Below, piece after piece: positions 1 through 64,000 of a stretch of 64,000 nucleotides of DNA (position 1 is its first letter; each line of letters opens with the position of its first letter). The notes below the pieces were generated by a model that saw only the letters and a program-made list of their open reading frames with translations, was not told where the DNA came from and did not search any database. The DNA lies in assembly GCF_000317675.1 (NCBI RefSeq), contig NC_019776.1, forward strand, positions 2,356,001 to 2,420,000. The letters are read 5' to 3'. This stretch comes from Cyanobacterium aponinum PCC 10605. GTDB taxonomy: Bacteria > Cyanobacteriota > Cyanobacteriia > Cyanobacteriales > Cyanobacteriaceae. A program made the translations under genes and the position numbers.

Positions 1-504
1 AATATTTTTTCATCCCAGAAAAATCAACCAGAAAAAGACGGGTTAATTATCACAAAAACTCAAAGAGACAAACTACTATCAGAAAATCAAAACCTGTTGA
101 AAGAAAAAACTAAATTACAACAATTAGTCAAAATTCAACAACAAGAAAGTGAAGCAAAAGAAGAGGCTTTATATAGTGAATTATTAGATATTTTTGATAG
201 TTTAGAATTTTTAATTGATTACTTAGATAATAATTTACAAGAGGAAAATTTTAACCCCAAAGCCTTTAAAAGATTACCTAAATTTGTCAACACTATGCAA
301 GAGAAATTGTTAACTATTTTATCCCGTAGAGAAGTAGAAAGAATTGATTTTGATGAAGATACCCCTGATTTTAGTGTTTGTAAAGTGGTAGATAGAGAAA
401 TTCGTGATGATATACCCGAACAAACCATCACAAAAATTGTCCGTCAAGGCTTTAAAATAAAAGAAAAAATATTACGTTATGTGGAAGTAATTACAGCTAA
501 ATAA
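1..504 (+). CDS. GrpE-like nucleotide exchange factor (5' end outside window)
   Basis: The frame is open from base 1, so the gene starts upstream; the TTG at 97 is an internal codon, not a convincing start. About 167 residues are visible. The first 60 are Lys/Gln/Glu-rich and look like a coiled coil, as in the long helix of GrpE. The C-terminal part, with PEQTITKIVRQGFKIKEK followed by a short beta-like end, matches the GrpE beta domain pattern (Pro-Glu-x-Thr, then Gly-[YF]-K-[IL]-x-[DE]-[KR]-[IV]-L-R). GrpE releases ADP from DnaK in the cytoplasm. The sequence is diverged from a housekeeping GrpE, so this may be one of the shorter GrpE-like cyanobacterial proteins. The family call is moderately sure; the exact function is not. 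Confidence 0.6.
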   Translation, partial: NIFSSQKNQPEKDGLIITKTQRDKLLSENQNLLKEKTKLQQLVKIQQQESEAKEEALYSELLDIFDSLEFLIDYLDNNLQEENFNPKAFKRLPKFVNTMQEKLLTILSRREVERIDFDEDTPDFSVCKVVDREIRDDIPEQTITKIVRQGFKIKEKILRYVEVITAK

Positions 505-553
505 CTTCACGTTAAAAGATAAAAATAAATTGAAAATAAAAAACTTTTAGCTT

Positions 554-2365
554 TTAGGGAGTATAGGAAGGGGGAATTCCATAAGTCCTAATAATGGCTT
601 TAATAACATCTTTAACTACAGGAGCGGCAACAGTTGAGCCATAAGTATTTGCTCCTTTTGGTTCATCTACTACGGCAAAAACAATATATTGAGGATCATC
701 ACTGGGTAAAATGGAAATAAAACTGGTGATTTTAGCATCTGCTTTATATCTTCCTCTACCATCATGTTTTTGGGCTGTTCCTGTTTTACCGCCTATGTGA
801 TAGCCTTCTATCTGAGCGGCTTTACCTGTACCATTGGCAACTACTGACTGCATCATAAGGTTGACACTACGGGCAGATTCGGGGGAAAATACCTGTTTAG
901 TTTTTAATGAAGCACTAGATTCTATTTCTCCTTCTGCATTAACTAAACCTTTGACAACGTGAGGGGTAACTAGCTTTCCTCCATTAGCAATGGCCGCGTG
1001 AAGTTGTACTAATTTTAAAGGAGTGAGAGATAATCCTTGTCCAAAGGCAGATACTGCTGTTTCGATGTCTCTGGCGGTGAAAATATTTTTCGGCTTTATA
1101 TATCCTGTGGCTTCAAAAGGTAAATCAACTCCCATTAATTTATCTAAGCCTAATTCTTCTAATCTTTGGTAGTATTTTTCTCGGCTTAGTTTTTTCATGG
1201 TATAAATCATAGCTGTATTACTAGAATCTTCCATGGCTTTGGTGATACTCACCCACCCTTTTCCCGTTTTAGAAGCATTAGAAATAGGCCATCCATCAAT
1301 TACCACACTGGGAGCGTCTAATACTCTTGAGTTAGAATCAATAACCCCCTCATCAAGTGCGATCGCAATATTTATGGGTTTAAAAGTTGAACCCGGCTCA
1401 TAACTATCTGTTACAGTCCAATTTTTGTAAAGGGCAAAATCATAGCTCGAATAATTATTAGGATCGTAAGTAGGTTCACTCACTAGAGAAACTATCTCCC
1501 CTGTATGCACATTCATGACGATAACTGCCCCTCGTTTCGCATTAAATTTTTTAATTTGTGCTTTGAGAGAATCCCTTGCCGCCCTTTGTAGTTTTGTATC
1601 AAGGGTAAGTTGTAGTTGTAAATCATCTAATTGGACGATACCATCAGGCAAAGAAGCAGGAATAATAGCCCCCTCACCATCTTTTTTTACCGTCATCATC
1701 GATTTGAAATCTAGTTGAGTTAAATCTCGTTCTAATAAATCTTGCTGACTATATTCTATTCCCGCCTGTCCACTATGTTCTGTATCCACATAACCGATTA
1801 TGTCAGCAAACAATTCCCCTTGAGGGTAGAAACGAGCATAGCGTTTTTCTAGGTCAATTCCTTCAAATCCCAATTCTTTAATACTATTTCCTTGGTCTTC
1901 CGTTACAGTTCGAGCTAAAACGATGCCAGTATCACCACTATTTAAAACTTTTAAAATCTCATTTTTGTCCCTGTCTGTAAGAATAGTTGCTAATTTTTCA
2001 GCAACTACATCCTTATCCTCATTTAACATCACAGGATGAACATAAACCTTATAAACCACTTTATCAAGGGCAATAACATTACCCCGTGCATCCGTAACCG
2101 AGCGACGGGGAATATATGGACGAAAGTTATATGTTTGTTGCTGTTTTGCCAGTTTAACTAACTCATCTCCCTTGACTATTTGTAATTTATATAGTCGCCA
2201 TCCTAAACCAGTTGCTCCAAAAACTAAAAACAACCAAATCAGTAATAGTCTAATCCATGTATCAAAATTTAACTGAGTAAAAGCTAATTTTAGGTTACTC
2301 AATTTACTGTTAGATTGAGAGTTACCAACATGGTCATTATCAGATTTTAGTTTAAAAACATTCAT
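554..2365 (-). CDS. ftsI: Penicillin-binding protein, FtsI/PBP2 class transpeptidase
   Basis: Septal peptidoglycan transpeptidase (class B PBP), 603 residues, a normal length for FtsI. One N-terminal membrane anchor lies at about residues 38-58, after a short cytoplasmic tail. The PBP dimerisation region follows (RRSVTDARGNVIA near 88-100). The transpeptidase domain keeps all three active-site motifs: STFK with the nucleophile Ser326, SSN at 381-383 and KTG at 527-529. It acts in the periplasm, cross-linking wall at the division site with FtsW. The gene just upstream on the same strand encodes an FtsL-like protein, the usual partner order in division clusters, but a 267-bp spacer holding a repeat element lies between them. 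The family call is certain; the divisome role follows from family knowledge. Confidence 0.93.
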   Translation of the reverse strand: MNVFKLKSDNDHVGNSQSNSKLSNLKLAFTQLNFDTWIRLLLIWLFLVFGATGLGWRLYKLQIVKGDELVKLAKQQQTYNFRPYIPRRSVTDARGNVIALDKVVYKVYVHPVMLNEDKDVVAEKLATILTDRDKNEILKVLNSGDTGIVLARTVTEDQGNSIKELGFEGIDLEKRYARFYPQGELFADIIGYVDTEHSGQAGIEYSQQDLLERDLTQLDFKSMMTVKKDGEGAIIPASLPDGIVQLDDLQLQLTLDTKLQRAARDSLKAQIKKFNAKRGAVIVMNVHTGEIVSLVSEPTYDPNNYSSYDFALYKNWTVTDSYEPGSTFKPINIAIALDEGVIDSNSRVLDAPSVVIDGWPISNASKTGKGWVSITKAMEDSSNTAMIYTMKKLSREKYYQRLEELGLDKLMGVDLPFEATGYIKPKNIFTARDIETAVSAFGQGLSLTPLKLVQLHAAIANGGKLVTPHVVKGLVNAEGEIESSASLKTKQVFSPESARSVNLMMQSVVANGTGKAAQIEGYHIGGKTGTAQKHDGRGRYKADAKITSFISILPSDDPQYIVFAVVDEPKGANTYGSTVAAPVVKDVIKAIIRTYGIPPSYTP

Positions 2366-2423
2366 CTTGAGGAAGTTAAATAATTTAGCATTATTACAAA
2401 CAATTGACTAAAAAGAAATAAAT

Positions 2424-2620
2424 TGATTCTTCTACCGTAGTTATGATAAATTAACCTTTAAAAAGTTTCAGGTTAAATATAAAGTTAAAAGTTTATAAAT
2501 TATTGTTTATCATTTGACAATTTTCTTGTTACCTTATCCCCTTAAAAGGGGAAATACAGAGGGCTTTTACTCATCCTTGTCCTAATCAACAATTTACCAC
2601 AATGAGAAGCAACAGAACCA
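2424..2620. mobile_element. Diverged MITE-like element, family 2
   Basis: This spacer begins TTCTTCTACCGTAGTTATGA and ends with AACAGAACCA, the same imperfect terminal repeats (GGTTCT-type) as the elements at 12781, 31457 and 62901. It also shares the internal stretch AAAAGTTTATAAATTATT. The middle is replaced by a CCCCTTAAAAGGGG hairpin also seen near 7130 and 34190. No ORF is present, so it is non-autonomous. The match is weaker than among the other three copies and no clean target duplication is visible. Confidence 0.45.
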
Positions 2621-2632
2621 ATCAGTTTAATG

Positions 2633-3181
2633 TTAATAGGCAACAGGATAAATAGGGTTGACTTTTTTAATTTTGACTGGATTAATTGATTTTTGGGTAA
2701 TGGCGGTGGCATTAGTTTCTGGTAAGAAAATAGGGGGCTTACTCTGGTCTGGATTTACAAAACCAGATCCCTGCTGTTGGGCGGATTCTGCCAATGTATC
2801 CTTCAGAACTTCATCAGTAAAAGTAAATTGTCTTTCTTGTTTTTGCAAATTTTGTAACTGATGATATTTATTAGTCCACTGCTTTGGGGCATAAACTGTC
2901 ATACCATACATTACCAATGCCGTACCAACACTCAGACCACAAATAACAGATGAAAAATGATTAAGGACGATAAAACTTTTTAACCATAGAGGATACTGTA
3001 TTGATTCTGAAGATTGAGAAGTATGACTATTTCTTTCTTGAACGCGCCTAGGGTTTTTATTTAAGGTTTGTTCTTGATTGTGGGAATGACTAGATTTAGG
3101 GCGAAAATCTCTTTGATTAAGGGATTTATTTTTTACGACAGCATTAGTATTTCTTTTTGGTAAGGTATCGTGGGCTAACAT
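2633..3181 (-). CDS. FtsL-like single-pass membrane protein
   Basis: A 182-residue protein with a basic, polar cytoplasmic N-terminus (1-65), one membrane segment at about 73-95, then a short periplasmic heptad-like stretch (YHQLQNLQKQERQF) and a Pro/Asn-rich tail. This topology, with a leucine-zipper-like segment directly after the membrane and a position immediately upstream of ftsI, is what FtsL/DivIC proteins show. FtsL sequences are poorly conserved, so the identification rests on topology and gene order rather than on residues. If correct, it would bridge FtsQ/FtsB to FtsI-FtsW in the divisome. The C-terminal tail is longer than in model FtsL proteins. Otherwise it is a cyanobacterial hypothetical membrane protein. 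Confidence 0.55.
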   Translation of the reverse strand: MLAHDTLPKRNTNAVVKNKSLNQRDFRPKSSHSHNQEQTLNKNPRRVQERNSHTSQSSESIQYPLWLKSFIVLNHFSSVICGLSVGTALVMYGMTVYAPKQWTNKYHQLQNLQKQERQFTFTDEVLKDTLAESAQQQGSGFVNPDQSKPPIFLPETNATAITQKSINPVKIKKVNPIYPVAY

Positions 3182-3404
3182 AAGTCATTGGGAGATTTTG
3201 ATTAGAATTAACTAATATTAGCAAATATAGCAGAAATATATAATTTTTTATTTTTACCAACTTCGAGAATTAATTAACCTTAGTTTGGCATAAGGATATT
3301 GAATTTGGTTAAGTTTCGGGTTTCAGATAACAGATTTGATGGTTTTAATTGAGGGTTGATGAAAAAGTGGTGTTGCCGAGGGTAAACAACAGGAAACAAC
3401 AGGG

Positions 3405-4793
3405 TTAAATTTGCCCAATAACAATGCCTTTATCTGGGGATTTGCTGATGAATAAATTTCCATTTTGATTAATTGCAATTAATTCTCCCCATATATCAGG
3501 AGATGTTAAAGTGATTAATTCTGTTTCTTTTTCTCGGTCATAAATACAAATTTTTCCATCTTGAAGTAAACAAATAATTAATTTATTATCAGGACTAAAA
3601 GTTAAGGATTGAATAGGAGATTTATTTTCCATTTTGATATTTTTTTCTTCTTCTTGTTTTTCTATATTCCAAATTTTGATTAATTTATCTCCTCCTCCAC
3701 TAATTAGATAGTGGTTATCATTACTAAAATAAAGGCTATTTACAGCCATTTTATGCCCTGATAAGGATGCTATTTCTGCTTGATTTTCTACATTCCAAAT
3801 TTTAATTATTTTATCACTGCCACTACTCGCTAACAATTTATCATCTTGACTAAAACAGAGGGTATTTATTGCCATTTTATGCCCTGACAAGGATGCTATT
3901 TCTACTTGATTTTCTATATCCCAAATTTTAACTATTTTATCGCTACCACCACTAATTAATTTTTTACTATCATGGCTAAAGTTTAAGCTATTTACACTAA
4001 TTCTATGGGCATTTTCTAGGGTTAAAATTCTTGTTTTTGTTTGCCATTCCCATATTTCTATGTTTTTGTTAGAAAGTGCGATCGCAATTAATTGATTTTG
4101 AGGATTAAATACGCAACATTGAACTTCTTTGCTATCTATTTCTAAGGTAGCTATGTCTTGAAAATTCAATAAATTGAAAAGACTTTTTTCAGAAATACTA
4201 ATTGGTTTTAAATAAGTATCAAGGTTAATTTTTTCTTTTTCAATTTTCGGTTTATCTGTTCTTTTTTCTTGAGGTAAATTTTGATTATTTTCTTCTTCTT
4301 TTTCTATTTTATTAGTAACTATTTTTTCTTTATTAGTTTTCTTGTTTGTTATATCTTCTTTTAGCGTCTCGGTATTTATATCTTGATTTTCTAATTTATC
4401 TTTATCTTGATTAATCTCTGAGGGAGAATCTTCAACTAATACCGTTGGATTCAATATTTCTGTAGTGAAAATAAATTCTGGTCCTTTTAATCCTAGTAAG
4501 ATGCGATCGCCGCTTTTCAGGGTATAAGGAGAAACGATTTTTTCCCCATTAATAAAAGTACCATTGGTTGTTCCTTTATCTTCTATTTGCCAAGAAAAAT
4601 TATCATCTTTTTCTATTAATTGAATTTGTGCATGATAACGGGATACAGTAATATATTCTTGAGGATCTAAAACTACTTGACAATCAGGAGATCTGCCCAT
4701 TAAATTAAGGGATTGACTAGAAAGAATATACTCTACTTTTTCTTTTAATTTACTATTAATTAATGTAACGTGAGCAGGAGAATAATTATCCAT
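3405..4793 (-). CDS. FHA domain-WD40 repeat protein
   Basis: A 462-residue two-domain protein. The FHA domain (about 25-110) has the phosphothreonine-binding signature residues: GRS at 33-35, SRYH at 51-54 and TNGTF at 76-80. A Lys/Glu/Asn-rich linker (about 125-195) leads to a beta-propeller (about 215-462) with WD-type blades such as LISGGSDKIVKIWDIENQ. Two neighbouring blades are nearly identical at DNA level (around 3740-3800 and 3860-3930), pointing to recent internal duplication. FHA domains read Thr-phosphorylated partners of Ser/Thr kinases and WD40 propellers are scaffolds, so a cytoplasmic signalling adaptor is the reasonable inference. No kinase gene is adjacent. No signal peptide or membrane segment is visible. 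Confidence 0.85.
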   Translation of the reverse strand: MDNYSPAHVTLINSKLKEKVEYILSSQSLNLMGRSPDCQVVLDPQEYITVSRYHAQIQLIEKDDNFSWQIEDKGTTNGTFINGEKIVSPYTLKSGDRILLGLKGPEFIFTTEILNPTVLVEDSPSEINQDKDKLENQDINTETLKEDITNKKTNKEKIVTNKIEKEEENNQNLPQEKRTDKPKIEKEKINLDTYLKPISISEKSLFNLLNFQDIATLEIDSKEVQCCVFNPQNQLIAIALSNKNIEIWEWQTKTRILTLENAHRISVNSLNFSHDSKKLISGGSDKIVKIWDIENQVEIASLSGHKMAINTLCFSQDDKLLASSGSDKIIKIWNVENQAEIASLSGHKMAVNSLYFSNDNHYLISGGGDKLIKIWNIEKQEEEKNIKMENKSPIQSLTFSPDNKLIICLLQDGKICIYDREKETELITLTSPDIWGELIAINQNGNLFISKSPDKGIVIGQI

Positions 4794-4947
4794 ATTGAAC
4801 TCCCCAAAATATCATTGAATATCTAAATTTACTATACTTCAGTAAGGAAATAAAAGACAGAAAGATAATATATTGTTAATTATTATTAATTTTTGTTTAT
4901 ATCATTCATCGTAAAAATAAAAAGAATATACCTACAATTTTTCATAA

Positions 4948-5847
4948 GTGAACATTCCATCAGACTGGCAAAAAAGAACTATTCTAGGAGTTGGCATTAT
5001 CTGCGTTTCTTTAGCCGCTATTTTTGTGCGTTTATCTCAACGGGAAATAAATGAAGTTACCGTTGGATTTAGTTTATTCATCGCCGCAGGTAGATTAATA
5101 ATTTCTACCCTTCTCTTAATTCCCTCTTATGGTGATTTATGGACAATCAACAAGAATCATTCTTCTGCTGTTTATTACGGTTTGGGGGCTGGTATTTGTT
5201 TAGGGCTACATTTTGCCACATGGATAAGCTCATTAGGTTTTACTTCCGTTGCCGCTTCCGTGAGTCTCGTCACTACTAATCCCTTATGGGTGGCTTTGCT
5301 TTCTTGGTGGTGCTTAGGACAAAAATTAACTCGAAAAACCATTATCGGTATTGCGATCGCAGTCTTAGGTAGTGTATTGATTGCCTTTGCCCATGGAGGT
5401 AATAGTTTTAGCTCAAATCCTTTATTAGGTGCAATATTGGCATTAATGGGTAGTTGGTTTGCTAGTGGCTATATCCTACTAGGCACATTGGCACAACAGA
5501 AAGGACTTACCACAAAACAATACGTTACTATTGCTTACTTCACAGGAGCATTATGTTTATTACCTTTACCTCCACTTTTCGGAACTAGCTATGGAGGTCA
5601 TTCCTTAAATATTTATATATATTTAATTTTAATGGCTATTATCTCTCAAATAATTGGTCATACAAGTTTAAATTGGTCTTTAAAATACTTTTCTCCTACC
5701 ACTATTTCTTTATTGATTTTATTTGAGCCTGTTATTTCCAGTTTATTTGCATGGTGGTTTTTTCAAGAAATACCTCAGTTGTTAGTGGTCATCGGTGCTT
5801 TGATTTTATTGTTGGGAGTAACTTATTCTATTAAGAAAAAATTATAA
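4948..5847 (+). CDS. DMT-superfamily (EamA) permease
   Basis: An inner-membrane protein of 299 residues with about ten hydrophobic segments arranged as two EamA halves, the standard size and layout of drug/metabolite exporters. The first half carries the typical segment around VAASVSLVTTNPLWVALLSW, the second the equivalent PTTISLLILFEPVISSLFAW. The start is the GTG at 4948, immediately preceded in frame by a TAA, so the reading frame cannot extend further upstream. The substrate cannot be read from sequence; relatives move amino acids, nucleotides or other metabolites. It is a single gene divergent from the FHA-WD40 gene, with a shared 154-bp AT-rich promoter region. Confidence 0.85.
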   Translation: MNIPSDWQKRTILGVGIICVSLAAIFVRLSQREINEVTVGFSLFIAAGRLIISTLLLIPSYGDLWTINKNHSSAVYYGLGAGICLGLHFATWISSLGFTSVAASVSLVTTNPLWVALLSWWCLGQKLTRKTIIGIAIAVLGSVLIAFAHGGNSFSSNPLLGAILALMGSWFASGYILLGTLAQQKGLTTKQYVTIAYFTGALCLLPLPPLFGTSYGGHSLNIYIYLILMAIISQIIGHTSLNWSLKYFSPTTISLLILFEPVISSLFAWWFFQEIPQLLVVIGALILLLGVTYSIKKKL

Positions 5848-6059
5848 TCACAAACTCTGAACTCTAAACTTAGATGATGTGTATTTTTATTAATAAAAAT
5901 CAAGTTTCGATAAATTTAATGTGAATTTGTTGATAAAAAATGAGAGATAAATCAAAGAATATAAAATATAGGGAGAGGTTGTTTTTTTTCATTTAATATT
6001 ATTAGTTAATAAAAAATGATTTAATACCCCATTTCGCTATCTTTTAAGGAGAAAAGGAA

Positions 6060-7064
6060 ATGACTGTTACCGATGTTATCAAACGCTATCAAGAGGGCGA
6101 TCGAGATTTTCGCAACACTAATTTAAGCAAAAGTAATTTAAGTGGAATAAAACTGAGTAATTCTAACTTTTCTTACTCCAAAATGATTGAAACCCATCTT
6201 GCATGGTCAGATTTAGAGCGTTGTTTTCTTTTAGAATCAGATTTAAGAGGAGCGTTTTTATATGGGGCAAATTTAAGTTTTGTTAAGTTAAAAGAAGCTC
6301 AACTGATAGAAGCCGACTTAACCAAGGCAGATTTAAGAGGCGCTCAATTACATAAAGCAGATTTACAGGGAGCAACATTAAGCGGTGCAGTTTTAACATG
6401 GGTGAGTCTTTACATGGCAAATCTACCCGGGGTTAACCTATGTGGTGCAAATCTCGATGGAATTAATCTTCGAGGGGCAAATTTACAAGGGGCAAATCTA
6501 AATTGGACAAATTTAAACCATGCGAGGTTGAGCGGTGCAAACTTAAGGGGGGCAACCTTATACGGCATAAAATTAAAGGGGGCATTTCTTAACGGTTTAG
6601 ACTTACACGGTTTGAACTTTAGCGGGATGGATTTAGAAGAAGCAAAATTAAGTGGTACAAAACTTTATGGAGCGGATTTTTCAGGAAGTAATCTCACTGG
6701 TGCTTTTTTCCGTCGTAGCGTCTTGCACAAAGCCAATTTAAAAAATGTCCAATTGTATCATGGGCAAATGAAAGGAGCAGAAATAGTACAAGCTAACTTA
6801 ATGAAAAGTAATCTCAGTGAAACGGATTTGCGCAATGCGGACTTAAGTTTTGCCAATTTGAACTTAGTTAACCTAAGAGGTGCAGATTTAACAGGGGCAA
6901 ACTTACGAGGTGCTTATCTTTGGGGTGCTTGTCTTAATGGGGCGATATTAAAAGATACCAATTTAAGTGGTGCTAGTTTAAGGGATGCAGACTTATCGGG
7001 AGTTAATTTGTCAGAGGCGATTTTAGAGGGTGCAACGATGCCCGATGGAAAAATTTTCATTTAA
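6060..7064 (+). CDS. Pentapeptide repeat protein
   Basis: After a short non-repeat N-terminus (MTVTDVIKRYQEGDRDF), almost all of the 334 residues follow the A(D/N)LXX pattern, for example ADLTKADLRGAQLHKADLQG. Such proteins fold as a right-handed quadrilateral beta-helix. No signal peptide or other domain is visible, so a cytoplasmic protein is likely. Pentapeptide proteins are abundant in cyanobacteria and most have no known role; the DNA-gyrase-protecting Qnr/MfpA type is one known activity, but nothing here specifically supports it. The start is well placed behind AAGGAGAAAAGGAA. Unlike the two pentapeptide proteins at 50.8 and 53.3 kb, it has no extra C-terminal domain. Confidence 0.88.
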   Translation: MTVTDVIKRYQEGDRDFRNTNLSKSNLSGIKLSNSNFSYSKMIETHLAWSDLERCFLLESDLRGAFLYGANLSFVKLKEAQLIEADLTKADLRGAQLHKADLQGATLSGAVLTWVSLYMANLPGVNLCGANLDGINLRGANLQGANLNWTNLNHARLSGANLRGATLYGIKLKGAFLNGLDLHGLNFSGMDLEEAKLSGTKLYGADFSGSNLTGAFFRRSVLHKANLKNVQLYHGQMKGAEIVQANLMKSNLSETDLRNADLSFANLNLVNLRGADLTGANLRGAYLWGACLNGAILKDTNLSGASLRDADLSGVNLSEAILEGATMPDGKIFI

Positions 7065-7099
7065 TGAAAACATGAGTTCGATATAAAATTGCAAGTTAA

Positions 7100-7215
7100 G
7101 GTAAAGAATAGGGAAAACCCCTCTGTGTCTCCCCTTAAAAGTGGAGAAGATAATAAGGAAAAGTGATAAGAATTGATAAAAAATTATTAAAATTGATTTT
7201 TTCGGGGAAAATTTT
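7100..7215. repeat. Dispersed repeat with TCCCCTTAAAAG hairpin (family 4)
   Basis: The stretch starting GAATAGGGAAAACCCCTCTG and running into TTATTAAAATTGATTTTTTC recurs in reverse orientation at about 34140-34250, with a shorter relative near 2530-2575. The common core is a CCCCTTAAAAGGGG-type hairpin next to an AAAACC(C/T)CTCTGT segment. It contains no gene. Confidence 0.45.
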
Positions 7216-7273
7216 GCCGATTCTAAGCCTCTACTCATTATTTTTCAATACTTTTTTCGCCCAACTCAGGTAA

Positions 7274-7750
7274 CTATATATCATTGCGATTTAAAGGAAT
7301 CATTGCCCAAGTTACATATGTACCAATAGGACTCCATAAAAGATATGGCATCAATAGAGTCAATGCAGAAGAATCGACTTTTGCCACGAAAAAAGCCAAA
7401 ATTAAACCAATAAAAAAGCCAAAAGCCCCGATCGCAGTTCCCACCACTAAACTACGCACAGCACACATCACTCTTGTATAAGCTAGTATGGACACTTGTA
7501 ATATGGCGTAGGAAGACATAAGCATTATTTTGGGAAAAAGATTGATATTGCTATCCCAAACCAAACTAGCAGATAAGACTAAACAGACAAAAATAAAAAT
7601 CCAGATAAAGGGGATAAGAAACTCAAAAGTTAACCATGAGGGGCGCTTAAGCCGAAAAAACCAACGTAAGTCATCGGCAGGTATGCGATTAATAACAATA
7701 CTCAACAAAAGTGCGATCGCACCTATTACTAGCCAAGAAGGTAACAACAT
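7274..7750 (-). CDS. TspO/MBR-family membrane protein
   Basis: A 158-residue protein with five hydrophobic segments, the length and topology of TspO/MBR (translocator protein) homologues. Family features are the Trp/Pro-rich first part (RLKRPSWLTFEFLIPFIWIF) and the last helix LLMPYLLWSPIGTYVTWAMI. TspO proteins bind porphyrins and in photosynthetic bacteria modulate tetrapyrrole and stress responses. The next gene on the same strand encodes HemE, a tetrapyrrole enzyme, but hemE lies upstream and a repeat-rich 218-bp spacer separates them, so a functional link is only suggestive. A second, more distant TspO-like gene lies at 30.1 kb. Confidence 0.75.
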   Translation of the reverse strand: MLLPSWLVIGAIALLLSIVINRIPADDLRWFFRLKRPSWLTFEFLIPFIWIFIFVCLVLSASLVWDSNINLFPKIMLMSSYAILQVSILAYTRVMCAVRSLVVGTAIGAFGFFIGLILAFFVAKVDSSALTLLMPYLLWSPIGTYVTWAMIPLNRNDI

Positions 7751-7865
7751 TCAAAAGTAAGGGGTAAACTCTTTTTTCAAAGATAACATCTGAGTTAGGA
7801 GTTCGGGGTTCGGGGTTAGGGGATTGGGGGGGTAGGGGTTGAATATATTCAACCCTTACGGGAGG

Positions 7866-7918
7866 TTAATTAAACACTTTTGCCCTCCCCCCTCGAGAGG
7901 GGGGATAAAGGGGGGTTT
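7866..7918. repeat. Palindromic C/G-run repeat (family 3)
   Basis: A repeat of about 53 bp reading TTAATTAAACACTTTTGCCC and then a perfect 18-bp inverted repeat, CCCCCCTCGAGAGGGGGG (7887-7904), followed by GATAAAGGGGGGTTT. Near-identical copies lie at 9170-9225 and, inverted, at 17640-17700; shorter versions occur near 11620-11656, 30858-30895 and 42626-42664. It would fold as a strong hairpin in RNA. No coding content. Confidence 0.8.
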
Positions 7919-7968
7919 GCCTCTTGCCTCTTGCCTTTTTACTCTGCCCCCGCCCTTTCTTATATCAA

Positions 7969-9006
7969 TTAATATCTAATAGATTTAGCAGTTTCAAAGA
8001 AAACTCTAACATGATCTTCAGGAGTCCCCACTAAGACACCATGGCCTAAATTAAGAATATGTCCACCTTTTCCTGCTTTTGCAACAGTGTCATGGATTCT
8101 TTCCCTAATGAATTCGGGTGAGCCAAATAAAACTCCGGGGTCAATATTTCCCTGCACCTTCATCTCTTTGCCGAGTCTTTGTCTAGCTTCTGCCATATCC
8201 ACAGTCCAATCGACGCTAACAATATCAACCCCTGATTGTCCCATTCTTTCCAAGACTCCTGCACTACCACTAATATATAGAATTAAAGGGGTATCAGGAT
8301 GAGTAGCTTTAACTTGTTCTACCACTCGTTTTTGATAAGGTAAAGCAAAAGTTTCATAGTCTTGAGGGCTTAATTCTCCTGCCCAAGAATCAAACATCTG
8401 AACTACTTGAGCTCCACAGTCGATTTGATAACGCACATAAGTTGCGATCGCATCAGCAATTTTACCTAATAATTTGTGAAGCATATCAGGCTCAGAAAAA
8501 GCCATACTTTTAATTACAGCATAGTTTTTAGAGCTTTTACCCTCAATAGCATAAGCCGCCAAAGTCCAAGGCGCACCCACAAACCCTAAAACCGTTGATT
8601 TATTGGCAACTTCCTGACGTAAAGTATTAAGGATAGTTTTAATGAAGGGTAAAGACTCCTCTGGTTGTAGAGGATGTAACTGCTCAATTTGAGCCAAACT
8701 ACGAATAGGAGGATCAATAATAGGACCTTTACTTTCAATAATATCAAAAGGAATACCCATACCGGGTAAAGGAGTTAAAATATCAGAAAACATAATTACC
8801 CCATCAGGCTGAAAAGCGCGCCAAGGTTGAAGGGAAATTTCAATAGCTAAATCAGGATTTTCTGAACGCTCACGGAAACTAGGATATTTATCTCTCAAAT
8901 CACGATAGACTTTCATATATCTACCAGCTTGACGCATCATCCATACAGGAGGACGATCTAAAACTTCACCACGGGCAACCCGTAATAGACAAGGCAATTC
9001 GCTCAT
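7969..9006 (-). CDS. hemE: Uroporphyrinogen III decarboxylase
   Basis: HemE removes four carboxyl groups from uroporphyrinogen III to give coproporphyrinogen III, a shared step for haem, chlorophyll and (through haem) bilins, in the cytoplasm. From the chosen start the protein has 345 residues, the usual length. The N-terminal family signature [14 protein letters not shown] is intact, as is the stretch [20 protein letters not shown] with its catalytic-site Asp. The start is set at [14 protein letters not shown] (9006) because cyanobacterial HemE proteins begin at that point; the frame remains open 19 codons upstream to 9063, but that extension ([19 protein letters not shown]) looks unlike the family. 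Monocistronic appearance. Confidence 0.95.
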
Positions 9007-9169
9007 TATATATTTGTTTCTTAAATTTAGTGCATTTTTTAGCTTATCACCAGAGTTATACACTTCATAACTAACGAAAAGAAATGTAACGATTATTTTC
9101 TCATGACCCTAGTTTGGAGATGATTACGGAAAAAGATGTCAGGGATATTGAGGTGTTGGGGAAGCGTGT

Positions 9170-9225
9170 TAATTAAACACTTTTGCCCTCCCCCCTCTCG
9201 AGGGGGGATAAAGGGGGTTTTGCCT
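9170..9225. repeat. Palindromic C/G-run repeat (family 3), second copy
   Basis: It repeats the 7866 copy: TTAATTAAACACTTTTGCCC, then CCCCCCTCTCGAGGGGGG with a two-base interruption of the palindrome, then GATAAAGGGGG. It fills much of the 324-bp gap between hemE and the Ycf66-like gene, in which I see no other feature except the ribosome-binding stretch before 9331. Confidence 0.75.
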
Positions 9226-9330
9226 TTTGCCTCTTGCCTTTTAACTCTGTCCTTTTAACTTTTCCTAATTGTTAATTGAACTAATGACTTATAATAATCA
9301 CAGAAATAATCTATAAAAGGTAAAGAAGCG

Positions 9331-10602
9331 ATGTTAGCTTATTTTCTGGCAATTCTTGTGGCAATAACCAGTTTATCTCTATATATAAATGCTTTTATTC
9401 GTCCCAAAATACATAGGAAAGATGATTTTTTATGGAGTGGTTTAGGCTTATTTTATGCCCTTGTGTTATGGATTTGTGCAGGTAGAATAACTGGTGCTGT
9501 ATTACTAGGACAATGTGCAGGAGTTGCAATAGCGATCGCATTTATTTGGGAAAATAGTAAATTAAGACAAGCCCTAATCGCAGAATCTCAATCAAATCAA
9601 GCCTTAGAAGGGTTTTCAGTTCTAACTTTTATTGCTCAACTGTTGGCAAAGGTATCCCAGTTAGGTAAGAAAAAACCCGTTGTTACAACTAGCCCACCAG
9701 AAAAACCATCAGAAACTATCACCACTCCTCCAGAGGAAAAAGAAGAAATTTCCCCCACAGTCGCTTCAACCACAAAAGAAGAAACTCAAATTAAAAATCA
9801 GCCTACAGAAACGGAAATTAAAGCATATAGGGAAGAAGTTATTAGAGACACCATCGAAGAAGTAACTACTCCTCCTCAGTTAGAAAAAGACATAGCAATT
9901 AGTGATGAGGGTAAAGAAGAACAAAAAATAGATACTACCTCAGAGGATGAGGAGATAGAAATAGATAATGCAGATACAACCCCAGATAATGAGACAGAAA
10001 AAGCAGAAAATAAGCCAAAAATAAACTTAATTGGTCGAATTAGAAATATTTTCCGCAAATCACCCGCCGAAACTTCTTCCAAATCGGTTAATGATGAATT
10101 ACCAGAATCCCTTTTGGATGAAATCGACGATTTAGAGGAAGAAATTGACCCTGAATCCACCGCCGTAGAAGTCGAAGAAGCGATCGCAAACTTAGATGTT
10201 ACAGAATCCTCACAAGAAGAAGAAAAAGATAATCAGGAGGTAAGCGAAATTTCTCAAGAGAGTGATGAGGAAAAAGTCATAGAAGAAGAATTAATTAGCG
10301 ATTCTCAAGAAGAAGCCAACGAGGACATAAAAGATAAATCAGTAGTTGTGGAAGAGGAAAAAGAAAATGATGTTGAGGAGGGAGAAAGCAAAATAACAGA
10401 AGAAAATACAGAAGTCATGGAGGAGAATGTAAACATTGAATCTGAAATAGAAACCACTGTGACTTCTCAAGCAGAAAATCTCGTTGTAGAAGAGCAAATA
10501 TCACCTAAGACAGACACTCAAGAGGAAGAGAAAGAAAAGGAAATTCCCCCAGAAGATACCATCGAATCCCTTGATGATTTATTCCCTGACAAGAAAAATT
10601 AA
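9331..10602 (+). CDS. Ycf66-family membrane protein with long acidic tail
   Basis: The first ~100 residues match the Ycf66 family: a short N-terminal membrane helix, a cytoplasmic RPKIHRKDDF segment, two further hydrophobic stretches, and the ending FIWENSKLRQ that resembles the conserved VESIRLRG end of Ycf66. The remaining ~300 residues are low complexity and very acidic (runs of Glu, Asp, Thr, Ser) with no recognisable fold. Ycf66 is a conserved but functionally undefined protein of cyanobacteria and some plastids; a thylakoid or plasma membrane location is expected. The tail is much longer than in plastid Ycf66 and is probably disordered. The downstream neighbour is cpcE, 167 bp away, separated by heptamer-type repeats, so co-transcription is uncertain. 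Confidence 0.7.
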   Translation: MLAYFLAILVAITSLSLYINAFIRPKIHRKDDFLWSGLGLFYALVLWICAGRITGAVLLGQCAGVAIAIAFIWENSKLRQALIAESQSNQALEGFSVLTFIAQLLAKVSQLGKKKPVVTTSPPEKPSETITTPPEEKEEISPTVASTTKEETQIKNQPTETEIKAYREEVIRDTIEEVTTPPQLEKDIAISDEGKEEQKIDTTSEDEEIEIDNADTTPDNETEKAENKPKINLIGRIRNIFRKSPAETSSKSVNDELPESLLDEIDDLEEEIDPESTAVEVEEAIANLDVTESSQEEEKDNQEVSEISQESDEEKVIEEELISDSQEEANEDIKDKSVVVEEEKENDVEEGESKITEENTEVMEENVNIESEIETTVTSQAENLVVEEQISPKTDTQEEEKEKEIPPEDTIESLDDLFPDKKN

Positions 10603-10769
10603 TTATACTACTGAAGAGAATAAGAGATACTAATAGAAAAAGCAAGAGGCAAAGGCAATTAGTAATTAGGAATTAGTAATTAATGAAAACCCTGAAACCT
10701 GACACCTAAAACCTGAAACCTCTTTCATAACACCGAACTCATTAATTATTCATTAACTAAGAAAAAACC

Positions 10770-11594
10770 GTGACAGAAGCAAATTTAACTCCAGAAAAAG
10801 CAATAGCTAACTTACTACAAAAAGAAGACCTCGGTATGAGGTACTATGCCGCTTGGTGGTTAGGCAAATTCAGAGTTGCTACAGATGAGGCAGTAAATGC
10901 TCTTATTCAGGCTTTAGAAGATAAAGAGGATCGCGCCCCTGATGGTGGTTTTCCCCTGCGCAGAAATGCCGCTAAAGCCCTAGGAAAATTGGGTTTTAAT
11001 CGGTCTGTTGAACCTCTCATTAAATGCTTGGATTGTGATGATTATTATGTCCGTGAATCTGCCGCCCAAGCCCTAGAAATGTTAAATGATACAAGAGCGA
11101 TCGCACCTTTGATGAAATTATTAGAAACGGCGGTTGACGGGGAAGAATTAACAAAATATGGTAAGGGTACACCCCTAGGAAAACCTCATCCCCATGAACC
11201 CTATGAGGCGATTATTGAGGCTTTAGGTACTTTAAAGGCAAAAAATGCCCTAAACTTAATTAAGCCTTTTCTTAAACATCCTATTCCTAAAGTGGCTTAT
11301 GGTGCGGCAAGGGCAATGTATCAACTAACAGAAGAAGATAGTTATGGGGAAATTCTTGTTACTGCTTTGCAAGGAAAAGAGCTACAATTGAGAAGATCCG
11401 CCTTGATGGACTTAGGTGCGATCGGTTATACTAGCTCTGCTGACGCTATTAGTGCTACCTTTGCAGAAAATAGCCTTAAGTTAATTGCCATGAAAGGGTT
11501 ATTAGAGTCTGCTATCGCCAAGGAAACAGAGGAAAAAGACTCAATTCATCCTGAAGCAGTCAAAATCATGGAGTTGATGGATAGTTTGCTATAA
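10770..11594 (+). CDS. cpcE: Phycocyanobilin lyase alpha subunit CpcE
   Basis: CpcE, with CpcF, attaches phycocyanobilin to the alpha-phycocyanin cysteine. The 274-residue protein is all-helical HEAT/PBS-lyase repeats; typical units are EDLGMRYYAAWWLGKFR, GFPLRRNAAKALGKLG and DDYYVRESAAQALEML. The RYYAAWW...GGFPLRRNAAKALGKLG stretch and the C-terminal ILELMDSLL-like ending (here IMELMDSLL) are closely CpcE-like. The start is the GTG at 10770. No cpcF, cpcA or cpcB is in the window, so the lyase partner lies elsewhere, as in many cyanobacteria where cpcE is detached from the cpc operon. It indicates a phycobilisome-containing organism. Confidence 0.92.
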   Translation: MTEANLTPEKAIANLLQKEDLGMRYYAAWWLGKFRVATDEAVNALIQALEDKEDRAPDGGFPLRRNAAKALGKLGFNRSVEPLIKCLDCDDYYVRESAAQALEMLNDTRAIAPLMKLLETAVDGEELTKYGKGTPLGKPHPHEPYEAIIEALGTLKAKNALNLIKPFLKHPIPKVAYGAARAMYQLTEEDSYGEILVTALQGKELQLRRSALMDLGAIGYTSSADAISATFAENSLKLIAMKGLLESAIAKETEEKDSIHPEAVKIMELMDSLL

Positions 11595-11689
11595 CTTTTA
11601 AGAAAAGGGTAATGGGCAAACCCCCCTTTATCCCTCCGAAATAGAGGGGAGGGCAAAGGTAAATAGTTGATAATTAATAACTTCTGTAC

Positions 11690-11709
11690 GGGCGAATGGC
11701 CATTCGCCC
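11690..11709. repeat. 20-bp perfect palindrome GGGCGAATGGCCATTCGCCC
   Basis: A perfect 20-bp palindrome in the cpcE-ABC spacer. It recurs exactly at 53157-53176 and as a 14-bp core (CGAATGGCCATTCG) at 16670-16683; all three copies are flanked by GTAC on one side. It lies in spacers that also carry heptamer repeats. It is a dispersed repeat; a protein-binding function is possible but unsupported. Confidence 0.8.
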
Positions 11710-11824
11710 CTAACTAATTCCTAACTCATTACTTGTTTCCCCTCATCCCCTCATCCCCTACCACCTGAAACCTGACACCTAACCTTAATCCTATATTCTT
11801 AAACTGAACTGAAGTTAAAAAACA

Positions 11825-12778
11825 ATGATTACTGTCGAAAAATTAAGTAAAAACTACGGTTCAACCCAAGCAATCAAGGATATTTCCTTTTCCGTAGAAA
11901 AAGGCTCAATTTTAGGCTTATTGGGGGCAAATGGGGCAGGAAAAACTACCACAATGCGCATTTTGAGTGGTTATATCCCTGCGACTACCGGCAAAGCAAT
12001 CATTGATGGTTTTGAAGTCCATGAAAATCCCCTTGCTGTTAGAGAAAGAATTGGTTATCTACCCGAAAATCCCCCTCTCTATCCAGAAATGACGGTGACA
12101 GAATATCTCGATTTTGTCGGGAAAATTAAAAATATTCCTAGATGCGATCGCACTTCATCCCTCAAAAAAGCAATAGAATTATGTCAAATAGAAGATCGTG
12201 CCAATAGTATTATTGGTAAATTATCAAAGGGATACCGTCAGAGAGTGGGTATTGCCCAAGCCATAATTCATGATCCTCCTGTTATTATTTTAGATGAACC
12301 TACCGTTGGTTTAGATCCTCGTCAGATTATTGAGGTGCGTAACTTAATTAAAAGTTTGGCAAAAGAAAAAACCATTATTTTATCAACCCATATCTTGCCT
12401 GAAGTAACCATGACTTGTGATACAGTCACTATAATTAATCAGGGTATGGTAATCGCTACAGGAAAAACAGAGGAACTTTTACAACAACTTAATAATAAGG
12501 GTTATCATTTAGAGGTGGAAGGAGAAGTTAATGGTTTAACCTCTAAACTGAAAAAAATAGAAGCAATTGACAAAATTATCATTGAACCTATAACAGGAAT
12601 TGATAATCGTTTTATAATAAAATTGTCGTTGAAAAACGATTCTGAAGTGGGCAAAGAAATAGCCTCTATGTTAGTTCATGAAGGAGTGGGTATTTATGAA
12701 ATGAGACGATTAAAAGCCTCTTTAGAGGAAGTTTTCCTTCAGTTGACTACTCAAGAAAATATCTCAGTTAATAATTAA
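11825..12778 (+). CDS. ABC transporter ATP-binding subunit (ABC-2/GldA-like)
   Basis: A single nucleotide-binding domain (about 1-215) with Walker A GANGAGKTT, signature LSKGYRQRVG, Walker B VIILDEPT and H-loop STHIL, then a ~100-residue C-terminal extension. The extension and the sequence around YLPENPPLYPEMTV place it with exporter-type ATPases of the ABC-2 class (GldA/CcmA/NatA-like). The cognate membrane subunit is not adjacent: the next gene is a histidine kinase, and the spacer after the stop holds a transposon-like element. The element may therefore have split an operon, or the permease lies elsewhere. Substrate unknown. An inverted family-1 end repeat lies directly upstream of the start (11765-11821). 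Confidence 0.88.
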   Translation: MITVEKLSKNYGSTQAIKDISFSVEKGSILGLLGANGAGKTTTMRILSGYIPATTGKAIIDGFEVHENPLAVRERIGYLPENPPLYPEMTVTEYLDFVGKIKNIPRCDRTSSLKKAIELCQIEDRANSIIGKLSKGYRQRVGIAQAIIHDPPVIILDEPTVGLDPRQIIEVRNLIKSLAKEKTIILSTHILPEVTMTCDTVTIINQGMVIATGKTEELLQQLNNKGYHLEVEGEVNGLTSKLKKIEAIDKIIIEPITGIDNRFIIKLSLKNDSEVGKEIASMLVHEGVGIYEMRRLKASLEEVFLQLTTQENISVNN

Positions 12779-12780
12779 TT

Positions 12781-12960
12781 TGGCTCTTCTACAGTAGCTA
12801 TGATAAATTAATAAAAAATAATTGCTGTAAGCTATGTAAAATAAGGAATTAACAAAAAAAAAATTAATTGTTATAAGTTAATATTTATTATTTAACCGTC
12901 AAACCTGCCACCTGACACCTTTCCTAACTAATAATTTACATACTCACAATCAGAGAACCA
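12781..12960. mobile_element. MITE-like element, family 2, at the ABC gene stop codon
   Basis: A 180-bp non-coding element beginning TGGCTCTTCTACAGTAGCTA and ending CTCACAATCAGAGAACCA, imperfect inverted ends of the GGTTCT type. It is flanked by TTAATT at 12775-12780 and TTAATT at 12961-12966, a likely 6-bp target duplication, and the left copy contains the TAA stop of the ABC gene. It shares the inner ends (ATGATAAATTAATA and CTAACTAATAATTTACATAC) with copies at 31457 and 62901. Too short for a transposase, so it would need one supplied in trans. Confidence 0.7.
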
Positions 12961-13014
12961 TTAATTTCTCCCCAATATTTAATTCAGCACCTCAATTTCA
13001 TTACTCATCCCTAT

Positions 13015-15078
13015 ATGTCGATGAAAATGTTTAATCTTCTGTGGCGTAAACCTCAGACAATCATATCCATATCCATAGGGATAACAGTAATGATAATTAC
13101 TATTATAACCTTTAGTTTTCTCGTAGAATATAATCACCGTCAGGTAGAAAATTTAGTACAAACTCAGTTAATTTCTTTACGGCAAAAAACAGAGTTAGAG
13201 TTAAAAACAAGAGTATTAGCCTTAGAAAGGATGCAGAAACGATGGCAAAACGAAAAAGGCACTCCCAAGGAAAGATGGGAAAAAGATGCCCTTGAGTATA
13301 TAGAGGACTATACTGGGTATCAGGCGATTCAATGGGTTAATCCTCAATATTATGTCACTTGGTTAGTACCTGAAAAAGGTAATGAAGATGTTAAAAATCT
13401 TTATATCAAATTTGAAAATAAACGAAAAGATGCGATCGCAACTTCTATCGCCAATAATACAATTTATATTAGTCCCACACTCAATTTAATTCAAGGAGAT
13501 AAAGGATTTATTATTTATATTCCTCTTTTGATTCCCCAAGCAAACAAACCTCCTCAATTTGACGGTTTTCTTATTAGCGTTGTTAAACTTAATAGTTTTC
13601 TCTACAGTCTTTTGCGTCAAGAGGCATGGAAAGGTTATCAAATTTTTATTTATGAAGATTCTCAACTAATCTACAGTAGCACCTATGCATCTCCTAAAGA
13701 CAATTTACAATGGCAACAATCCACAGAATTACAATATAGAGGCATCGACTGGAAAATAACGATTATTCCCAATAACTCTTTTCTGAAAAAGTACCGCTCA
13801 ATACTCCCTCATATAATATTAATAATTGGTTTAATCTTAGCTGGTTTATTAGCATGGAGCGTTTATCTTTTATTTGAATTTAAACAACGTAATCGACTAT
13901 TAATTAAAGCCAAGCAAGAGGCTGAAACAGCAAACTTAGCCAAAAGTCAGTTTTTAGCGATGATTAGCCATGAAATTCGCACTCCCATGAATGGTATTTT
14001 AGGTATGGTTAATCTCCTAGAAGATACTCCTTTAAACAACATTCAAAAAGAATTTTTACTCACCATTCGTGACGGTGGAGAAAGTTTATTGACAATCATC
14101 AATGATATTCTTAATTTCTCGAAAATTGAATCAAACAAACTAGAGTTAGAAACAAAAAATTTTTCCCTGAGACAGTGTGTAAAAAAGGTTATTGATTTAC
14201 TGCAATTTCAAGCCCAAGAGAAAAATTTATCCTTAACTTTTGAGATTGATGATTCTCTTCCCGATTACTTTTTAGGAGATATAATTCGTTTAAGGCAGAT
14301 TTTACTTAATTTAGTCGCAAATGCCATAAAATTTACCAGACAAGGGGAAGTTAAAATAATTGTTCAAGGTAAAAAAATTAACCCCAATGAGAAACTATCA
14401 GCCTATCAAATTTTATTTATAGTTCAAGATACAGGTATCGGCATTCCCCTTCATAAACAATCAAAATTGTTTCAACCTTTTTCCCAATTAGATGCTTCTA
14501 TTAACCGCAAGTATGGTGGCACAGGTTTAGGATTAGCTATTTGTAAAGGCTTAGTAGAGATGATGGAAGGAGAAATTTGGTTAGAAAGCGAAGAAAATAA
14601 AGGTTCTAGTTTTTATTTTAGGGTTGTTTTATCCGTCAGTAACAATCCCCAAACTTCTTCTATTGTTTCGACTTCTGTTTCTTCTTTAACTCGTCAGTCT
14701 TCTCTCAAAATTCTCATTGTTGAAGATAATTTAGTAAATCAAAAAGTCATATCACTAACACTAAAAAAGTTAGGCTATCACGCAGATATTGCTAATCACG
14801 GCGTAGATGCAATTCAAATTCTTCAACAGAAAGACTATAACTTAATATTGATGGATATGCAGATGCCTGAAATGGATGGTATCGCTACCACTAAATGGAT
14901 TAGGCAAAATCTACTCCCAGAAAAACAACCTTATATTATGGCAATGACAGCAAACGCCATGGACAGCGATCGCATCTTATGTTTAAATGCAGGAATGGAT
15001 GATTATATGAGTAAACCTATCAATTTTGCACTGCTAAAACAAAAACTAACTGCCATTAGCCAACTTCTTTACAAATAA
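13015..15078 (+). CDS. Hybrid sensor histidine kinase with periplasmic sensor and REC domain
   Basis: 687 residues. A membrane helix at about 15-36, a periplasmic region of ~225 residues and a second helix at about 263-287 frame an extracytoplasmic sensor that looks CHASE-like in size and position (not proven). A short coiled coil leads to HisKA with the phospho-acceptor His319 in [10 protein letters not shown], then HATPase_c with the N box (NLVANAIKF, 432-440), G1 (DTGIGIP) and G2 (GGTGLGLAI). A Ser/Thr-rich linker precedes a receiver domain (565-687) with the phospho-accepting Asp614 in [13 protein letters not shown]. All catalytic residues are present. No response regulator or output gene is adjacent, so the signal and target are unknown. 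Confidence 0.9.
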
Positions 15079-15347
15079 ATTAGAATAAACTGGTGTTCAT
15101 AGCTTAAAATTTGGAGTTAAACTTAACCTCTTTTGGCAATAACAGTTAATAAATTGATTTTTTTGTTTTTAATATGAGTGAGTAATGAGTCAATATTAAA
15201 AAACCAAACCTGACACCTGCCACCTAAAACCTAAAACCTATCCTTAGCCGATATTCTTGCATCGAACTGAGGTAAAATGAAAGATTGTGTTTAAATTAAA
15301 AACATTTGAGTACAATAGTCCTAAGTAGTTAAGCCCATCAAAAAACC

Positions 15348-16535
15348 GTGAAAATAGTTTGCTCTCAAGTTGATCTCAAAAATAATTTATCATTAGTTAG
15401 CCGTGCTGTGCCAACTCGTCCTACTCATCCGATTTTAGCTAATGTATTATTAGTGGCAAATCAGACAAAAAATCAAGTCACCCTTACAGGCTTTGATTTG
15501 AGTTTAGGAATGCGCAGTTGCTTTTGTGCCGAAGTAGAAGAAGAAGGAGTAATCACCCTACCTGCAAAACTATTAAATGATATTATTGCCCGTTTACCAG
15601 AAGGAGAAGTAACTATTTCCTACGAAGAAGAGGAAATGGAAGAAAATCCCCTCGTTACCATAAACTCCCTCTCAGGAAAATTTCAGCTAAGAGGAGTCAA
15701 AGGAGAAGAATATCCTGAATTACCCGTTGTGGAAAGAGAAGAAGCCTTTTTATTACCCGTAGCCGCTTTAAATGAAGGTTTAAAAGGCTCATTATTTGCC
15801 GCAAGTAACGATGAAACTAAACAAATTCTAACAGGAGTACATTTAACCCGCAATCTTGATACCCTCGAGTTTGCCGCCACTGATGGCCATCGTTTGGCTG
15901 TTGTTAAAACCAGTGCCATTGAGGAGACAAAAGAATCAGAAGAAGAAGAAATTAACTCTAATCCCCCCATTACCGAAGCACAAAATTTCACTATAACCAT
16001 TCCTGCCCGTGCTTTGAGAGAATTAGAAAAAATCCTTTCCATGGCAAAAGAAGGAGAATCCATTGCCTTATTTGTCGATGAAGGGCAAGTAGTCTTTGAA
16101 TTAGGGCAACAAAACCTTACCAGTCGAAAATTAGACGGTGCATATCCCAACTATAACCAGTTGATTCCTAACAATTTTGAGCGTACAATGGTAGTTGATC
16201 GCAAACGGATGATTGAGAGTTTAGAAAGAGTCTCTGTGTTAAGTGATCAAAAAAATAATCTCGTCAAGTTTACCTTGAATTCTGATAACGAGCAAGTAAC
16301 CTTATCCGTAGAAGCAAAAGAATTAGGTAACGCCAAAGAGTCTATTAGTGCCGAAATTAACGGGGATAACTTTGAAATAGGTTTCAATATCCGCTACTTG
16401 ATGGATGGATTAAAAGCCCTATCTGCCAATGAAATCAAGTTTCAATTTAATGGTGCAACCCAACCCGTTATTGCTACCCCTCTCAGTGGCGCTCAAATGA
16501 CTTATTTAATTATGCCTGTGCAAATTAGAGACTAG
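15348..16535 (+). CDS. dnaN: DNA polymerase III beta sliding clamp
   Basis: The replicative processivity clamp, a homodimeric ring that loads polymerase III on DNA. The 395-residue protein begins MKIVCSQVDLKNNLSLVSRA with a GTG start at 15348, and ends with the typical YLIMPVQIRD. Family landmarks are PTHPILANV, RLPEGEVTISYEE, the ATDGHRLAV motif and NPxYLMDGLKAL-like FNIRYLMDGLKAL. It is slightly longer than the E. coli clamp because of an acidic stretch (EETKESEEEEINSNP, about residues 192-206), which may simply be a cyanobacterial surface insertion. No dnaA, recF or gyrB lies nearby, consistent with the scattered replication genes of cyanobacteria; this is therefore not evidence of an origin. 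Confidence 0.95.
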   Translation: MKIVCSQVDLKNNLSLVSRAVPTRPTHPILANVLLVANQTKNQVTLTGFDLSLGMRSCFCAEVEEEGVITLPAKLLNDIIARLPEGEVTISYEEEEMEENPLVTINSLSGKFQLRGVKGEEYPELPVVEREEAFLLPVAALNEGLKGSLFAASNDETKQILTGVHLTRNLDTLEFAATDGHRLAVVKTSAIEETKESEEEEINSNPPITEAQNFTITIPARALRELEKILSMAKEGESIALFVDEGQVVFELGQQNLTSRKLDGAYPNYNQLIPNNFERTMVVDRKRMIESLERVSVLSDQKNNLVKFTLNSDNEQVTLSVEAKELGNAKESISAEINGDNFEIGFNIRYLMDGLKALSANEIKFQFNGATQPVIATPLSGAQMTYLIMPVQIRD

Positions 16536-16560
16536 GGGATTTCTTTCAATCAATAATAAT

Positions 16561-16600
16561 AACCTCAGTTCGGTTTAAAAATATCGGATAAAGGTAGGTA
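16561..16600. repeat. Family-1 element end (solo)
   Basis: AACCTCAGTTCGGTTTAAAA followed by ATATCGGATAAAGGTAGG matches the left end of the inserted element at 42489 and the end of the 17772-18050 element. No matching opposite end is visible before 16796, so only one terminus can be recognised. The same ~45-bp end also occurs at 53060 and, inverted, at 11765-11821 and 15215-15274. The rest of the dnaN-ComEA spacer holds heptamer repeats and the palindrome core at 16670-16683. Confidence 0.55.
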
Positions 16601-16796
16601 TCAGGTATCGGGTTTCGGGTTGCAGGTGTTAGAGTGTTTAGGAGATGAGGGGAGAGGGGGAAGTAGGGCCGAATGGCCATTCGCCCGTACAAGTGTTTGG
16701 GGTTTTTAATTCTTAATTCTTAATTATCAACTATTCACTATTCACCATTCACTAATTGCCTATTGCCCATTGTTGTTTATCCCTTGCCCTTAAATC

Positions 16797-17351
16797 CTAA
16801 TTAGAAAACTGAAAATAATTCATTAAGTGATAGGCAAAATCTGGAGTTAGATTAAGTCTTTTTTGTAAATCAGCAATATGACGATATTTACCATTACTTT
16901 CTCTATCAATCAGGATTTGTTGAGCTATATCTTGGCTTAAATTAGGAATTTTTATTAATTGGTTAAGCGTAGCATTATTAGGATTAACTTTTGCTGGTGC
17001 ATGAAAACTATCATCAGCATAATAGGCAAAATATAAAATAGGTTGCCACGATTGTATTTTTAAAACTGATACTCCCAACGCCGCCGCTAAATCTTCCAAG
17101 CAGAGAAAATTTATTCCAGAATTAATGATTTCTACTAAACTCCTCGCCTGAGTAATGGAAATACCCGGCAGTCTTAGCCAATCATCTACAGAAGCAATAT
17201 TCACATCTATTTTTATTCCCAATTGCGCTCCAATCTCGATTTCTAAGTCTGATTGAAAGCGATAGTAAGGATCTTGTTTTATTTTAGATGCAAGAGCATT
17301 TGTGTGAATATTTATTTTATTAGCCGAAGCAAACCAACGAGATAAAACCAT
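16797..17351 (-). CDS. ComEA-like helix-hairpin-helix protein
   Basis: 184 residues with at least two helix-hairpin-helix units: NIASVDDWLRLPGISITQA (about 55-73) and the C-terminal NPNNATLNQLIKIPNLSQDIAQ...GKYRHIADL (about 121-158), both with the Ile/Leu-Pro-x-[IL]-[ST] hairpin of ComEA-type domains. ComEA binds double-stranded DNA during natural transformation, but this protein shows no clear signal peptide or membrane anchor, so it could equally be a cytoplasmic HhH DNA-binding protein. It stands alone, divergent from psaM. Stable as a family call, open as to function. Confidence 0.7.
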   Translation of the reverse strand: MVLSRWFASANKINIHTNALASKIKQDPYYRFQSDLEIEIGAQLGIKIDVNIASVDDWLRLPGISITQARSLVEIINSGINFLCLEDLAAALGVSVLKIQSWQPILYFAYYADDSFHAPAKVNPNNATLNQLIKIPNLSQDIAQQILIDRESNGKYRHIADLQKRLNLTPDFAYHLMNYFQFSN

Positions 17352-17470
17352 AACTTACTCAATTCTGTTGCAAATTATTACAAACTCATGCAATTATTAC
17401 CATCTTAAGGCACATTAAATAGTAATTTACAAATTGTATCAATTTACCTTTATTACAGGAGTTTTTTCTT

Positions 17471-17566
17471 ATGTCTATTTCTGAAACTCAAGTATTTGTA
17501 GCTTTGGTTATTGCTTTAATCCCCGGTATTTTAGCTTTTCGTTTAGCTACAGAGTTATACAAATAA
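17471..17566 (+). CDS. psaM: Photosystem I reaction centre subunit XII
   Basis: A 31-residue single-helix thylakoid protein, MSISETQVFVALVIALIPGI continuing with LAFRLATELYK, which matches the full length and the conserved ends of PsaM (S-x-TQ-[IV] near the start, AFRL-[SA]-TELYK at the end). PsaM is a small subunit at the trimer-interface side of photosystem I. An ATTACAGGAG sequence 10 nt before the ATG is a good ribosome-binding site. It is too short for normal ORF calling. Its single-gene position facing away from the ComEA-like gene suggests its own promoter in the 119-bp gap. Confidence 0.93.
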   Translation: MSISETQVFVALVIALIPGILAFRLATELYK

Positions 17567-17639
17567 ACTAATTGAATTAGGAATTAGGAATTAATGTTAA
17601 AAGGGCAAAGGGCAAGGGGCAAAGTTAAAAGGCAAGAGG

Positions 17640-17700
17640 TAAACCCCCCTTTATTATCCTCCCTCGAGAGGGGGGAGGGCAAAAGTGTTTAATTAACACG
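17640..17700. repeat. Palindromic C/G-run repeat (family 3), inverted copy
   Basis: The inverse of the copies at 7866 and 9170: AAACCCCCCTTTATTATCCT, then CCCTCGAGAGGGGGGAGGGC and AAAAGTGTTTAATTA. It lies in the 482-bp spacer between psaM and the giant gene, the rest of which is filled by the element at 17772-18050 and A/G-rich heptamer repeats. Confidence 0.75.
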
Positions 17701-17771
17701 CTTCTCTAATACCCCAATACCCCAATCGCCTAACACCCCAACACTCTAAAACTTAACACCTCAGCCAAACT

Positions 17772-18050
17772 AACCTGAGTTTTGGATAAGCTGAAAGCAT
17801 TATTTTCTCGTAGTCAGAAAACCTTATAGCTTCTTAGAAATAACGATAAAATTGCCTTAATGCAAACTGACGTTAAATAGTTAAGAATTAAGAATTAAGA
17901 ATGAAAAACCACGAATACTTACTACTTATTTATTATTTATTACTTGTTTCCCCCTTTCCCCTCATTATCTCATCCCCCCATTCGCTAACACCTGCAACCT
18001 GACACCTGACACCTAACCTTATCGGGTATTCTTAAACCAAACTGAGGTTT
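17772..18050. mobile_element. MITE-like element, family 1, at the end of the giant gene
   Basis: A 279-bp non-coding segment beginning AACCTGAGTTTTGGATAAGC and ending CTTAAACCAAACTGAGGTTT, imperfect inverted ends. It is flanked by AAACT at 17767-17771 and at 18051-18055, a candidate 5-bp target duplication. Both ends match the element at 42489-42739 (one end of the AACCTCAGTT-GGTTTAAGAATA type, the other AACCTGAGTT--GGATAA). The TAA stop of the 3948-residue ORF is formed by the last base of the duplicated AGTTT plus the element's first two bases, so the insertion sits exactly at that gene's 3' end. Confidence 0.65.
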
Positions 18051-21000
18051 AAACTAAAGCCTCGAAAGCTAAACCTTCAAGATTGAAACTATCTGCGTAA
18101 TTGGTAATAACTGTTTGTGTTTCTGGAGAGGCTGTATAAATATATGCCCCTCCTATACTATTTTGAAAGCGAGTAATATCATTTGCCATTTGTGAGCCTT
18201 GAGGATAAGTATAAAAAGCAATGCCTTCAAAGGCAAAATTAGGATAATTTGCTTGTATTGACTGACTTTCCTCCTCTCCTGCGTAAATATATCCTCCTGT
18301 CTGGTTAGTATTGCGAAAACGATTGAAGGCGATTAAACCATCTTCAGGGGTATCAGAGACGTAAAAGGCTAATCCCTCTTCAATAAAGCTATTTGTGTAG
18401 TTGGTTAAAATAGAGTTTCTTTCCTCCTCACCCACGTAAAGATAACTGCTGTCAGTGTTTAAACTGCGAAAACGATACATGGCAGTGTCTAAAATGATTT
18501 CTGGGGCATCGCCATCGGCGAAAAATCCTCTTTTATGAATGATTCCATTTTCTGCACCATCTAAGTCGTAGTCGCTACCATCTTGGAGATTTAGAATAAC
18601 ACCGTCATTTTTACCGTCTCCATTTTCGTCAAATAATTCTGCCCCAAAATCACCGTTAAGAATAAAGGGTTCATATTTTTCGGTTTTGAGATTAAAAATG
18701 TAGTAACTATTAAAATTACTGTCTCCTTCAAAGTAAATTTTTGTCTCGGCTTTTCCCTCATTGGCTGTCACTCTAAATTCTAAATCACCATTCATAACAC
18801 TCAAAGGGCGATCGAGTATGATATGATTCCAATTACGAATTTGTCCATCTGTGGGATCAACATAAATAGAAAATTGATCATTAAGGGGAGTATTACTTTC
18901 TTTTTCGAGAGTTACCAGTAAACCAAATTCCCTTGTGCCAGTATAAACATCATCTAAAGGTAAAGGCACGGAAACAGTTTTAGTTGTTTCTCCGGGGGCA
19001 AATATTAATCTTCCTAGCACGGGATTATAGTCGCTTCCTGCTTTTGCCCTTCCATCGGTGCTGATATAGTGAGCTTGGACATATTTATTTAAGTTTCCTG
19101 TGCGTTGAATAGTAAACTCTATTTCTCCACTCGCTTCGTTAGCAGTGGGGTTAGAAACAAATAAACGAGTTTGGCTATCATCGACATTATCGGCGGTGAA
19201 AATATCACTAGAAATTCCTTGATTTAATTGAGCAGAAACAGACGCACTTTCGCTAATTTCAGCAATGGTAATTACTTCAGGAGAGTTAGTGGTAGGTGCA
19301 CTAAATTTTATACTTGCATTGCCGTTAGCAACAAAAAAATTCTCAAATTGTACTTGCAAGTAGGTTTGATTATTGGTAGTACCTGCGTTATTGACAGTAA
19401 ACTCGATCGCATTCTCTCCTGAAATAAATCCTTCATCCAGAGTAAAAGGCACAAAACCAGTATTAAAATTAGGATTTACCGATAGATTTTGAGCAACTCC
19501 GTTTACTTTTATCGTTATACCTTCATCATCAGTAGCCCATTTTCCATTGATAGATATACCATTGGGATTAACGCTTTCAGGAATTGTCAAATAGGTTTTA
19601 TAAGTATAGTCTCCCGGTGCAGTGCTTAGGCTATTATTACTATTACGTTGATTAGGTTGGATAAAACTTGAGATGGTAGTATTACCGTCGGTAATAATAA
19701 TTTCTCCGACACTGGTTGAGGGGAATGATGTTAATTCATAGTGTATATCTTCAATAGTACCATTGGGTTTTTTAACTCCTGAATCATCTACTCCTGTGTT
19801 GTATAAGGAGAAATCAATAGGAGAGTAATTGACATCGTTAAAACTGTTGACTAAAACTGTCGCTGATGAGGTATTGGAAGTATAGCGGATAAATCTTTGA
19901 TTGTATTGATTAACGAATCCATCTTCTGCAAAATCCGAACTTAGATTGAGAGTATCATCTTTATCCATCACCACTGTAATGGTGTTATTGTCTGAGATTT
20001 GATTAACGGTGAGAGAGTTGAGAGTGAGGGTATTTGCCCCATAATCTTCTATGACGAGAATTTCCAAGTTGCGTAAACGCCCTGAAAGTTTAGTTAAATC
20101 CCAATCCTGCCCATTGTAACCAGCAAATTTTAATATATCTACTCCCGTGCCACCATCTATACGGCGGAAATAAGTATCACTAACGGTGATAAAGTCATCA
20201 TCATTGCCACTATAAACAACATCAACGCCACCATTGGTATAAATTTGGTCTTCTCCTTGGCTACCAATAAATGTTTCTCCTGTGGCTGTACCAATCATTA
20301 TATCATCGCCGATCGAACCTATTTGATTAATTTTTTTGGTGAAGTCACTACCAAACAAGACAAAACTCAAATTATCATCATTCCCCGGCGCCCCGATAAC
20401 AAAATCACTAAATCCATCACCGTTAACGTCATCGCCTCCGTCAAGGGCAACACCTGCTTGAGAACTGGCTAAACCTTTTATGGTAAAACCGTTATCATTA
20501 GAGTTATTAGTGGAATTTTGATTATTACTCAGGCTTCTTAAGTCAAAGGGATTATCTTTCGAGTATTGATTTCCCCAACTCGTGCCACCGAATACCACCG
20601 TTACCACTCCATCTTCTGTTTTGTCACTGGTGAGAGAAGTATTAGGAGAGGAAATGGCAATATCGTCAAAACCATCACCATTAGTATCACCGATGGCGCT
20701 AAAATTAGTCATCTGATAAAGATCATCACCATCAGAAACTGTCGAATAAGCTAAAACTACATCAGGGAGAGAAGTATTCGTTATATCAGTAGTTTTACCA
20801 TAGTAGATAAATAATGCACCTCGATTATTTTTATAGGCTAAATCATCTAAAATTCCTAAATCAGCAATATAACCTTCTGCTAAAACGGCAAAATCTTCGA
20901 TACCATCTCCATTAAAATCGCCAATGGTTTGGAGTTGACTACCTAATTGTTGAGTTTGATTACTTTCATAAAATGGATCAGATACATAAACATTGAGAGA

Positions 21001-24000
21001 ATCATCATTTAACCCTGCCATTGCCACATAAATACTTTGATTAAAAAATGTGGCATAGGGTGCATCATCAATTACATTATCATCAAGAGCGATCGCATTT
21101 GTCCAGTTAACTCCATCGGTAGAGGTAGGATAAAATACCTGAAAATCATTGCCACCGCTAGAAGTTGCTCCCTCATGGAATAAATAAAGCTGATCATTTC
21201 CTGCTACGATAGAAGGGCCTTCAGAACTAGCAAACTGTGACAATACTGTACGACTCCAATCTGTACCATTACCGCTAGAAGCTACATTGAGAGAATTATT
21301 ACCATTGCCTGTAAAAGCTACATATAATTGATCATTGAAAATAGTTGTACTAACACGATGATCGCTGGATTGATTAAAACTACTAGCAAATACATTCTTT
21401 TTAGCACTCCAACTACTACTATTAGCGGTATCAGAAACAGAATAAATAATTTCCCTAGTGCCATCAGTGGAAATAAAGAATACATATAATTGATCTTGAA
21501 ATTCAATCAAAGAAGGCCCATCAACACTTTCCTGAAACTGATTATTCCCACTTACCTGAATGGGATTATTAAAACGAATTCCTGCAACGTTACTGTCATC
21601 TTCCACCGCAGAAGCATACATAACCCTTTCTGAGACATCTCTAAAACCCAAATAGAGAGTATTGTTAAAGACAGCTAAAGAAGTTTTCTTATCTGTTTGA
21701 AAATTACTACCTAAATTAACTTCTCCTTCCCAGTTATAACCATCACGACTTCTTTGTACCCAAAGGTCATTATTATTATTATCATTACGCACCATATACA
21801 AATAGCCATTGTAAGCCACGATGGAGGGCGATAAATCCACTCCTTGAGTTGATATAGTCGAGTTAATATTAACAACGGAATTACTATCAGTTGAGCCATA
21901 AATCCCCCATTGACTTGATGTTAACGCCCCTGAGTAAATAGAAGCCTCAAAAGGATTAATGGTGACGGGATTGTTAAATTGAGATTCACTGTTTCCGAGA
22001 TAGGAGGTAAATTGTCCATTACCAATGGGGTTATTATCATCAATAATGTTAGCTTGAGGAAGTCCATAACCAAAATCATCATAACCATCGCCATTAAAAT
22101 CCCCTAATCCGCCAATGGTAAAGTTTTCCAAACTCATCTGCGCCGAGCTATTGGTGATACTTCCTTCCGCATTACCTAAAAATAGTTGAATTTGTCCGTC
22201 TTTCTCGGCTACAAAATCATCATAACCATCACCGTTATAGTCTCCTATGGTATTAACGTTGACGGTATTATTAATGGCAAATTCTGTGAGAGATAAATTG
22301 GTAAGAGTTGCAAGGTTAGTATTACCCAAAATCAAGTAAAAATCGCCATTTTCCGTTAAAACACCGAAATCTTTTAAACCATCACCGTTGTAATCTCCTA
22401 GTTTTACCGCATCTACAATTAAATCATTTTCTAGGGTGATAATTAAATCTTGACTTCCACTAGCACCGTCTAATAAATCTTGGGTGCTACCACCAAAGAC
22501 AATAACTAATCCGCCTTCTCCTCCTGAGAGAATATCCGCAAAACCATCTCCATTAACATCCCCTAAAATTATATTTATGTTTCCAGCTTCGATCGCACTT
22601 AGATAAGGAATATCAGAACTAATAACATCTATGGCATTATTTTGATCAGGGTAGCTAATAATTAATTCTCCTCCTGAAATAATGGGAGTGGGAGTTGCGA
22701 TGGCATCCTGAGAAGGAATAAGGGAAAATTCAGACCAATTATTGCCATTATTAGAATTACCTAAATAAATATTATTGTTGCTATCTCGATAAGTTAAGTA
22801 AAGACTATTTTGATCAGAAGTTAATCCCACTGCACCTGTAGCTTTAATATTCTCCTCTTGATGAAGATTCCAAGAGAGGCTATTCAAATCTGTGTCATCA
22901 GTCCAAGTAATATAATAGTTAGTAGAAGGGCTACTTTTTGTTCCTCCCTCATAGGCAATGTAAAGATTATCATTTAAAACCGTAGCACTCATGGCGTTAG
23001 CCGATGTTTGATTACTACCCCCCGATGATGTCAATATAGTTTGATTGGATGACCAAGAATTGCCCGATTGAGGATTATTTGAATGAGTATAAATAAGGCG
23101 ACTTTGAGAATCATTAGAGGTAAATAAAACCAGTAATTCTCCTTGATAAACGACTAAAGTGGGAGTATCTGGGGTTGATTGTCCTGAAATTTGATATTGA
23201 TTACTCCAAGTTTGACCATTATTTGTGCTGTAGGTGATGTTAATTTGATCATTTCCCACCCCTTTATAAGCTAAATATAAAACACCATTATAAAATGCGA
23301 TCGAAGGTGGTTTATCCGTTGTCATGCCACCAGGAAGACTGATAAAATTACTCCATGTTTGTCCTTGATTGCTACTGGTTGTAAGGAATAAATTATTGTT
23401 ACTTTGACCTTTATAGGCAAGATAAACAACCCCATTATTGGTTGCTAAGGCAGAAGAGGTATTTAGTTGTTGTTGAGAAACGGGAATTCCACCAATATCA
23501 AAGCTACTGTAGGAATTGCCATCTATGACAAAACCATTATCGGCAGTAATATTCGCTAGTTTGATGCTACCATCATCCGCTAACCAAGGATGTCCATAAA
23601 GACTATAAATTTGTCCTGCATTGGGGGCGCTTATCATTAAATCATTGACACCATCATTATTTACATCACCGATACTTCTTCCTGCTGTACCTGCTAACTG
23701 ATAGGGCAGACTACCATTAAGTAAGAAAGTGGTTTTGCTGTCATTGGCGGTGACGTTGAGATCAAATGTTTTACCGATTTGGCTTAAATCTAATGGCCCA
23801 AAAAGCACATAACTTTGCCCTGTGCCGTTTCCTGCTTGGGGTGCGGTAATCAAAAAATCTTCGTACTCATCTTGGTTTAAATCTCCTGCGGAGGTAATCA
23901 CCGCCCCTGTTTCACTTTTGGCAATGCCTCCCACAATATTCAGATTTGCAACGGTAGCAAGGTTTTGATAATTACTGTTACTCGAAACCCCTCCTTTGAT

Positions 24001-27000
24001 AACATATACTCCCCCATTATTATCGTTTGCTCCCTCAGATGCGATCGCCAAATCTTGAGTACCATCACCATCTAAATCAGCACTAGCTAAAGCACTTCCT
24101 GCTAAAATATTATTAGCCGTGCCATTACTGTTGGCTATATTTGCTCCCGTGTAACTAACATAAGGAGTTGAGGAAAAAGTATTGCTCGTTGTGCCATTAC
24201 TCCGAAATACATACACTGCACCCAACTGCACGGAGGAAGAACTAGGATAACTATTTAGGTCATTTGTACCGTCAGGAAGATCATCTGCCCCTGCCCAATC
24301 ATTATTGACATTTCCGTTATACCCGATCGCACCTATAATAAGATCATCGGAGGTATTTTTAGTAAAAGTACTAGGGCTAGATGTTCCTTTGTAGGCAGAC
24401 ACACCAAGAGAATAACCGGCTAATTCTCCCTCAATTTGTGAACTATAGACAGTGGAATAGTTACTATTTCCATCATAGGCAACATAAACTTCTCCGTTAC
24501 CATTATTAGCCCCCGGTGTACCGATAGCAATATCTGCACTGCTTCCACCGTTGAAATTTCCCACCGCTACGGAATAACCAAAAGCGACAGAACCTGAGAT
24601 ATTAGGTGTGATAGTATAACCTTGAGAGCCTAAATTAGTAACATCAATAGTTTTACCTGCTAAACTAGCTGAACCATAAATGACATAAACTGCACCTTGT
24701 CCATTATTCACATTGGGTGCACCAATAACCAAATCATCAAAACCATCACCATTAACATCCCCAGTCGCTAAACTGAGGGAATAATCACCGTTACCATCGC
24801 CACCATCTGCAATACCTTTAATCAAAACACCGTCAGGATTACCACTTAAATCAGTAGTTGTTAAAGGATTGGTTTGACTGTTACTCAATACACTACCGCC
24901 ACCGAATAATATTTGTATTGTGCCATTTTCTAACACATTGCCTTCTGTATCCGTATAACCCCGATTGCCGATAACAACATCAGTGTTGCCGTCATTGTTT
25001 AAATCGCCGTTAGTAATGACATAACCTATGGCTACATTATCGGTATTAGTAATAAAACCACTATCGATTAAGGCAAGAGATGAATCATTAGCTTCGGTAA
25101 CAGTTGCAATGCCCATCACTTGATTAGAGTTAACGGTTGTGGGTTCACTGGTTACATCCGCAGGAGAGAAGTTGACAGGATTACCTCCATTGATAGAATA
25201 TTGAAAGTTAGATAAGGTAGAAGGATCGATCGAACCTGCATCGACAAATAAATCAAAATCAAGGGTAGGATTGAGAACAGTATAAGCAAAACTCCCATCA
25301 GGATTTAAGGGATTAAGTAATTTATTATTTTGTACAACCCCTAATTGATTACCTGCCCCTGTGCCAATACTCCATGTTAAAGTAGTACCTGAGCCTGTTT
25401 GAGCAGTAACTTCGATCGAATTAATTACCGTGTTGATAGTTTGATTAGTAAGGTTGAGAGGTAAATAAATATCAGGTGTGCCATTGGGGGTAATGTTACC
25501 GTTATTGTTAGCAGAAGTGGCAGAAACTATATCCCATTCAGGCTTATTAGCAGAGGATAATTGAGTAGGAATAACTTCAAATTCTGGCTCAATTTGTTCA
25601 GGATTTTCCCAGATACTTGATTCTGAGTCATAGGTGACATAATAACTTTTCGCACCCGATGGGGTTGGAGTGATATATTGAGAGTTATATTTATTGCCAA
25701 TATCGTTAGTATTGAGTAAAATTTGGGCAATATCTGAACCTGTTAAATTTTCAATATCATTAAAATTGCTTGGCGTATCACTATAACTGAGTGCCTTGTT
25801 ATAAAAAGCTACTTCGTCAAGATAAATACCATTAGAGTTATTCGGATCAGCTAAGGTTATGGTAGTGTTATCAGGAATATCTAAATTCAGAGTATCGACA
25901 TTTTCCCCTGTATTAGTCGAATATACTTGCAAAGATTCACCGTTAAGGTAAAGTTCGATCGAACCATTAGTTTCATCATAAGTTAAAACAATATAAGACC
26001 AATCATTAGGGGAGATTTGAAATCCGTCTCTTGTTTGCAGAGTCTCACCATTTATATTGAGGGAAAAGAATGAATCATCACCAGAGTTGACACGAGCAGA
26101 AAAATTGAGGATATTTTCTAAGGCAATAAGATTAACACTTTGATTCTCATTAACGGCGGTAGGCTTAAACCAAAATTCAAGACTGAAAGAGTTACCCGAT
26201 AAGGGAATTACCCCAGATGTGGCACTAGAAATTTGATTGTTTCCTGCTTTAAACCAGACTGAAGTATTAGAATCTCCTTTACCAGTGGTAGTGTTTTCTA
26301 ATGCACCTTGTTGATTAAAAGTTACATCATCACCGCTATAAGTGCCATTACCTCCAGCCCCTAAAATTCCTTCATTAACTAGGGCAATGCCCTCGGTTTC
26401 TGCCAGACGATAATAAATTAATGGTTGTTCAGAAGTAGTTAACTCATAGTAGGATAGTGGTTGAGTTTCTGTCCAAAATACCGCAGGTTGACCATTTAAG
26501 GTGGTTATAGTTAATTCAGTAAGAGGATCAGGTTTGGCATTGTCTGATAGTATTTGAGGGGTACTCCAGTTAGGTGTTCCGTTATTATAGGTTAGGGTTG
26601 ACCAATAAATATTAGTTTCTCCGTTGTTGGTATTTAACCACACTGCCATCAAATTACCATCAACCCCTTGCCCTAATGTTATTTTACTATCTGTTCCTGC
26701 TAAAGTTTCGATCGCTTCTGCAATAGTCCATTCTCCACTGTTGGGATTATAAATAGAGTAGTACAGATCAGAAGTAGCTAAAATATCGGTTATATTCTCA
26801 AATTGTTCTTGAGTATAGTATTCCCCCGGAGTTAAATTAACAGGAATATTTGTGCTATCGACATTTGCCCAAACAATGACACTATTTCCCTCTTGATCTA
26901 AAGCGGTAACAGGATATAAATTTAAACCAGTAGAACCGGGAATGCTAGTAATATTAGATAATAAATTATCTCCCGAAGGACCGAAACCATATTTAATAAC

Positions 27001-29895
27001 TGTGGTGAGAGTATCATCAGAGGTGATAACAGGAGCGTTACTAAAATCCGCTACCACGCCACCACTACCCGTTAACGGTTGCTGAGTTTGAGTATTACTC
27101 CCCGTGTAACTGACTGTCACTAAATCCCCAATACCAATCAAATTCGAGCCTGTAGGGGGTTCAACGGTCAAAATAACGGTATTATTATTAATGGTTACAG
27201 TTGGGTTAATATCATAAGTAACTCCATTGTTAATAACTTCAAATTGACTATTGATGGGATTTCCGCTCAAATTTTGGTCAAAAACAAGGGTAATTTTATT
27301 ACTGTTAATATTTTCGACTATTGCACCTATACCTAGTAAAATAGGAGCATTGTTAGTACCAGTAATATTGGTTAAAGCAAGACTTTCAAAATTATCAATC
27401 CATAGTTTAGTGTTAGTGGTGCTATTGAGGATATAAAGACTTTCATTGTTATTGGTGGTAGAAGCGATTTGATAATCAATGGTTAATGCGGTATCTTGGG
27501 CTACGGTGCGATCGAGGGTTAAGGTGATACTATTACCTAAGTTACTAATATTCTCAACGGTGTAACTATTATTATCTTCATCTGTGACGGTAAATTGATT
27601 AAGATTTGGTTCATTACCCCCAGAATTACCCAAAGTATCCACAAAATTGAGAGTAATAACACTGCCATTAACAAAACCTGCAATGGGTTTAATAGGAGGC
27701 ACATCCGCCACCCAAGTCGCCAAAACCGAACCACCACTGGTTAAACTAAGATTGAGAAAATTATCTTGACTTAAATCCGCCTCAATATTTTCTAATGCTG
27801 ATTGAGTTTGAATGGCTAAAGAATTACTGTAATTTTGACTATTGCCCGTAGTGGGGTTAAAAGTAAAGTTAAAAGTATCAGGGGTATTGTTTTCTACCGA
27901 TAAATTGTTGATATTGGGGATAAGATTCCCGTTAGTATCCACTAAACCCTCATTATTCGTGAAACTTAACACAATGGGGTTTTCCGTGGTGTCAGGATTA
28001 TCTGAGGTTAAATAATTAGCATTAGCAGAAGGAGGAATAACATTTTTTAACTGCAAGATGACGGAAGTATCAGAATTTCCTTGTAAAACGTTAAAAACTT
28101 CTATTATTTCTTCATTACCACTTATATCAGTAACAGTGACAGTAAAATCATCAGGATTCGGTAACTCTGTAAAAGTTGCTCCTAAATTTACATATAGTAA
28201 TGAGCCTATCACTTGAGCTTGAGACTCACTAGCTAACACCAAATTTGCAGTAACGGCATTTGAAGTATTATCATTGTCAAAAATAGTCCATGACCAACCG
28301 GGATAAAAGTCTAAGCCAAAGCCGAGAGGACCTAATTTGACGTTAAAATCAATGGGAAAGTTAAGGGTAAAAGTTGTATCTGTATCACCTAAACCCCAGT
28401 TAACGGCGGCAGTTGTACCTATATCCACTCCTGCACTAAAGATAGGGATAACAGGAATTTTAACTTCTCCACTCAACCCTGCACTAATAATGGGAAATCC
28501 GATCGTACTACTAAAGTCCAGCCCTTCTGCAATACCATTGATATAAGCACCAAAGGTTTCTCCTAAACTAATAGCCAAATCTGCAAGGATAGCACTAGAT
28601 AAATTACTACTGTTATCTAAAGTTAATAATAAGATAGTACCCTGAGCTAAAGCACCTACGCCTAAAACACCCAACGCCGCCCCAAAATTATCAGGGAAAT
28701 AATCTCCCCCAATGGGATCAGGAGTCCCCGTAACTTCCCAGTCTGCACCAATGCTACCAGTTAAATCAAGGGTGAAAAATCCTGCGGTTTCGGCGGCAGA
28801 AACAACGGGAAACTTTAAGGATGCACTTACGGTAATTTTATCTAATATTTGAGTTAAATCGAAGGGTGAATTAGGCTCAAAACTGTATTTAGAATCGATG
28901 GAAGCACCAATACTAATAGGAGATTTTGAATCTTCTTCTCCTCCTGCATCATTTTTGACTTTCCAAGGGGCAGTTAATTCAAGGGGTGTTTTTACCTTTA
29001 AATTAGCTACAGTTTCCACAAATAATGATCGCTCCTGATTACCAAGCCACTCTGGAGATACCCCACTTTTTAACACTCCTTCAATTTCAAAAATCTCGAA
29101 AAAGGGTTTGATTATCGATCGCAAAAAGCTATCATTAGGAGTACTATCAATTAATTTCCATGAGTCGAGTAAGCTACCAGAAAAATAAATTTGGGCACTC
29201 CACGAGCCAAGTAAACCTTCAAATGAGCTATCCTCAGAGGCTAAAATAGTTTCATTAAAAGCTAAAATTTCGTTCTCGGTGAAGGGATTATAAGAGGCAT
29301 TTCTAACGACTCCTGTATTAATTACGCCATTATTAACAAGACGGGGAGAGTAAACGGCGTTGGCAACACTTACATTTTGTGGAGATGTGAATAAACTGCT
29401 ATCGACGGTGAATTGTTGAAAATAAACGTCTGTATCTTCTTTTATGGATAAATTTTCAACATTATTAATATCAACCTTCGTACTAACTACTATTATCTCA
29501 TTATCTTTTACTATAACTTTTGGCTCTAAATCCGCTACTTCATCAACAGTTAAAGGTTGGGGAGTGTCTAACCATTGTAAATTTTGAACCTCATCATATT
29601 GGGCGGCTGTATAGTATAATTCGCTGTCGTTTTTTTGTCCCTCTTGCCATACTACCACTAACCCGGGCAATTGACTTTGCCCTTCACTAATTAAACTATC
29701 ATTAATGACTAAGTTAAGATTACTAATAGTTTGATTACCTAAAGATGCGATCGCATTTGCATTTTCCCAAGTACCTGAATTTTCATCATAGGTGGCATGG
29801 TATATAAACTCATTATCTGCCCAAACAATGTGATTAATACCAGTGGAAGGGTCAACGGATGTAGCGGTGCGATTGGATGCAAGATTAAGAGCCAT
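18049..29895 (-). CDS. Giant multidomain surface/secreted protein (Asp-box, LamG, FG-GAP, RTX-like, Calx-beta, YRF-module repeats)
   Basis: 3948 residues, one uninterrupted frame. No Sec signal peptide is visible (MALNLASNRTATSVDPSTGI). Approximate order: Asp/Ser-rich N-terminus; beta domains resembling cyanobacterial SWM-type repeats (600-950, e.g. FSNAPVITSD); a LamG/concanavalin-like domain (1210-1330); FG-GAP integrin-type repeats with Ca-binding DxNxDG loops such as GDVNGDGFDDLVIGAP (1630-2100, 2440-2610, 3000-3170); sialidase-type Asp-box repeats such as STNNGQTW (2150-2400, 2680-2960); a degenerate RTX-like stretch (about 3190-3250); a Calx-beta domain (3560-3680); and three C-terminal copies of a ~45-residue YRF...YLYVGEEE...EEGLAFY module (3805-3948). 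RTX-like repeats without a Sec signal favour type I secretion (inference). Likely an adhesin or surface-layer-type protein; the exact role is unknown. The C-terminal module is shared with the cyclophilins at 43.1 and 44.6 kb. Confidence 0.85.
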   Translation of the reverse strand: MALNLASNRTATSVDPSTGINHIVWADNEFIYHATYDENSGTWENANAIASLGNQTISNLNLVINDSLISEGQSQLPGLVVVWQEGQKNDSELYYTAAQYDEVQNLQWLDTPQPLTVDEVADLEPKVIVKDNEIIVVSTKVDINNVENLSIKEDTDVYFQQFTVDSSLFTSPQNVSVANAVYSPRLVNNGVINTGVVRNASYNPFTENEILAFNETILASEDSSFEGLLGSWSAQIYFSGSLLDSWKLIDSTPNDSFLRSIIKPFFEIFEIEGVLKSGVSPEWLGNQERSLFVETVANLKVKTPLELTAPWKVKNDAGGEEDSKSPISIGASIDSKYSFEPNSPFDLTQILDKITVSASLKFPVVSAAETAGFFTLDLTGSIGADWEVTGTPDPIGGDYFPDNFGAALGVLGVGALAQGTILLLTLDNSSNLSSAILADLAISLGETFGAYINGIAEGLDFSSTIGFPIISAGLSGEVKIPVIPIFSAGVDIGTTAAVNWGLGDTDTTFTLNFPIDFNVKLGPLGFGLDFYPGWSWTIFDNDNTSNAVTANLVLASESQAQVIGSLLYVNLGATFTELPNPDDFTVTVTDISGNEEIIEVFNVLQGNSDTSVILQLKNVIPPSANANYLTSDNPDTTENPIVLSFTNNEGLVDTNGNLIPNINNLSVENNTPDTFNFTFNPTTGNSQNYSNSLAIQTQSALENIEADLSQDNFLNLSLTSGGSVLATWVADVPPIKPIAGFVNGSVITLNFVDTLGNSGGNEPNLNQFTVTDEDNNSYTVENISNLGNSITLTLDRTVAQDTALTIDYQIASTTNNNESLYILNSTTNTKLWIDNFESLALTNITGTNNAPILLGIGAIVENINSNKITLVFDQNLSGNPINSQFEVINNGVTYDINPTVTINNNTVILTVEPPTGSNLIGIGDLVTVSYTGSNTQTQQPLTGSGGVVADFSNAPVITSDDTLTTVIKYGFGPSGDNLLSNITSIPGSTGLNLYPVTALDQEGNSVIVWANVDSTNIPVNLTPGEYYTQEQFENITDILATSDLYYSIYNPNSGEWTIAEAIETLAGTDSKITLGQGVDGNLMAVWLNTNNGETNIYWSTLTYNNGTPNWSTPQILSDNAKPDPLTELTITTLNGQPAVFWTETQPLSYYELTTSEQPLIYYRLAETEGIALVNEGILGAGGNGTYSGDDVTFNQQGALENTTTGKGDSNTSVWFKAGNNQISSATSGVIPLSGNSFSLEFWFKPTAVNENQSVNLIALENILNFSARVNSGDDSFFSLNINGETLQTRDGFQISPNDWSYIVLTYDETNGSIELYLNGESLQVYSTNTGENVDTLNLDIPDNTTITLADPNNSNGIYLDEVAFYNKALSYSDTPSNFNDIENLTGSDIAQILLNTNDIGNKYNSQYITPTPSGAKSYYVTYDSESSIWENPEQIEPEFEVIPTQLSSANKPEWDIVSATSANNNGNITPNGTPDIYLPLNLTNQTINTVINSIEVTAQTGSGTTLTWSIGTGAGNQLGVVQNNKLLNPLNPDGSFAYTVLNPTLDFDLFVDAGSIDPSTLSNFQYSINGGNPVNFSPADVTSEPTTVNSNQVMGIATVTEANDSSLALIDSGFITNTDNVAIGYVITNGDLNNDGNTDVVIGNRGYTDTEGNVLENGTIQILFGGGSVLSNSQTNPLTTTDLSGNPDGVLIKGIADGGDGNGDYSLSLATGDVNGDGFDDLVIGAPNVNNGQGAVYVIYGSASLAGKTIDVTNLGSQGYTITPNISGSVAFGYSVAVGNFNGGSSADIAIGTPGANNGNGEVYVAYDGNSNYSTVYSSQIEGELAGYSLGVSAYKGTSSPSTFTKNTSDDLIIGAIGYNGNVNNDWAGADDLPDGTNDLNSYPSSSSVQLGAVYVFRSNGTTSNTFSSTPYVSYTGANIANSNGTANNILAGSALASADLDGDGTQDLAIASEGANDNNGGVYVIKGGVSSNSNYQNLATVANLNIVGGIAKSETGAVITSAGDLNQDEYEDFLITAPQAGNGTGQSYVLFGPLDLSQIGKTFDLNVTANDSKTTFLLNGSLPYQLAGTAGRSIGDVNNDGVNDLMISAPNAGQIYSLYGHPWLADDGSIKLANITADNGFVIDGNSYSSFDIGGIPVSQQQLNTSSALATNNGVVYLAYKGQSNNNLFLTTSSNQGQTWSNFISLPGGMTTDKPPSIAFYNGVLYLAYKGVGNDQINITYSTNNGQTWSNQYQISGQSTPDTPTLVVYQGELLVLFTSNDSQSRLIYTHSNNPQSGNSWSSNQTILTSSGGSNQTSANAMSATVLNDNLYIAYEGGTKSSPSTNYYITWTDDTDLNSLSWNLHQEENIKATGAVGLTSDQNSLYLTYRDSNNNIYLGNSNNGNNWSEFSLIPSQDAIATPTPIISGGELIISYPDQNNAIDVISSDIPYLSAIEAGNINIILGDVNGDGFADILSGGEGGLVIVFGGSTQDLLDGASGSQDLIITLENDLIVDAVKLGDYNGDGLKDFGVLTENGDFYLILGNTNLATLTNLSLTEFAINNTVNVNTIGDYNGDGYDDFVAEKDGQIQLFLGNAEGSITNSSAQMSLENFTIGGLGDFNGDGYDDFGYGLPQANIIDDNNPIGNGQFTSYLGNSESQFNNPVTINPFEASIYSGALTSSQWGIYGSTDSNSVVNINSTISTQGVDLSPSIVAYNGYLYMVRNDNNNNDLWVQRSRDGYNWEGEVNLGSNFQTDKKTSLAVFNNTLYLGFRDVSERVMYASAVEDDSNVAGIRFNNPIQVSGNNQFQESVDGPSLIEFQDQLYVFFISTDGTREIIYSVSDTANSSSWSAKKNVFASSFNQSSDHRVSTTIFNDQLYVAFTGNGNNSLNVASSGNGTDWSRTVLSQFASSEGPSIVAGNDQLYLFHEGATSSGGNDFQVFYPTSTDGVNWTNAIALDDNVIDDAPYATFFNQSIYVAMAGLNDDSLNVYVSDPFYESNQTQQLGSQLQTIGDFNGDGIEDFAVLAEGYIADLGILDDLAYKNNRGALFIYYGKTTDITNTSLPDVVLAYSTVSDGDDLYQMTNFSAIGDTNGDGFDDIAISSPNTSLTSDKTEDGVVTVVFGGTSWGNQYSKDNPFDLRSLSNNQNSTNNSNDNGFTIKGLASSQAGVALDGGDDVNGDGFSDFVIGAPGNDDNLSFVLFGSDFTKKINQIGSIGDDIMIGTATGETFIGSQGEDQIYTNGGVDVVYSGNDDDFITVSDTYFRRIDGGTGVDILKFAGYNGQDWDLTKLSGRLRNLEILVIEDYGANTLTLNSLTVNQISDNNTITVVMDKDDTLNLSSDFAEDGFVNQYNQRFIRYTSNTSSATVLVNSFNDVNYSPIDFSLYNTGVDDSGVKKPNGTIEDIHYELTSFPSTSVGEIIITDGNTTISSFIQPNQRNSNNSLSTAPGDYTYKTYLTIPESVNPNGISINGKWATDDEGITIKVNGVAQNLSVNPNFNTGFVPFTLDEGFISGENAIEFTVNNAGTTNNQTYLQVQFENFFVANGNASIKFSAPTTNSPEVITIAEISESASVSAQLNQGISSDIFTADNVDDSQTRLFVSNPTANEASGEIEFTIQRTGNLNKYVQAHYISTDGRAKAGSDYNPVLGRLIFAPGETTKTVSVPLPLDDVYTGTREFGLLVTLEKESNTPLNDQFSIYVDPTDGQIRNWNHIILDRPLSVMNGDLEFRVTANEGKAETKIYFEGDSNFNSYYIFNLKTEKYEPFILNGDFGAELFDENGDGKNDGVILNLQDGSDYDLDGAENGIIHKRGFFADGDAPEIILDTAMYRFRSLNTDSSYLYVGEEERNSILTNYTNSFIEEGLAFYVSDTPEDGLIAFNRFRNTNQTGGYIYAGEEESQSIQANYPNFAFEGIAFYTYPQGSQMANDITRFQNSIGGAYIYTASPETQTVITNYADSFNLEGLAFEALV

Positions 29896-30093
29896 AATTA
29901 AATCCCAGTTTTTTTGGGCGTTCTTAAGTCATTATTCTTCAGTTTATATTAAATGACCTAAAATCTGATAATTTTTATCAATTAAACTTTATTTTTGTGG
30001 TTATTCAATGCAAGAAAAGAGCAATTAACAATTAGCAATTTAAGGATTAGTTTCCCCTTCATCCCCCAACACCCTGAAACCTAACACCTCTTT

Positions 30094-30780
30094 CTAACCC
30101 CTATTTAACTGCCAGATACGGGTTACTAAGGCGGAGGCAACAACTAACCAAACGCAAGAAGGAAATATTAGCCACCCTGCTAAAGGTATTATTTGCCCAT
30201 AAAGCACCGCAAGAATAATAGATGATAGTAATGGGCCTAATATTACAACAGGTACAGCTAAGGCGTATCTACCTTCAACGGTGAAAATAGTATTCCATGT
30301 ATCTCCCAAGGCTAAATGAATAGCAAAGACAATTAAGGGAATAGCAAGAAAATTTTGGTCTAATTTTTGCCACACCAGATAAGATGAGACGATTCTTAAT
30401 ACCCCAATACTCATCCACACTATGGGAAATACGAATGGAGGAGGCGCCCATTTTGGACGAATAACTTGATCATATTGACGGCGCGATCGAGTATTATCAA
30501 GAGGGGAGAAAAATCGGGAACGAATAGTAAAAAAGGTGAGAAAAAGACATACTATTGATATATTAATTTTTTCATTCAAATTGTATTTAATTAAACTCTC
30601 AAAACCTTTATTTGCTAGCCATAGAGTCAAGATCATTAAGCCAATTTGAGCCAGTGTTCCAGCAAGATAGCTAACAATTTTTTTTCCGTTTAAAGGGATG
30701 TTTTCTTGATTATTATTTTGGCTTTCTTTTTTTACACCCATGACGGTGTTTACAGTGCCTGAGAACCAGTTATTAGTCAT
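30094..30780 (-). CDS. TspO/MBR-like membrane protein with N-terminal extension
   Basis: From the chosen start, 228 residues with about six hydrophobic segments. The C-terminal ~150 residues carry TspO-like features: RPKWAPPPFVFPIVWMSIGV (the Pro/Trp-rich loop and helix), then HLALGDTWNTIFTVEGRYAL, comparable to the family's N-x-x-W-x-x-xFF-x-x-x-[HR] pattern. The N-terminal ~75 residues, including an extra hydrophobic segment, are not typical of TspO. I chose ATG 30780 (MTNNWFSG); the frame is open to an ATG at 30852, but that adds 24 poorly supported residues and runs into repeat DNA. Tetrapyrrole or lipid binding is the family role; its function here is unknown. Confidence 0.6.
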   Translation of the reverse strand: MTNNWFSGTVNTVMGVKKESQNNNQENIPLNGKKIVSYLAGTLAQIGLMILTLWLANKGFESLIKYNLNEKINISIVCLFLTFFTIRSRFFSPLDNTRSRRQYDQVIRPKWAPPPFVFPIVWMSIGVLRIVSSYLVWQKLDQNFLAIPLIVFAIHLALGDTWNTIFTVEGRYALAVPVVILGPLLSSIILAVLYGQIIPLAGWLIFPSCVWLVVASALVTRIWQLNRG

Positions 30781-30857
30781 TTTTTTAAATTTATAGCATT
30801 TCTTATAATTATGAGGTAAATTAACAGCAGTGAGTAATGGCGAAAAGGGCAATGAGC

Positions 30858-31400
30858 AAACCCCCCTTTATCCCCAGGGTTTTTTCAAAGTCAGGGCAAA
30901 ATTATCTTGCCCTCACCCCCAACCCCTCTCCCACAGTAGAGGGGAGCGTTTTTTCTTAATAATTGATTAATTAATACTTAAAAACTCCTGTATCTGTTCT
31001 GACGGGGAGACAATGAAACTGCAGTGAGGGTAGGTTTTAGGTTTCAGGTTTCAGGTTGCAGGTTTTAAATACATGAACAGTATTTTGTCTTTACGAAATA
31101 AATAGCCCGACATATTATCTCAAAATGTTGATAATCCAATAGTTTTGCCTATTATTTGAACCATTGAGTAAATAGAGATAATGATAAATATTAGTGGAGA
31201 CAAAACCTAACACCTAACACCTGCTACCTGCTACCTATAAGGTTTTTAGAGTTATTGTCCCCCCTTAAGGTATCTGTTACTATTTGTTAGTTTCAAACAT
31301 TGACATTTTTGAGAATGAAAAAACCCTGCTCTCGAGGGGGAAAGGCAAAGGTAAATAGTTGATAATTAATAACTCCGAGCTGAGGTTAGTTAGAAACTGT
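30858..31400. other. Repeat-filled spacer without genes
   Basis: Between the TspO-like gene and the element at 31457 there is no credible gene. Visible contents are a family-3 C/G-run repeat (30858-30895), CACCCCCAACCCCTCTCCCA followed by GTAGAGGGG, heptamer-type runs AGGTTTCAGGTTTCAGGTTG (about 31030-31070) and ACCTAACACCTAACACCTGC (about 31205-31240), and a GGTTAG/AACTCCGAGCTGAGG stretch near 31370 related to family-1 ends. All of these occur elsewhere in the window. Confidence 0.6.
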
Positions 31401-31456
31401 TTGTTATGGTGGCAAAAAATAAATTCCTTTTCTCTCTAAAAGAACTAACATTTAAT

Positions 31457-31643
31457 GTTTCTTCTACAATGGTTATGATAAATTAATAGAAAATAACTTC
31501 CATAATCTTTGTTGAATAGTGTTTATAGTAAAATAAAAACTAAAAGTTTATAAATTATTATTTAATAATCCCCTATTGCCCATTGCCTCTTGCCTTTCAG
31601 CCTGCCCTAACTAATAATTTACATACTCAAAGTGATAGAACCC
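31457..31643. mobile_element. MITE-like element, family 2, at a stop codon
   Basis: A 187-bp non-coding element from GTTTCTTCTACAATGGTTAT to ACTCAAAGTGATAGAACCC. It is flanked by ATTTAAT at 31450-31456 and 31644-31650, a likely 7-bp target duplication; the right copy contains the stop codon of the hypothetical gene at 31646. Over most of its length it is nearly identical to the inverted copy at 62901-63090, including GAATAGTGTTTATAGTAAAA and CCCCTATTGCC, so these two moved or were copied recently relative to the copy at 12781. Confidence 0.75.
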
Positions 31644-31645
31644 AT

Positions 31646-32215
31646 TTAATTTTTAATTGCTTCTAAATATTTTTCTATATATTTAATCCCTTTATTGATA
31701 AATGTATCAGTAAATAAATCTTGATAATTATCCTTAACCACTTGAAAACCATAATCTATTTTTTCTTTTCCACAAGCTAAAAATTGAGCTGTTGAAAAGG
31801 CATAAAATTCTTTTTCTTGAGACGCAATATTATTTTTAAAAGCATCCATATATAAGGTTCTAATATGAGTCATCAATTCTTTTGTTTCAGGAGAAAATTC
31901 CAAGACATCACCATTTTTTAAGATGATTTCCTGATTACGAATAGAGGAAATTGATAACTTCATACATTCTCTGGTTTGCTCCACAGATAGAGAGTCTGAA
32001 TCATTTCTGCGGTAAGAGTGTTGGGTACAGCCGTTAGTAACTTCTAAAGCCCTAATAATAGCGATTTCTTGAATACTGGTTGAGGTCATTTTTGCCATTA
32101 TTTTTAAGTAATGACAGATGCTATTTTTAAATTCTTGAAAATCATCATTAAAGTAATCTTTTAGCTCTTTAATTTCTGCTAATTTTTGCCAATTTATCAA
32201 AGAAGAATTCATCAT
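31646..32215 (-). CDS. Conserved-looking hypothetical protein
   Basis: I do not recognise the family. From MMNSSLINWQKL the protein has 189 residues, mainly alpha-helical, soluble, with scattered Cys (GCTQHSYRR, ECMKLS, FLACGKE) and no signal peptide or membrane segment. The longest frame starts with a TTG at 32269, but its first 18 residues are encoded by a remnant of the family-1 terminal repeat (32222-32277), so ATG 32215, which follows an AGGTT stretch, is the better start. It follows gmhA on the same strand at a distance of 68 bp, so the two could be co-transcribed. The stop codon lies inside the target duplication of the element at 31457. Confidence 0.6.
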   Translation of the reverse strand: MMNSSLINWQKLAEIKELKDYFNDDFQEFKNSICHYLKIMAKMTSTSIQEIAIIRALEVTNGCTQHSYRRNDSDSLSVEQTRECMKLSISSIRNQEIILKNGDVLEFSPETKELMTHIRTLYMDAFKNNIASQEKEFYAFSTAQFLACGKEKIDYGFQVVKDNYQDLFTDTFINKGIKYIEKYLEAIKN

Positions 32216-32221
32216 TTGCTT

Positions 32222-32277
32222 AACCTGAGTTGAGGTTAAATATCTATTAATTTTAACTCCGAACGCCAAACTCAGGT
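32222..32277. repeat. Short inverted-repeat remnant of family 1
   Basis: 56 bp bounded by AACCTGAGTT and AACTCAGGT, i.e. a perfect 9-bp inverted repeat equal to the end of the family-1 elements, with a second partial copy (GAGGTT) just inside. It is too small to be a complete element and looks like an internally deleted relic between gmhA and the hypothetical gene. Confidence 0.45.
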
Positions 32278-32283
32278 CATGTC

Positions 32284-32874
32284 CTACACTGCTATTTTCT
32301 TTTCGACGATGTTTTCTGCAAACAACATGGCTTCAACTTGTTGGCAAATACGATGGTATGTAATTAGATGTATTTCTTGAACATAAGGAGTATTTTTTTC
32401 TGCCACAAAAAGGGGATAGTCAATTAAACTACTAATCATTCCGCCATTATTTCCTGCCATACCAATGGTAATTAAACCTTTTTCTTTGGCTACTTTCAAA
32501 GCATGAAGAATATTGCGCGATCGCCCCGATGTGGACAATACCCATAATAAATCCCCTGCTTTGCCAAAGGATTGTACTTGACGGGCGAAAATAGTTTCAA
32601 ATTCGTGATCATTGCCCCATGCTGTAAGAGTTGCGGGGTTTGTGCCTAATGCGATCGCAGGTAATCCGGGTCGATCTATTTGAAATCTTCCGACAAATTC
32701 GGCGGCAATATGTTGAGCGTCTGCGGCAGAACCGCCATTACCACAAATTAACAGAGTATGTCCTGCTTGAAAACGATTAGCTAATAAATGACTGACTTGC
32801 TCAACTGCTTGACAATATTCAGAATTAAAAGCCTGTTGTAAACATTGTAATCTTTCTTCTACCCAAAAATTCAA
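32284..32874 (-). CDS. gmhA: SIS-domain sedoheptulose 7-phosphate isomerase
   Basis: 196 residues, one SIS (sugar isomerase) domain, the normal size of GmhA/DiaA proteins. The N-terminal helix, the phosphosugar-binding loop CGNGGSAADAQHIAAEFVGRF and the second loop STSGRSRNILHAL are all present. GmhA converts sedoheptulose 7-phosphate to D-glycero-D-manno-heptose 7-phosphate for lipopolysaccharide heptose or GDP-heptose synthesis. The related DiaA regulates DnaA and shares the fold, but the intact sugar-binding loops fit GmhA better. No other heptose pathway gene (hldE, gmhB) is in the window. The C-terminal end VEKKIAV runs past the usual fold by a few residues. Confidence 0.85.
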   Translation of the reverse strand: MNFWVEERLQCLQQAFNSEYCQAVEQVSHLLANRFQAGHTLLICGNGGSAADAQHIAAEFVGRFQIDRPGLPAIALGTNPATLTAWGNDHEFETIFARQVQSFGKAGDLLWVLSTSGRSRNILHALKVAKEKGLITIGMAGNNGGMISSLIDYPLFVAEKNTPYVQEIHLITYHRICQQVEAMLFAENIVEKKIAV

Positions 32875-33041
32875 TGGTCTTCCTCCTCACACTAATTATA
32901 ATGACGAATTCAACAAAAATCCTTATGTAATTAAGCCTTTGAGAAGGGGCTTAAACCCCTCTTTATTCTCAGTTATCAATTATTCTTCTAAGGGTTCTAA
33001 TTTCTACAAAATTCTCGCTCAATTATAGCCAATTCTTAACA

Positions 33042-33854
33042 TTAACCGCACACCTGTGCCACTAAAGCCATAACATCATTACGAGTAAGTTTTGGTTTGC
33101 CTAAAATTAAAACATCTAGGGTTGCATGAGCTAAAGTTAAGGGAATTTGACAAAATTGTAAAGCAGGACCTTTAGGTAAAGATTTAGTGTAAGAATCTGC
33201 TAAGGTAAGGTTATAACGGGCATATTGGTGCATATCTTCTAACTGCCATCCTTCGGGGAAAAAACTTACGCCCCTTAATTTGTCTTCTTGATGATTACGT
33301 AAAATATTGACTGCCTGTAAACCTCTCCCAAATGCTATCGCTTCTTCTCTATTTGTCTTTGTGTTGTCGTACCATGCCCATAAATCAGAAAGTAGTAAAC
33401 CCACAGAACCCGCCACACTGAAAGTATATTGATCTAAATCCGCCTTAGTTTTTATAACCCAATTTTTGTCAGCCCAATAAGCCATGCGATCGCTCATTGC
33501 CGCCGTTGCCTCCCAAATTCGACCTGCAATAGAGACAGGAGCAAGAGTTGCCCATTCAGCAAAACGATAACTAACTTCAGGCAATAAATGTTTGTAAGGT
33601 TCAATATAAGCAGTAATATCTTCTACCGCAGTATCATTACTAATAGACTGCAAACTAGCACTAATTTGAGTAAGAATTTCCCTCTTTATATTATTCTCAA
33701 TATGGGGATGATCTTCAATCTCATCAATCGCCCTCATACATAAATAAGCAGAAGTCACTGCATCTTGCAAACTATCAGGTAAACGACTAATGGGGATATA
33801 AAACGTGCGACTGGTTTCCTTTAAGGTTTTCAACGCAGACTTTTTCAAATTCAT
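33042..33854 (-). CDS. Squalene/phytoene synthase-family protein (squalene synthase-like)
   Basis: 270 residues, shorter than typical squalene synthases. The order of motifs fits the family: RTFYIPISRLP near the N-terminus, a first Asp-rich motif DEIED at 44-48, and a second region NILRNHQEDKLRGVSFFPEG at 184-202. In most family members the second motif begins with Asp (DxxED); here it is NHQED with Asn187. The layout LRG-x-SFFPEGW after it resembles squalene synthase more than CrtB. The enzyme would couple two farnesyl diphosphates to squalene for hopanoid synthesis; whether the Asn is tolerated is unknown. The ATG is preceded by GAGGAGCAAATATCG, a good binding site. Single gene. Confidence 0.75.
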   Translation of the reverse strand: MNLKKSALKTLKETSRTFYIPISRLPDSLQDAVTSAYLCMRAIDEIEDHPHIENNIKREILTQISASLQSISNDTAVEDITAYIEPYKHLLPEVSYRFAEWATLAPVSIAGRIWEATAAMSDRMAYWADKNWVIKTKADLDQYTFSVAGSVGLLLSDLWAWYDNTKTNREEAIAFGRGLQAVNILRNHQEDKLRGVSFFPEGWQLEDMHQYARYNLTLADSYTKSLPKGPALQFCQIPLTLAHATLDVLILGKPKLTRNDVMALVAQVCG

Positions 33855-34692
33855 CGATATTTGCTCCTCACGCCCGTTATCTTGGACAATATTAATACTG
33901 TTTAGGTAATCTTAACCGAATCTTTGCTAATTAGGACGAAAATTTTGCTCTAAGAGTATCATATTTTTTCCTAAAATCAAGATCATTAATCATAAATGAT
34001 GTTTTTATTCTGATCAATAATTATTTTAACAATATAAATCACTATATACTTATTAAGCAATAAAAAAATGTGCCAAGACCCAGAAAATAGGATAAACTGA
34101 GTTCTTGCACCAGTACAGTAATACTGAAAAACAAAATTTTTAAAATCAATTTTGATAAGTTTTTCTCAATTATTGTTCCCCTTTTCCCCTTAAAAGGAGG
34201 GAAACAGAGAGGTTTTCCCTATTCCCTACCTTCACCAGTCCATTTTGCAGGATCTTTAAGATAAAAATAAACCAGAATTCAATGATTTTGTTGTCAAAAA
34301 TCTACCTCTATAAGTTTTTCTACACTCTCTATCTTCTAACATTATTAATTGTTTATAAAAATTCAGTATTTTTACTGAGTTATTTGTTTTTTCTTGTTTG
34401 TTAACTAACCCACAATTTTTATTATTTTTTGAAGATCACTTTTTGGTTAAAGAATATACTTTTTCTTTTACTTATTGTGTTCTGGAACACATCTTTATCT
34501 CAAAAAAAACATCTTTTGTTATGCTTTTAATTAAGGAATCATCTATAACTTTATTCTCTCTTAGGTTAAGACAAAGTTAAGGGTAAATGGTGAAAATAAA
34601 AAGGTTTTTTTCTGAGTAAAAATCTTATTCAAGGTGGGAATAAAGACTGTATTTAAAGATAGTAATTTTTAATTGAATTAAACTGTAATATT
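33855..34692. other. AT-rich spacer and probable upstream region of the pil/hmp operon
   Basis: 838 bp with no gene I can support; the 60-codon frame at 34398-34580 has no family resemblance or ribosome-binding site. It holds an inverted family-4 repeat (about 34140-34250), a TCAGTATTTTTACTGA hairpin (about 34364-34379) with T-rich sequence after it that could act as a terminator, the palindrome at 34476-34491, and A/T tracts. The following operon starts at 34693. Confidence 0.5.
34476..34491. promoter_or_regulatory. CRP-like palindrome upstream of the pil/hmp operon
   Basis: TGTGTTCTGGAACACA: 7-bp arms around a 2-bp centre, giving the TGTG-N8-CACA frame of cAMP receptor protein sites (consensus TGTGA-N6-TCACA, here TGTGT-N6-ACACA). 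It lies about 200 bp before the first gene. Synechocystis SyCRP1 controls type IV pilus and motility functions, so the location is suggestive; binding is not shown by sequence alone. Confidence 0.4.
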
Positions 34693-35829
34693 ATGATTGC
34701 GACCATGACCAGAAAGACTGTTACTTCTCCTAATGTTAAGGAAATAGTTGCCATTCCCTATAAAGCCTTACAGGGATTATTAGCAAAAAAAGTTTCGGGT
34801 AAATTAATGATTCAAGATCCCAATGATGAATCGGTAAGGTGGCTGATTTATCTAGGTGAGGGAAAGATTCACTATGCCCATAGTATTAATGGTAAAAGAG
34901 AAAGAATTAGATATCTTTTATCTCGGTGTTATCCTGATCATGGTTTTTACATACCTCAAGAATTGGAAGATGATTATGGTTTTATTTGTCAGCATTGGCG
35001 TGATGGTGATTTGGATATGCAGAAGATTCGCACCATCCTTAGTTATATGACTCAAGAAGCGATCGCACTTTGTTTAGCTTTACCTCGTGCTACGATTTCC
35101 TTTGAAAAAATTGTTGGTTTAGACCCTTTAATTCTCAACCTTAGTTTAAAATCTCTGATTGAACCTGTAAAATCGAAAGTAAGGGGATGGGTTACTCTCA
35201 GAGAATGTATTTCTTCTCCTTTTGTTCGTCCTCGAGTGAATAATTGGGATATTTTAAAAACCCATTTTGGTAATAGAATGTCCGAATATCAAGAAGTTGA
35301 ACAATTAAAACCCTACTTAGATGATCGTCGTACCTTGTATGATATTGCCGCTTATTCCCGTCATTCTGTTTTAGATTTAGCCTTACTATTACATCCCCTA
35401 ATCAAATCAGATATTATCACCATCAGTCCTTTTCAAGAACCCACTGAGACTGAAGACAAACCCCTTATTGCTTGTATTGATGACAGTCAAGCTATTCAGA
35501 GGATAGTCAAAATGACTTTAATTGCAGGAGGATTTGATGTGGTAAGCATTACCGAACCTGCTAAAGCTATGAGTAGCTTTGTCCGACAAAAACCGGATCT
35601 AATTCTTATGGACATCAATATGCCTGATATTGACGGCTATAAATTAGCCTATATGCTACGTCAATCAGCTTTACTCAAAGATATTCCTATCTTGATGTTA
35701 ACAGGTAGAGATGGAGTTTTAGATAGGGTTAAAGCAAAAATGGTTGGTGCTGTAGGATACATTTCTAAGCCTTTTAATCCCCAAGAATTAGTACAATCAA
35801 TACAAGATAACATTCAAAAAGCTGTTTAA
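34693..35829 (+). CDS. PatA/PilG-class response regulator
   Basis: 378 residues. The N-terminal ~240 form a DUF4388/PatA-type region (IPYKALQGLLAKKVSGKLMI...WLIYLGEGKIHYAHS near 22-65) and the C-terminal ~120 a receiver domain with the acidic pair in CIDDSQ, the phospho-Asp in LILMDINMPDIDG and Lys in YISKPFNPQE. This architecture is that of PilG/PixG/HmpA-type proteins, which open chemotaxis-like operons in cyanobacteria that steer type IV pilus motility or hormogonium development. It is the first gene of a five-gene same-strand set (34.7-42.3 kb). The receiver is probably phosphorylated by the CheA at 39508. Some annotations would name it pilG. Confidence 0.85.
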   Translation: MIATMTRKTVTSPNVKEIVAIPYKALQGLLAKKVSGKLMIQDPNDESVRWLIYLGEGKIHYAHSINGKRERIRYLLSRCYPDHGFYIPQELEDDYGFICQHWRDGDLDMQKIRTILSYMTQEAIALCLALPRATISFEKIVGLDPLILNLSLKSLIEPVKSKVRGWVTLRECISSPFVRPRVNNWDILKTHFGNRMSEYQEVEQLKPYLDDRRTLYDIAAYSRHSVLDLALLLHPLIKSDIITISPFQEPTETEDKPLIACIDDSQAIQRIVKMTLIAGGFDVVSITEPAKAMSSFVRQKPDLILMDINMPDIDGYKLAYMLRQSALLKDIPILMLTGRDGVLDRVKAKMVGAVGYISKPFNPQELVQSIQDNIQKAV

Positions 35830-35856
35830 TCAATTTTAAAAATAATTTTTAAAAGT

Positions 35857-36219
35857 ATGAAAAAAATTTTAGTAGTCGATGATTCTAAATCCCAACAACG
35901 CCTAGTTAATGGTTTATTACAAACTTTGGACGTGGAAGTAGAGTTAGCCGACAATGGAGAATCCGCTTTGAAATGGTTAACCAATAATGGACAACCAGAT
36001 TTAATTTTGATGGATATTGTTATGCCGGATATGAGCGGTTTAGATGTTTGTCGTCATATTCGTAAGGAAATGAATTATAAAACCGTTCCCATTATTTTCG
36101 TAACTACCAAAGACGAAGATTTTGATAAATTTTGGGCACTAAGACAAGGAGGTACTGCTTATATTACAAAGCCCTATAGTCCCACTGATTTGTTGAATAC
36201 TGTCAAGAATTATCTTTGA
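35857..36219 (+). CDS. CheY-like response regulator (PilH class)
   Basis: A stand-alone receiver of 120 residues. All acceptor-site residues are visible: DD in VVDDSKSQQ, phospho-Asp in LILMDIVMPDMSG, Thr in FVTTKDED and Lys in YITKPYSP. There is no output domain, as in CheY. It follows the PatA-like gene after 27 bp, so co-transcription is near certain. In type IV pilus chemotaxis systems the second small receiver (PilH/HmpB) tunes motor ATPase activity or drains phosphate from the kinase. A run of four AGTAATG heptamers lies directly after its stop. Confidence 0.9.
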   Translation: MKKILVVDDSKSQQRLVNGLLQTLDVEVELADNGESALKWLTNNGQPDLILMDIVMPDMSGLDVCRHIRKEMNYKTVPIIFVTTKDEDFDKFWALRQGGTAYITKPYSPTDLLNTVKNYL

Positions 36220-36222
36220 TTA

Positions 36223-36254
36223 AGTAATGAGTAATGAGTAATGAGTAATGAGTG
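36223..36254. repeat. Tandem heptamer array (AGTAATG x4)
   Basis: Four head-to-tail copies of the heptamer AGTAATG between the CheY and CheW genes, a short tandemly repeated repetitive (STRR) type sequence as known from cyanobacterial genomes. It is followed by TTAATTCTTAATTTTTAATT. Similar arrays of other heptamers lie at 43031 and in many spacers here. Confidence 0.85.
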
Positions 36255-36311
36255 GGGAGAAATTACCTGACTCCTTTTTTTAATTCTTAATTTTTAATTC
36301 TTAATTCTTCT

Positions 36312-36761
36312 ATGGATTATTTTATTGTCGAATTGACCAATCAAAAAAAAATCGCTATTCCCTTAGAACAAATACAGGAGGTTATAACGGTTAATTATGC
36401 TGATATTTGTCCCATTCCGGGGGTGAAAAATAGTCTTTTGGGGTTAATTAGTCAAAGGGGTATTTTACTGTGGTTATTAGATTTATCTTTACTATTGCAA
36501 AATATTCCTTCTTTTTCTAATCGTCTTAGTTCTAGTACTATTTTAGTTACTAAATTAGGTAGAAATAATGTGGGTTTGATCGTCAAGAAATTAGGAGAAA
36601 TTAAAGACTTTTTGCAGGATAAAATTACTCAAGATAATTTAGGGCAAAGTTTACCTATTCCTCTTTTAAGTGAATATGTGGACAGTTTTATTCAGGATGA
36701 GACAGAGTTATTACCAATTTTAAATATGAATAATATTCAAATTTACTTAAATAGTAATTAG
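36312..36761 (+). CDS. CheW-like adaptor (PilI class)
   Basis: 149 residues forming one CheW domain: FIVELTNQKKIAIPLEQIQEV at the start and the central loop PIPGVKNSLLGLISQRGILLWLLDL (the [IL]xGV.NxRGxxxxVxDL-type segment). CheW couples the receptor (next gene) to the CheA kinase. In pilus-type systems this protein is PilI/HmpC. It sits 92 bp after the CheY gene with heptamer repeats between them, and 66 bp before the receptor gene. A little shorter and more diverged at the C-terminus than E. coli CheW. Confidence 0.85.
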   Translation: MDYFIVELTNQKKIAIPLEQIQEVITVNYADICPIPGVKNSLLGLISQRGILLWLLDLSLLLQNIPSFSNRLSSSTILVTKLGRNNVGLIVKKLGEIKDFLQDKITQDNLGQSLPIPLLSEYVDSFIQDETELLPILNMNNIQIYLNSN

Positions 36762-36827
36762 TTATTATTTTTTATCTTTAAAGTTTTACTTAATTATCAA
36801 TATTTTACTTTATACGGAGTTACTCTC

Positions 36828-39386
36828 ATGGCAAATTTACAGGAACAAAAAACCAAAACCAAAGAATTTTCTGATAATATTATTAATCTTCAAAAAAAGG
36901 TTCAGGAAAATCCTCAAGATTTAATCGCAAAACTGAATCTTGCCACTGCGTTTCAACAAGAAAAATATTACAATGAAGCAGTAGCAGTATATGAACAAAT
37001 TATTGAACAAGACAACGAGGAAGTATTTGCCGAAAGTGCTAAGGTTGCGATCGCAGAGATTCAAAAAGAACAATTAACAAAAGAAGATATTGTTTTAGAT
37101 AAGGACAAAAAAGAGAAAAAAGTTAAGAAAAAGAAAGTTAATTTATGGCAAAGATTAGTTAATTTACCCATTGCTTATAAACAATTTATTGCTCTATTTA
37201 TTTCTAGTTCTATTTCCGTTTTTGGGGTGGTGTTAGCCGGGCGATTAATTACCGTAGTTTTAGGGCGAAGTCAGCTAGAAAACCAGTCCATAGCGGAGTT
37301 AGCCGTGTCAGTGATTAATTATAATTCTCGCATTAGTGAGATGGAGTCAGGATTTAGGGGACAAAGTGATAATATTGCTATTATTGAAGCCGCTAGAAAT
37401 TATCAACAAAATGGACAAGTTCCTAGTAATTTAAGAGATACTGTTAGGCAAATTTTACGCAACGAAACTAATGCCAGACAAATTGAATATGCTACCTTAA
37501 TTGGCTTAGATAAACGAATTATTGTCAACGCTAATGATGATCGTGGAGGAGAAATTTTTGACCCCAAAAATCTTGTTTCTGAAGTAGTACAATTTCCAAG
37601 AAGAATGCAAACTAATGCGATTATTCCTTGGGCAGAAATTGAAAAAGAAAAACCCCCTTTACCTAATAGTATTTCTGATCAAGATGTCTTAGTTAACTTT
37701 AGCTTTACTCCTGTTACTGATCCTCAATCTCAGCAAGTTATTGCTATCTTAATGGCGGGGGAAATTGTCAATGGTAAAACCCTCTTTTTAAAACGAACTT
37801 TAGACGCAGTTGGGGGGGGATATGGGGCAATCTATATGTTTAATAACGGAAGATTTGAGTTAGTCACATCTGGTTTACAAGAAGCAGGAAGCGATGAGTT
37901 TCAAAATAACATTCCTTTACCCGATTTAAACTTAATTCAAACCGCCGAAACAGGGGTAGGAGGCAATATTTTCGATCGCCTCTTGATTGAAAATCAATGG
38001 TTTACCGTGGCGGTGAAAGCCTTACCCAACTTCAGAGGGGAAGAGATTGCTTTTGTGGTGCGAGGTACTCCTGAAGTACAGTTACAAAGGTTACTCAGTC
38101 AAAGTTTAACCTATCAAATTTTAGCTGGAGTTGCTTCCTTAATCGTGGCAATTATTTTAGCGATTATCTTTGGACGTGCTTTAACTAAACCCATTCAAAG
38201 ATTACAAAAATCTGCCCAAAGAATCGGAAAAGGCGATCGCAATGTCAGAGCAGAAATTACCTCCGAGGATGAAGTGGGACAATTAGCAAAAACCTTTAAC
38301 GAAATGGCAGAAAGAATTGAAGACTATACAGAAGCCATTGAAGACATTGCCCAACAACGGGAAAAAGAAGCCCAATTCCAGAAACAACAACGGGAAAACC
38401 TCCAGAAAAACGTAATTAACCTCCTCCTCGACATCGAAGAAGCCAGTAAGGGTAATTTAACGGTACAAGCGGAAGTAGTATCAGGGGAAGTAGGCTCTAT
38501 TGCTGATGCGTTTAACTCCACCTTAAATAATCTTCAGCGATTGGTACAACAAGTTGTCACCTCTGCTAATCAAGTTCATGAAACAGCTTTAGCCAATGGG
38601 CAGTCAGTCAGTCATTTAGCCCAAAACTCCAGTAAACAAGATATGTCCATTCAAGCCATTGGGGCTTCTATTGCGGAAATTGCGCAAGAAAGTGAGAAAA
38701 TTAGCGAATCAACCCAAAACGCCGCTTCTATCTCCAGAGAATCTCGTCTCACTGCCCAAGAAGGGGAAAAAATCATCGATGAAACTGTAAACAGTATTTA
38801 TCAAATTCGTCAAACCGTAGCCGACACCGCTAAAAAAGCCAAACGTTTAGCCGACTCATCCCAAGAAATTTCTAAAATTGTGAGTATCATTTCTAGTATT
38901 TCTGAAAAAACCAACCTTCTCGCTTTTAACGCATCCATTGAGGCCGCAAGGGCGGGAGAAAACGGACAGGGCTTCCGAGTGGTAGCAGATGAGGTACGCA
39001 GACTAGCGGAACAGGTGACATTTTCAACCCAAGAAATTGAGCAATTAGTAGTAACGATTCAAGAGGAAACTAGCGAAATGATGAGGATGATGGAAGAAAG
39101 CACCACTCAGGTGGTTACAGGGACGAAATTAGTCAAAGACACCAAAGAAACTCTGCAAAAATTAGCTCAAATCAGTAATGATATTGACAACCTATTAGAA
39201 TCCATCGCCAATAGTATTACAGAGCAGAAAAACACCTCTCAGAAGGTAAACGAGAAAATGCGAGAAGTAGCAACGGTGACAACAGAAACCGCTCAAGAAG
39301 CCAATCAAGTATCAGAATCTTTACAAGAGTTGGTAAAAGTAGCGATGGAAATGCAACAGTCTGCATCTCGTTTCCAAGTCAACTAA
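36828..39386 (+). CDS. Methyl-accepting chemotaxis protein (PilJ class) with N-terminal TPR-like segment
   Basis: 852 residues. A cytoplasmic TPR-like segment (about 25-80) and a Lys-rich stretch come before the first membrane helix (119-141); an extracytoplasmic sensor of ~290 residues and a second helix (about 435-457) follow. HAMP ([20 protein letters not shown]) leads to a second HAMP-like unit ([20 protein letters not shown]) and the signalling domain with the hairpin tip [19 protein letters not shown]. There is no GAF domain, so unlike PixJ/TaxD1 it has no bilin-binding photoreceptor module; it resembles PilJ/HmpD. Expected to localise at cell poles or septa with the kinase. The ligand is unknown. 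Confidence 0.9.
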
Positions 39387-39507
39387 TTCTTCAATGAACC
39401 AATGATTAGGTATCAGGTGTCAGTTGTTAGGAAATTTTTTAATTCTTAATTCTTAATTGTTAATTCTCCCTACTCCCCTATCATTACTCATTATTCACCA
39501 TTAAGCC

Positions 39508-42291
39508 ATGTTAGATGCCAATAGTTTAGCTGCGATCGCCCTTGAAGCCAGAAATTGTTTTTTAGAAGAAGATGCCCCCGAATTTTTAGAGATTTTAACG
39601 AGGGGCATTGAAGATTTAAAGCAGATTTTAAATGAGTCTAAAAATAATCAGAATTTACATGATGTTTATAAAGAATTAGGTCGTGCCGCCCACTCCATTA
39701 AAGGGGGTGCAGGAATGGCAGAAATGCCTTTAGTTAGTAAATTGGCTCATCGAATAGAGGATTTATTTGAAGCCCTACAACAAGATAGAGTGGAAGATTT
39801 GGATACAACTTTAGGGTTATTAGTTTTGGGTATTGAAGAATTAGAAAATTTAGTGGAATTAGAGAAAAATTCTTGCTTATTAGATACCCATTCTGCTGAT
39901 GAATTAATTATTGCATTAGATGAGTTTTTAAAAGGTTTAAACCCCAGTAATGAACTGGCGGAAATCGGGTTTGCTGATGATAGTTTTATCAAAACTGCCC
40001 TAGAGTCAGATTTATCTGATTGCATTCAAAGAGTGCAAGAAATTATTGAAAGTGAGGATTTAGCTACCCCTAAAAATGTCAAAAACAGTATTGATACTCT
40101 ATTAGAAGAATGTGAATTATTAGGTCAAGCTCTTAATTGTCATTGGTTGGTAGAAATTAGTCAATTAATTAAACAGTTAAAATCAGCTTCTGAGGATGAT
40201 ATTATTAATTTTACCAAAGAAGCGATCGCACTTATAGAAAAGAATAAACAACTATATCTTGTCGAAACTAATCCTCAACTTCCTCAATATTCTGACTACT
40301 TTCAAAAATTATTATTAGGGGATGCTCCAGAAAAAATTGAACAACTAATTATAGAACAACAACCAGCAGTAGTAACGCCGCAAAAAATAGCAGAAAATAA
40401 GCCTAAATTTAATTTAGAAAAGCCGCCTTTACCTAGTAATAATCGTAATTTGAGAATCCCCATTAATAAGGTTAATAAAATGGGTGATTTAACAGGACAA
40501 CTATTAGTTTTTTACGAACAATTAAGCCTCTATGAAAATCAAATAAAAAGAGGGAGTTTAAGTCTGAAAAAAAGGACAAGGCTATTATCTCCTTTAAAAG
40601 AACAGCTGGAATATCTGTATGATCAATTCAGCGTTAGAGAAAAAGAAAATTTTAATCATAATGGTCATAGTTCAAAAGCGAAAAATGAAGAGAAAATAGA
40701 GTTTGACACCCTAGAATTTGATGAATATACCCAAATTCACACAACCCTACAAAGTTTAACAGAATTGATTATTCAAATCCAAGAATTAAGAGAAGATTTT
40801 GACTTAGTTAATCGGGAATTTCAAGAGACTTTGATTGATATGAGAAAATGTCTTGATACCCTTGATCAAGAATTAAGAGAAGTGCGCTTAGTTCCTTTTA
40901 TTAACTTAGCAGGAAGTTTTGTTAAACCTCTCGAAAAATTAAATAAAGATTACCATAAATCTGTTCAATTAATTATAGAAGGAGAACAAGTTTTAATTGA
41001 CCAAAATATTATTGAAACTCTCAGAACACCCTTTAATCATATTATCAGAAATGCTTTTGATCATGGTATAGAAATGCCAGATATAAGAGAAAAAAAAGGG
41101 AAATCGAACCCCGCACAAATTAAATTAAGTGCAAAACTAGAAGGAAATAATGTGATTTTAACTATTGCTGATGATGGGCAAGGAATAGATATTAAAAAAG
41201 TCTATGAAAAAGCAAAAATGCTTGGCTTATTTCCTCAAAATAAAGAATTTGATCAACTCCCCAGAGAGGAAATTTTAGGAACTATTTTTTCCCCCGGATT
41301 TTCCACTGCCTCTCAAGTTAGTGACTTGTCAGGGAGAGGGATGGGTATGGATATTGTTAAAGCGGAAATTGAAAAATTAAGAGGTACTATTGAGGTAAAG
41401 ACAGAAATAGGAAAAGGCACAATCTTTCAGCTAAAAATTCCTATGGCATTGAATATTATTTCTTTGCTCCTAGTTAAAATTGGTTCTCATACAGTGGCGA
41501 TTCCTTCCGAAAATGTCTTGCGAGTAATTCGTCTTTCTGACCACGAAATTCAAGATAATCAAATATTATGGGAAGACGAAAGAATTTCTTTTTATAATCT
41601 CGCACAAATATTACCCTACAATGCACCTAATTTATCCATTGACATGGGACAACCCTATGCAGGTTTACTATTGCAAATTGGGGGAGAAAAAGTCGTTATG
41701 GCAGTGGATGCGGTAGTGGATGAAAAACCCTTAGTCAGTAAAAGTTTGGATGATACTGTGGCAATTCCCCCTTATTTAGGAGGTTGTACAATCTTAGGTA
41801 GTGGAACTGTTGTTCCTATTTTCGTTCCTGATTACTTTAAATCCCTACTCATTCAAAGAGAAAGCAAACGACAGTTAAAGGAAATAGAGAAAGAGACTCT
41901 AACGGTTAAGATGGATGAGTTATCAATTATGATTATTGATGACTCTGTGGCTGTCAGACGAACCCTGAATCGTACTTTAACTCAAGTGGGTTATAACGTT
42001 ACTCAATGTCGAGATGGTAAGGAAGCATGGAATACCTTACAAAGTACATCAGAGCATTTTGATTTGGCTATTTGCGATTTAGAAATGCCCGGATTTGACG
42101 GTTACAAAGTATTACAGTTAATTCGAGCATCGGAGGCATGGAAAAATTTACCTGTAATTATACTTACATCCCGTGACAATGATTTACACCGACAAAAAGC
42201 CATGGATTTAGGGGCAAATGCTTATTTAACAAAGCCCTTTAACCCCTTAAAAATTATTGAAAAAGTTAAAGATGTGACTTTAAGATTTTAG
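39508..42291 (+). CDS. CheA-like hybrid histidine kinase (PilL class)
   Basis: 927 residues. Hpt domain with the phospho-acceptor His62 in AAHSIKGGAGMAE, an Asp/Glu-rich linker, a dimerisation region, HATPase_c (about 505-650) with N box HIIRNAFDHGIE and G boxes DDGQGID and GRGMGMDIV, a CheW-like regulatory domain (about 655-790) and a C-terminal receiver (802-927) with Asp857 in LAICDLEMPG. All catalytic residues are present. Only one Hpt is evident, unlike the multi-Hpt ChpA of Pseudomonas. It completes the five-gene set; the 121-bp gap before it holds repeat-like sequence (AGGTATCAGGTGTCAG) but still fits one operon. Likely kinase for both upstream receivers. Confidence 0.9.
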   Translation: MLDANSLAAIALEARNCFLEEDAPEFLEILTRGIEDLKQILNESKNNQNLHDVYKELGRAAHSIKGGAGMAEMPLVSKLAHRIEDLFEALQQDRVEDLDTTLGLLVLGIEELENLVELEKNSCLLDTHSADELIIALDEFLKGLNPSNELAEIGFADDSFIKTALESDLSDCIQRVQEIIESEDLATPKNVKNSIDTLLEECELLGQALNCHWLVEISQLIKQLKSASEDDIINFTKEAIALIEKNKQLYLVETNPQLPQYSDYFQKLLLGDAPEKIEQLIIEQQPAVVTPQKIAENKPKFNLEKPPLPSNNRNLRIPINKVNKMGDLTGQLLVFYEQLSLYENQIKRGSLSLKKRTRLLSPLKEQLEYLYDQFSVREKENFNHNGHSSKAKNEEKIEFDTLEFDEYTQIHTTLQSLTELIIQIQELREDFDLVNREFQETLIDMRKCLDTLDQELREVRLVPFINLAGSFVKPLEKLNKDYHKSVQLIIEGEQVLIDQNIIETLRTPFNHIIRNAFDHGIEMPDIREKKGKSNPAQIKLSAKLEGNNVILTIADDGQGIDIKKVYEKAKMLGLFPQNKEFDQLPREEILGTIFSPGFSTASQVSDLSGRGMGMDIVKAEIEKLRGTIEVKTEIGKGTIFQLKIPMALNIISLLLVKIGSHTVAIPSENVLRVIRLSDHEIQDNQILWEDERISFYNLAQILPYNAPNLSIDMGQPYAGLLLQIGGEKVVMAVDAVVDEKPLVSKSLDDTVAIPPYLGGCTILGSGTVVPIFVPDYFKSLLIQRESKRQLKEIEKETLTVKMDELSIMIIDDSVAVRRTLNRTLTQVGYNVTQCRDGKEAWNTLQSTSEHFDLAICDLEMPGFDGYKVLQLIRASEAWKNLPVIILTSRDNDLHRQKAMDLGANAYLTKPFNPLKIIEKVKDVTLRF

Positions 42292-42384
42292 TTAGTTTAC
42301 TGATGTTACGCAAAAAGATAATTAGTTGTTGTTTTGAGGTATCAGGTGTCAGGTATCAGGTGTCAGGTTTAAAGTCAGAAAAAT

Positions 42385-43019
42385 TCACCCTTTTTTATTT
42401 TGACTTAGTTTTTCGATTAAACTATGTAACATTCTGCCAATTTCCTCACATTTGTTTAAAGTAACTTTTAATTCTTGCTCTTTAAGATAACCTCAGTTCG
42501 GTTTAAGAATATTGGATAAGGGTAGGTGTCAGGTTTCAGGTTGCAGGAACAGCAGGTGTTGAGAGAAAGTAATGAGTAACAAATAATGAGTGTTCGGGGT
42601 TTTTAATTCCTAATTCTTAATTTTTCCTTTGCCCTCCCCCCTCTTGAGGGGGGATAAAGGGGGGTTCGCCTCTTGCCTCTTGCCTTTTGCCTTTTTTTCT
42701 CCATCATTCATAGATGAAAATTTATCCCGAACTCAGGTTAAGATAGCCTAATCGTCCTACAATCATCAAATGAGTTTCTAATTCTTTGAGTGAGCCATTT
42801 GCCATAGAAAGATGACGAATATAATCACCCAAATGATTTCTCCCTTTTCCTTCTACGATGTTGGCAGGAATTGAAACTGCGGCTCTTTGTATTTGACTAC
42901 TTAAACCATAAATTTCTGTTTTGGGAAATTGAGAAGTTAATTGATAGATAACATATTACTACCAAATCCATTGATTTTTGCCAAATCGTTAAATCTCGAT
43001 AACTTTTTAGTTCAATCAT
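42385..43019 (-). pseudogene. Four-helix bundle protein (S23/IVP family), frameshifted and interrupted
   Basis: Reading from ATG 43019: MIELKSYRDLTIWQKSMDLV, then a frameshift around 42945-42955, then YQLTSQFPKTEIYGLSSQ, SIPANIVEGKGRNHLGDYIR and GSLKELETHLMIVGRLGYL, after which a 251-bp element is inserted (42489-42739). Joining the gene across the element and one copy of the ATCTT duplication gives GYLKEQELKVTLNKCEEI and a natural stop at 42385. The conserved family residues (W, P-K-x-E-x-Y-G-L, E-G) identify a four-helix bundle/23S rRNA intervening-sequence protein. Such proteins are small and of unknown function. Two independent lesions indicate a dead gene. Confidence 0.85.
42489..42739. 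mobile_element. MITE-like element, family 1, inserted in the four-helix-bundle gene
   Basis: 251 bp with inverted ends AACCTCAGTTCGG / CCGAACTCAGGTT (one mismatch over 13 bp), flanked by the direct repeat AAGAT at 42484-42488 and 42740-42744. Removing the element and one AAGAT restores the reading frame of the host gene. The interior is a mosaic of heptamer repeats (AGGTTTCAGGTTGCAGGAAC) and a family-3 C/G-run repeat (42626-42664), with no transposase. This proves insertion rather than ancestral sequence. Confidence 0.85.
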
Positions 43020-43030
43020 TTTTATTATTT

Positions 43031-43061
43031 CCTGAAACCTGAAACCTGAAACCTGAAACCT
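43031..43061. repeat. Tandem heptamer array (CCTGAAA x4)
   Basis: Four head-to-tail CCTGAAA units plus a partial one, an STRR-type array just upstream of the broken gene's start. Variants of the unit (CCTGACA, CCTAAAA, CCTAACA) make up many other spacers, for example 10690-10725, 15205-15240, 18000-18015 and 59945-59995. Confidence 0.85.
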
Positions 43062-43113
43062 CCCTTAACTTAACACATCAATAAGTGCGTAACGTCAGTT
43101 AGTTTAGATAAGT

Positions 43114-44523
43114 TTAAACAGCGACTTCAAAAGCAACTCCTTCTAAAACAAATTGAGGATAGTTGGCGAGAATACTATTTTTCTCTTCTTCTCCTACAAA
43201 TAAATATGTACCGGGTTGACTGGTATTTTGAAAACGGTAAATATCTTGTCCTAAATTAGCGTCTGCTCCATAAGTATAAAAAGCGATACCTTCTTCGATA
43301 AAGTTGGTATAGTTTTGACGAATATTACGACTTTCCTCCTCTGCCGCATAAAGATAAGTACCGGGTATATCCCTATTTTGAAAACGATTGAAACGAATTA
43401 ATTGATCTTGATTTTCATTTTCTGGTACATCTCCTGTCACACTGACTTTAAAACTCTGTCTGGCGGATTCTCCCAATAGATTGGTGGCTTTGATGGTAAT
43501 ATCCGTTTCTCCTGTCTTAATGGTATCTCCATTGGCTTGACTAGCGGTTTTGAAGGCTAATCCCTCTTCCTTAAAATTGCGGAAATTACTGAGAATACTT
43601 TGTCTTTCTTGCTCACCGACAAATAAATATGTACCGGGTAAATCTTGATTTTGGAAGCGATAGAGGGGAGTTTTTAAAGAGCTACCGTAATCTAAAATGA
43701 GGTTTCCTTGATTATCAAAACTAGCACTAACAACATCAGGATCAGTATTACTTTCTACAGTGAAGGTGAATTCGAGTACATTGTCAATGGTAATATTTTC
43801 AAAGCGGACAAATTGATTATCTTCGGTGAATGGATAAGAGGGATAGGGAAAATTAAAATCGTTGGCAATAGTATTATCATTAACGGGTAGGCGAGAAAAA
43901 AAAGTTGAAAATTGAGAAGAGGTGACTGGATTAATTACCGGCAAAGAAGTATTGGTAACGGGTAAAGATGCGATCGCGCCTACTGTATTCAAATCTTCTG
44001 GGGATAAAACTTGACCAAAAACAGTCAAACCACCACCACGGGTATCAAAATCAGGATTATCACCAACATTAAAAACCCATCGATTTCTGGCACTATTGGC
44101 TTCATCTGTTAGCTTATACATAGCAATCGTACCAGCTTTATTGGACCGTTGGGAGCTAAATTCATCCTCAATAGGTGCACTGGGAGTAATACGTTTAACT
44201 TCTAAATTCTCGACAGTATAAGCCCCCCCTAAAATATATTTGGATTGAGAAGTAGAAAAAGAACGATCAATGATGGAGTTGTTATAACTACCACCATCAA
44301 CGTAACTAGTAAAATTATTGACTGCAATGGGCGCGCCCTCTCCTGTTTGGTCAAATAAAACAATATTAATTTCACCACTACCTAAAGAATTATCCTCTAA
44401 ATTAAAATTAGCTACTTTTCCAGTGGTTAAAGGATCATCAAAATGATTCAATAAATTAATGGTAGTGCTACTGGTTTCAAGATTAAAAGATTGATCGCTA
44501 ATAGGAGTAATGTTAATTGTCAT
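43114..44523 (-). CDS. Cyclophilin-like protein with C-terminal YRF modules (degenerate active site)
   Basis: 469 residues. A cyclophilin-type peptidyl-prolyl isomerase domain (about 45-205, with GEINIVLFDQTGEGAPIAVN and GLTVFGQVL) is followed by linker beta domains and three ~45-residue modules: one at about 285-330 and two at the end (YRFQNTSQPGTYLFVGEEEK ... EGVAFEVAV). Key cyclophilin residues differ from consensus: IIDRSF replaces the IIHRSV of its neighbour and YILGG the FVIQGG, and RWVF replaces QWFF. Catalysis is therefore doubtful. There is no signal peptide. Its neighbour at 44591 is a tandem paralogue with the normal residues, 67 bp away. The terminal modules match those of the giant protein at 18 kb; their role (surface or matrix binding) is inference. 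Confidence 0.8.
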   Translation of the reverse strand: MTINITPISDQSFNLETSSTTINLLNHFDDPLTTGKVANFNLEDNSLGSGEINIVLFDQTGEGAPIAVNNFTSYVDGGSYNNSIIDRSFSTSQSKYILGGAYTVENLEVKRITPSAPIEDEFSSQRSNKAGTIAMYKLTDEANSARNRWVFNVGDNPDFDTRGGGLTVFGQVLSPEDLNTVGAIASLPVTNTSLPVINPVTSSQFSTFFSRLPVNDNTIANDFNFPYPSYPFTEDNQFVRFENITIDNVLEFTFTVESNTDPDVVSASFDNQGNLILDYGSSLKTPLYRFQNQDLPGTYLFVGEQERQSILSNFRNFKEEGLAFKTASQANGDTIKTGETDITIKATNLLGESARQSFKVSVTGDVPENENQDQLIRFNRFQNRDIPGTYLYAAEEESRNIRQNYTNFIEEGIAFYTYGADANLGQDIYRFQNTSQPGTYLFVGEEEKNSILANYPQFVLEGVAFEVAV

Positions 44524-44590
44524 GGGTGTCTTGTATGATAACTCGTGAGAATATAGATTAACTACTCATCATCATACAAGAGTTTTGCCT

Positions 44591-45955
44591 CTAAATTGCT
44601 ACTTCAAAAGCAACCCCTTCTAAAACAAATTGAGGATAGTTAGCAAGAATACTATTTTTCTCCTCTTCCCCTACAAATAAATATGTACCGGGTTGACTCG
44701 TATTTTGAAAACGGTAAATATCTTGTCCTAAATTAGCATCTGCTCCATAAGTATAAAAAGCGATACCTTCTTCAATAAAATTGGTATAGTTTTGACGAAT
44801 ATTACGACTTTCTTCCTCTGCCGCATAAAGATAAGTACCGGGTATATCTCTATTTTGAAAACGATTGAAACGAATTAATTGATCTTGATTTTCATTTTCT
44901 GGTATATTCCCTGTCACGTTGATATTAAAAGTATCTCTAACAGATTCTCCCAAAAGATTGGTGGCTTTGATGGTAATATCTGTTTCCCCTGTTGCAATAG
45001 TATCTCCATCGGCTTGACTAGCGGTTTTGAAAGCTAATCCTTCTTCCTTAAAATTGCGGAAATTACGGAGAATATTCTGTCTTTCTTCTTCTCCCACAAA
45101 TAAATATGTGCCGGGTAAATCTTGGTTTTGGAAGCGATAGAGGGGAGTTTTGAAAAAGCTACCGTAGTCTAAAATGAGGTTTCCCTCAGTGTCAATAGTG
45201 GCGGTGACAACTTCAGGGTTAGTATTTCTTTCTACGGTAAAAGTTAATTCAGCTACATCTTGAACCGTAATACTTTCAAAACGAATAAAGTCTTCATCTT
45301 GATTGAGGCTAGGATTATTAACATCAACATTTTTCGGATTAACAGGTAATGTATTAAAAGCAGAATTTAGACTAGAAGCATTTACCACTGGCAAAGATGC
45401 GATCGCATCTACAGTATTCAAATCTCTTTGAGATAAAACCTGTCCAAAAACCGTAAACCCACCATTTTGATTATCTAAATTACCAGAATTATCCCCCAAA
45501 TTAAAAAACCATTGACTTGTAGCGCTATTGGGGTCATCTCCCAGCTTTGCCATGGCAATTGTACCCCTAACATTAGAACGCTCTTCACTAAATTCATTCT
45601 GAATTGGAGAATTTGTCGGCACACGATTAAGAGTCAAGTTATTGACAGTAAAACCTCCTCCTTGAATGACGAAAGGAGTAGGGGTAACTACGGAACGATG
45701 AATAATAGAGTAATCATAGCGACCACCATTGACATAATTGATAAAATTATTGACAGTAATTGGGGCTCCTTCTCCCGTTTGGTCAAATAAAACAATATTG
45801 ATTTCTCCATTACCAATGGAATTATCTGTCAAATTAAAATTGGCGACTTTTCCTGTAGTAAAAGGATCGTCAAAATTATCAAATAAATTAACAACCGTTC
45901 TAATATTGCTAATATCAACGGATATATTATCAATAGGATCAATATTAATAGTCAT
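44591..45955 (-). CDS. Cyclophilin-type peptidyl-prolyl isomerase with C-terminal YRF modules
   Basis: 454 residues with the same layout as the gene at 43114. Here the isomerase domain keeps the family pattern: HRSV with the catalytic Arg, FVIQGGGFT, GTIAMAKLGDDPNSATSQWF and NGGFTVFGQVL. It should catalyse cis/trans isomerisation of Xaa-Pro bonds. One YRFQNQDLPGTYLFVGEEER module is internal and two more form the C-terminus. The last ~105 residues are the same as in the paralogue except for the final residue, while the isomerase domains differ widely, which suggests gene conversion of the 3' ends. No signal peptide; if exported, a non-Sec route is needed. Upstream, the start MTINIDPIDN is well placed. 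Confidence 0.85.
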   Translation of the reverse strand: MTINIDPIDNISVDISNIRTVVNLFDNFDDPFTTGKVANFNLTDNSIGNGEINIVLFDQTGEGAPITVNNFINYVNGGRYDYSIIHRSVVTPTPFVIQGGGFTVNNLTLNRVPTNSPIQNEFSEERSNVRGTIAMAKLGDDPNSATSQWFFNLGDNSGNLDNQNGGFTVFGQVLSQRDLNTVDAIASLPVVNASSLNSAFNTLPVNPKNVDVNNPSLNQDEDFIRFESITVQDVAELTFTVERNTNPEVVTATIDTEGNLILDYGSFFKTPLYRFQNQDLPGTYLFVGEEERQNILRNFRNFKEEGLAFKTASQADGDTIATGETDITIKATNLLGESVRDTFNINVTGNIPENENQDQLIRFNRFQNRDIPGTYLYAAEEESRNIRQNYTNFIEEGIAFYTYGADANLGQDIYRFQNTSQPGTYLFVGEEEKNSILANYPQFVLEGVAFEVAI

Positions 45956-46126
45956 AAATCAAAATAATGGTAATCTTGTTAAATTTAAGTTTAATTTACC
46001 ATTGATTTTTGTTTCCCCCAATTTTATATCGAATTGTAAAAGACCGATATTTTTAATGGCTAGTAGGGGTTGAATATTATTCAACCCGTGAGAGGATTAG
46101 TATTTATTTTGTAAATAAATGAAATT

Positions 46127-46897
46127 TTAAGAAAACAATTCTGAACCAACAACCATCTCTGTTGCTTTACCATTAGCTTCCATCTTCAAGTCATGAATAT
46201 TGCGACTCATTTCTCTGGCTTGATGATAGCTGTCTATATCACCCTGTTCAAAATATAATAATGCCGCTTTGCGCAAGTCATCCACTGCTTTTTGTTTCAT
46301 ATTACTATCGAGATATAAAACCCCTCTTTTATGGTAGGCTTTTGCCATATTCCCATCTCGTTTAATGGCTTCGGTGTAATCTTCGATCGCACCTGTTATA
46401 TTACCTAATTTTTCATAACCCACACCCCGTTGATAAAAGAAATCAGCAGAATCAGCATTATTACGCAATTCTTGGGAAAGATTTTCCACTTCTTTGAGAT
46501 TGCTAACAACATTATTTAATTCTTGATGTTGTAAATCTAGGCGTTTAATCTCTTGAGCAATGTCTGCTTTTTGACTATTAAGAAGTTCTTGAATAGAATG
46601 CTGTAGCCTTTCCATGCTTGTGCCTAAATCCGCTTTATAATCCATCAAAGTTTGATTTAATTCAACGTGATTGCTCTCAATTTTTTGAGTTAGTTCATTA
46701 ATAGTTTCCTGTTGTTGATTGTAGGCATTTACCAATCCCTCATACTGTTGTTTACGACTAAATACATTACAACCTACCCCCACCGTTAAACCAGCAGAAG
46801 CATAAGCCACGTTAGCTGTTGCAATAGATGCGATCGCACCTACCGCCGAAATACCTAAGCCTACATAGCCGAGAATGTCTTGTTGTTTTTCCATCAT
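46127..46897 (-). CDS. TPR membrane protein, Slr0151-like
   Basis: 256 residues: an N-terminal hydrophobic segment (about 9-45, DILGYVGLGISAVGAIASIA and beyond), a long coiled coil (about 50-150) and two TPR units (about 150-215, [26 protein letters not shown] and AYHKRGVLYLDSNMKQKAV). This matches Slr0151 of Synechocystis, a thylakoid/plasma-membrane TPR protein tied to photosystem II assembly and repair. It is the last gene of a seven-gene same-strand set running from 50475. The start could be the first or second Met (MMEKQQD). In Synechocystis a second ferredoxin (slr0150) precedes this gene and a Ser/Thr kinase (slr0152) follows it; both are missing here. Confidence 0.8.
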   Translation of the reverse strand: MMEKQQDILGYVGLGISAVGAIASIATANVAYASAGLTVGVGCNVFSRKQQYEGLVNAYNQQQETINELTQKIESNHVELNQTLMDYKADLGTSMERLQHSIQELLNSQKADIAQEIKRLDLQHQELNNVVSNLKEVENLSQELRNNADSADFFYQRGVGYEKLGNITGAIEDYTEAIKRDGNMAKAYHKRGVLYLDSNMKQKAVDDLRKAALLYFEQGDIDSYHQAREMSRNIHDLKMEANGKATEMVVGSELFS

Positions 46898-47026
46898 GAT
46901 TAAATAAATACTCCATTGAGATAGTTAATAGTTAATAGAGGAAAATAATCTAATTATTGCCCTTTTCCCAAATTCATCTTTTCTTTTCCCTCGCACCACC
47001 AAAAAACGGAAATACCTTCTGACTGA

Positions 47027-47479
47027 CTAAACCAAAACTGCACAATTAAGCTCAAATGCAGGGATCGCATATTTAGCTTCTTCAGGCGTAAGAAACTCAG
47101 GTACAACCTTCAATAACAAATCATAGGTTTCAATATTATCATCAGTAAAATTATAGGCACGGGAAATAGTTTGAAACCATAACAACATATTCGTGCGTAA
47201 TCTTTCCATGTCATCAAATAATAAAGCAGTGGCACTGTAACGCAATAAATCCACCATATCTCTTAAACAAGTGACATAATAGTCTTTCCAGTTAGGATGA
47301 AGTTTTTGTTTTTCTTCTTTGACGCGATCGCAAATTGCCTGAGCATTATCTCTAATTTTAATATAAGCACTCATTCTTAACTGATGAGAATCGAGATAAT
47401 CTTCTAAAAACTGTAGCTCATAATCTTGAGCATAACGTCCATCCACTTCTAAAGTTAAATCAGAAAATTGTCTTAACAT
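47027..47479 (-). CDS. Phycobiliprotein-fold protein, Slr0149-like
   Basis: 150 residues, all-helical, the size of a phycobiliprotein subunit. The segment CLRDMVDLLRYSATALLFDD (71-90) lines up with the beta-phycocyanin chromophore site (C-L-R-D-x4-LRY-x3-ALL-x2-D), with Cys71 at the bilin-attachment position, Arg73 at the propionate contact and Asp74 at the pyrrole-nitrogen contact. It corresponds to Slr0149 in the operon linked to photosystem II assembly. Whether it carries a bilin is not known to me; lyase-independent or non-binding states are both possible. Located 30 bp after the [2Fe-2S] protein gene. Confidence 0.75.
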   Translation of the reverse strand: MLRQFSDLTLEVDGRYAQDYELQFLEDYLDSHQLRMSAYIKIRDNAQAICDRVKEEKQKLHPNWKDYYVTCLRDMVDLLRYSATALLFDDMERLRTNMLLWFQTISRAYNFTDDNIETYDLLLKVVPEFLTPEEAKYAIPAFELNCAVLV

Positions 47480-47509
47480 AATCTAAAACTCCCTTATTGA
47501 TTAAATAAA

Positions 47510-47995
47510 TTAAATAGCATCAACACTTTGAGCTAAATATTTAGATACTTCACCCTTAGTATCACTCAATTGAGTAATCATCGAGCGAGTAATTAACTTA
47601 CCTTCCTCCACTAAAATCTTCCCAGAAATAGGATGAAGGATATTTTGCTGAGCTCTTCTACCAATCAAAGACTCAACATCATCAATCTGACTTAAATACA
47701 TCCCCGAAGGAAGTTCCACCACAACCCCATCTCCAATCACCCTCGCTTGACAAGCTAAACGGGAATTCATCTTACAAGTGGTAATAACTTCTAAAGTTCT
47801 TTTTTCCCGACGATTGAGAGGAGAAAGACTTTCCATCCCTTCTTTGATATAAACATGACAAGTAGAACACATTCCCCTACCGCCACATTCTTGCATGACA
47901 TTTAATTCATTTTTCAGTAAACCCGACAAAAGATTATCGTTAGTTTTAATTGCCGTTTCTTTCCCAAGAGGGTCTAATCTAATCGTTTTTGCCAT
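47510..47995 (-). CDS. [2Fe-2S] ferredoxin-domain protein, Slr0148-like
   Basis: 161 residues. The N-terminal ~95 form a plant-type [2Fe-2S] fold with four cluster cysteines: C-GGRGM-C-ST-C (37, 43, 46) and the fourth in RLACQARV (about 81). The C-terminal ~65 residues (QIDDVESLIGRRAQQNILHP onward) are an extension not found in photosynthetic PetF. In Synechocystis this position is slr0148, next to the PetF-like slr0150, which is absent here. The extension and the low acidity suggest a partner other than FNR. A redox or assembly role with the neighbouring V4R and phycobiliprotein-fold proteins is inference. Confidence 0.85.
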   Translation of the reverse strand: MAKTIRLDPLGKETAIKTNDNLLSGLLKNELNVMQECGGRGMCSTCHVYIKEGMESLSPLNRREKRTLEVITTCKMNSRLACQARVIGDGVVVELPSGMYLSQIDDVESLIGRRAQQNILHPISGKILVEEGKLITRSMITQLSDTKGEVSKYLAQSVDAI

Positions 47996-48076
47996 TATCC
48001 TTACCTTAAATAATCTACTACTACCTTCAGGTTAACTGATATATGAACGAGAAATAAACTTGATTTTCAATCACTT

Positions 48077-48748
48077 TTAAGCCTCAGATGAACCGCTACA
48101 AAGTAAATTGATTACCATTTCATGATCATGCCCTTCCTCTAACCACGCTTTTGCAGACTTCATTCTTTCATTTAAACCAATAATGAAATAGTTAGCACTT
48201 GCACCCATAGACTCACAGGAAGTTTGCAGAGCCAATAAATCCTCTCCTGTTAATTGGCTAAAGAAAGAGGTTAAAATACCTGCTTCAGGTTGACAAGCGA
48301 AACCTTCACCTTGGGGGGCGGCTTGGGCAAAAGGAGAATTAACCGTATTAACCACGATAAAACCTTGAGAATAATAGTCAAAATTAAACTCAATCACTCC
48401 CCAACCGTGAGTTTTCCAACATTGTTTTAAACAACTCAAAAACTCCACCATTTCCATTTGTGCCAAAGGAGTTTCATAATATTCACTCACCTCTTGCAAA
48501 AAACGACGATAAAAACTTTTACCCCACCATTTCCCGCAATTGTAAAGCACTAAACCTGACGCTTGTCCTAATTCTTCATTTAAACCCTCATAAACCCCCT
48601 GTAAAAAAACTTCTGGCAAAGCAATTAAACGAGAGCCTAAACGAGTTTCAAGCAACCCTAACTCAAAATCTCCCTGCACATAGGCTGAAGGAGCGAAATA
48701 ATTACCTTTTAAAGGTTTTTCTCTGACTAAATCCGCTACAGAAATCAT
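48077..48748 (-). CDS. V4R-domain protein, Slr0147-like
   Basis: 223 residues with a 4-vinyl-reductase (V4R) type domain in the C-terminal half, recognised by GEGFACQPEAGILTSFFSQL and the terminal TSCESMGASANYFIIGLNERM. V4R domains bind small hydrophobic or tetrapyrrole-like ligands, as in BchJ-type proteins of bacteriochlorophyll synthesis. Only the first Cys of the C-x2-MG-x3-C pattern is kept; the second is Asn. The paralogue at 49759 has both. It is the fourth gene of the Slr0144-Slr0151-like set. Being soluble, a thylakoid-associated role in photosystem II or chlorophyll-protein assembly would depend on partners. The exact ligand is unknown. Confidence 0.8.
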   Translation of the reverse strand: MISVADLVREKPLKGNYFAPSAYVQGDFELGLLETRLGSRLIALPEVFLQGVYEGLNEELGQASGLVLYNCGKWWGKSFYRRFLQEVSEYYETPLAQMEMVEFLSCLKQCWKTHGWGVIEFNFDYYSQGFIVVNTVNSPFAQAAPQGEGFACQPEAGILTSFFSQLTGEDLLALQTSCESMGASANYFIIGLNERMKSAKAWLEEGHDHEMVINLLCSGSSEA

Positions 48749-48856
48749 TGATTTTTCCTCTTACTAAAGAATTTCTTAGAACAACTAAACTAGCTTGTAG
48801 TGAGGGCTTTAGCCCTTATTTCCACTGTTGCCTTTTCCCTTCTCTCACCAATCAAC

Positions 48857-49327
48857 CTAGATACAAACTGCTTCAGTAATATGACGTTGAGCTTGATCTA
48901 AAAATGGTTGGATATATTTAATACCGTCATCTTCTAATACATTTTCTAATTTTTTGATTAGTAAAGAATGTAAGTTTTCTGAGATGACTTGATATTCGTG
49001 GGCTTGAACAATATCCGTCAACCACTCTAATAAACGATGCTCTAAAAATTCAGGATTATTTAATAACATCGCCATCGCACCATAACGAGTAACTAATAAC
49101 CAGTGACGCACACAAGTTTCTATTTTGCGGGTCTTTTCTTGGGGGAGATTTTCCAATAACTTATCTGCTATTGCTTGAAAAATGCTAATTTCTTGATCTC
49201 TTAAAACTCGATAAACTGCTAATCTTTGTTTCAATGTCGAGACTTCTTGGGTTAATTTATCTAAGTCTGACTGTTGTAGATATTGATGTTCTGATTCGTG
49301 AATTAATGCCTGTAGTTCTGGATACAT
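48857..49327 (-). CDS. Phycobiliprotein-fold protein, Slr0146-like
   Basis: 156 residues, helical. The stretch TCVRHWLLVTRYGAMAMLLN (71-90) aligns with the phycobiliprotein chromophore loop: Cys72 at the attachment position and Arg74 at the propionate contact, but the usual Asp is His75. A 30-residue coiled-coil-like N-terminus replaces the normal X-Y helices. It is a paralogue of the protein at 47027, with the V4R and ferredoxin genes between the two. In the Synechocystis operon this place is slr0146. If it binds a tetrapyrrole, the His may change its ligation. The gene starts 9 bp after the preceding stop, so translation is coupled. Confidence 0.7.
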   Translation of the reverse strand: MYPELQALIHESEHQYLQQSDLDKLTQEVSTLKQRLAVYRVLRDQEISIFQAIADKLLENLPQEKTRKIETCVRHWLLVTRYGAMAMLLNNPEFLEHRLLEWLTDIVQAHEYQVISENLHSLLIKKLENVLEDDGIKYIQPFLDQAQRHITEAVCI

Positions 49328-49336
49328 AATTTTTCC

Positions 49337-49762
49337 TTATAACAAATCGGATAAATCTTTGACGTTAATTTGTCTTTTTTCAGGTTCAGATATTAGAGTT
49401 TGATCCATAGCCGGTATGGAAGCTATATTTAATTGTCTCTTTTTACCTTGCCCCTGCCATACCATACGCTGAAAAAACTCAGCAACAGTCATTTTCAAGG
49501 AGTAAACAGGTTTATAAGTACCTTGTTCTGATAGTTCCAATTCTTCTTCTGCGGAGATAGGCTTAGTAAAAACCTGCGTTTTGCCGGACCAATTATTGAG
49601 AGCAAAGAATTTTTCAACGGTAAAGTTTAATTCTGGTTTTAAAGACTCTTCTCCCGTAAAAACTTCCGAAGTAACTTCTTCGTCGAAGACTGGAATTTGT
49701 TTTAATCCCTGCCAATTTGCTCTTTGAAAGAAATCCTCAACGGTAGAGGTTGATAACATCAT
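49337..49762 (-). CDS. Small protein with three TVxxFFxxxxWxG repeats, Slr0145-like
   Basis: 141 residues containing three copies of a 13-residue motif: TVEDFFQRANWQG (7-19), TVEKFFALNNWSG (48-60) and TVAEFFQRMVWQG (92-104), separated by ~30 polar residues. Aromatic positions are strictly kept while spacers vary, as in a multivalent binding peptide. No known domain is visible, and there is no membrane segment. It overlaps the previous gene by 4 bp (ATGA), so the two are translationally coupled. The N-terminus of that V4R protein carries a fourth, weaker copy (TLEDFFHFDTNRG). It occupies the slr0145 place in the operon. Confidence 0.75.
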   Translation of the reverse strand: MMLSTSTVEDFFQRANWQGLKQIPVFDEEVTSEVFTGEESLKPELNFTVEKFFALNNWSGKTQVFTKPISAEEELELSEQGTYKPVYSLKMTVAEFFQRMVWQGQGKKRQLNIASIPAMDQTLISEPEKRQINVKDLSDLL

Positions 49763-50475
49763 TTGAGATATTCTCCATTAACTAATTTTTTCTGAATATC
49801 TTTAGCCCCCGCCCCCTCGTTTTGCCAAAATGTTGCCGCATCGATGCGATCTTGTTTTCCCAACAAAAATTTACAATAGGTTTCACCCATAGAATAGCAC
49901 TGAATTTCAATGCAGTTAAGGGGTTTATTGATAAAGCGACTAAAAAAACCAGCCATAAGACCGGCATAAATATGACAAACGGGTTTCCCCACATCTCCGA
50001 GGGTACGAGCGACGGCGGAATCGAAAATATTAACAAACATGAAGCCGTTTTTCTGTTCACTTAAGTCCACATCCCAGTTGCCCCATCCTTGAGTTGTAAA
50101 AGGCCACCACCATGCTTCTAAAACATAGAGTAAGTTCATGTCATGGATATTTTTAGGGTATTCGTATTCTTCTTGAAACCATTTTTCAAAAAATTCTGCG
50201 TCTCTAACACCCCATGCTTTACCGATGTTGTACATAACCACACTGGAGGCAGAACCGACTTCTTCTTCTAATCCTTCTATTAAACCAACGATAAAATCTT
50301 CGGTTACAAGAACGTTTCTGGACTCATTCCAATCGGTAATATCCCCCCTGTTGGTATCGAAATGAAAAAAGTCTTCCAAAGTGTAGTGATCGTGTTTTTT
50401 GGGATATTTACTCTTCCAGAGATTTTTGCTAATTTTCTCAACGATGCGATCGCTTTTTGTTGGTGTGAATGTCAT
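49759..50475 (-). CDS. V4R-domain protein, Slr0144-like
   Basis: 238 residues and the first gene of the set. After a ~60-residue N-terminal part with TLEDFFHFDTNRG (32-44), the V4R domain runs to the end. Landmarks are GSASSVVMYNIGKAWG and the ligand/metal region ...IQCYSMGETYCKFLLGKQDRI, which keeps both Cys of the C-x7-C pattern. V4R family proteins bind hydrocarbon or tetrapyrrole ligands. In Synechocystis the homologous gene slr0144 leads an operon described as being involved in photosystem II assembly. The 280-bp AT-rich region upstream, shared in tandem with the pentapeptide gene, is the likely promoter site. Confidence 0.85.
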   Translation of the reverse strand: MTFTPTKSDRIVEKISKNLWKSKYPKKHDHYTLEDFFHFDTNRGDITDWNESRNVLVTEDFIVGLIEGLEEEVGSASSVVMYNIGKAWGVRDAEFFEKWFQEEYEYPKNIHDMNLLYVLEAWWWPFTTQGWGNWDVDLSEQKNGFMFVNIFDSAVARTLGDVGKPVCHIYAGLMAGFFSRFINKPLNCIEIQCYSMGETYCKFLLGKQDRIDAATFWQNEGAGAKDIQKKLVNGEYLK

Positions 50476-50755
50476 GGGCTTTTATTTCCTCTAAAATAAA
50501 ATTTAATTAAGAGATTATTAATTAACTTCTAAAAGTGAAAGACTTAATTTGTCAAAATCCTAATCCTTTTCTTATTATGTTATTAGTAATTTTGATTTTT
50601 TGCTCACTTTTTTTAACAATCTTTTGATTTCTTAAATATTATTCATAATTGAATAAATAAAGATAAAATAAGCTGATTATATTTTTGAAAATGATCAACC
50701 TTTAAATAAGAAAAAAAATTTGAAATTATAGTTCTTTGCTACTTAGATAAATTAA

Positions 50756-51592
50756 TTAAGCAACACCTTTTTTTATTAAATAGTCCACAGTTAAATGTTT
50801 TTCTTCGATGATATTGGGCAAGTCTTGAATAATCATGGACGATTTTTTCACAAAAGCATTAGTCCATTTTTCAAACCATTTCAATTGTATCGTAGTAGCT
50901 TGATGAGACAGAGAACCATTAAAATTTACCTTACCATTTTTGTCCATAGAAAATTCTCTTAACCATTCCACATCAGGGCGACTATCTTCAAAATTTTTGC
51001 CTGTAATAGTCCCACCTAAATACTTACTAGTAATAGATGCAATGGTTTCAAAATTAGTTATGATTTCTCCAATGGTTACTTTTTTGCTAGTGGCAAGATT
51101 AAAAGAAGAAACTTTTTGCATTCCTAAGGATTCAGGGTTAAATCCCTTATCAAAACGAGTAGTATTATCATAGGATGCGTCTTTAAAAATACCTCCATTC
51201 AGATGAGCGCCATTGAGGAATGCCCCAGATAAGTCTGCTTTATAAAAGTTTGCTCTAGTTAGAAAACTACCCGTAAAATAAGCCTCTTTAACGATTGCTT
51301 TTTGGAAATTAACTTTAGTTAGGTAGGCTTTAATTAAGTATGCTCCTGTTAAGTTTGCACCAGTGAGATTTGCCCCACTGAGATTTGCTTCATTGAGATA
51401 GCATTTACTCAAGTCAGCACCGCTCAAGTCGGCATCCCTTAAATCAGCATAACTTAAATCGCAACCTCCGAGATTGACTCCTTTTAGTTGAGCGTTTCTA
51501 AGGTCAATTCTTCTGAGTTGCAACTTAGGAAAATTTCTTTCCCCTGAGTTATATTGTGCTTGAATATCAATTACTGCGGTGTTTGCTAACAT
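50756..51592 (-). CDS. Pentapeptide-repeat protein with conserved C-terminal domain
   Basis: 278 residues. A(D/N)LXX repeats span about 28-140 (e.g. DLRDADLSGADLSKCYLNEA). The last ~125 residues are a separate, non-repeat domain with FNPESLGM, YLGGTITGKNFEDSRPDVEW and GSLSHQATTIQLKWFEKW. The same domain ends the pentapeptide protein at 53265 with the same order of conserved residues (YLG, SRP-x2-EW, G-x-L, LKW-x3-W). I do not recognise it as a named family. Cytoplasmic; function unknown. It lies 280 bp upstream of the slr0144-type operon on the same strand. Confidence 0.8.
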   Translation of the reverse strand: MLANTAVIDIQAQYNSGERNFPKLQLRRIDLRNAQLKGVNLGGCDLSYADLRDADLSGADLSKCYLNEANLSGANLTGANLTGAYLIKAYLTKVNFQKAIVKEAYFTGSFLTRANFYKADLSGAFLNGAHLNGGIFKDASYDNTTRFDKGFNPESLGMQKVSSFNLATSKKVTIGEIITNFETIASITSKYLGGTITGKNFEDSRPDVEWLREFSMDKNGKVNFNGSLSHQATTIQLKWFEKWTNAFVKKSSMIIQDLPNIIEEKHLTVDYLIKKGVA

Positions 51593-52022
51593 TTTTCTTC
51601 CTACCTTAATTTTGTTTTTATTCCTCTCTGTTTTTAGGAACCGTTGTTTATATTAAGTTTTTTGTTATCTATTTATGATTTTTTTTATTTTTTCTTTATA
51701 TTAACAATTTTTTTGACTAAAATCAGCCTTTTTTTTGAGTTTTTTAACAAAACTTTAACAAATTTTGTTGAAATTTTACATAATAAAAAGTGCAGTATTT
51801 ATACTCAAAAATAAAAATTTAATTGTGAATTTTTTATGAAGCAGTTTGTCTAAGGATTATGTATTTTCTAACAAGAATAAATTTTATAAACTTAGAGATT
51901 ATGTCAAAATATCTACCTATGAGACAAAGACGGTCATAATTTCCTAATTATTTTTTTGAAGTTTCTTTATTTTTTGAAGAGTAAACGTAAGTATTTTTAG
52001 TGAAGAAACAAAAACGAACTTA
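51593..52022. other. AT-rich spacer
   Basis: 430 bp, extremely AT-rich, no ORF or hairpin of note. It must hold the promoter of the pentapeptide gene at 50756-51592 and the 3' end region of the EAL gene. The repeat families of this window are absent from it, which is unusual for a spacer of this size here. Confidence 0.4.
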
Positions 52023-52976
52023 TTATAAATATACCCAAATTTTCAGAAACGATTTTAATTGGTTAATTGATAAAGGAGGACTAAAAAAATAGCCCTGTCC
52101 TTGATTAATGCCTTCAGATATAATCCAATTCAAATCATCATTGTTCTCAATGCCTTCTACATGAACAGTTAAATTCAAAGTTTTTGCTAAAGTTACCATA
52201 CTATTAACAATCGCCTTTTGTCGAGATTTACGAGCAATATTGTGAATAAATGATTTATCTAATTTAATAACATCAAAGGGAAAATCGTTCAAGTATTTTA
52301 AACCTGCATAACCCGTGCCAAAATCATCTAAAGCCAGAGAAATACCCATCTTTTTCAGTTTTACCATCAGTTTTATAACATTAGTGGAATTTTCTAAAAA
52401 AATTCCTTCGGTGATTTCTAAACTTAAATTTTGTGGGTAAAACTTGGTTTCTTGAAGAATCTTGATCATATTCCTAAGAAAAAAAGTATCCTGTAGCTGA
52501 TGAGGAGAAATATTAATGGCTAATTTGAGGGGATACGATAAAAATTCTTGAATGTCTAAACAAGCCTCTCTAATAATCCATTCCCCCAAGGGAAGAATTA
52601 ATCCACTTTTTTCTGCGATGGGAATGAATTTATCAGGAGAAATTAATCCCCAATAAGGATGATTCCAACGAATTAAAGCCTCCACGGCGACAATCTTGCG
52701 GGTGTTAAAACAGATAAATGGTTGGTAATAAAGTTCAAACTGATTTTCAACTAAAGCCTTCGATAATGCTTTTTCCATTGATTCGTAAAACTTCATTGAA
52801 AATACATGACATTTCTTATTTTGGTCTTTTTCTGTTTCAAGAGAAGACAAAAAGGGGGAAAATTTAGCCATGTTTATGTATTGAAAAAAACGAGTCTTTT
52901 TTTGTAAGTTATATTCTTGATAGTAATGATTAATATCCTGTAGAAAAGAATTTAAATCTGAGCATTCATAGAACAT
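52023..52976 (-). CDS. EAL-domain cyclic-di-GMP phosphodiesterase
   Basis: 317 residues: a ~65-residue N-terminal part of no known fold, then an EAL domain (about 70-315). Catalytic motifs are complete: VEALIRWNHP, the Asn in LAINISPHQL, EITE, DDFGTGYAGLKYLNDFP, KLDKSF, VEGIE and the QGYFFSPPL end. It should hydrolyse c-di-GMP to pGpG. No GGDEF, PAS or receiver domain is attached, which is unusual since most cyanobacterial EAL proteins carry sensors. Putative control of motility or attachment fits the pil/hmp set 10 kb away, but no physical link is evident. Single gene. Confidence 0.9.
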   Translation of the reverse strand: MFYECSDLNSFLQDINHYYQEYNLQKKTRFFQYINMAKFSPFLSSLETEKDQNKKCHVFSMKFYESMEKALSKALVENQFELYYQPFICFNTRKIVAVEALIRWNHPYWGLISPDKFIPIAEKSGLILPLGEWIIREACLDIQEFLSYPLKLAINISPHQLQDTFFLRNMIKILQETKFYPQNLSLEITEGIFLENSTNVIKLMVKLKKMGISLALDDFGTGYAGLKYLNDFPFDVIKLDKSFIHNIARKSRQKAIVNSMVTLAKTLNLTVHVEGIENNDDLNWIISEGINQGQGYFFSPPLSINQLKSFLKIWVYL

Positions 52977-53059
52977 TATTATAAAGAGTTTTAAGTGGGT
53001 GAACAGAATTAATTTTACGTTTACTTTACTTTAAGAAAGGCAATAGGGAGTTATTAAAT

Positions 53060-53106
53060 AACCTCAATTCGGTTTAAGAATATCCGATAAGGTTAGGTGT
53101 CAGGTG
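53060..53106. repeat. Family-1 element end (solo) with heptamers
   Basis: AACCTCAATTCGGTTTAAGA followed by ATATCCGATAAGGTTAGGTG, matching the termini of the elements at 17772 and 42489. The continuation is AGGTGTCAGGTGTCAGGTTG and then heptamer variants. No opposite end is recognisable before 53264. Confidence 0.55.
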
Positions 53107-53156
53107 TCAGGTTGCAGGTTGCAGGTAGTAGGTGATGAGGGGAAAGGGGGAAGTAG

Positions 53157-53176
53157 GGGCGAATGGCCATTCGCCC
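53157..53176. repeat. 20-bp palindrome GGGCGAATGGCCATTCGCCC, second copy
   Basis: Identical to 11690-11709, again followed or preceded by GTAC. It lies in the spacer between the EAL gene and the pentapeptide gene at 53265, about 90 bp downstream of the latter's stop. Confidence 0.8.
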
Positions 53177-53264
53177 GTACAGGTATTCGTGGTTTTTCAT
53201 TCTTAATTCTTAATTCTTAACTATAGAAGAGTCAAATATTTTCACATGAGTTATGAATCAAGAT

Positions 53265-54263
53265 TTAAGAAATTTTTTGCTCTAAATTGTAATTTAGGTA
53301 CTGTGGAGAAACTATCTTATCTTGTTGTAGGAATATTTTATCTTGTTCTAATAAATCAATAAATCCTTTAACCATAATGGAACAATTTTGAATATAATTT
53401 TTCACCCATTCTTGATACCATTTTAATTCAAAATCACTAATGATTTCTGTCAATGCACCTTGATAATGAATTGAGCCTTTATTGGTAATTTTAAAGCTAT
53501 TAACCCATTCACAATGAGGACGAGATTTTTCCAAATATTTTACTATTATTGATTTACCTAAATAATGAGAACCTGTTTTGCTTAAATAGTTCAAACTATT
53601 AACAATTTCGGCAACAGAAATATATCCCCCTTCACTCATTCCATGCTTTTCAGGGAGAAAATGATGATCAAATAAAGTTTGTAGATTATATTCTGCACCT
53701 TGAAAAAGAGTCTTGTCTATTATTGCCCGAATCAGACAAGCGTTAGTTAGATTTGCTTCTTGAAAATTTGTTCGGGTTAAATTACTTCCTGTTAAAAATC
53801 CATGATTCAAATTAGCCTTTTGAAAATTTCCATAGCTTAAATCACTTTTATTAAGAGAAGTTGCTACTAAATTGGCTTCAGAAAAATAAGAATTTTGTAA
53901 ATTAGCAGAACTAATATGACTACGATAAAAATTTGTTTTTTTGCATCGGGCTTTGGTTAAGTTAACGTGGTTAAGATTTCCATAACTTAAGTCTGCTTCA
54001 TTCAATATTGCACCTCTTAAATTACAACCTTTGAGATTTGACCCTTTGAGGCACGATTTACTTAAGTTTGCTCCCCTTAAGTCACAATTTTCGAGATTTG
54101 CACAACTTAAATCTGTTTCTGATAGGTCAATGTCTATTAAAGATAGTCCTGAGAGATTAATTCCAGCAAAATTTTGTTTTCTAAAGTTTCTTTTCCCTTT
54201 ACTATACTTTAACAAAATAATAGTATTGTCATTTCTATCCTTTTTGGTTACTATTTTATCCAT
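53265..54263 (-). CDS. Pentapeptide-repeat protein with conserved C-terminal domain, paralogue
   Basis: 332 residues. The repeat region spans about 25-185 (e.g. DLSETDLSCANLENCDLRGA), longer than in the protein at 50756. The C-terminal ~130 residues carry the same non-repeat domain: FLPEKHGM, HYLGKSIIVKYLEKSRPHCEW, GALTEIISDFELKWYQEW and NCSIMVKGFIDLLEQ. The two genes flank the EAL gene on the same strand, so the group may have arisen by duplication. The N-terminus is basic and without a signal peptide. Function unknown. The start was chosen at MDKIVTKKDRN, behind the AAAACATAAGAAAA region, without a strong ribosome-binding site. Confidence 0.8.
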   Translation of the reverse strand: MDKIVTKKDRNDNTIILLKYSKGKRNFRKQNFAGINLSGLSLIDIDLSETDLSCANLENCDLRGANLSKSCLKGSNLKGCNLRGAILNEADLSYGNLNHVNLTKARCKKTNFYRSHISSANLQNSYFSEANLVATSLNKSDLSYGNFQKANLNHGFLTGSNLTRTNFQEANLTNACLIRAIIDKTLFQGAEYNLQTLFDHHFLPEKHGMSEGGYISVAEIVNSLNYLSKTGSHYLGKSIIVKYLEKSRPHCEWVNSFKITNKGSIHYQGALTEIISDFELKWYQEWVKNYIQNCSIMVKGFIDLLEQDKIFLQQDKIVSPQYLNYNLEQKIS

Positions 54264-54533
54264 TTTTCTTATGTTTCCATACTACTTTTAAGTTAAATAT
54301 AGATAATTTTTTGTTAAATAGCACTCCTTTTATGATTATTTAATATTTAATATTTTTTTATACTTGTTAACATAAAAAAATAATGTATCTTTATATCCCT
54401 AGTGGTTAAATATAAATTTATTTTGTTAAGAATTTTGTTCGTTAAATATAATAGTTAATACCTTTTTTTTGTTATTCAGTAAGTAAATATTGATTTTTGT
54501 TGATAATTGTTAATATTTAATGACATTTTTATT

Positions 54534-56141
54534 TTACTGGTGTTGTTTTCTCTCTGGTTTAACAATTCGCAGGATTTCTTGGTTAATCTGACTGGCGATG
54601 CGATCGCCTCTTTTGCCGTATTCTAATTTAATATCATCTACAAAAAAATTAATTTTAAATTCATAATAAAGAAAACCCTCATCATGATTTAAAGCAGTGA
54701 TCCAAATTTGTGGGTCTTGCCATTTTTTACGCTCTTTAAAACGAGATTTAAACCAATCACTTAACTCCAAAACATAATCATCTAATCGAGTTTCTTCTAA
54801 TTGAGGATTTGTAATTTTTTGATAAAGTCGATAAGTTCTTTTCTTTAATAAAGTAATTTTTCTTTCCCATTCTTGAGGAATTAAATATAAGTCTTCTTCT
54901 TTTAAATTAGGGTCTTTAAGCCAAAAACGATACCATTCTCTTACTAATTCTATCAAACCATCTGGAGCTTGAGATTCAGAAAAAGTAGTATTTAAGAGAT
55001 TATCAGTATTAATTTCTGAGTTAATATTTAAACCAATTAAAACTAATATTTCTTGATATTCTTGATAAATATTTTCTAGTTCTTCCGATGTTAAACCACC
55101 CTTTTCTGCAAACTGTAAAGTAATTACTAAAGCCTCTAAAAATTCTTCAATTTCTTGCAATTTAATATTAACTTTTTGTTCTGCTAAAAGCCTATTTTTT
55201 CCACTTATTTGTTGTTCTGTCAAACTGTTATTCGTTTCTTCTTCACATAGATAAAAACGATCAATCAAAGCTATTTTCTTTTCAATATCGGCTAAAGTAT
55301 CAGGATGTGCTAAGACGGTTTCAGTAATTAAACTTTTTAGATAATCTACTTCTAATTCCGCAGGTATTTCAATGGTTGTAGAATAATAATAATAGGATGT
55401 AGGGCGGCTGAGATTAGTAATATTTTGATTTTGCAAAACACTATTAGGTATATAAATATCACAATGATGATTAAATAAGTAAATTTGGGTCACTCTAACT
55501 CCGATACGGCACAACATCCCGATAGAACCATCTTCCAATCGCAATACATCTCCGAATTGAAAAGGAGTATCAATTAACAAAACAATACCGCTAAAAAAAT
55601 TAGCCAATATATCTTTTAGGGCAAAACCAATAATAAAAGTTGCCCCCCCTAAAGCCACCCAAATACCCGTTAAATCCACCCCGAAATTGTTTAAAACAAA
55701 AACACCCCCCAGTAAAAAAACCATGACGGGTAAAACTGCTTCTACCAGTGGTAAAAGTACATCATCCCACATGACTTCACTTTGCTTTGTATATTGTTTG
55801 AGATAATAAATAATAACTTTTTTGATAATTGCCACTAGCCAATAACTAATTACGACAATTAGACAAGCATTTAAAATCTTTTGCAATATATCCTTGCCAA
55901 CAAAATTTTCCAAATCATAAAGGGTAAATTTAAGATTAAAAAAAGTAAAAATACTGAGTAAAGGATAACCAGAAATATTTAGGGTAACTAAAGCAATGTC
56001 TCTTTCTAAACTGCGAAATAAAGGGCGTAAGAGAAAGAACAAAAAACCGTAAATTAATAAAAATCCTCCTAAATAGACACCTAAGTGCTGAAGGATGAAT
56101 ATATATAGGGGATTGAGACTAAACCAAAATTCTTTCAGCAT
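54534..56141 (-). CDS. MscS-family small-conductance mechanosensitive channel
   Basis: 535 residues. Four to five N-terminal hydrophobic segments lead to the MscS pore helix and beta domain: GGATFIIGFALKDILANFFS, then GIVLLIDTPFQFGDVLRLED and the conserved IYIPNSVLQNQNITNLSRP. An extended C-terminal cytoplasmic part (about 280-535) is longer than in E. coli MscS and has two charged, helical insertions. MscS channels open under membrane tension and release solutes on hypo-osmotic shock. No signal peptide is evident, as in the family. It lies divergent from amt with ~140 bp between, so it may share a control region with the NtcA-type box. Confidence 0.88.
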   Translation of the reverse strand: MLKEFWFSLNPLYIFILQHLGVYLGGFLLIYGFLFFLLRPLFRSLERDIALVTLNISGYPLLSIFTFFNLKFTLYDLENFVGKDILQKILNACLIVVISYWLVAIIKKVIIYYLKQYTKQSEVMWDDVLLPLVEAVLPVMVFLLGGVFVLNNFGVDLTGIWVALGGATFIIGFALKDILANFFSGIVLLIDTPFQFGDVLRLEDGSIGMLCRIGVRVTQIYLFNHHCDIYIPNSVLQNQNITNLSRPTSYYYYSTTIEIPAELEVDYLKSLITETVLAHPDTLADIEKKIALIDRFYLCEEETNNSLTEQQISGKNRLLAEQKVNIKLQEIEEFLEALVITLQFAEKGGLTSEELENIYQEYQEILVLIGLNINSEINTDNLLNTTFSESQAPDGLIELVREWYRFWLKDPNLKEEDLYLIPQEWERKITLLKKRTYRLYQKITNPQLEETRLDDYVLELSDWFKSRFKERKKWQDPQIWITALNHDEGFLYYEFKINFFVDDIKLEYGKRGDRIASQINQEILRIVKPERKQHQ

Positions 56142-56166
56142 ATTTAAGCAATTACAGGGCTTTATT

Positions 56167-56180
56167 GTATTGTTTGATAC
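56167..56180 (+). promoter_or_regulatory. NtcA-type box before amt
   Basis: GTATTGTTTGATAC is a perfect GTA-N8-TAC palindrome, the consensus for NtcA, the global nitrogen regulator of cyanobacteria. TATGAA at 56201-56206, 20 bp after it, could be the -10 element, in line with class II NtcA promoters. The amt start codon lies ~105 bp downstream. Expected effect: activation under ammonium limitation. The box also lies close to the divergent MscS start. Confidence 0.75.
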
Positions 56181-56284
56181 AGAAAAGAGCTAATAAAACA
56201 TATGAATATTTAACAGTTAATTGATAGGTTAATCAATTATTTATTTATTAACGGTTATCTCACGAGTAAATTGAATTAATAATT

Positions 56285-57778
56285 ATGGTGACGATCCCTA
56301 GAAAAAGAGGTCTGAGAAGATCTTTAAAAGAAAATCAAGATAGTATTATTCTTAATTTTATTTCTAAAATAACTAGCAGAATTTCTCCTTATTGGTTGGC
56401 TTGTATCCCATTGACGGCGATTATTGTTGCGGTGTGGGATGGTGCGGCAATGGCACAGGGTTACGATGGCCCCGAAGACTTAGAACAAGTGAAAATCGTT
56501 TTGGATACAGTGTTTTTACTGTTTTGTTCTGTTTTGGTTATTTTCATGAATGCTGGTTTCGCAATGTTAGAAACTGGTTTCTGTCGCCAAAAAAACGCTG
56601 TTAATATTCTAGCGAAAAACTTGATCGTGTTTGCGATCGCAACTATTGCTTATTGGGCAATTGGTTTTGGATTGATGTACGGAGAAGGAAACGGTTTCAT
56701 CGGTTTACAAGGCTTCTTCTTCAATGGTGATGGTACTCCCTACGGTGATGCAAATTATCCAGAAGCAGTACCTGCGGCTATCTCTTTCTTATTCCAAGTA
56801 GCCTTCGCCGCCACTGCCGCTACCATCGTATCTGGTGCGGTAGCTGAAAGGGTTCGATTCGATGCGTTTTTAATCTTCAGTGCGTTATTAGTAGCCATTT
56901 CCTACGCTGTTACAGGGCATTGGGTTTGGGATGGTGGTTGGTTAAGTGAATTAGGCTTCTCTGACTTTGCTGGTTCAACAGTGGTTCACTCTGTTGGTGG
57001 ATGGGCGGCTTTAGTGGGTGCCGCAGTATTAGGACCTCGTCAAGGGAAATATTCCTCTGATGGTAAAGTTAGTGCTATCCCCGGTCACAATATGAGTATT
57101 GCTACTCTCGGATGTTTAATTCTCTGGATTGGTTGGTTTGGTTTCAACCCCGGTTCTGAATTAGCCGCTACTGCTAACGTTCCTTATATCGCTGTTACTA
57201 CTAACTTAGCCGCCGCCGCTGGTGGTATCACCGCAACTTTTACTTCTTGGTTAAAAGACGGCAAACCCGATCTTTCTATGATTATTAACGGTATCTTAGC
57301 TGGTTTAGTCGGTATTACTGCAGGATGTGCTAGTGTTGGTTATTTCAGTTCTATTATCATTGGTGCGATCGCAGGTATAATCGTCGTCTATTCCGTTGCC
57401 ATGTTTGACCAAGTATTAAAAATTGATGACCCTGTAGGTGCAACCTCTGTTCACTTAGTTTGCGGTATTTGGGGAACTTTAGCGGTGGGTATCTTTGCCA
57501 CTGAGGGCGGATTGTTAACAGGAGGCGGAGTAGCTCTTCTCATCAATCAGATTATTGGTATCTTATCCATCGGTGGTTTTACCGTCGCTTTTAGCTTCAT
57601 CGTTTGGTACGCTCTCCAAGCAACCGTTGGTATTCGAGTTTCTGGCGAAGAAGAAGTCAAAGGTTTGGATATTGGCGAACATGGTATGGAGGCTTACAGT
57701 GGCTTTGTCAAAGAAGCTGATATTCTTTCTGGAGGCTTTTCTTCTAGCTATAGCGATGAAGTTGGCTCAGAAGTGTAA
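56285..57778 (+). CDS. amt1: Ammonium transporter (Amt family)
   Basis: 497 residues with a basic N-terminus, a signal-like hydrophobic segment ending AAMAQGYDG (about 54-62) and then the 11-helix Amt core. Pore landmarks are the gating/selectivity sequences, the first pore His in [20 protein letters not shown] and the second in [16 protein letters not shown], plus FNPGSE. It conducts ammonium across the cytoplasmic membrane as a trimer. The C-terminal tail is typical of cyanobacterial Amt1. The NtcA box upstream supports nitrogen control, and PII (GlnB) is the expected post-translational regulator. The stop is followed by a hairpin terminator. Confidence 0.93.
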
Positions 57779-57843
57779 CTCAACTAAGTAGATTTATTAT
57801 TTAGCAGTAACTTTTAAGTTATTTATTAAGTTCAGAAAAAATG

Positions 57844-57872
57844 AGGGTAGGACAGTCGTTCTATCCTTTTTT
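57844..57872 (+). terminator. Rho-independent terminator after amt
   Basis: GGGTAGGAC and GTTCTATCC form a 9-bp stem with G-U pairs around AGTC, followed directly by a T-tract (TTTTTTATT). It ends the amt transcript before the psbV promoter region. Confidence 0.75.
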
Positions 57873-58005
57873 ATTGCCTTTCAACACAATATTATTAACA
57901 AAACTTTACAATAATTGCTCAAAGATGAACCGATTTTGAGAGAAAATAATTAGGGTATAAATCAGAACCTCAAAAATACTAAGAAAAAATATTTGTTTCA
58001 AAATT

Positions 58006-58494
58006 ATGAAAAAATTTGTTTTAATTTTCATTGTCGGGGTTATTTTTGCATGGCAATCCTTTGTCGGTAGCGCAAATGCTTTAAGTTTAAGTGAAGAAAT
58101 TCGTACTATTCCCCTGAATGAGTCTGGAGAAACTATTACTTTATCTAACCAAGAGGCGTTAAAAGGTTCTCGTTTATTTGTAAGTAATTGTGCTCAATGT
58201 CACATTCAAGGTAAAACCAAAACTAATCCCAACGTCAGTTTAAGTAAAGAGGCTTTAGCTAATGCTTTACCTGCAAGAGACAACTTAGTTGGTTTAATGG
58301 ACTATATCGAGCATCCTACTAGCTATGACGGGGAAGAAGATCTTACTTTATTACACGTAAATACAGAACGCCCTGACCTTTGGCCCGAAATCAGAAACTA
58401 TAGTGAGGATGATATTAAAGCCGTTGCTGGTCATATTTTAATTCAAGCATTTTCTGATCCCAAATGGGGTAATTTATCTCTCATTGATAACTAA
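58006..58494 (+). CDS. psbV: Cytochrome c-550 of photosystem II
   Basis: 162 residues: a cleavable signal peptide (1-25, ending GSANA) targeting the thylakoid lumen, then the mature extrinsic subunit. The haem is attached at Cys62 and Cys65 with axial His66 in NCAQCHIQGKTKTNPNVSLS, and the family segment RPDLWPEIRNYSEDDI is intact. PsbV stabilises the Mn4CaO5 cluster of photosystem II at low Ca2+ and Cl-. The second haem ligand, His in the helix after YSEDDIKAVAGHILIQ, is consistent with the family. Single gene with its own promoter. Confidence 0.95.
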   Translation: MKKFVLIFIVGVIFAWQSFVGSANALSLSEEIRTIPLNESGETITLSNQEALKGSRLFVSNCAQCHIQGKTKTNPNVSLSKEALANALPARDNLVGLMDYIEHPTSYDGEEDLTLLHVNTERPDLWPEIRNYSEDDIKAVAGHILIQAFSDPKWGNLSLIDN

Positions 58495-58828
58495 AAATAA
58501 GTTCGGAGTTCAGAAAGAGATTTCAGGTTGCCGGTTGCTGGTGTTAGGGTGTTGGGGGGATAAGGAGAGAGGGGGAAACAAGTAATGGGTAATGAGGATA
58601 AGTAGAGCCAATTAAATAAAAGAAAGTTTGTAGTTAGCCCTTTAGGGGTTTTAACGTTCTTGAAATAAGGGCTGAAGCCCTTACTGCTAACCGAGCCTAT
58701 TTTACGTTTAATTAAGTGGAGCTACTTAAAAGTTAAGAGTTTTTAACTGTTCACTATTCACCTTTGCCCGTTGTCCTTTTAACTTGCCCTTTTCTTAATT
58801 CATAATTACTAATTCCTAATTTTTTACT
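58495..58828. repeat. Repeat-rich spacer between psbV and the ABC gene
   Basis: 334 bp with heptamer-like runs (AGGTTGCCGGTTGCTGGTGT), a GGGGGGATAAGGAGAGAGGG run, and a pair of related inverted pieces TAGAGCCAATTAAATAAAAG / TTTACGTTTAATTAAGTGGA that could form a stem around AGTTAGCCCTTTAGGGGTTT and TAAGGGCTGAAGCCCTTA. It contains no gene I can support. Confidence 0.45.
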
Positions 58829-59929
58829 ATGGCAACGGTTACACTACAAAACATTGCCCGTTCGTATAATCAAGTAAAAGTTATTAGCAATATAACCTTT
58901 GAAGTACCTGATGGAGAATTTTGGGTTTTAGTAGGTCCTTCGGGTTGTGGTAAGTCAACGATTTTGAGAAGTATTGCAGGATTAGAGTCTATTAGTGAGG
59001 GAAATCTCTATTTTGATGGTGTTTTAATGAATGAAATTCCCGCTAGAGAAAGAGATGTGGCGATGGTTTTTCAAAATTATGCTTTATATCCTCATTTAAC
59101 TGTTGCTGATAATCTTGGTTTTGGCTTAAGAATGCGGGGAGAAAAAAAGTCGCTGATAGATAATAAAATTAAACAAGTGGCAGAAATTCTTGATATTGGT
59201 CATCTTTTAATGCGTAAACCCAAACAGCTATCGGGAGGGCAACAACAAAGAGTTGCTTTAGGTAGGGCGATTATTAGACAACCAAAGGTATTTTTGTTAG
59301 ATGAGCCTTTATCTAATTTAGACGCAAAATTAAGAGATCAAACAAGGACAGAATTAAAAAAATTACATTCTCAAGTGGGTATTACTACAGTTTATGTTAC
59401 CCATGATCAAGTTGAGGCTATGACATTAGGCGATCGCATCGTGGTTTTAAATCAGGGTAGAATACAGCAAATAGGTACACCAGCAGAAATTTATCAAAAC
59501 CCAGTCAATCGCATGGTAGCTACTTTTTTAGGCACACCATCCATGAATATCATCCCTGTTACCTACCACGATGGAGCATTTTGGATTAATGAACAACAAT
59601 CCCTCCGATTACCTCCTCCTTTTCTCAAGCAATACAATTTTCATAACGGACAAGGTTGGGATTTAGGTATTCGCCCAGAATATATTACCTTAGTAAAGGA
59701 TCAAGAAAATGCTCTTGATAATTTTCTTGTGACAACAGTTGAAGTTATCGAACCATTAGGAAAAGAAGTTTTAGTTAATGCTAAGATAGTTGACTCAGAG
59801 ATTAACATTAATTTACAATTACCCATTCAGTGGCAAGGGAAAATGGGTGATGAACTAAAACTCCAACTAGATTTAGAGCAAATTTATCTTTTTGAACCTA
59901 CTACTGGGGAAATAATAATTAGTAATTAA
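58829..59929 (+). CDS. MalK/UgpC-class ABC transporter ATPase
   Basis: 366 residues: nucleotide-binding domain (1-235) with Walker A GPSGCGKST, Q-loop VFQNYALYPH, signature LSGGQQQRVALGRA, Walker B VFLLDEPLSNLDAKLR and H-loop VTHDQVEAM. The C-terminal ~125 residues form a TOBE/OB-type regulatory domain (GIRPEYITLV). This two-domain form marks CUT1 (MalK/UgpC/SmoK) sugar or glycerol-phosphate importers. Its binding protein and permeases are not adjacent, which is common in cyanobacteria where one ATPase may serve several CUT1 systems. Exact substrate unknown. Confidence 0.9.
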   Translation: MATVTLQNIARSYNQVKVISNITFEVPDGEFWVLVGPSGCGKSTILRSIAGLESISEGNLYFDGVLMNEIPARERDVAMVFQNYALYPHLTVADNLGFGLRMRGEKKSLIDNKIKQVAEILDIGHLLMRKPKQLSGGQQQRVALGRAIIRQPKVFLLDEPLSNLDAKLRDQTRTELKKLHSQVGITTVYVTHDQVEAMTLGDRIVVLNQGRIQQIGTPAEIYQNPVNRMVATFLGTPSMNIIPVTYHDGAFWINEQQSLRLPPPFLKQYNFHNGQGWDLGIRPEYITLVKDQENALDNFLVTTVEVIEPLGKEVLVNAKIVDSEININLQLPIQWQGKMGDELKLQLDLEQIYLFEPTTGEIIISN

Positions 59930-60023
59930 TTAAAACCGTTAAACCTGACACCTGATACCTAAAACCTAAAACCTGACACCTAACACCTCTCAATTGTTGA
60001 TTATTAGTTGTTAATTGAATTAA

Positions 60024-60539
60024 ATGTCTAAAGCCAAAATTTTACAACCAGACCTTGTATTGGGAGATATAGTTATTCATATCACCCCAGATGTGATCCA
60101 AAGACATAATTTGAAAGGCTTAATTCTCGATGTGGATGAAACCTTAGTTCCTTGGAATGAGCGGATTATTTCCCCTGAATTATTAACATGGGTGGAAGAA
60201 ATACGCCCTTATGTAGATCTTTGGCTTGTAAGTAACAATCTTAGTCAAAATCGTATTGCAACCATCGCACAATACCTTAATTTGCCCTTCATTTATGGTG
60301 CAGGTAAACCTTCTCGTCGCAAACTTAGAGAAGCCGTTAAAGCCATGAATCTACCCTTAGAACAAATTGCTATGGTGGGCGATCGCCTCTTTACTGATGT
60401 ATTAGCAGGTAATAGACTAGGGGTTTTTACTATTTTAGTAGAGCCAATGATTTCTCCCCATGCTCCGAAAAAATTTTCTATCCGCAATTTTGAGGTTTGG
60501 ATTTCCCAACAATTAGGAGTTTCTCTTCATAAAAATTAA
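60024..60539 (+). CDS. YqeG-family HAD phosphatase
   Basis: 171 residues, the usual length of YqeG. HAD motif I is DVDETLV (DxDxT), motif II the Ser in LVSNNL, the Lys of motif III lies near YGAGKPSRRKLREA, and motif IV is GDRLFTD. YqeG proteins are class IIIA HAD phosphatases related to phosphatidylglycerophosphatases (PgpP/GEP4), so a role in phosphatidylglycerol synthesis is plausible, notable since PG is essential for photosystems. It follows the ABC ATPase after 94 bp of heptamer repeats; a shared transcript is unclear. Cytosolic or peripheral membrane. Confidence 0.85.
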   Translation: MSKAKILQPDLVLGDIVIHITPDVIQRHNLKGLILDVDETLVPWNERIISPELLTWVEEIRPYVDLWLVSNNLSQNRIATIAQYLNLPFIYGAGKPSRRKLREAVKAMNLPLEQIAMVGDRLFTDVLAGNRLGVFTILVEPMISPHAPKKFSIRNFEVWISQQLGVSLHKN

Positions 60540-60705
60540 AACAAATTAATATTTATTTACAAAAGGCGATATAAATTTATAAAATCTAAAAAAAATATTA
60601 AGAAACTCCATATAAATTCAAAAACGTGTAAATATAGTTCCTGAGGATAAAATGAGGTCAGCCTTAATAAAGACCTTAAACATAAATAAGTCTATATAAA
60701 AAACC

Positions 60706-60747
60706 GAGGCTTCTTCTTGAAAGGGAGGAAGCCTTTATATTTTTTTA
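60706..60747 (+). terminator. Strong hairpin with U-tract
   Basis: GAGGCTTCTTC / GAGGAAGCCTTT form a stem of 9 or more base pairs, followed by ATATTTTTTT. It lies 167 bp after the YqeG stop, too far to be its simple terminator unless the 3' UTR is long; a small RNA starting around 60600 would also be consistent. No such RNA family is recognisable. Confidence 0.55.
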
Positions 60748-60787
60748 AAATTAATAAGACTAATTCCTAATTTTTGATTTGGTTTCC

Positions 60788-60907
60788 CTAACGATAAAAA
60801 CGAGAAAAAATCTTTTTCTGACTACCTTTTTTCTCCCAGTGGGAAATAGTAGTTAGCAAAAAATAAACTAAGACGATATACAACAAAGCAATTAATGGTA
60901 TTAGCAT
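60788..60907 (-). CDS. Possible 39-residue single-helix membrane protein
   Basis: MLIPLIALLYIVLVYFLLTT, then ISHWEKKGSQKKIFSRFYR and stop: one strongly hydrophobic helix (2-20) followed by a basic tail. The layout is like the small single-span proteins of cyanobacterial thylakoid complexes, but I cannot match it to a known one. The GGGGG stretch 8-12 nt upstream may act as a binding site. An overlapping 61-codon frame (60822-61007) in another register is less protein-like. Chance is possible in such AT-rich DNA. Confidence 0.3.
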   Translation of the reverse strand: MLIPLIALLYIVLVYFLLTTISHWEKKGSQKKIFSRFYR

Positions 60908-61007
60908 AGATAAACCCCCATGGTAATGGTTCAAGTAAATGGTGAATATTAATCAAGAATCCTTCCATCTTTGATTCAATAAGTGAAAAAGAATAAATTG
61001 ATACCAA

Positions 61008-61911
61008 ACCGACTAGGACTTAGTTTTATAACAATAGAAAACTGTCCTAAACTCAATAAGATAGACCTCTGGGCAAAATCAAAAAAACCAAACCCACTGA
61101 GGTAGATTTTGGGGGATAATTTTGTCTGCTTAATAATTAGTATGTATATTTTTTACTTAGACCAAAGCTGAAATGATTATATTGTTCTATCAAAAATAAT
61201 GGGTTTAAAATTCTGTCTTTAGAGACGAGTAATTTTTGCTGTATCAAACTACTTGCAGAAATCACCTTGCCCATTACATCATTTAGCTTTGCCCTTTGGA
61301 CTGTTTTTGTAGTAAATAACTAGCTTTTTAAACTACTTATCAACCACTAAAAATATTGTCTATCTTCTTCAAAGCATTTGTTACTATACTTAATTATTAA
61401 TTATCACTAAAAGTGCGATCGCCCTTGATTAACTTAATTATTTCAGAAACAACTTACAGAGTTTCATCCATCTTCTGGCTAATCTAAAAAATAATGCTAA
61501 TAGTCAAAAAACTATATCTAACCATTAGAGAGGAATAAAAATCAAATAAAACGAAAATATCTTTATTCTTCTCCAAATTATTTTTTGACTGTAACAAGAA
61601 ATTTCCAATCAAGCCCTTCTCAATCGATGGAGAATTCGGATTCTTTCTTTCAAGTAATCTAGGGAAATTGCGACTTTATGGACAAACTCCCCTCTATTTC
61701 ATAGAATAACATAGATTAAAAAAAAATGGGGAAAAATAAAAAAAAAATTACAAATCCTCAAAACATTATTATATAAGCATTTCCACCATAGTAGCACTAA
61801 AAAAAACAAGAAAAAATCTTGTTAAGTAGATCTAACAGGGGAAACCATAGCTTAAAATAACAATAAGATATGTAAACTTTCGTAAACTATTTTTAGCTAT
61901 TCTACTCATCA
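61008..61911. other. Gene-free AT-rich region upstream of the prenyl synthase gene
   Basis: About 900 bp with no credible ORF on either strand. It contains one HIP1-type GTGCGATCGCCC at about 61415, the inverted repeat AACAAGAAAAAATCTTGTT at about 61808-61826, A-tracts (61720-61755) and the region just before the start at 61912. None of the window's repeat families is present, which sets it apart from most other spacers. Long 5' UTR, regulatory RNA or a decayed gene are all possible; I cannot tell which. Confidence 0.4.
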
Positions 61912-62883
61912 ATGACAACTGCAACCTCGATATTCACCCCTGTAGAAAAAGACTTATCAATTCTGATTGATAACTTAACCAGCCTAGTTCAAGCCCAACA
62001 TCCCATCTTAGGGGCGGCGGCAGAGCATTTATTCACGGCTGGTGGAAAAAGAATTCGTCCCGCTATTGTGCTATTAGTATCAAGAGCAACAATGAAAGGA
62101 GATGACTTAACTCCTCGTCATCGTCGTTTAGCAGAAATAACAGAAATGATTCATACTGCCAGTTTAGTTCATGATGATGTAGTAGATGAAGCAGAGTTAA
62201 GAAGACAAGTAGCAACCGTCAATAGTTTATTTGGTAATCGTGTAGCAGTATTAGCTGGGGACTTTCTTTTTGCGCAGTCTTCATGGTATTTGGCTAATTT
62301 AGATAATCTACAGGTAGTCAAGCTATTGTCAGAGGTAATTAGGGATTTTGCAGAAGGGGAAATTCAACAAGGTTTAAGTTGTTTTGACACTAATGTTAGT
62401 TTAGAAAAATATTTACAGAAAAGTTATTTTAAAACAGCTTCTTTGATTGCCAATAGTGCAAAAGCCGCCGCTATATTGAGTGATGCAGGAGAAGGAATTG
62501 CAAATCAAATTTATAGTTACGGACGTAATATCGGTTTAGCTTTTCAAATAGTAGATGATATTCTTGACTTTACCTCTCCTACAGAAGTATTGGGTAAACC
62601 AGCAGGTTCAGATTTAGCCTGTGGTAATTTAACTGCCCCTGTATTATTTGCTATGGAAGAAAAACCTTCCCTTAGTATCCTTATTGAGAGGGAATTCAGT
62701 GAAGAAGGAGATTTAGATCAGGCTTTAGCTTTAGTTTACGATAGTAACGGTATTGAAAAAGCGAGAGATTTAGCACATCAGCATAGTCAGTTAGCCTTAA
62801 AAGAGTTGCAATATTTACCTTCTTGCCCTGCCACTGATTCTTTAAGAGAGCTAACAGATTACGTATTAAGTCGAATTAAGTAA
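61912..62883 (+). CDS. sds: All-trans polyprenyl (solanesyl) diphosphate synthase
   Basis: 323 residues, a trans-isoprenyl diphosphate synthase. Both Asp-rich motifs are complete: DDVVD (first, in LVHDDVVDEAELRR) and DDILD (second, in QIVDDILDF), as are the GGKRIRP motif and the KTASLI region. Small residues before the first motif (MIHTASLVHDD) leave room for a long chain, as in solanesyl diphosphate synthases. In cyanobacteria the C45 product is the side chain of plastoquinone. The start MTTATSIFTPVEKDL is right behind a 1-kb spacer. A family-2 element follows shortly after its stop. The close C20 relative CrtE is less likely given the residues before the first motif. Confidence 0.88.
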   Translation: MTTATSIFTPVEKDLSILIDNLTSLVQAQHPILGAAAEHLFTAGGKRIRPAIVLLVSRATMKGDDLTPRHRRLAEITEMIHTASLVHDDVVDEAELRRQVATVNSLFGNRVAVLAGDFLFAQSSWYLANLDNLQVVKLLSEVIRDFAEGEIQQGLSCFDTNVSLEKYLQKSYFKTASLIANSAKAAAILSDAGEGIANQIYSYGRNIGLAFQIVDDILDFTSPTEVLGKPAGSDLACGNLTAPVLFAMEEKPSLSILIEREFSEEGDLDQALALVYDSNGIEKARDLAHQHSQLALKELQYLPSCPATDSLRELTDYVLSRIK

Positions 62884-62900
62884 TTTATCAAAAAAACTTT

Positions 62901-63090
62901 GGACTCTATTACTTTGAATATGTAAATTATTAGTTAGGGTAGGCTGAAAGGCAAGAGGCAATAGGCAATAGGGGATTATTAAATAATAATTTATAAACTT
63001 TTAGTTTTTATTTTACTATAAACACTATTCAATAAAAGTTATGGGAGTTATTTTTTATTAATTTATCATAACCACACTCTGAAGAACCAT
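62901..63090. mobile_element. MITE-like element, family 2, inverted copy
   Basis: From GGACTCTATTACTTTGAATA to CACTCTGAAGAACCAT. Its reverse complement is nearly identical to the element at 31457-31643 (shared pieces include AATAGTGTTTATAGTAAAAT and CCTCTTGCCTTTCAG). It lies 17 bp after the stop of the prenyl synthase gene. A partial second copy follows directly, so no clean target duplication can be seen. Confidence 0.75.
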
Positions 63091-63190
63091 AATTTATAGA
63101 CTTTTATTTTACTATGAAAACTATTCAATAAATGTTATACAAGTTATTCTCTATCAATTTATCATAACCACTTTAGAACTGAAATCTTGC
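63091..63190. repeat. Partial second copy of a family-2 end in tandem
   Basis: AATTTATAGACTTTTATTTT to CAATTTATCATAACCACTTT repeats the last ~85 bp of the element before it (compare AAACACTATTCAATAAAAGT and GAAAACTATTCAATAAATGT). This looks like a nested insertion or an unequal-exchange duplication. Confidence 0.65.
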
Positions 63191-63319
63191 ACAAGGATAT
63201 TAATACTATAAAGCTAAATATTTAAAATCAATGTTAATGTTTTTTTATCAATTTTTATTACTTTTCCCTGTTTTGCACCTTTATCAGTCAAGATATGAGT
63301 ATAAAAACTATTCTATTTT

Positions 63320-64000
63320 TTATTCCATTTTTTTGAATATAAAATTATCTAAATCATCTAATATTTTATGAGCGGCTAAAATACCACTTGAACTCGTCCA
63401 ATGTGCATCACTTACTTGATAAATTTGTCCATTTTTTACTACTTCTAAATTCTGCCATAAAGGATGATTTAACCACTTTTCTTCCGATGCTTTTCCTTTT
63501 TCTCCTTGAGAACTATCTGTAAAATAAAATAAGTAATCTGCATCCAATAAAGGGATATTTTCGATCGCAATTTCGTCAGCAAAATCTTTTTTTTGTTGAG
63601 CAGGAGGGCGCTTTAATCCCAATTCTGCGACAATTTGCCCGGGAAATGATTGTTCATAGTAAAGACGGGTATTTCCTGCAATAAAACGCACTAAAGATAC
63701 GGTGGGAGGATTATCTCCTAATTTCTCTTTGAATGTGGCTACTTTCTGCCCCCATTCCTGTAAAAGTTTTTCCGCTTCTGCTTCTTTGTTAACGGCTTGG
63801 GCATAGAGTTTTAAATTATCTTTCCATGTTACTCCAATAGTCTCCGAAAATACCGTAGGTGCGATCGCACTTAATTGGGGATATAATTGTTCTTGGCGCA
63901 CCTTACTACCGATAATTAAATCAGGTTTGAGGGAAACGATTAACTCTAAATTAGGCTTAAATTCATCCCCAATCACCATAACATCGGTCATTTTATTTTC
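63320..64000 (-). CDS. Iron-siderophore ABC transporter substrate-binding protein (5' end outside window)
   Basis: 227 residues of the C-terminal part are visible; the frame continues to the window edge (codons before MTDVMVIGDEF are Glu-Asn-Lys), so the signal peptide and start lie outside. The visible part matches periplasmic FecB/FhuD-type proteins: VIGDEFKPNLELIVSLKPDLIIGS, the long bridging helix (about 60-85) and the C-terminal lobe with HPLWQNLEVVKNGQIYQV. It would carry Fe(III)-siderophore or related complexes to a FecCD/FhuB-type permease, presumably encoded upstream, out of view. Fur control would be expected, but the promoter is not in the window. Confidence 0.85.
   Translation of the reverse strand, partial: ENKMTDVMVIGDEFKPNLELIVSLKPDLIIGSKVRQEQLYPQLSAIAPTVFSETIGVTWKDNLKLYAQAVNKEAEAEKLLQEWGQKVATFKEKLGDNPPTVSLVRFIAGNTRLYYEQSFPGQIVAELGLKRPPAQQKKDFADEIAIENIPLLDADYLFYFTDSSQGEKGKASEEKWLNHPLWQNLEVVKNGQIYQVSDAHWTSSSGILAAHKILDDLDNFIFKKME

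Follow-up and report, generated by a model that had tools for sequence, protein, structure and literature searches.

Gene content and order of the cluster

The window (the whole stretch of DNA that was analysed, 64,000 nucleotides from Cyanobacterium aponinum PCC 10605) contained a minus-strand run of genes in the order V4R, 0145-like, 0146-like globin, V4R, 2Fe-2S, 0149-like globin, TPR. The labels 0144-like to 0151-like were assigned by gene order and domain, not by alignment to the Synechocystis 6803 sequences. The features were as follows:

49759..50475, minus strand: V4R protein (0144-like); PF02830, 77 bits
49337..49762, minus strand: 0145-like protein, 141 aa, with three TVxxFFxxxxWxG repeats starting at residues 7, 48 and 92
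48857..49327, minus strand: 0146-like phycobiliprotein-fold globin, 156 aa; PF00502, 42.2 bits; model pLDDT 88.0; bilin site unconserved in orthologues
48077..48748, minus strand: V4R protein (0147-like); PF02830, 48.4 bits
47510..47995, minus strand: 2Fe-2S ferredoxin-domain protein (0148-like); PF00111, 38.6 bits
47027..47479, minus strand: 0149-like phycobiliprotein-fold globin (cyanobacterial BBAG), Cys71-Leu72-Arg73-Asp74, 150 aa; PF00502, 47.7 bits; model pLDDT 92.4; best fold match Z 17.2
47267..47269, minus strand: codon 71 of the 0149-like gene, TGT (Cys), the canonical bilin-attachment position
47135..47137, minus strand: codon 115 of the 0149-like gene, Asn here; most W71 orthologues have their second Cys at this position
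46127..46897, minus strand: TPR protein (0151-like), last gene of the same-strand run; PF00515, 46.2 bits

The two globin reading frames that the earlier note had described were present, with CLRDMVDLLRY from residue 71 of the 0149-like protein and CVRHWLLVTRY from residue 72 of the 0146-like protein, and Pfam matches bore out its account of V4R proteins, two in number, and a 2Fe-2S protein as neighbours.

Related loci were retrieved through an alignment of the 0144-like V4R protein, in which it was 60-93% identical to the 21 remaining rows; the 80 named loci are thus the best 80 of 252 relatives and were V4R-chosen. Within this set (best 80 of 252, V4R-chosen), the full order V144-0145-0146-V147-FeS-0149-TPR was found in 35 of the 80 loci, and the order V144-0145-0146-V147 in 72. 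The closest named loci by the 0144-like protein belonged to MAG CG_2015-22_32_23 and Geminocystis sp. GBBB08 (94% each, among the best 80 of 252). The 0145-like protein had no Pfam match at E 0.01; 74 relatives of it, with one to four copies of a looser repeat, were found in the named loci, the best 80 of 252, and its repeats suggest that it may act as a multivalent tether.

Other repeat proteins were encoded nearby. Two pentapeptide-repeat proteins (50756-51592 and 53265-54263) matched, in their C-terminal part, that of a protein encoded beside an FeS-V4R-globin-V4R cluster elsewhere (L077; E 9e-12 and 9e-10 by pairwise blastp without composition correction); the N-terminal part of the L077 protein looked receiver-like by eye. 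Tandem paralogues at 43114-44523 and 44591-45955 had a cyclophilin-like N terminus (by eye) and a C terminus with repeated RFQNxxxPGTYL units.

Fold and phylogenetic placement of the two globins

Both globins exceeded the cut-off of the Pfam Phycobilisome family (PF00502; 47.7 bits for the 0149-like and 42.2 bits for the 0146-like protein, cut-off 22.2), so the match of their motifs to the bilin site reflects homology, and a chance origin was ruled out. At E 0.001, the family was matched by 52 of 52 and 64 of 65 aligned globin rows. AlphaFold2 models (mean pLDDT 92.4 and 88.0 for the 0149-like and 0146-like proteins) resembled allophycocyanins over almost the whole chain, the best fold matches being 8ddy_A for the former (Z 17.2, 2.3 A over 148 residues) and 8imi_H for the latter (Z 15.3, 4.0 A over 150 residues). 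The stretch immediately before the Cys was shorter in the 0149-like protein than in phycobiliproteins.

The 0149-type rows (n=41) formed one clade and the 0146-type rows a separate one, also in the mixed tree. The genome of PCC 10605 had 11 PF00502 matches including both cluster globins, and seven of its own phycobiliproteins formed a group (100/100) distinct from the 98 remaining rows; neither globin fell in the light-harvesting antenna clade. As in cyanobacterial BBAGs (non-antenna bilin-binding globins), both were encoded in a cluster with FeS and two V4R proteins. The CXRD motif of some cyanobacterial BBAGs was present in the 0149-like protein (CLRD at 71-74) and lacking in the 0146-like protein (CVRH).

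Since the globins share the allophycocyanin fold, they might be regarded as minor phycobilisome subunits, which we consider highly improbable. The antenna phycobiliproteins are a separate 100/100 group, on which ground antenna-subunit identity was rejected, and the linkage of the globins to V4R and FeS genes was fixed among the named loci, the best 80 of 252. Gloeobacter and Nostoc punctiforme possess phycobilisomes. According to the main text of Rockwell, Martin and Lagarias 2023 (PMC10151467), proteins of the present kind are absent from both.

Distribution and bilin-synthesis context

Of the 244 genomes of the phylum in the first sample, 202 had a match to neither globin. The 0149 type was present in 38 of the 39 genomes with the 0146 type, even where the genes lie apart; the single 0146-only genome (G221) is an assembly in 320 contigs, and the 0149 type without the 0146 type occurred in none of this sample. 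Among 388 genomes sampled from the class of PCC 10605, the 0149 type was found in 216 (135/388 in its order).

A bilin reductase was matched in 41 of the 42 first-sample genomes with a globin match. The remaining genome, G185, encodes phycobiliproteins, ApcE-like stretches among them, which makes a gap in the assembly likelier than true absence of the reductase. Phycobiliproteins and bilin reductase were both present in the genome of locus L117, titled Prochloron, and in PCC 10605 the bilin reductase gene lay about 1.3 Mb from the cluster. A relative with no PF00124 match in its 91% complete genome (G010) carried heme oxygenase and bilin reductase genes on one contig together with FeS, V4R, globin and V4R genes, like the pre-PcyA clusters of PMC10151467. 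The G010 globin, with V at the Cys position, placed with the non-antenna rows in both trees.

The earlier note had allowed for a chlorophyll precursor as well as a bilin. V4R domains are described as binding small hydrophobic molecules and have been linked to chlorophyll precursors (PMC13326532), and the 0144-like V4R rows were far more alike than the globins (mean column identity 71% vs 52% and 47%), as would suit a module in which the V4R proteins hold a hydrophobic ligand, be it a chlorophyll precursor or some other, and the globins are scaffolds. We judge such a module improbable: PMC10151467 traces the cyanobacterial cluster to clusters with bilin reductase and often heme oxygenase, G010 has both on one contig, no pointer to chlorophyll precursors rather than bilins was found in the genomes, loci or literature examined, and nothing found named such a precursor.

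Conservation of the bilin site in the 0149 and 0146 types

Orthologues came from the 244 phylum genomes, of which each search matched 42, and from the named loci (best 80 of 252), giving 93 distinct 0149-type and 107 distinct 0146-type sequences. The 0149 set was then enlarged to 246 distinct sequences from further genomes, among the matches listed; the 140 extra regions were hand-picked among those matches, mostly one or few per genus, and are non-random. Globin rows shorter than 140 aa, a piece of L052, five pieces with fewer than 110 aligned residues and near-identical rows were dropped.

In the 246 sequences of the 0149 type, residue 74 was D in 243, N in 2 and G in 1, while residue 71 was W in 120, C in 117, Y in 3, S in 3 and F, G and I in 1 each. 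The Asp is thus strongly constrained, and the Cys, absent from 129 orthologues across cyanobacteria, mostly alternates with an aromatic residue. Cys71 was present in all nine 0149-type rows from genomes labelled as the family of PCC 10605. The residue also varied with gene order (93-sequence set): Cys in 40 of the 50 genes lying between FeS and TPR genes, Trp in all 8 lying between FeS and V4R genes.

The 0146 type differed at all three positions (n=107). The Cys position held S in 38, A in 32, V in 12, C in 11, G in 7, T in 5 and another residue in 2; the Arg position K in 64, R in 17 and others in 26; the Asp position H in 64, N in 23, Q in 10, D in 4 and others in 6. The Cys and Arg of the 0146-like protein are therefore unconserved in their clade, and the Cys (11/107) was ruled out as a conserved feature. 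With H, N or Q at the Asp position in 97 of 107 orthologues of the same fold, the fold itself does not demand the Asp. The earlier note's statement that both proteins keep the bilin-binding residues thus held for the Cys, Arg and Asp of the 0149-like protein; the 0146-like protein keeps Cys and Arg only, neither of them conserved. Free variation of Cys and Arg among orthologues, which that note took to speak against pigment binding, was found for the 0146 type; in the 0149 type, Cys was present in 117 of 246. The two globins would form a pair of which one member has lost its pigment site.

Alternatively, both globins may be purely structural assembly factors that carry no pigment, the Cys being a leftover and Asp74 serving helix packing or protein contact. 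A quick tree of the 246 sequences required no fewer than 19 changes in the presence of Cys71, the 0146 type lost the site and yet co-occurs with the 0149 type in 38 of 39 genomes, and 38 of 246 orthologues of the 0149 type had neither Cys71 nor Cys115, which, along with the loss of Cys71 in 129, means that covalent binding is not obligatory family-wide. We nevertheless regard a purely structural role as unlikely, given that Asp74 is kept in 243 of 246 sequences while the sister clade of the same fold dispenses with the Asp, that relatives bind bilins (PMC10151467), and that the loss of Cys71 tends to be accompanied by a Cys 44 residues on.

A second cysteine in the 0149 type

The Cys at position 115 was found in 90 of the 120 W71 rows, in 1 of the 9 other rows lacking Cys71 and in 5 of the 117 C71 rows (246 rows). 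Any Cys at positions 110-121 was present in 96 of 129 rows without Cys71, against 9 of 117 with it. Residue 73 was R, K or Q in 85 of the 90 W71 rows with C115, and L, V, I or M in 25 of the 30 W71 rows lacking it. Position 115 aligned with residues 126-129 of the phycobiliproteins of PCC 10605, 45 after the Cys with one gap, a stretch that we take to line the bilin pocket (Trp128 and Tyr129 of alpha-phycocyanin). A separate clade of extra globins, mostly with CxYD, carried both cysteines, again 44 residues apart, in 10 of its 11 rows, and a globin of locus L082 likewise had both at that spacing.

Five two-Cys globins of the CxYD type lay away from V4R genes (L079:4717-5187, L083:4961-5431, L084:5074-5544, L090:5039-5542 and L091:4835-5344), and each of these, five being tested, adjoined a gene whose product has a linker domain of the phycobilisome type (PF00427, 124.7-137.3 bits). 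Among first-sample genomes, those with Trp in the 0149 type had the CxYD type in 9 of 14 cases and those with Cys in 0 of 24 (hand tally; BLAST E 1e-5). In genome G169, a V4R gene and the two-Cys globin of L082 flanked a diverged second globin (L082:4588-5178; PF00502, 26.3 bits).

Tests that respected ancestry gave a weaker picture. On the quick tree of 246 rows, the fewest changes were 19 for Cys71 and 6 for C115. Independent pairs on a careful tree of 93 rows gave, for the loop Cys, 4.3 in the expected direction against 0.1 in the opposite one (median p 0.125), and for C115 alone 2.0 against 0.0 (median p 0.5), the controls being Cys81 (0.6 vs 1.0) and Cys139 (0.9 vs 0.0). On the 246-row quick tree, the values were 2.1 against 0.1 for the loop Cys and 1.8 against 0.0 for C115 (median p 0.5 each), with the control Cys139 at 0.9 vs 1.1. 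The pairs thus ran in the expected direction on both trees, none of the tests reaching 0.05. A likelihood-ratio test for change correlated with Cys71 returned p values of 3.5e-4 (C115) and 2.6e-4 (any loop Cys), and in the control columns p 0.0015 for Cys139, 0.88 for Cys81 and 0.34 for Cys146; because the control Cys139 was also significant, this test cannot separate a functional link from shared ancestry.

The association of W71 with C115 across the alignment suggests alternative bilin anchors, a hypothesis that is weak once ancestry is respected. In its fuller form, which we put forward tentatively and lean somewhat against, cyanobacterial BBAGs would have two alternative anchors in one pocket, Cys71 and the Cys 44 residues on, with an ancestor that had both and descendants that retained a single one. 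The ancestral pair would survive in the CxYD clade and in the L082 globin, Trp would usually replace the first anchor, and some lineages would have lost both, mostly along with Arg73. Among six globins in other FeS-V4R-globin-V4R clusters, four had C71 without C115, one had both and one neither, so that a two-Cys ancestor is not favoured. If two anchors existed, the bilins or the geometries in which they are bound would differ as well, one example being an 18-vinyl bilin like biliverdin on the second Cys, and bilin handling would be what selection preserves in this PSII-linked cluster.

Proposed role of the cluster

On balance, we lean towards the 0149-like protein being a BBAG that acts in PSII assembly or repair with a pigment-less 0146-like partner. 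The pigment binding envisaged by the earlier note thus stands as a possibility for the 0149-like protein, where Asp74 is kept in 243 of 246 orthologues, Cys71 in 9 of 9 within the family, and BBAG relatives bind bilins; it was not upheld for the 0146-like protein. Weighing against the BBAG reading are the loss of Cys71 in 129 of 246 orthologues, the shorter stretch ahead of the Cys, the V at the Cys position of the G010 globin, and the 202 of 244 genomes that matched neither globin. Cys71 would anchor the bilin and Asp74 would hold its ring nitrogens. The protein would work with the two V4R proteins, the 2Fe-2S protein and the 0146-like globin, which would serve as a structural counterpart, much as in a two-subunit protein. 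Rather than harvesting light, the complex would carry or sense a bilin in the PSII assembly or repair attributed to the operon. If a PSII assembly factor carried a bilin, reaction-centre building would be coupled to heme breakdown or to the supply of antenna pigment. The conservation map names the residues to mutate, C71, D74 and, in W71 species, C115, and the 0149 type as the one to study before the 0146 type.

Comparison with known systems

The idea of a bilin-binding module has already been published as a family-level proposal (PMC10151467), in which Slr0149 was named a cyanobacterial BBAG, with CXRD in some. The cluster of PCC 10605 likewise has a CXRD globin beside 2Fe-2S and two V4R proteins and outside the light-harvesting clade. 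The main text of that paper speaks of a BBAG and duplications, does not name slr0146 and contains neither 'Trp' nor 'second Cys'; what the present analysis adds to that text is the division between the 0149 and 0146 types, the alternation at the anchor position and a clade with two cysteines. It calls the function non-essential and the functions of BBAGs not yet known. A literature search, with most subscription papers outside its scope, returned no recognisable later paper on cyanobacterial BBAGs; one later paper (PMC11480375) mentions BBAGs a single time in the text available. The Acaryochloris 'apcA' genes have been described as slr0149 homologues (PMC6002478).

Bilin binding is reported in PMC10151467 for BBAGs of other bacteria; in the literature examined, no pigment was demonstrated on a cyanobacterial BBAG. 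BBAG-1, BBAG-2 and BBAG-3 bind bilin, and their fluorescence, where measured, was low. Two of them, BBAG-1 and BBAG-3, are homologous globins of heterotrophic bacteria from the same cluster type, with CXRD in the tested ones, and needed no lyase to bind bilins in E. coli; they sit with bilin reductase and often heme oxygenase, whereas in PCC 10605 the reductase is about 1.3 Mb off. BBAG-2, of a different lineage and found with a B12-binding protein, is alike in having a Cys in another motif, binding biliverdin with RGMC instead of CXRD, so anchor positions vary among BBAGs (PMC10151467).

The Pap operon of Synechocystis 6803 (slr0144-slr0152), which has been linked to PSII assembly (PMC4853703, PMC9145668), has by description the same kinds of genes in the order V4R, 0145, globin, V4R, FeS, globin, TPR, and co-fractionation and an Slr0149 pull-down support interactions among Slr0144-Slr0149 (PMC9880817).

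The bilin domain of ApcE (4xxi_A) matched the 0149-like model with Z 16.5 and 2.2 A over 142 residues. An ApcE-like ORF of PCC 10605 has SLRD at the Cys site, keeping RD, and a single Cys elsewhere among the 330 residues listed, located 38 residues past the site as against 44 in the 0149 type. If, as we assume, this ORF is ApcE and its downstream Cys the bilin anchor, it offers a precedent for a moved anchor in a globin of the same fold.
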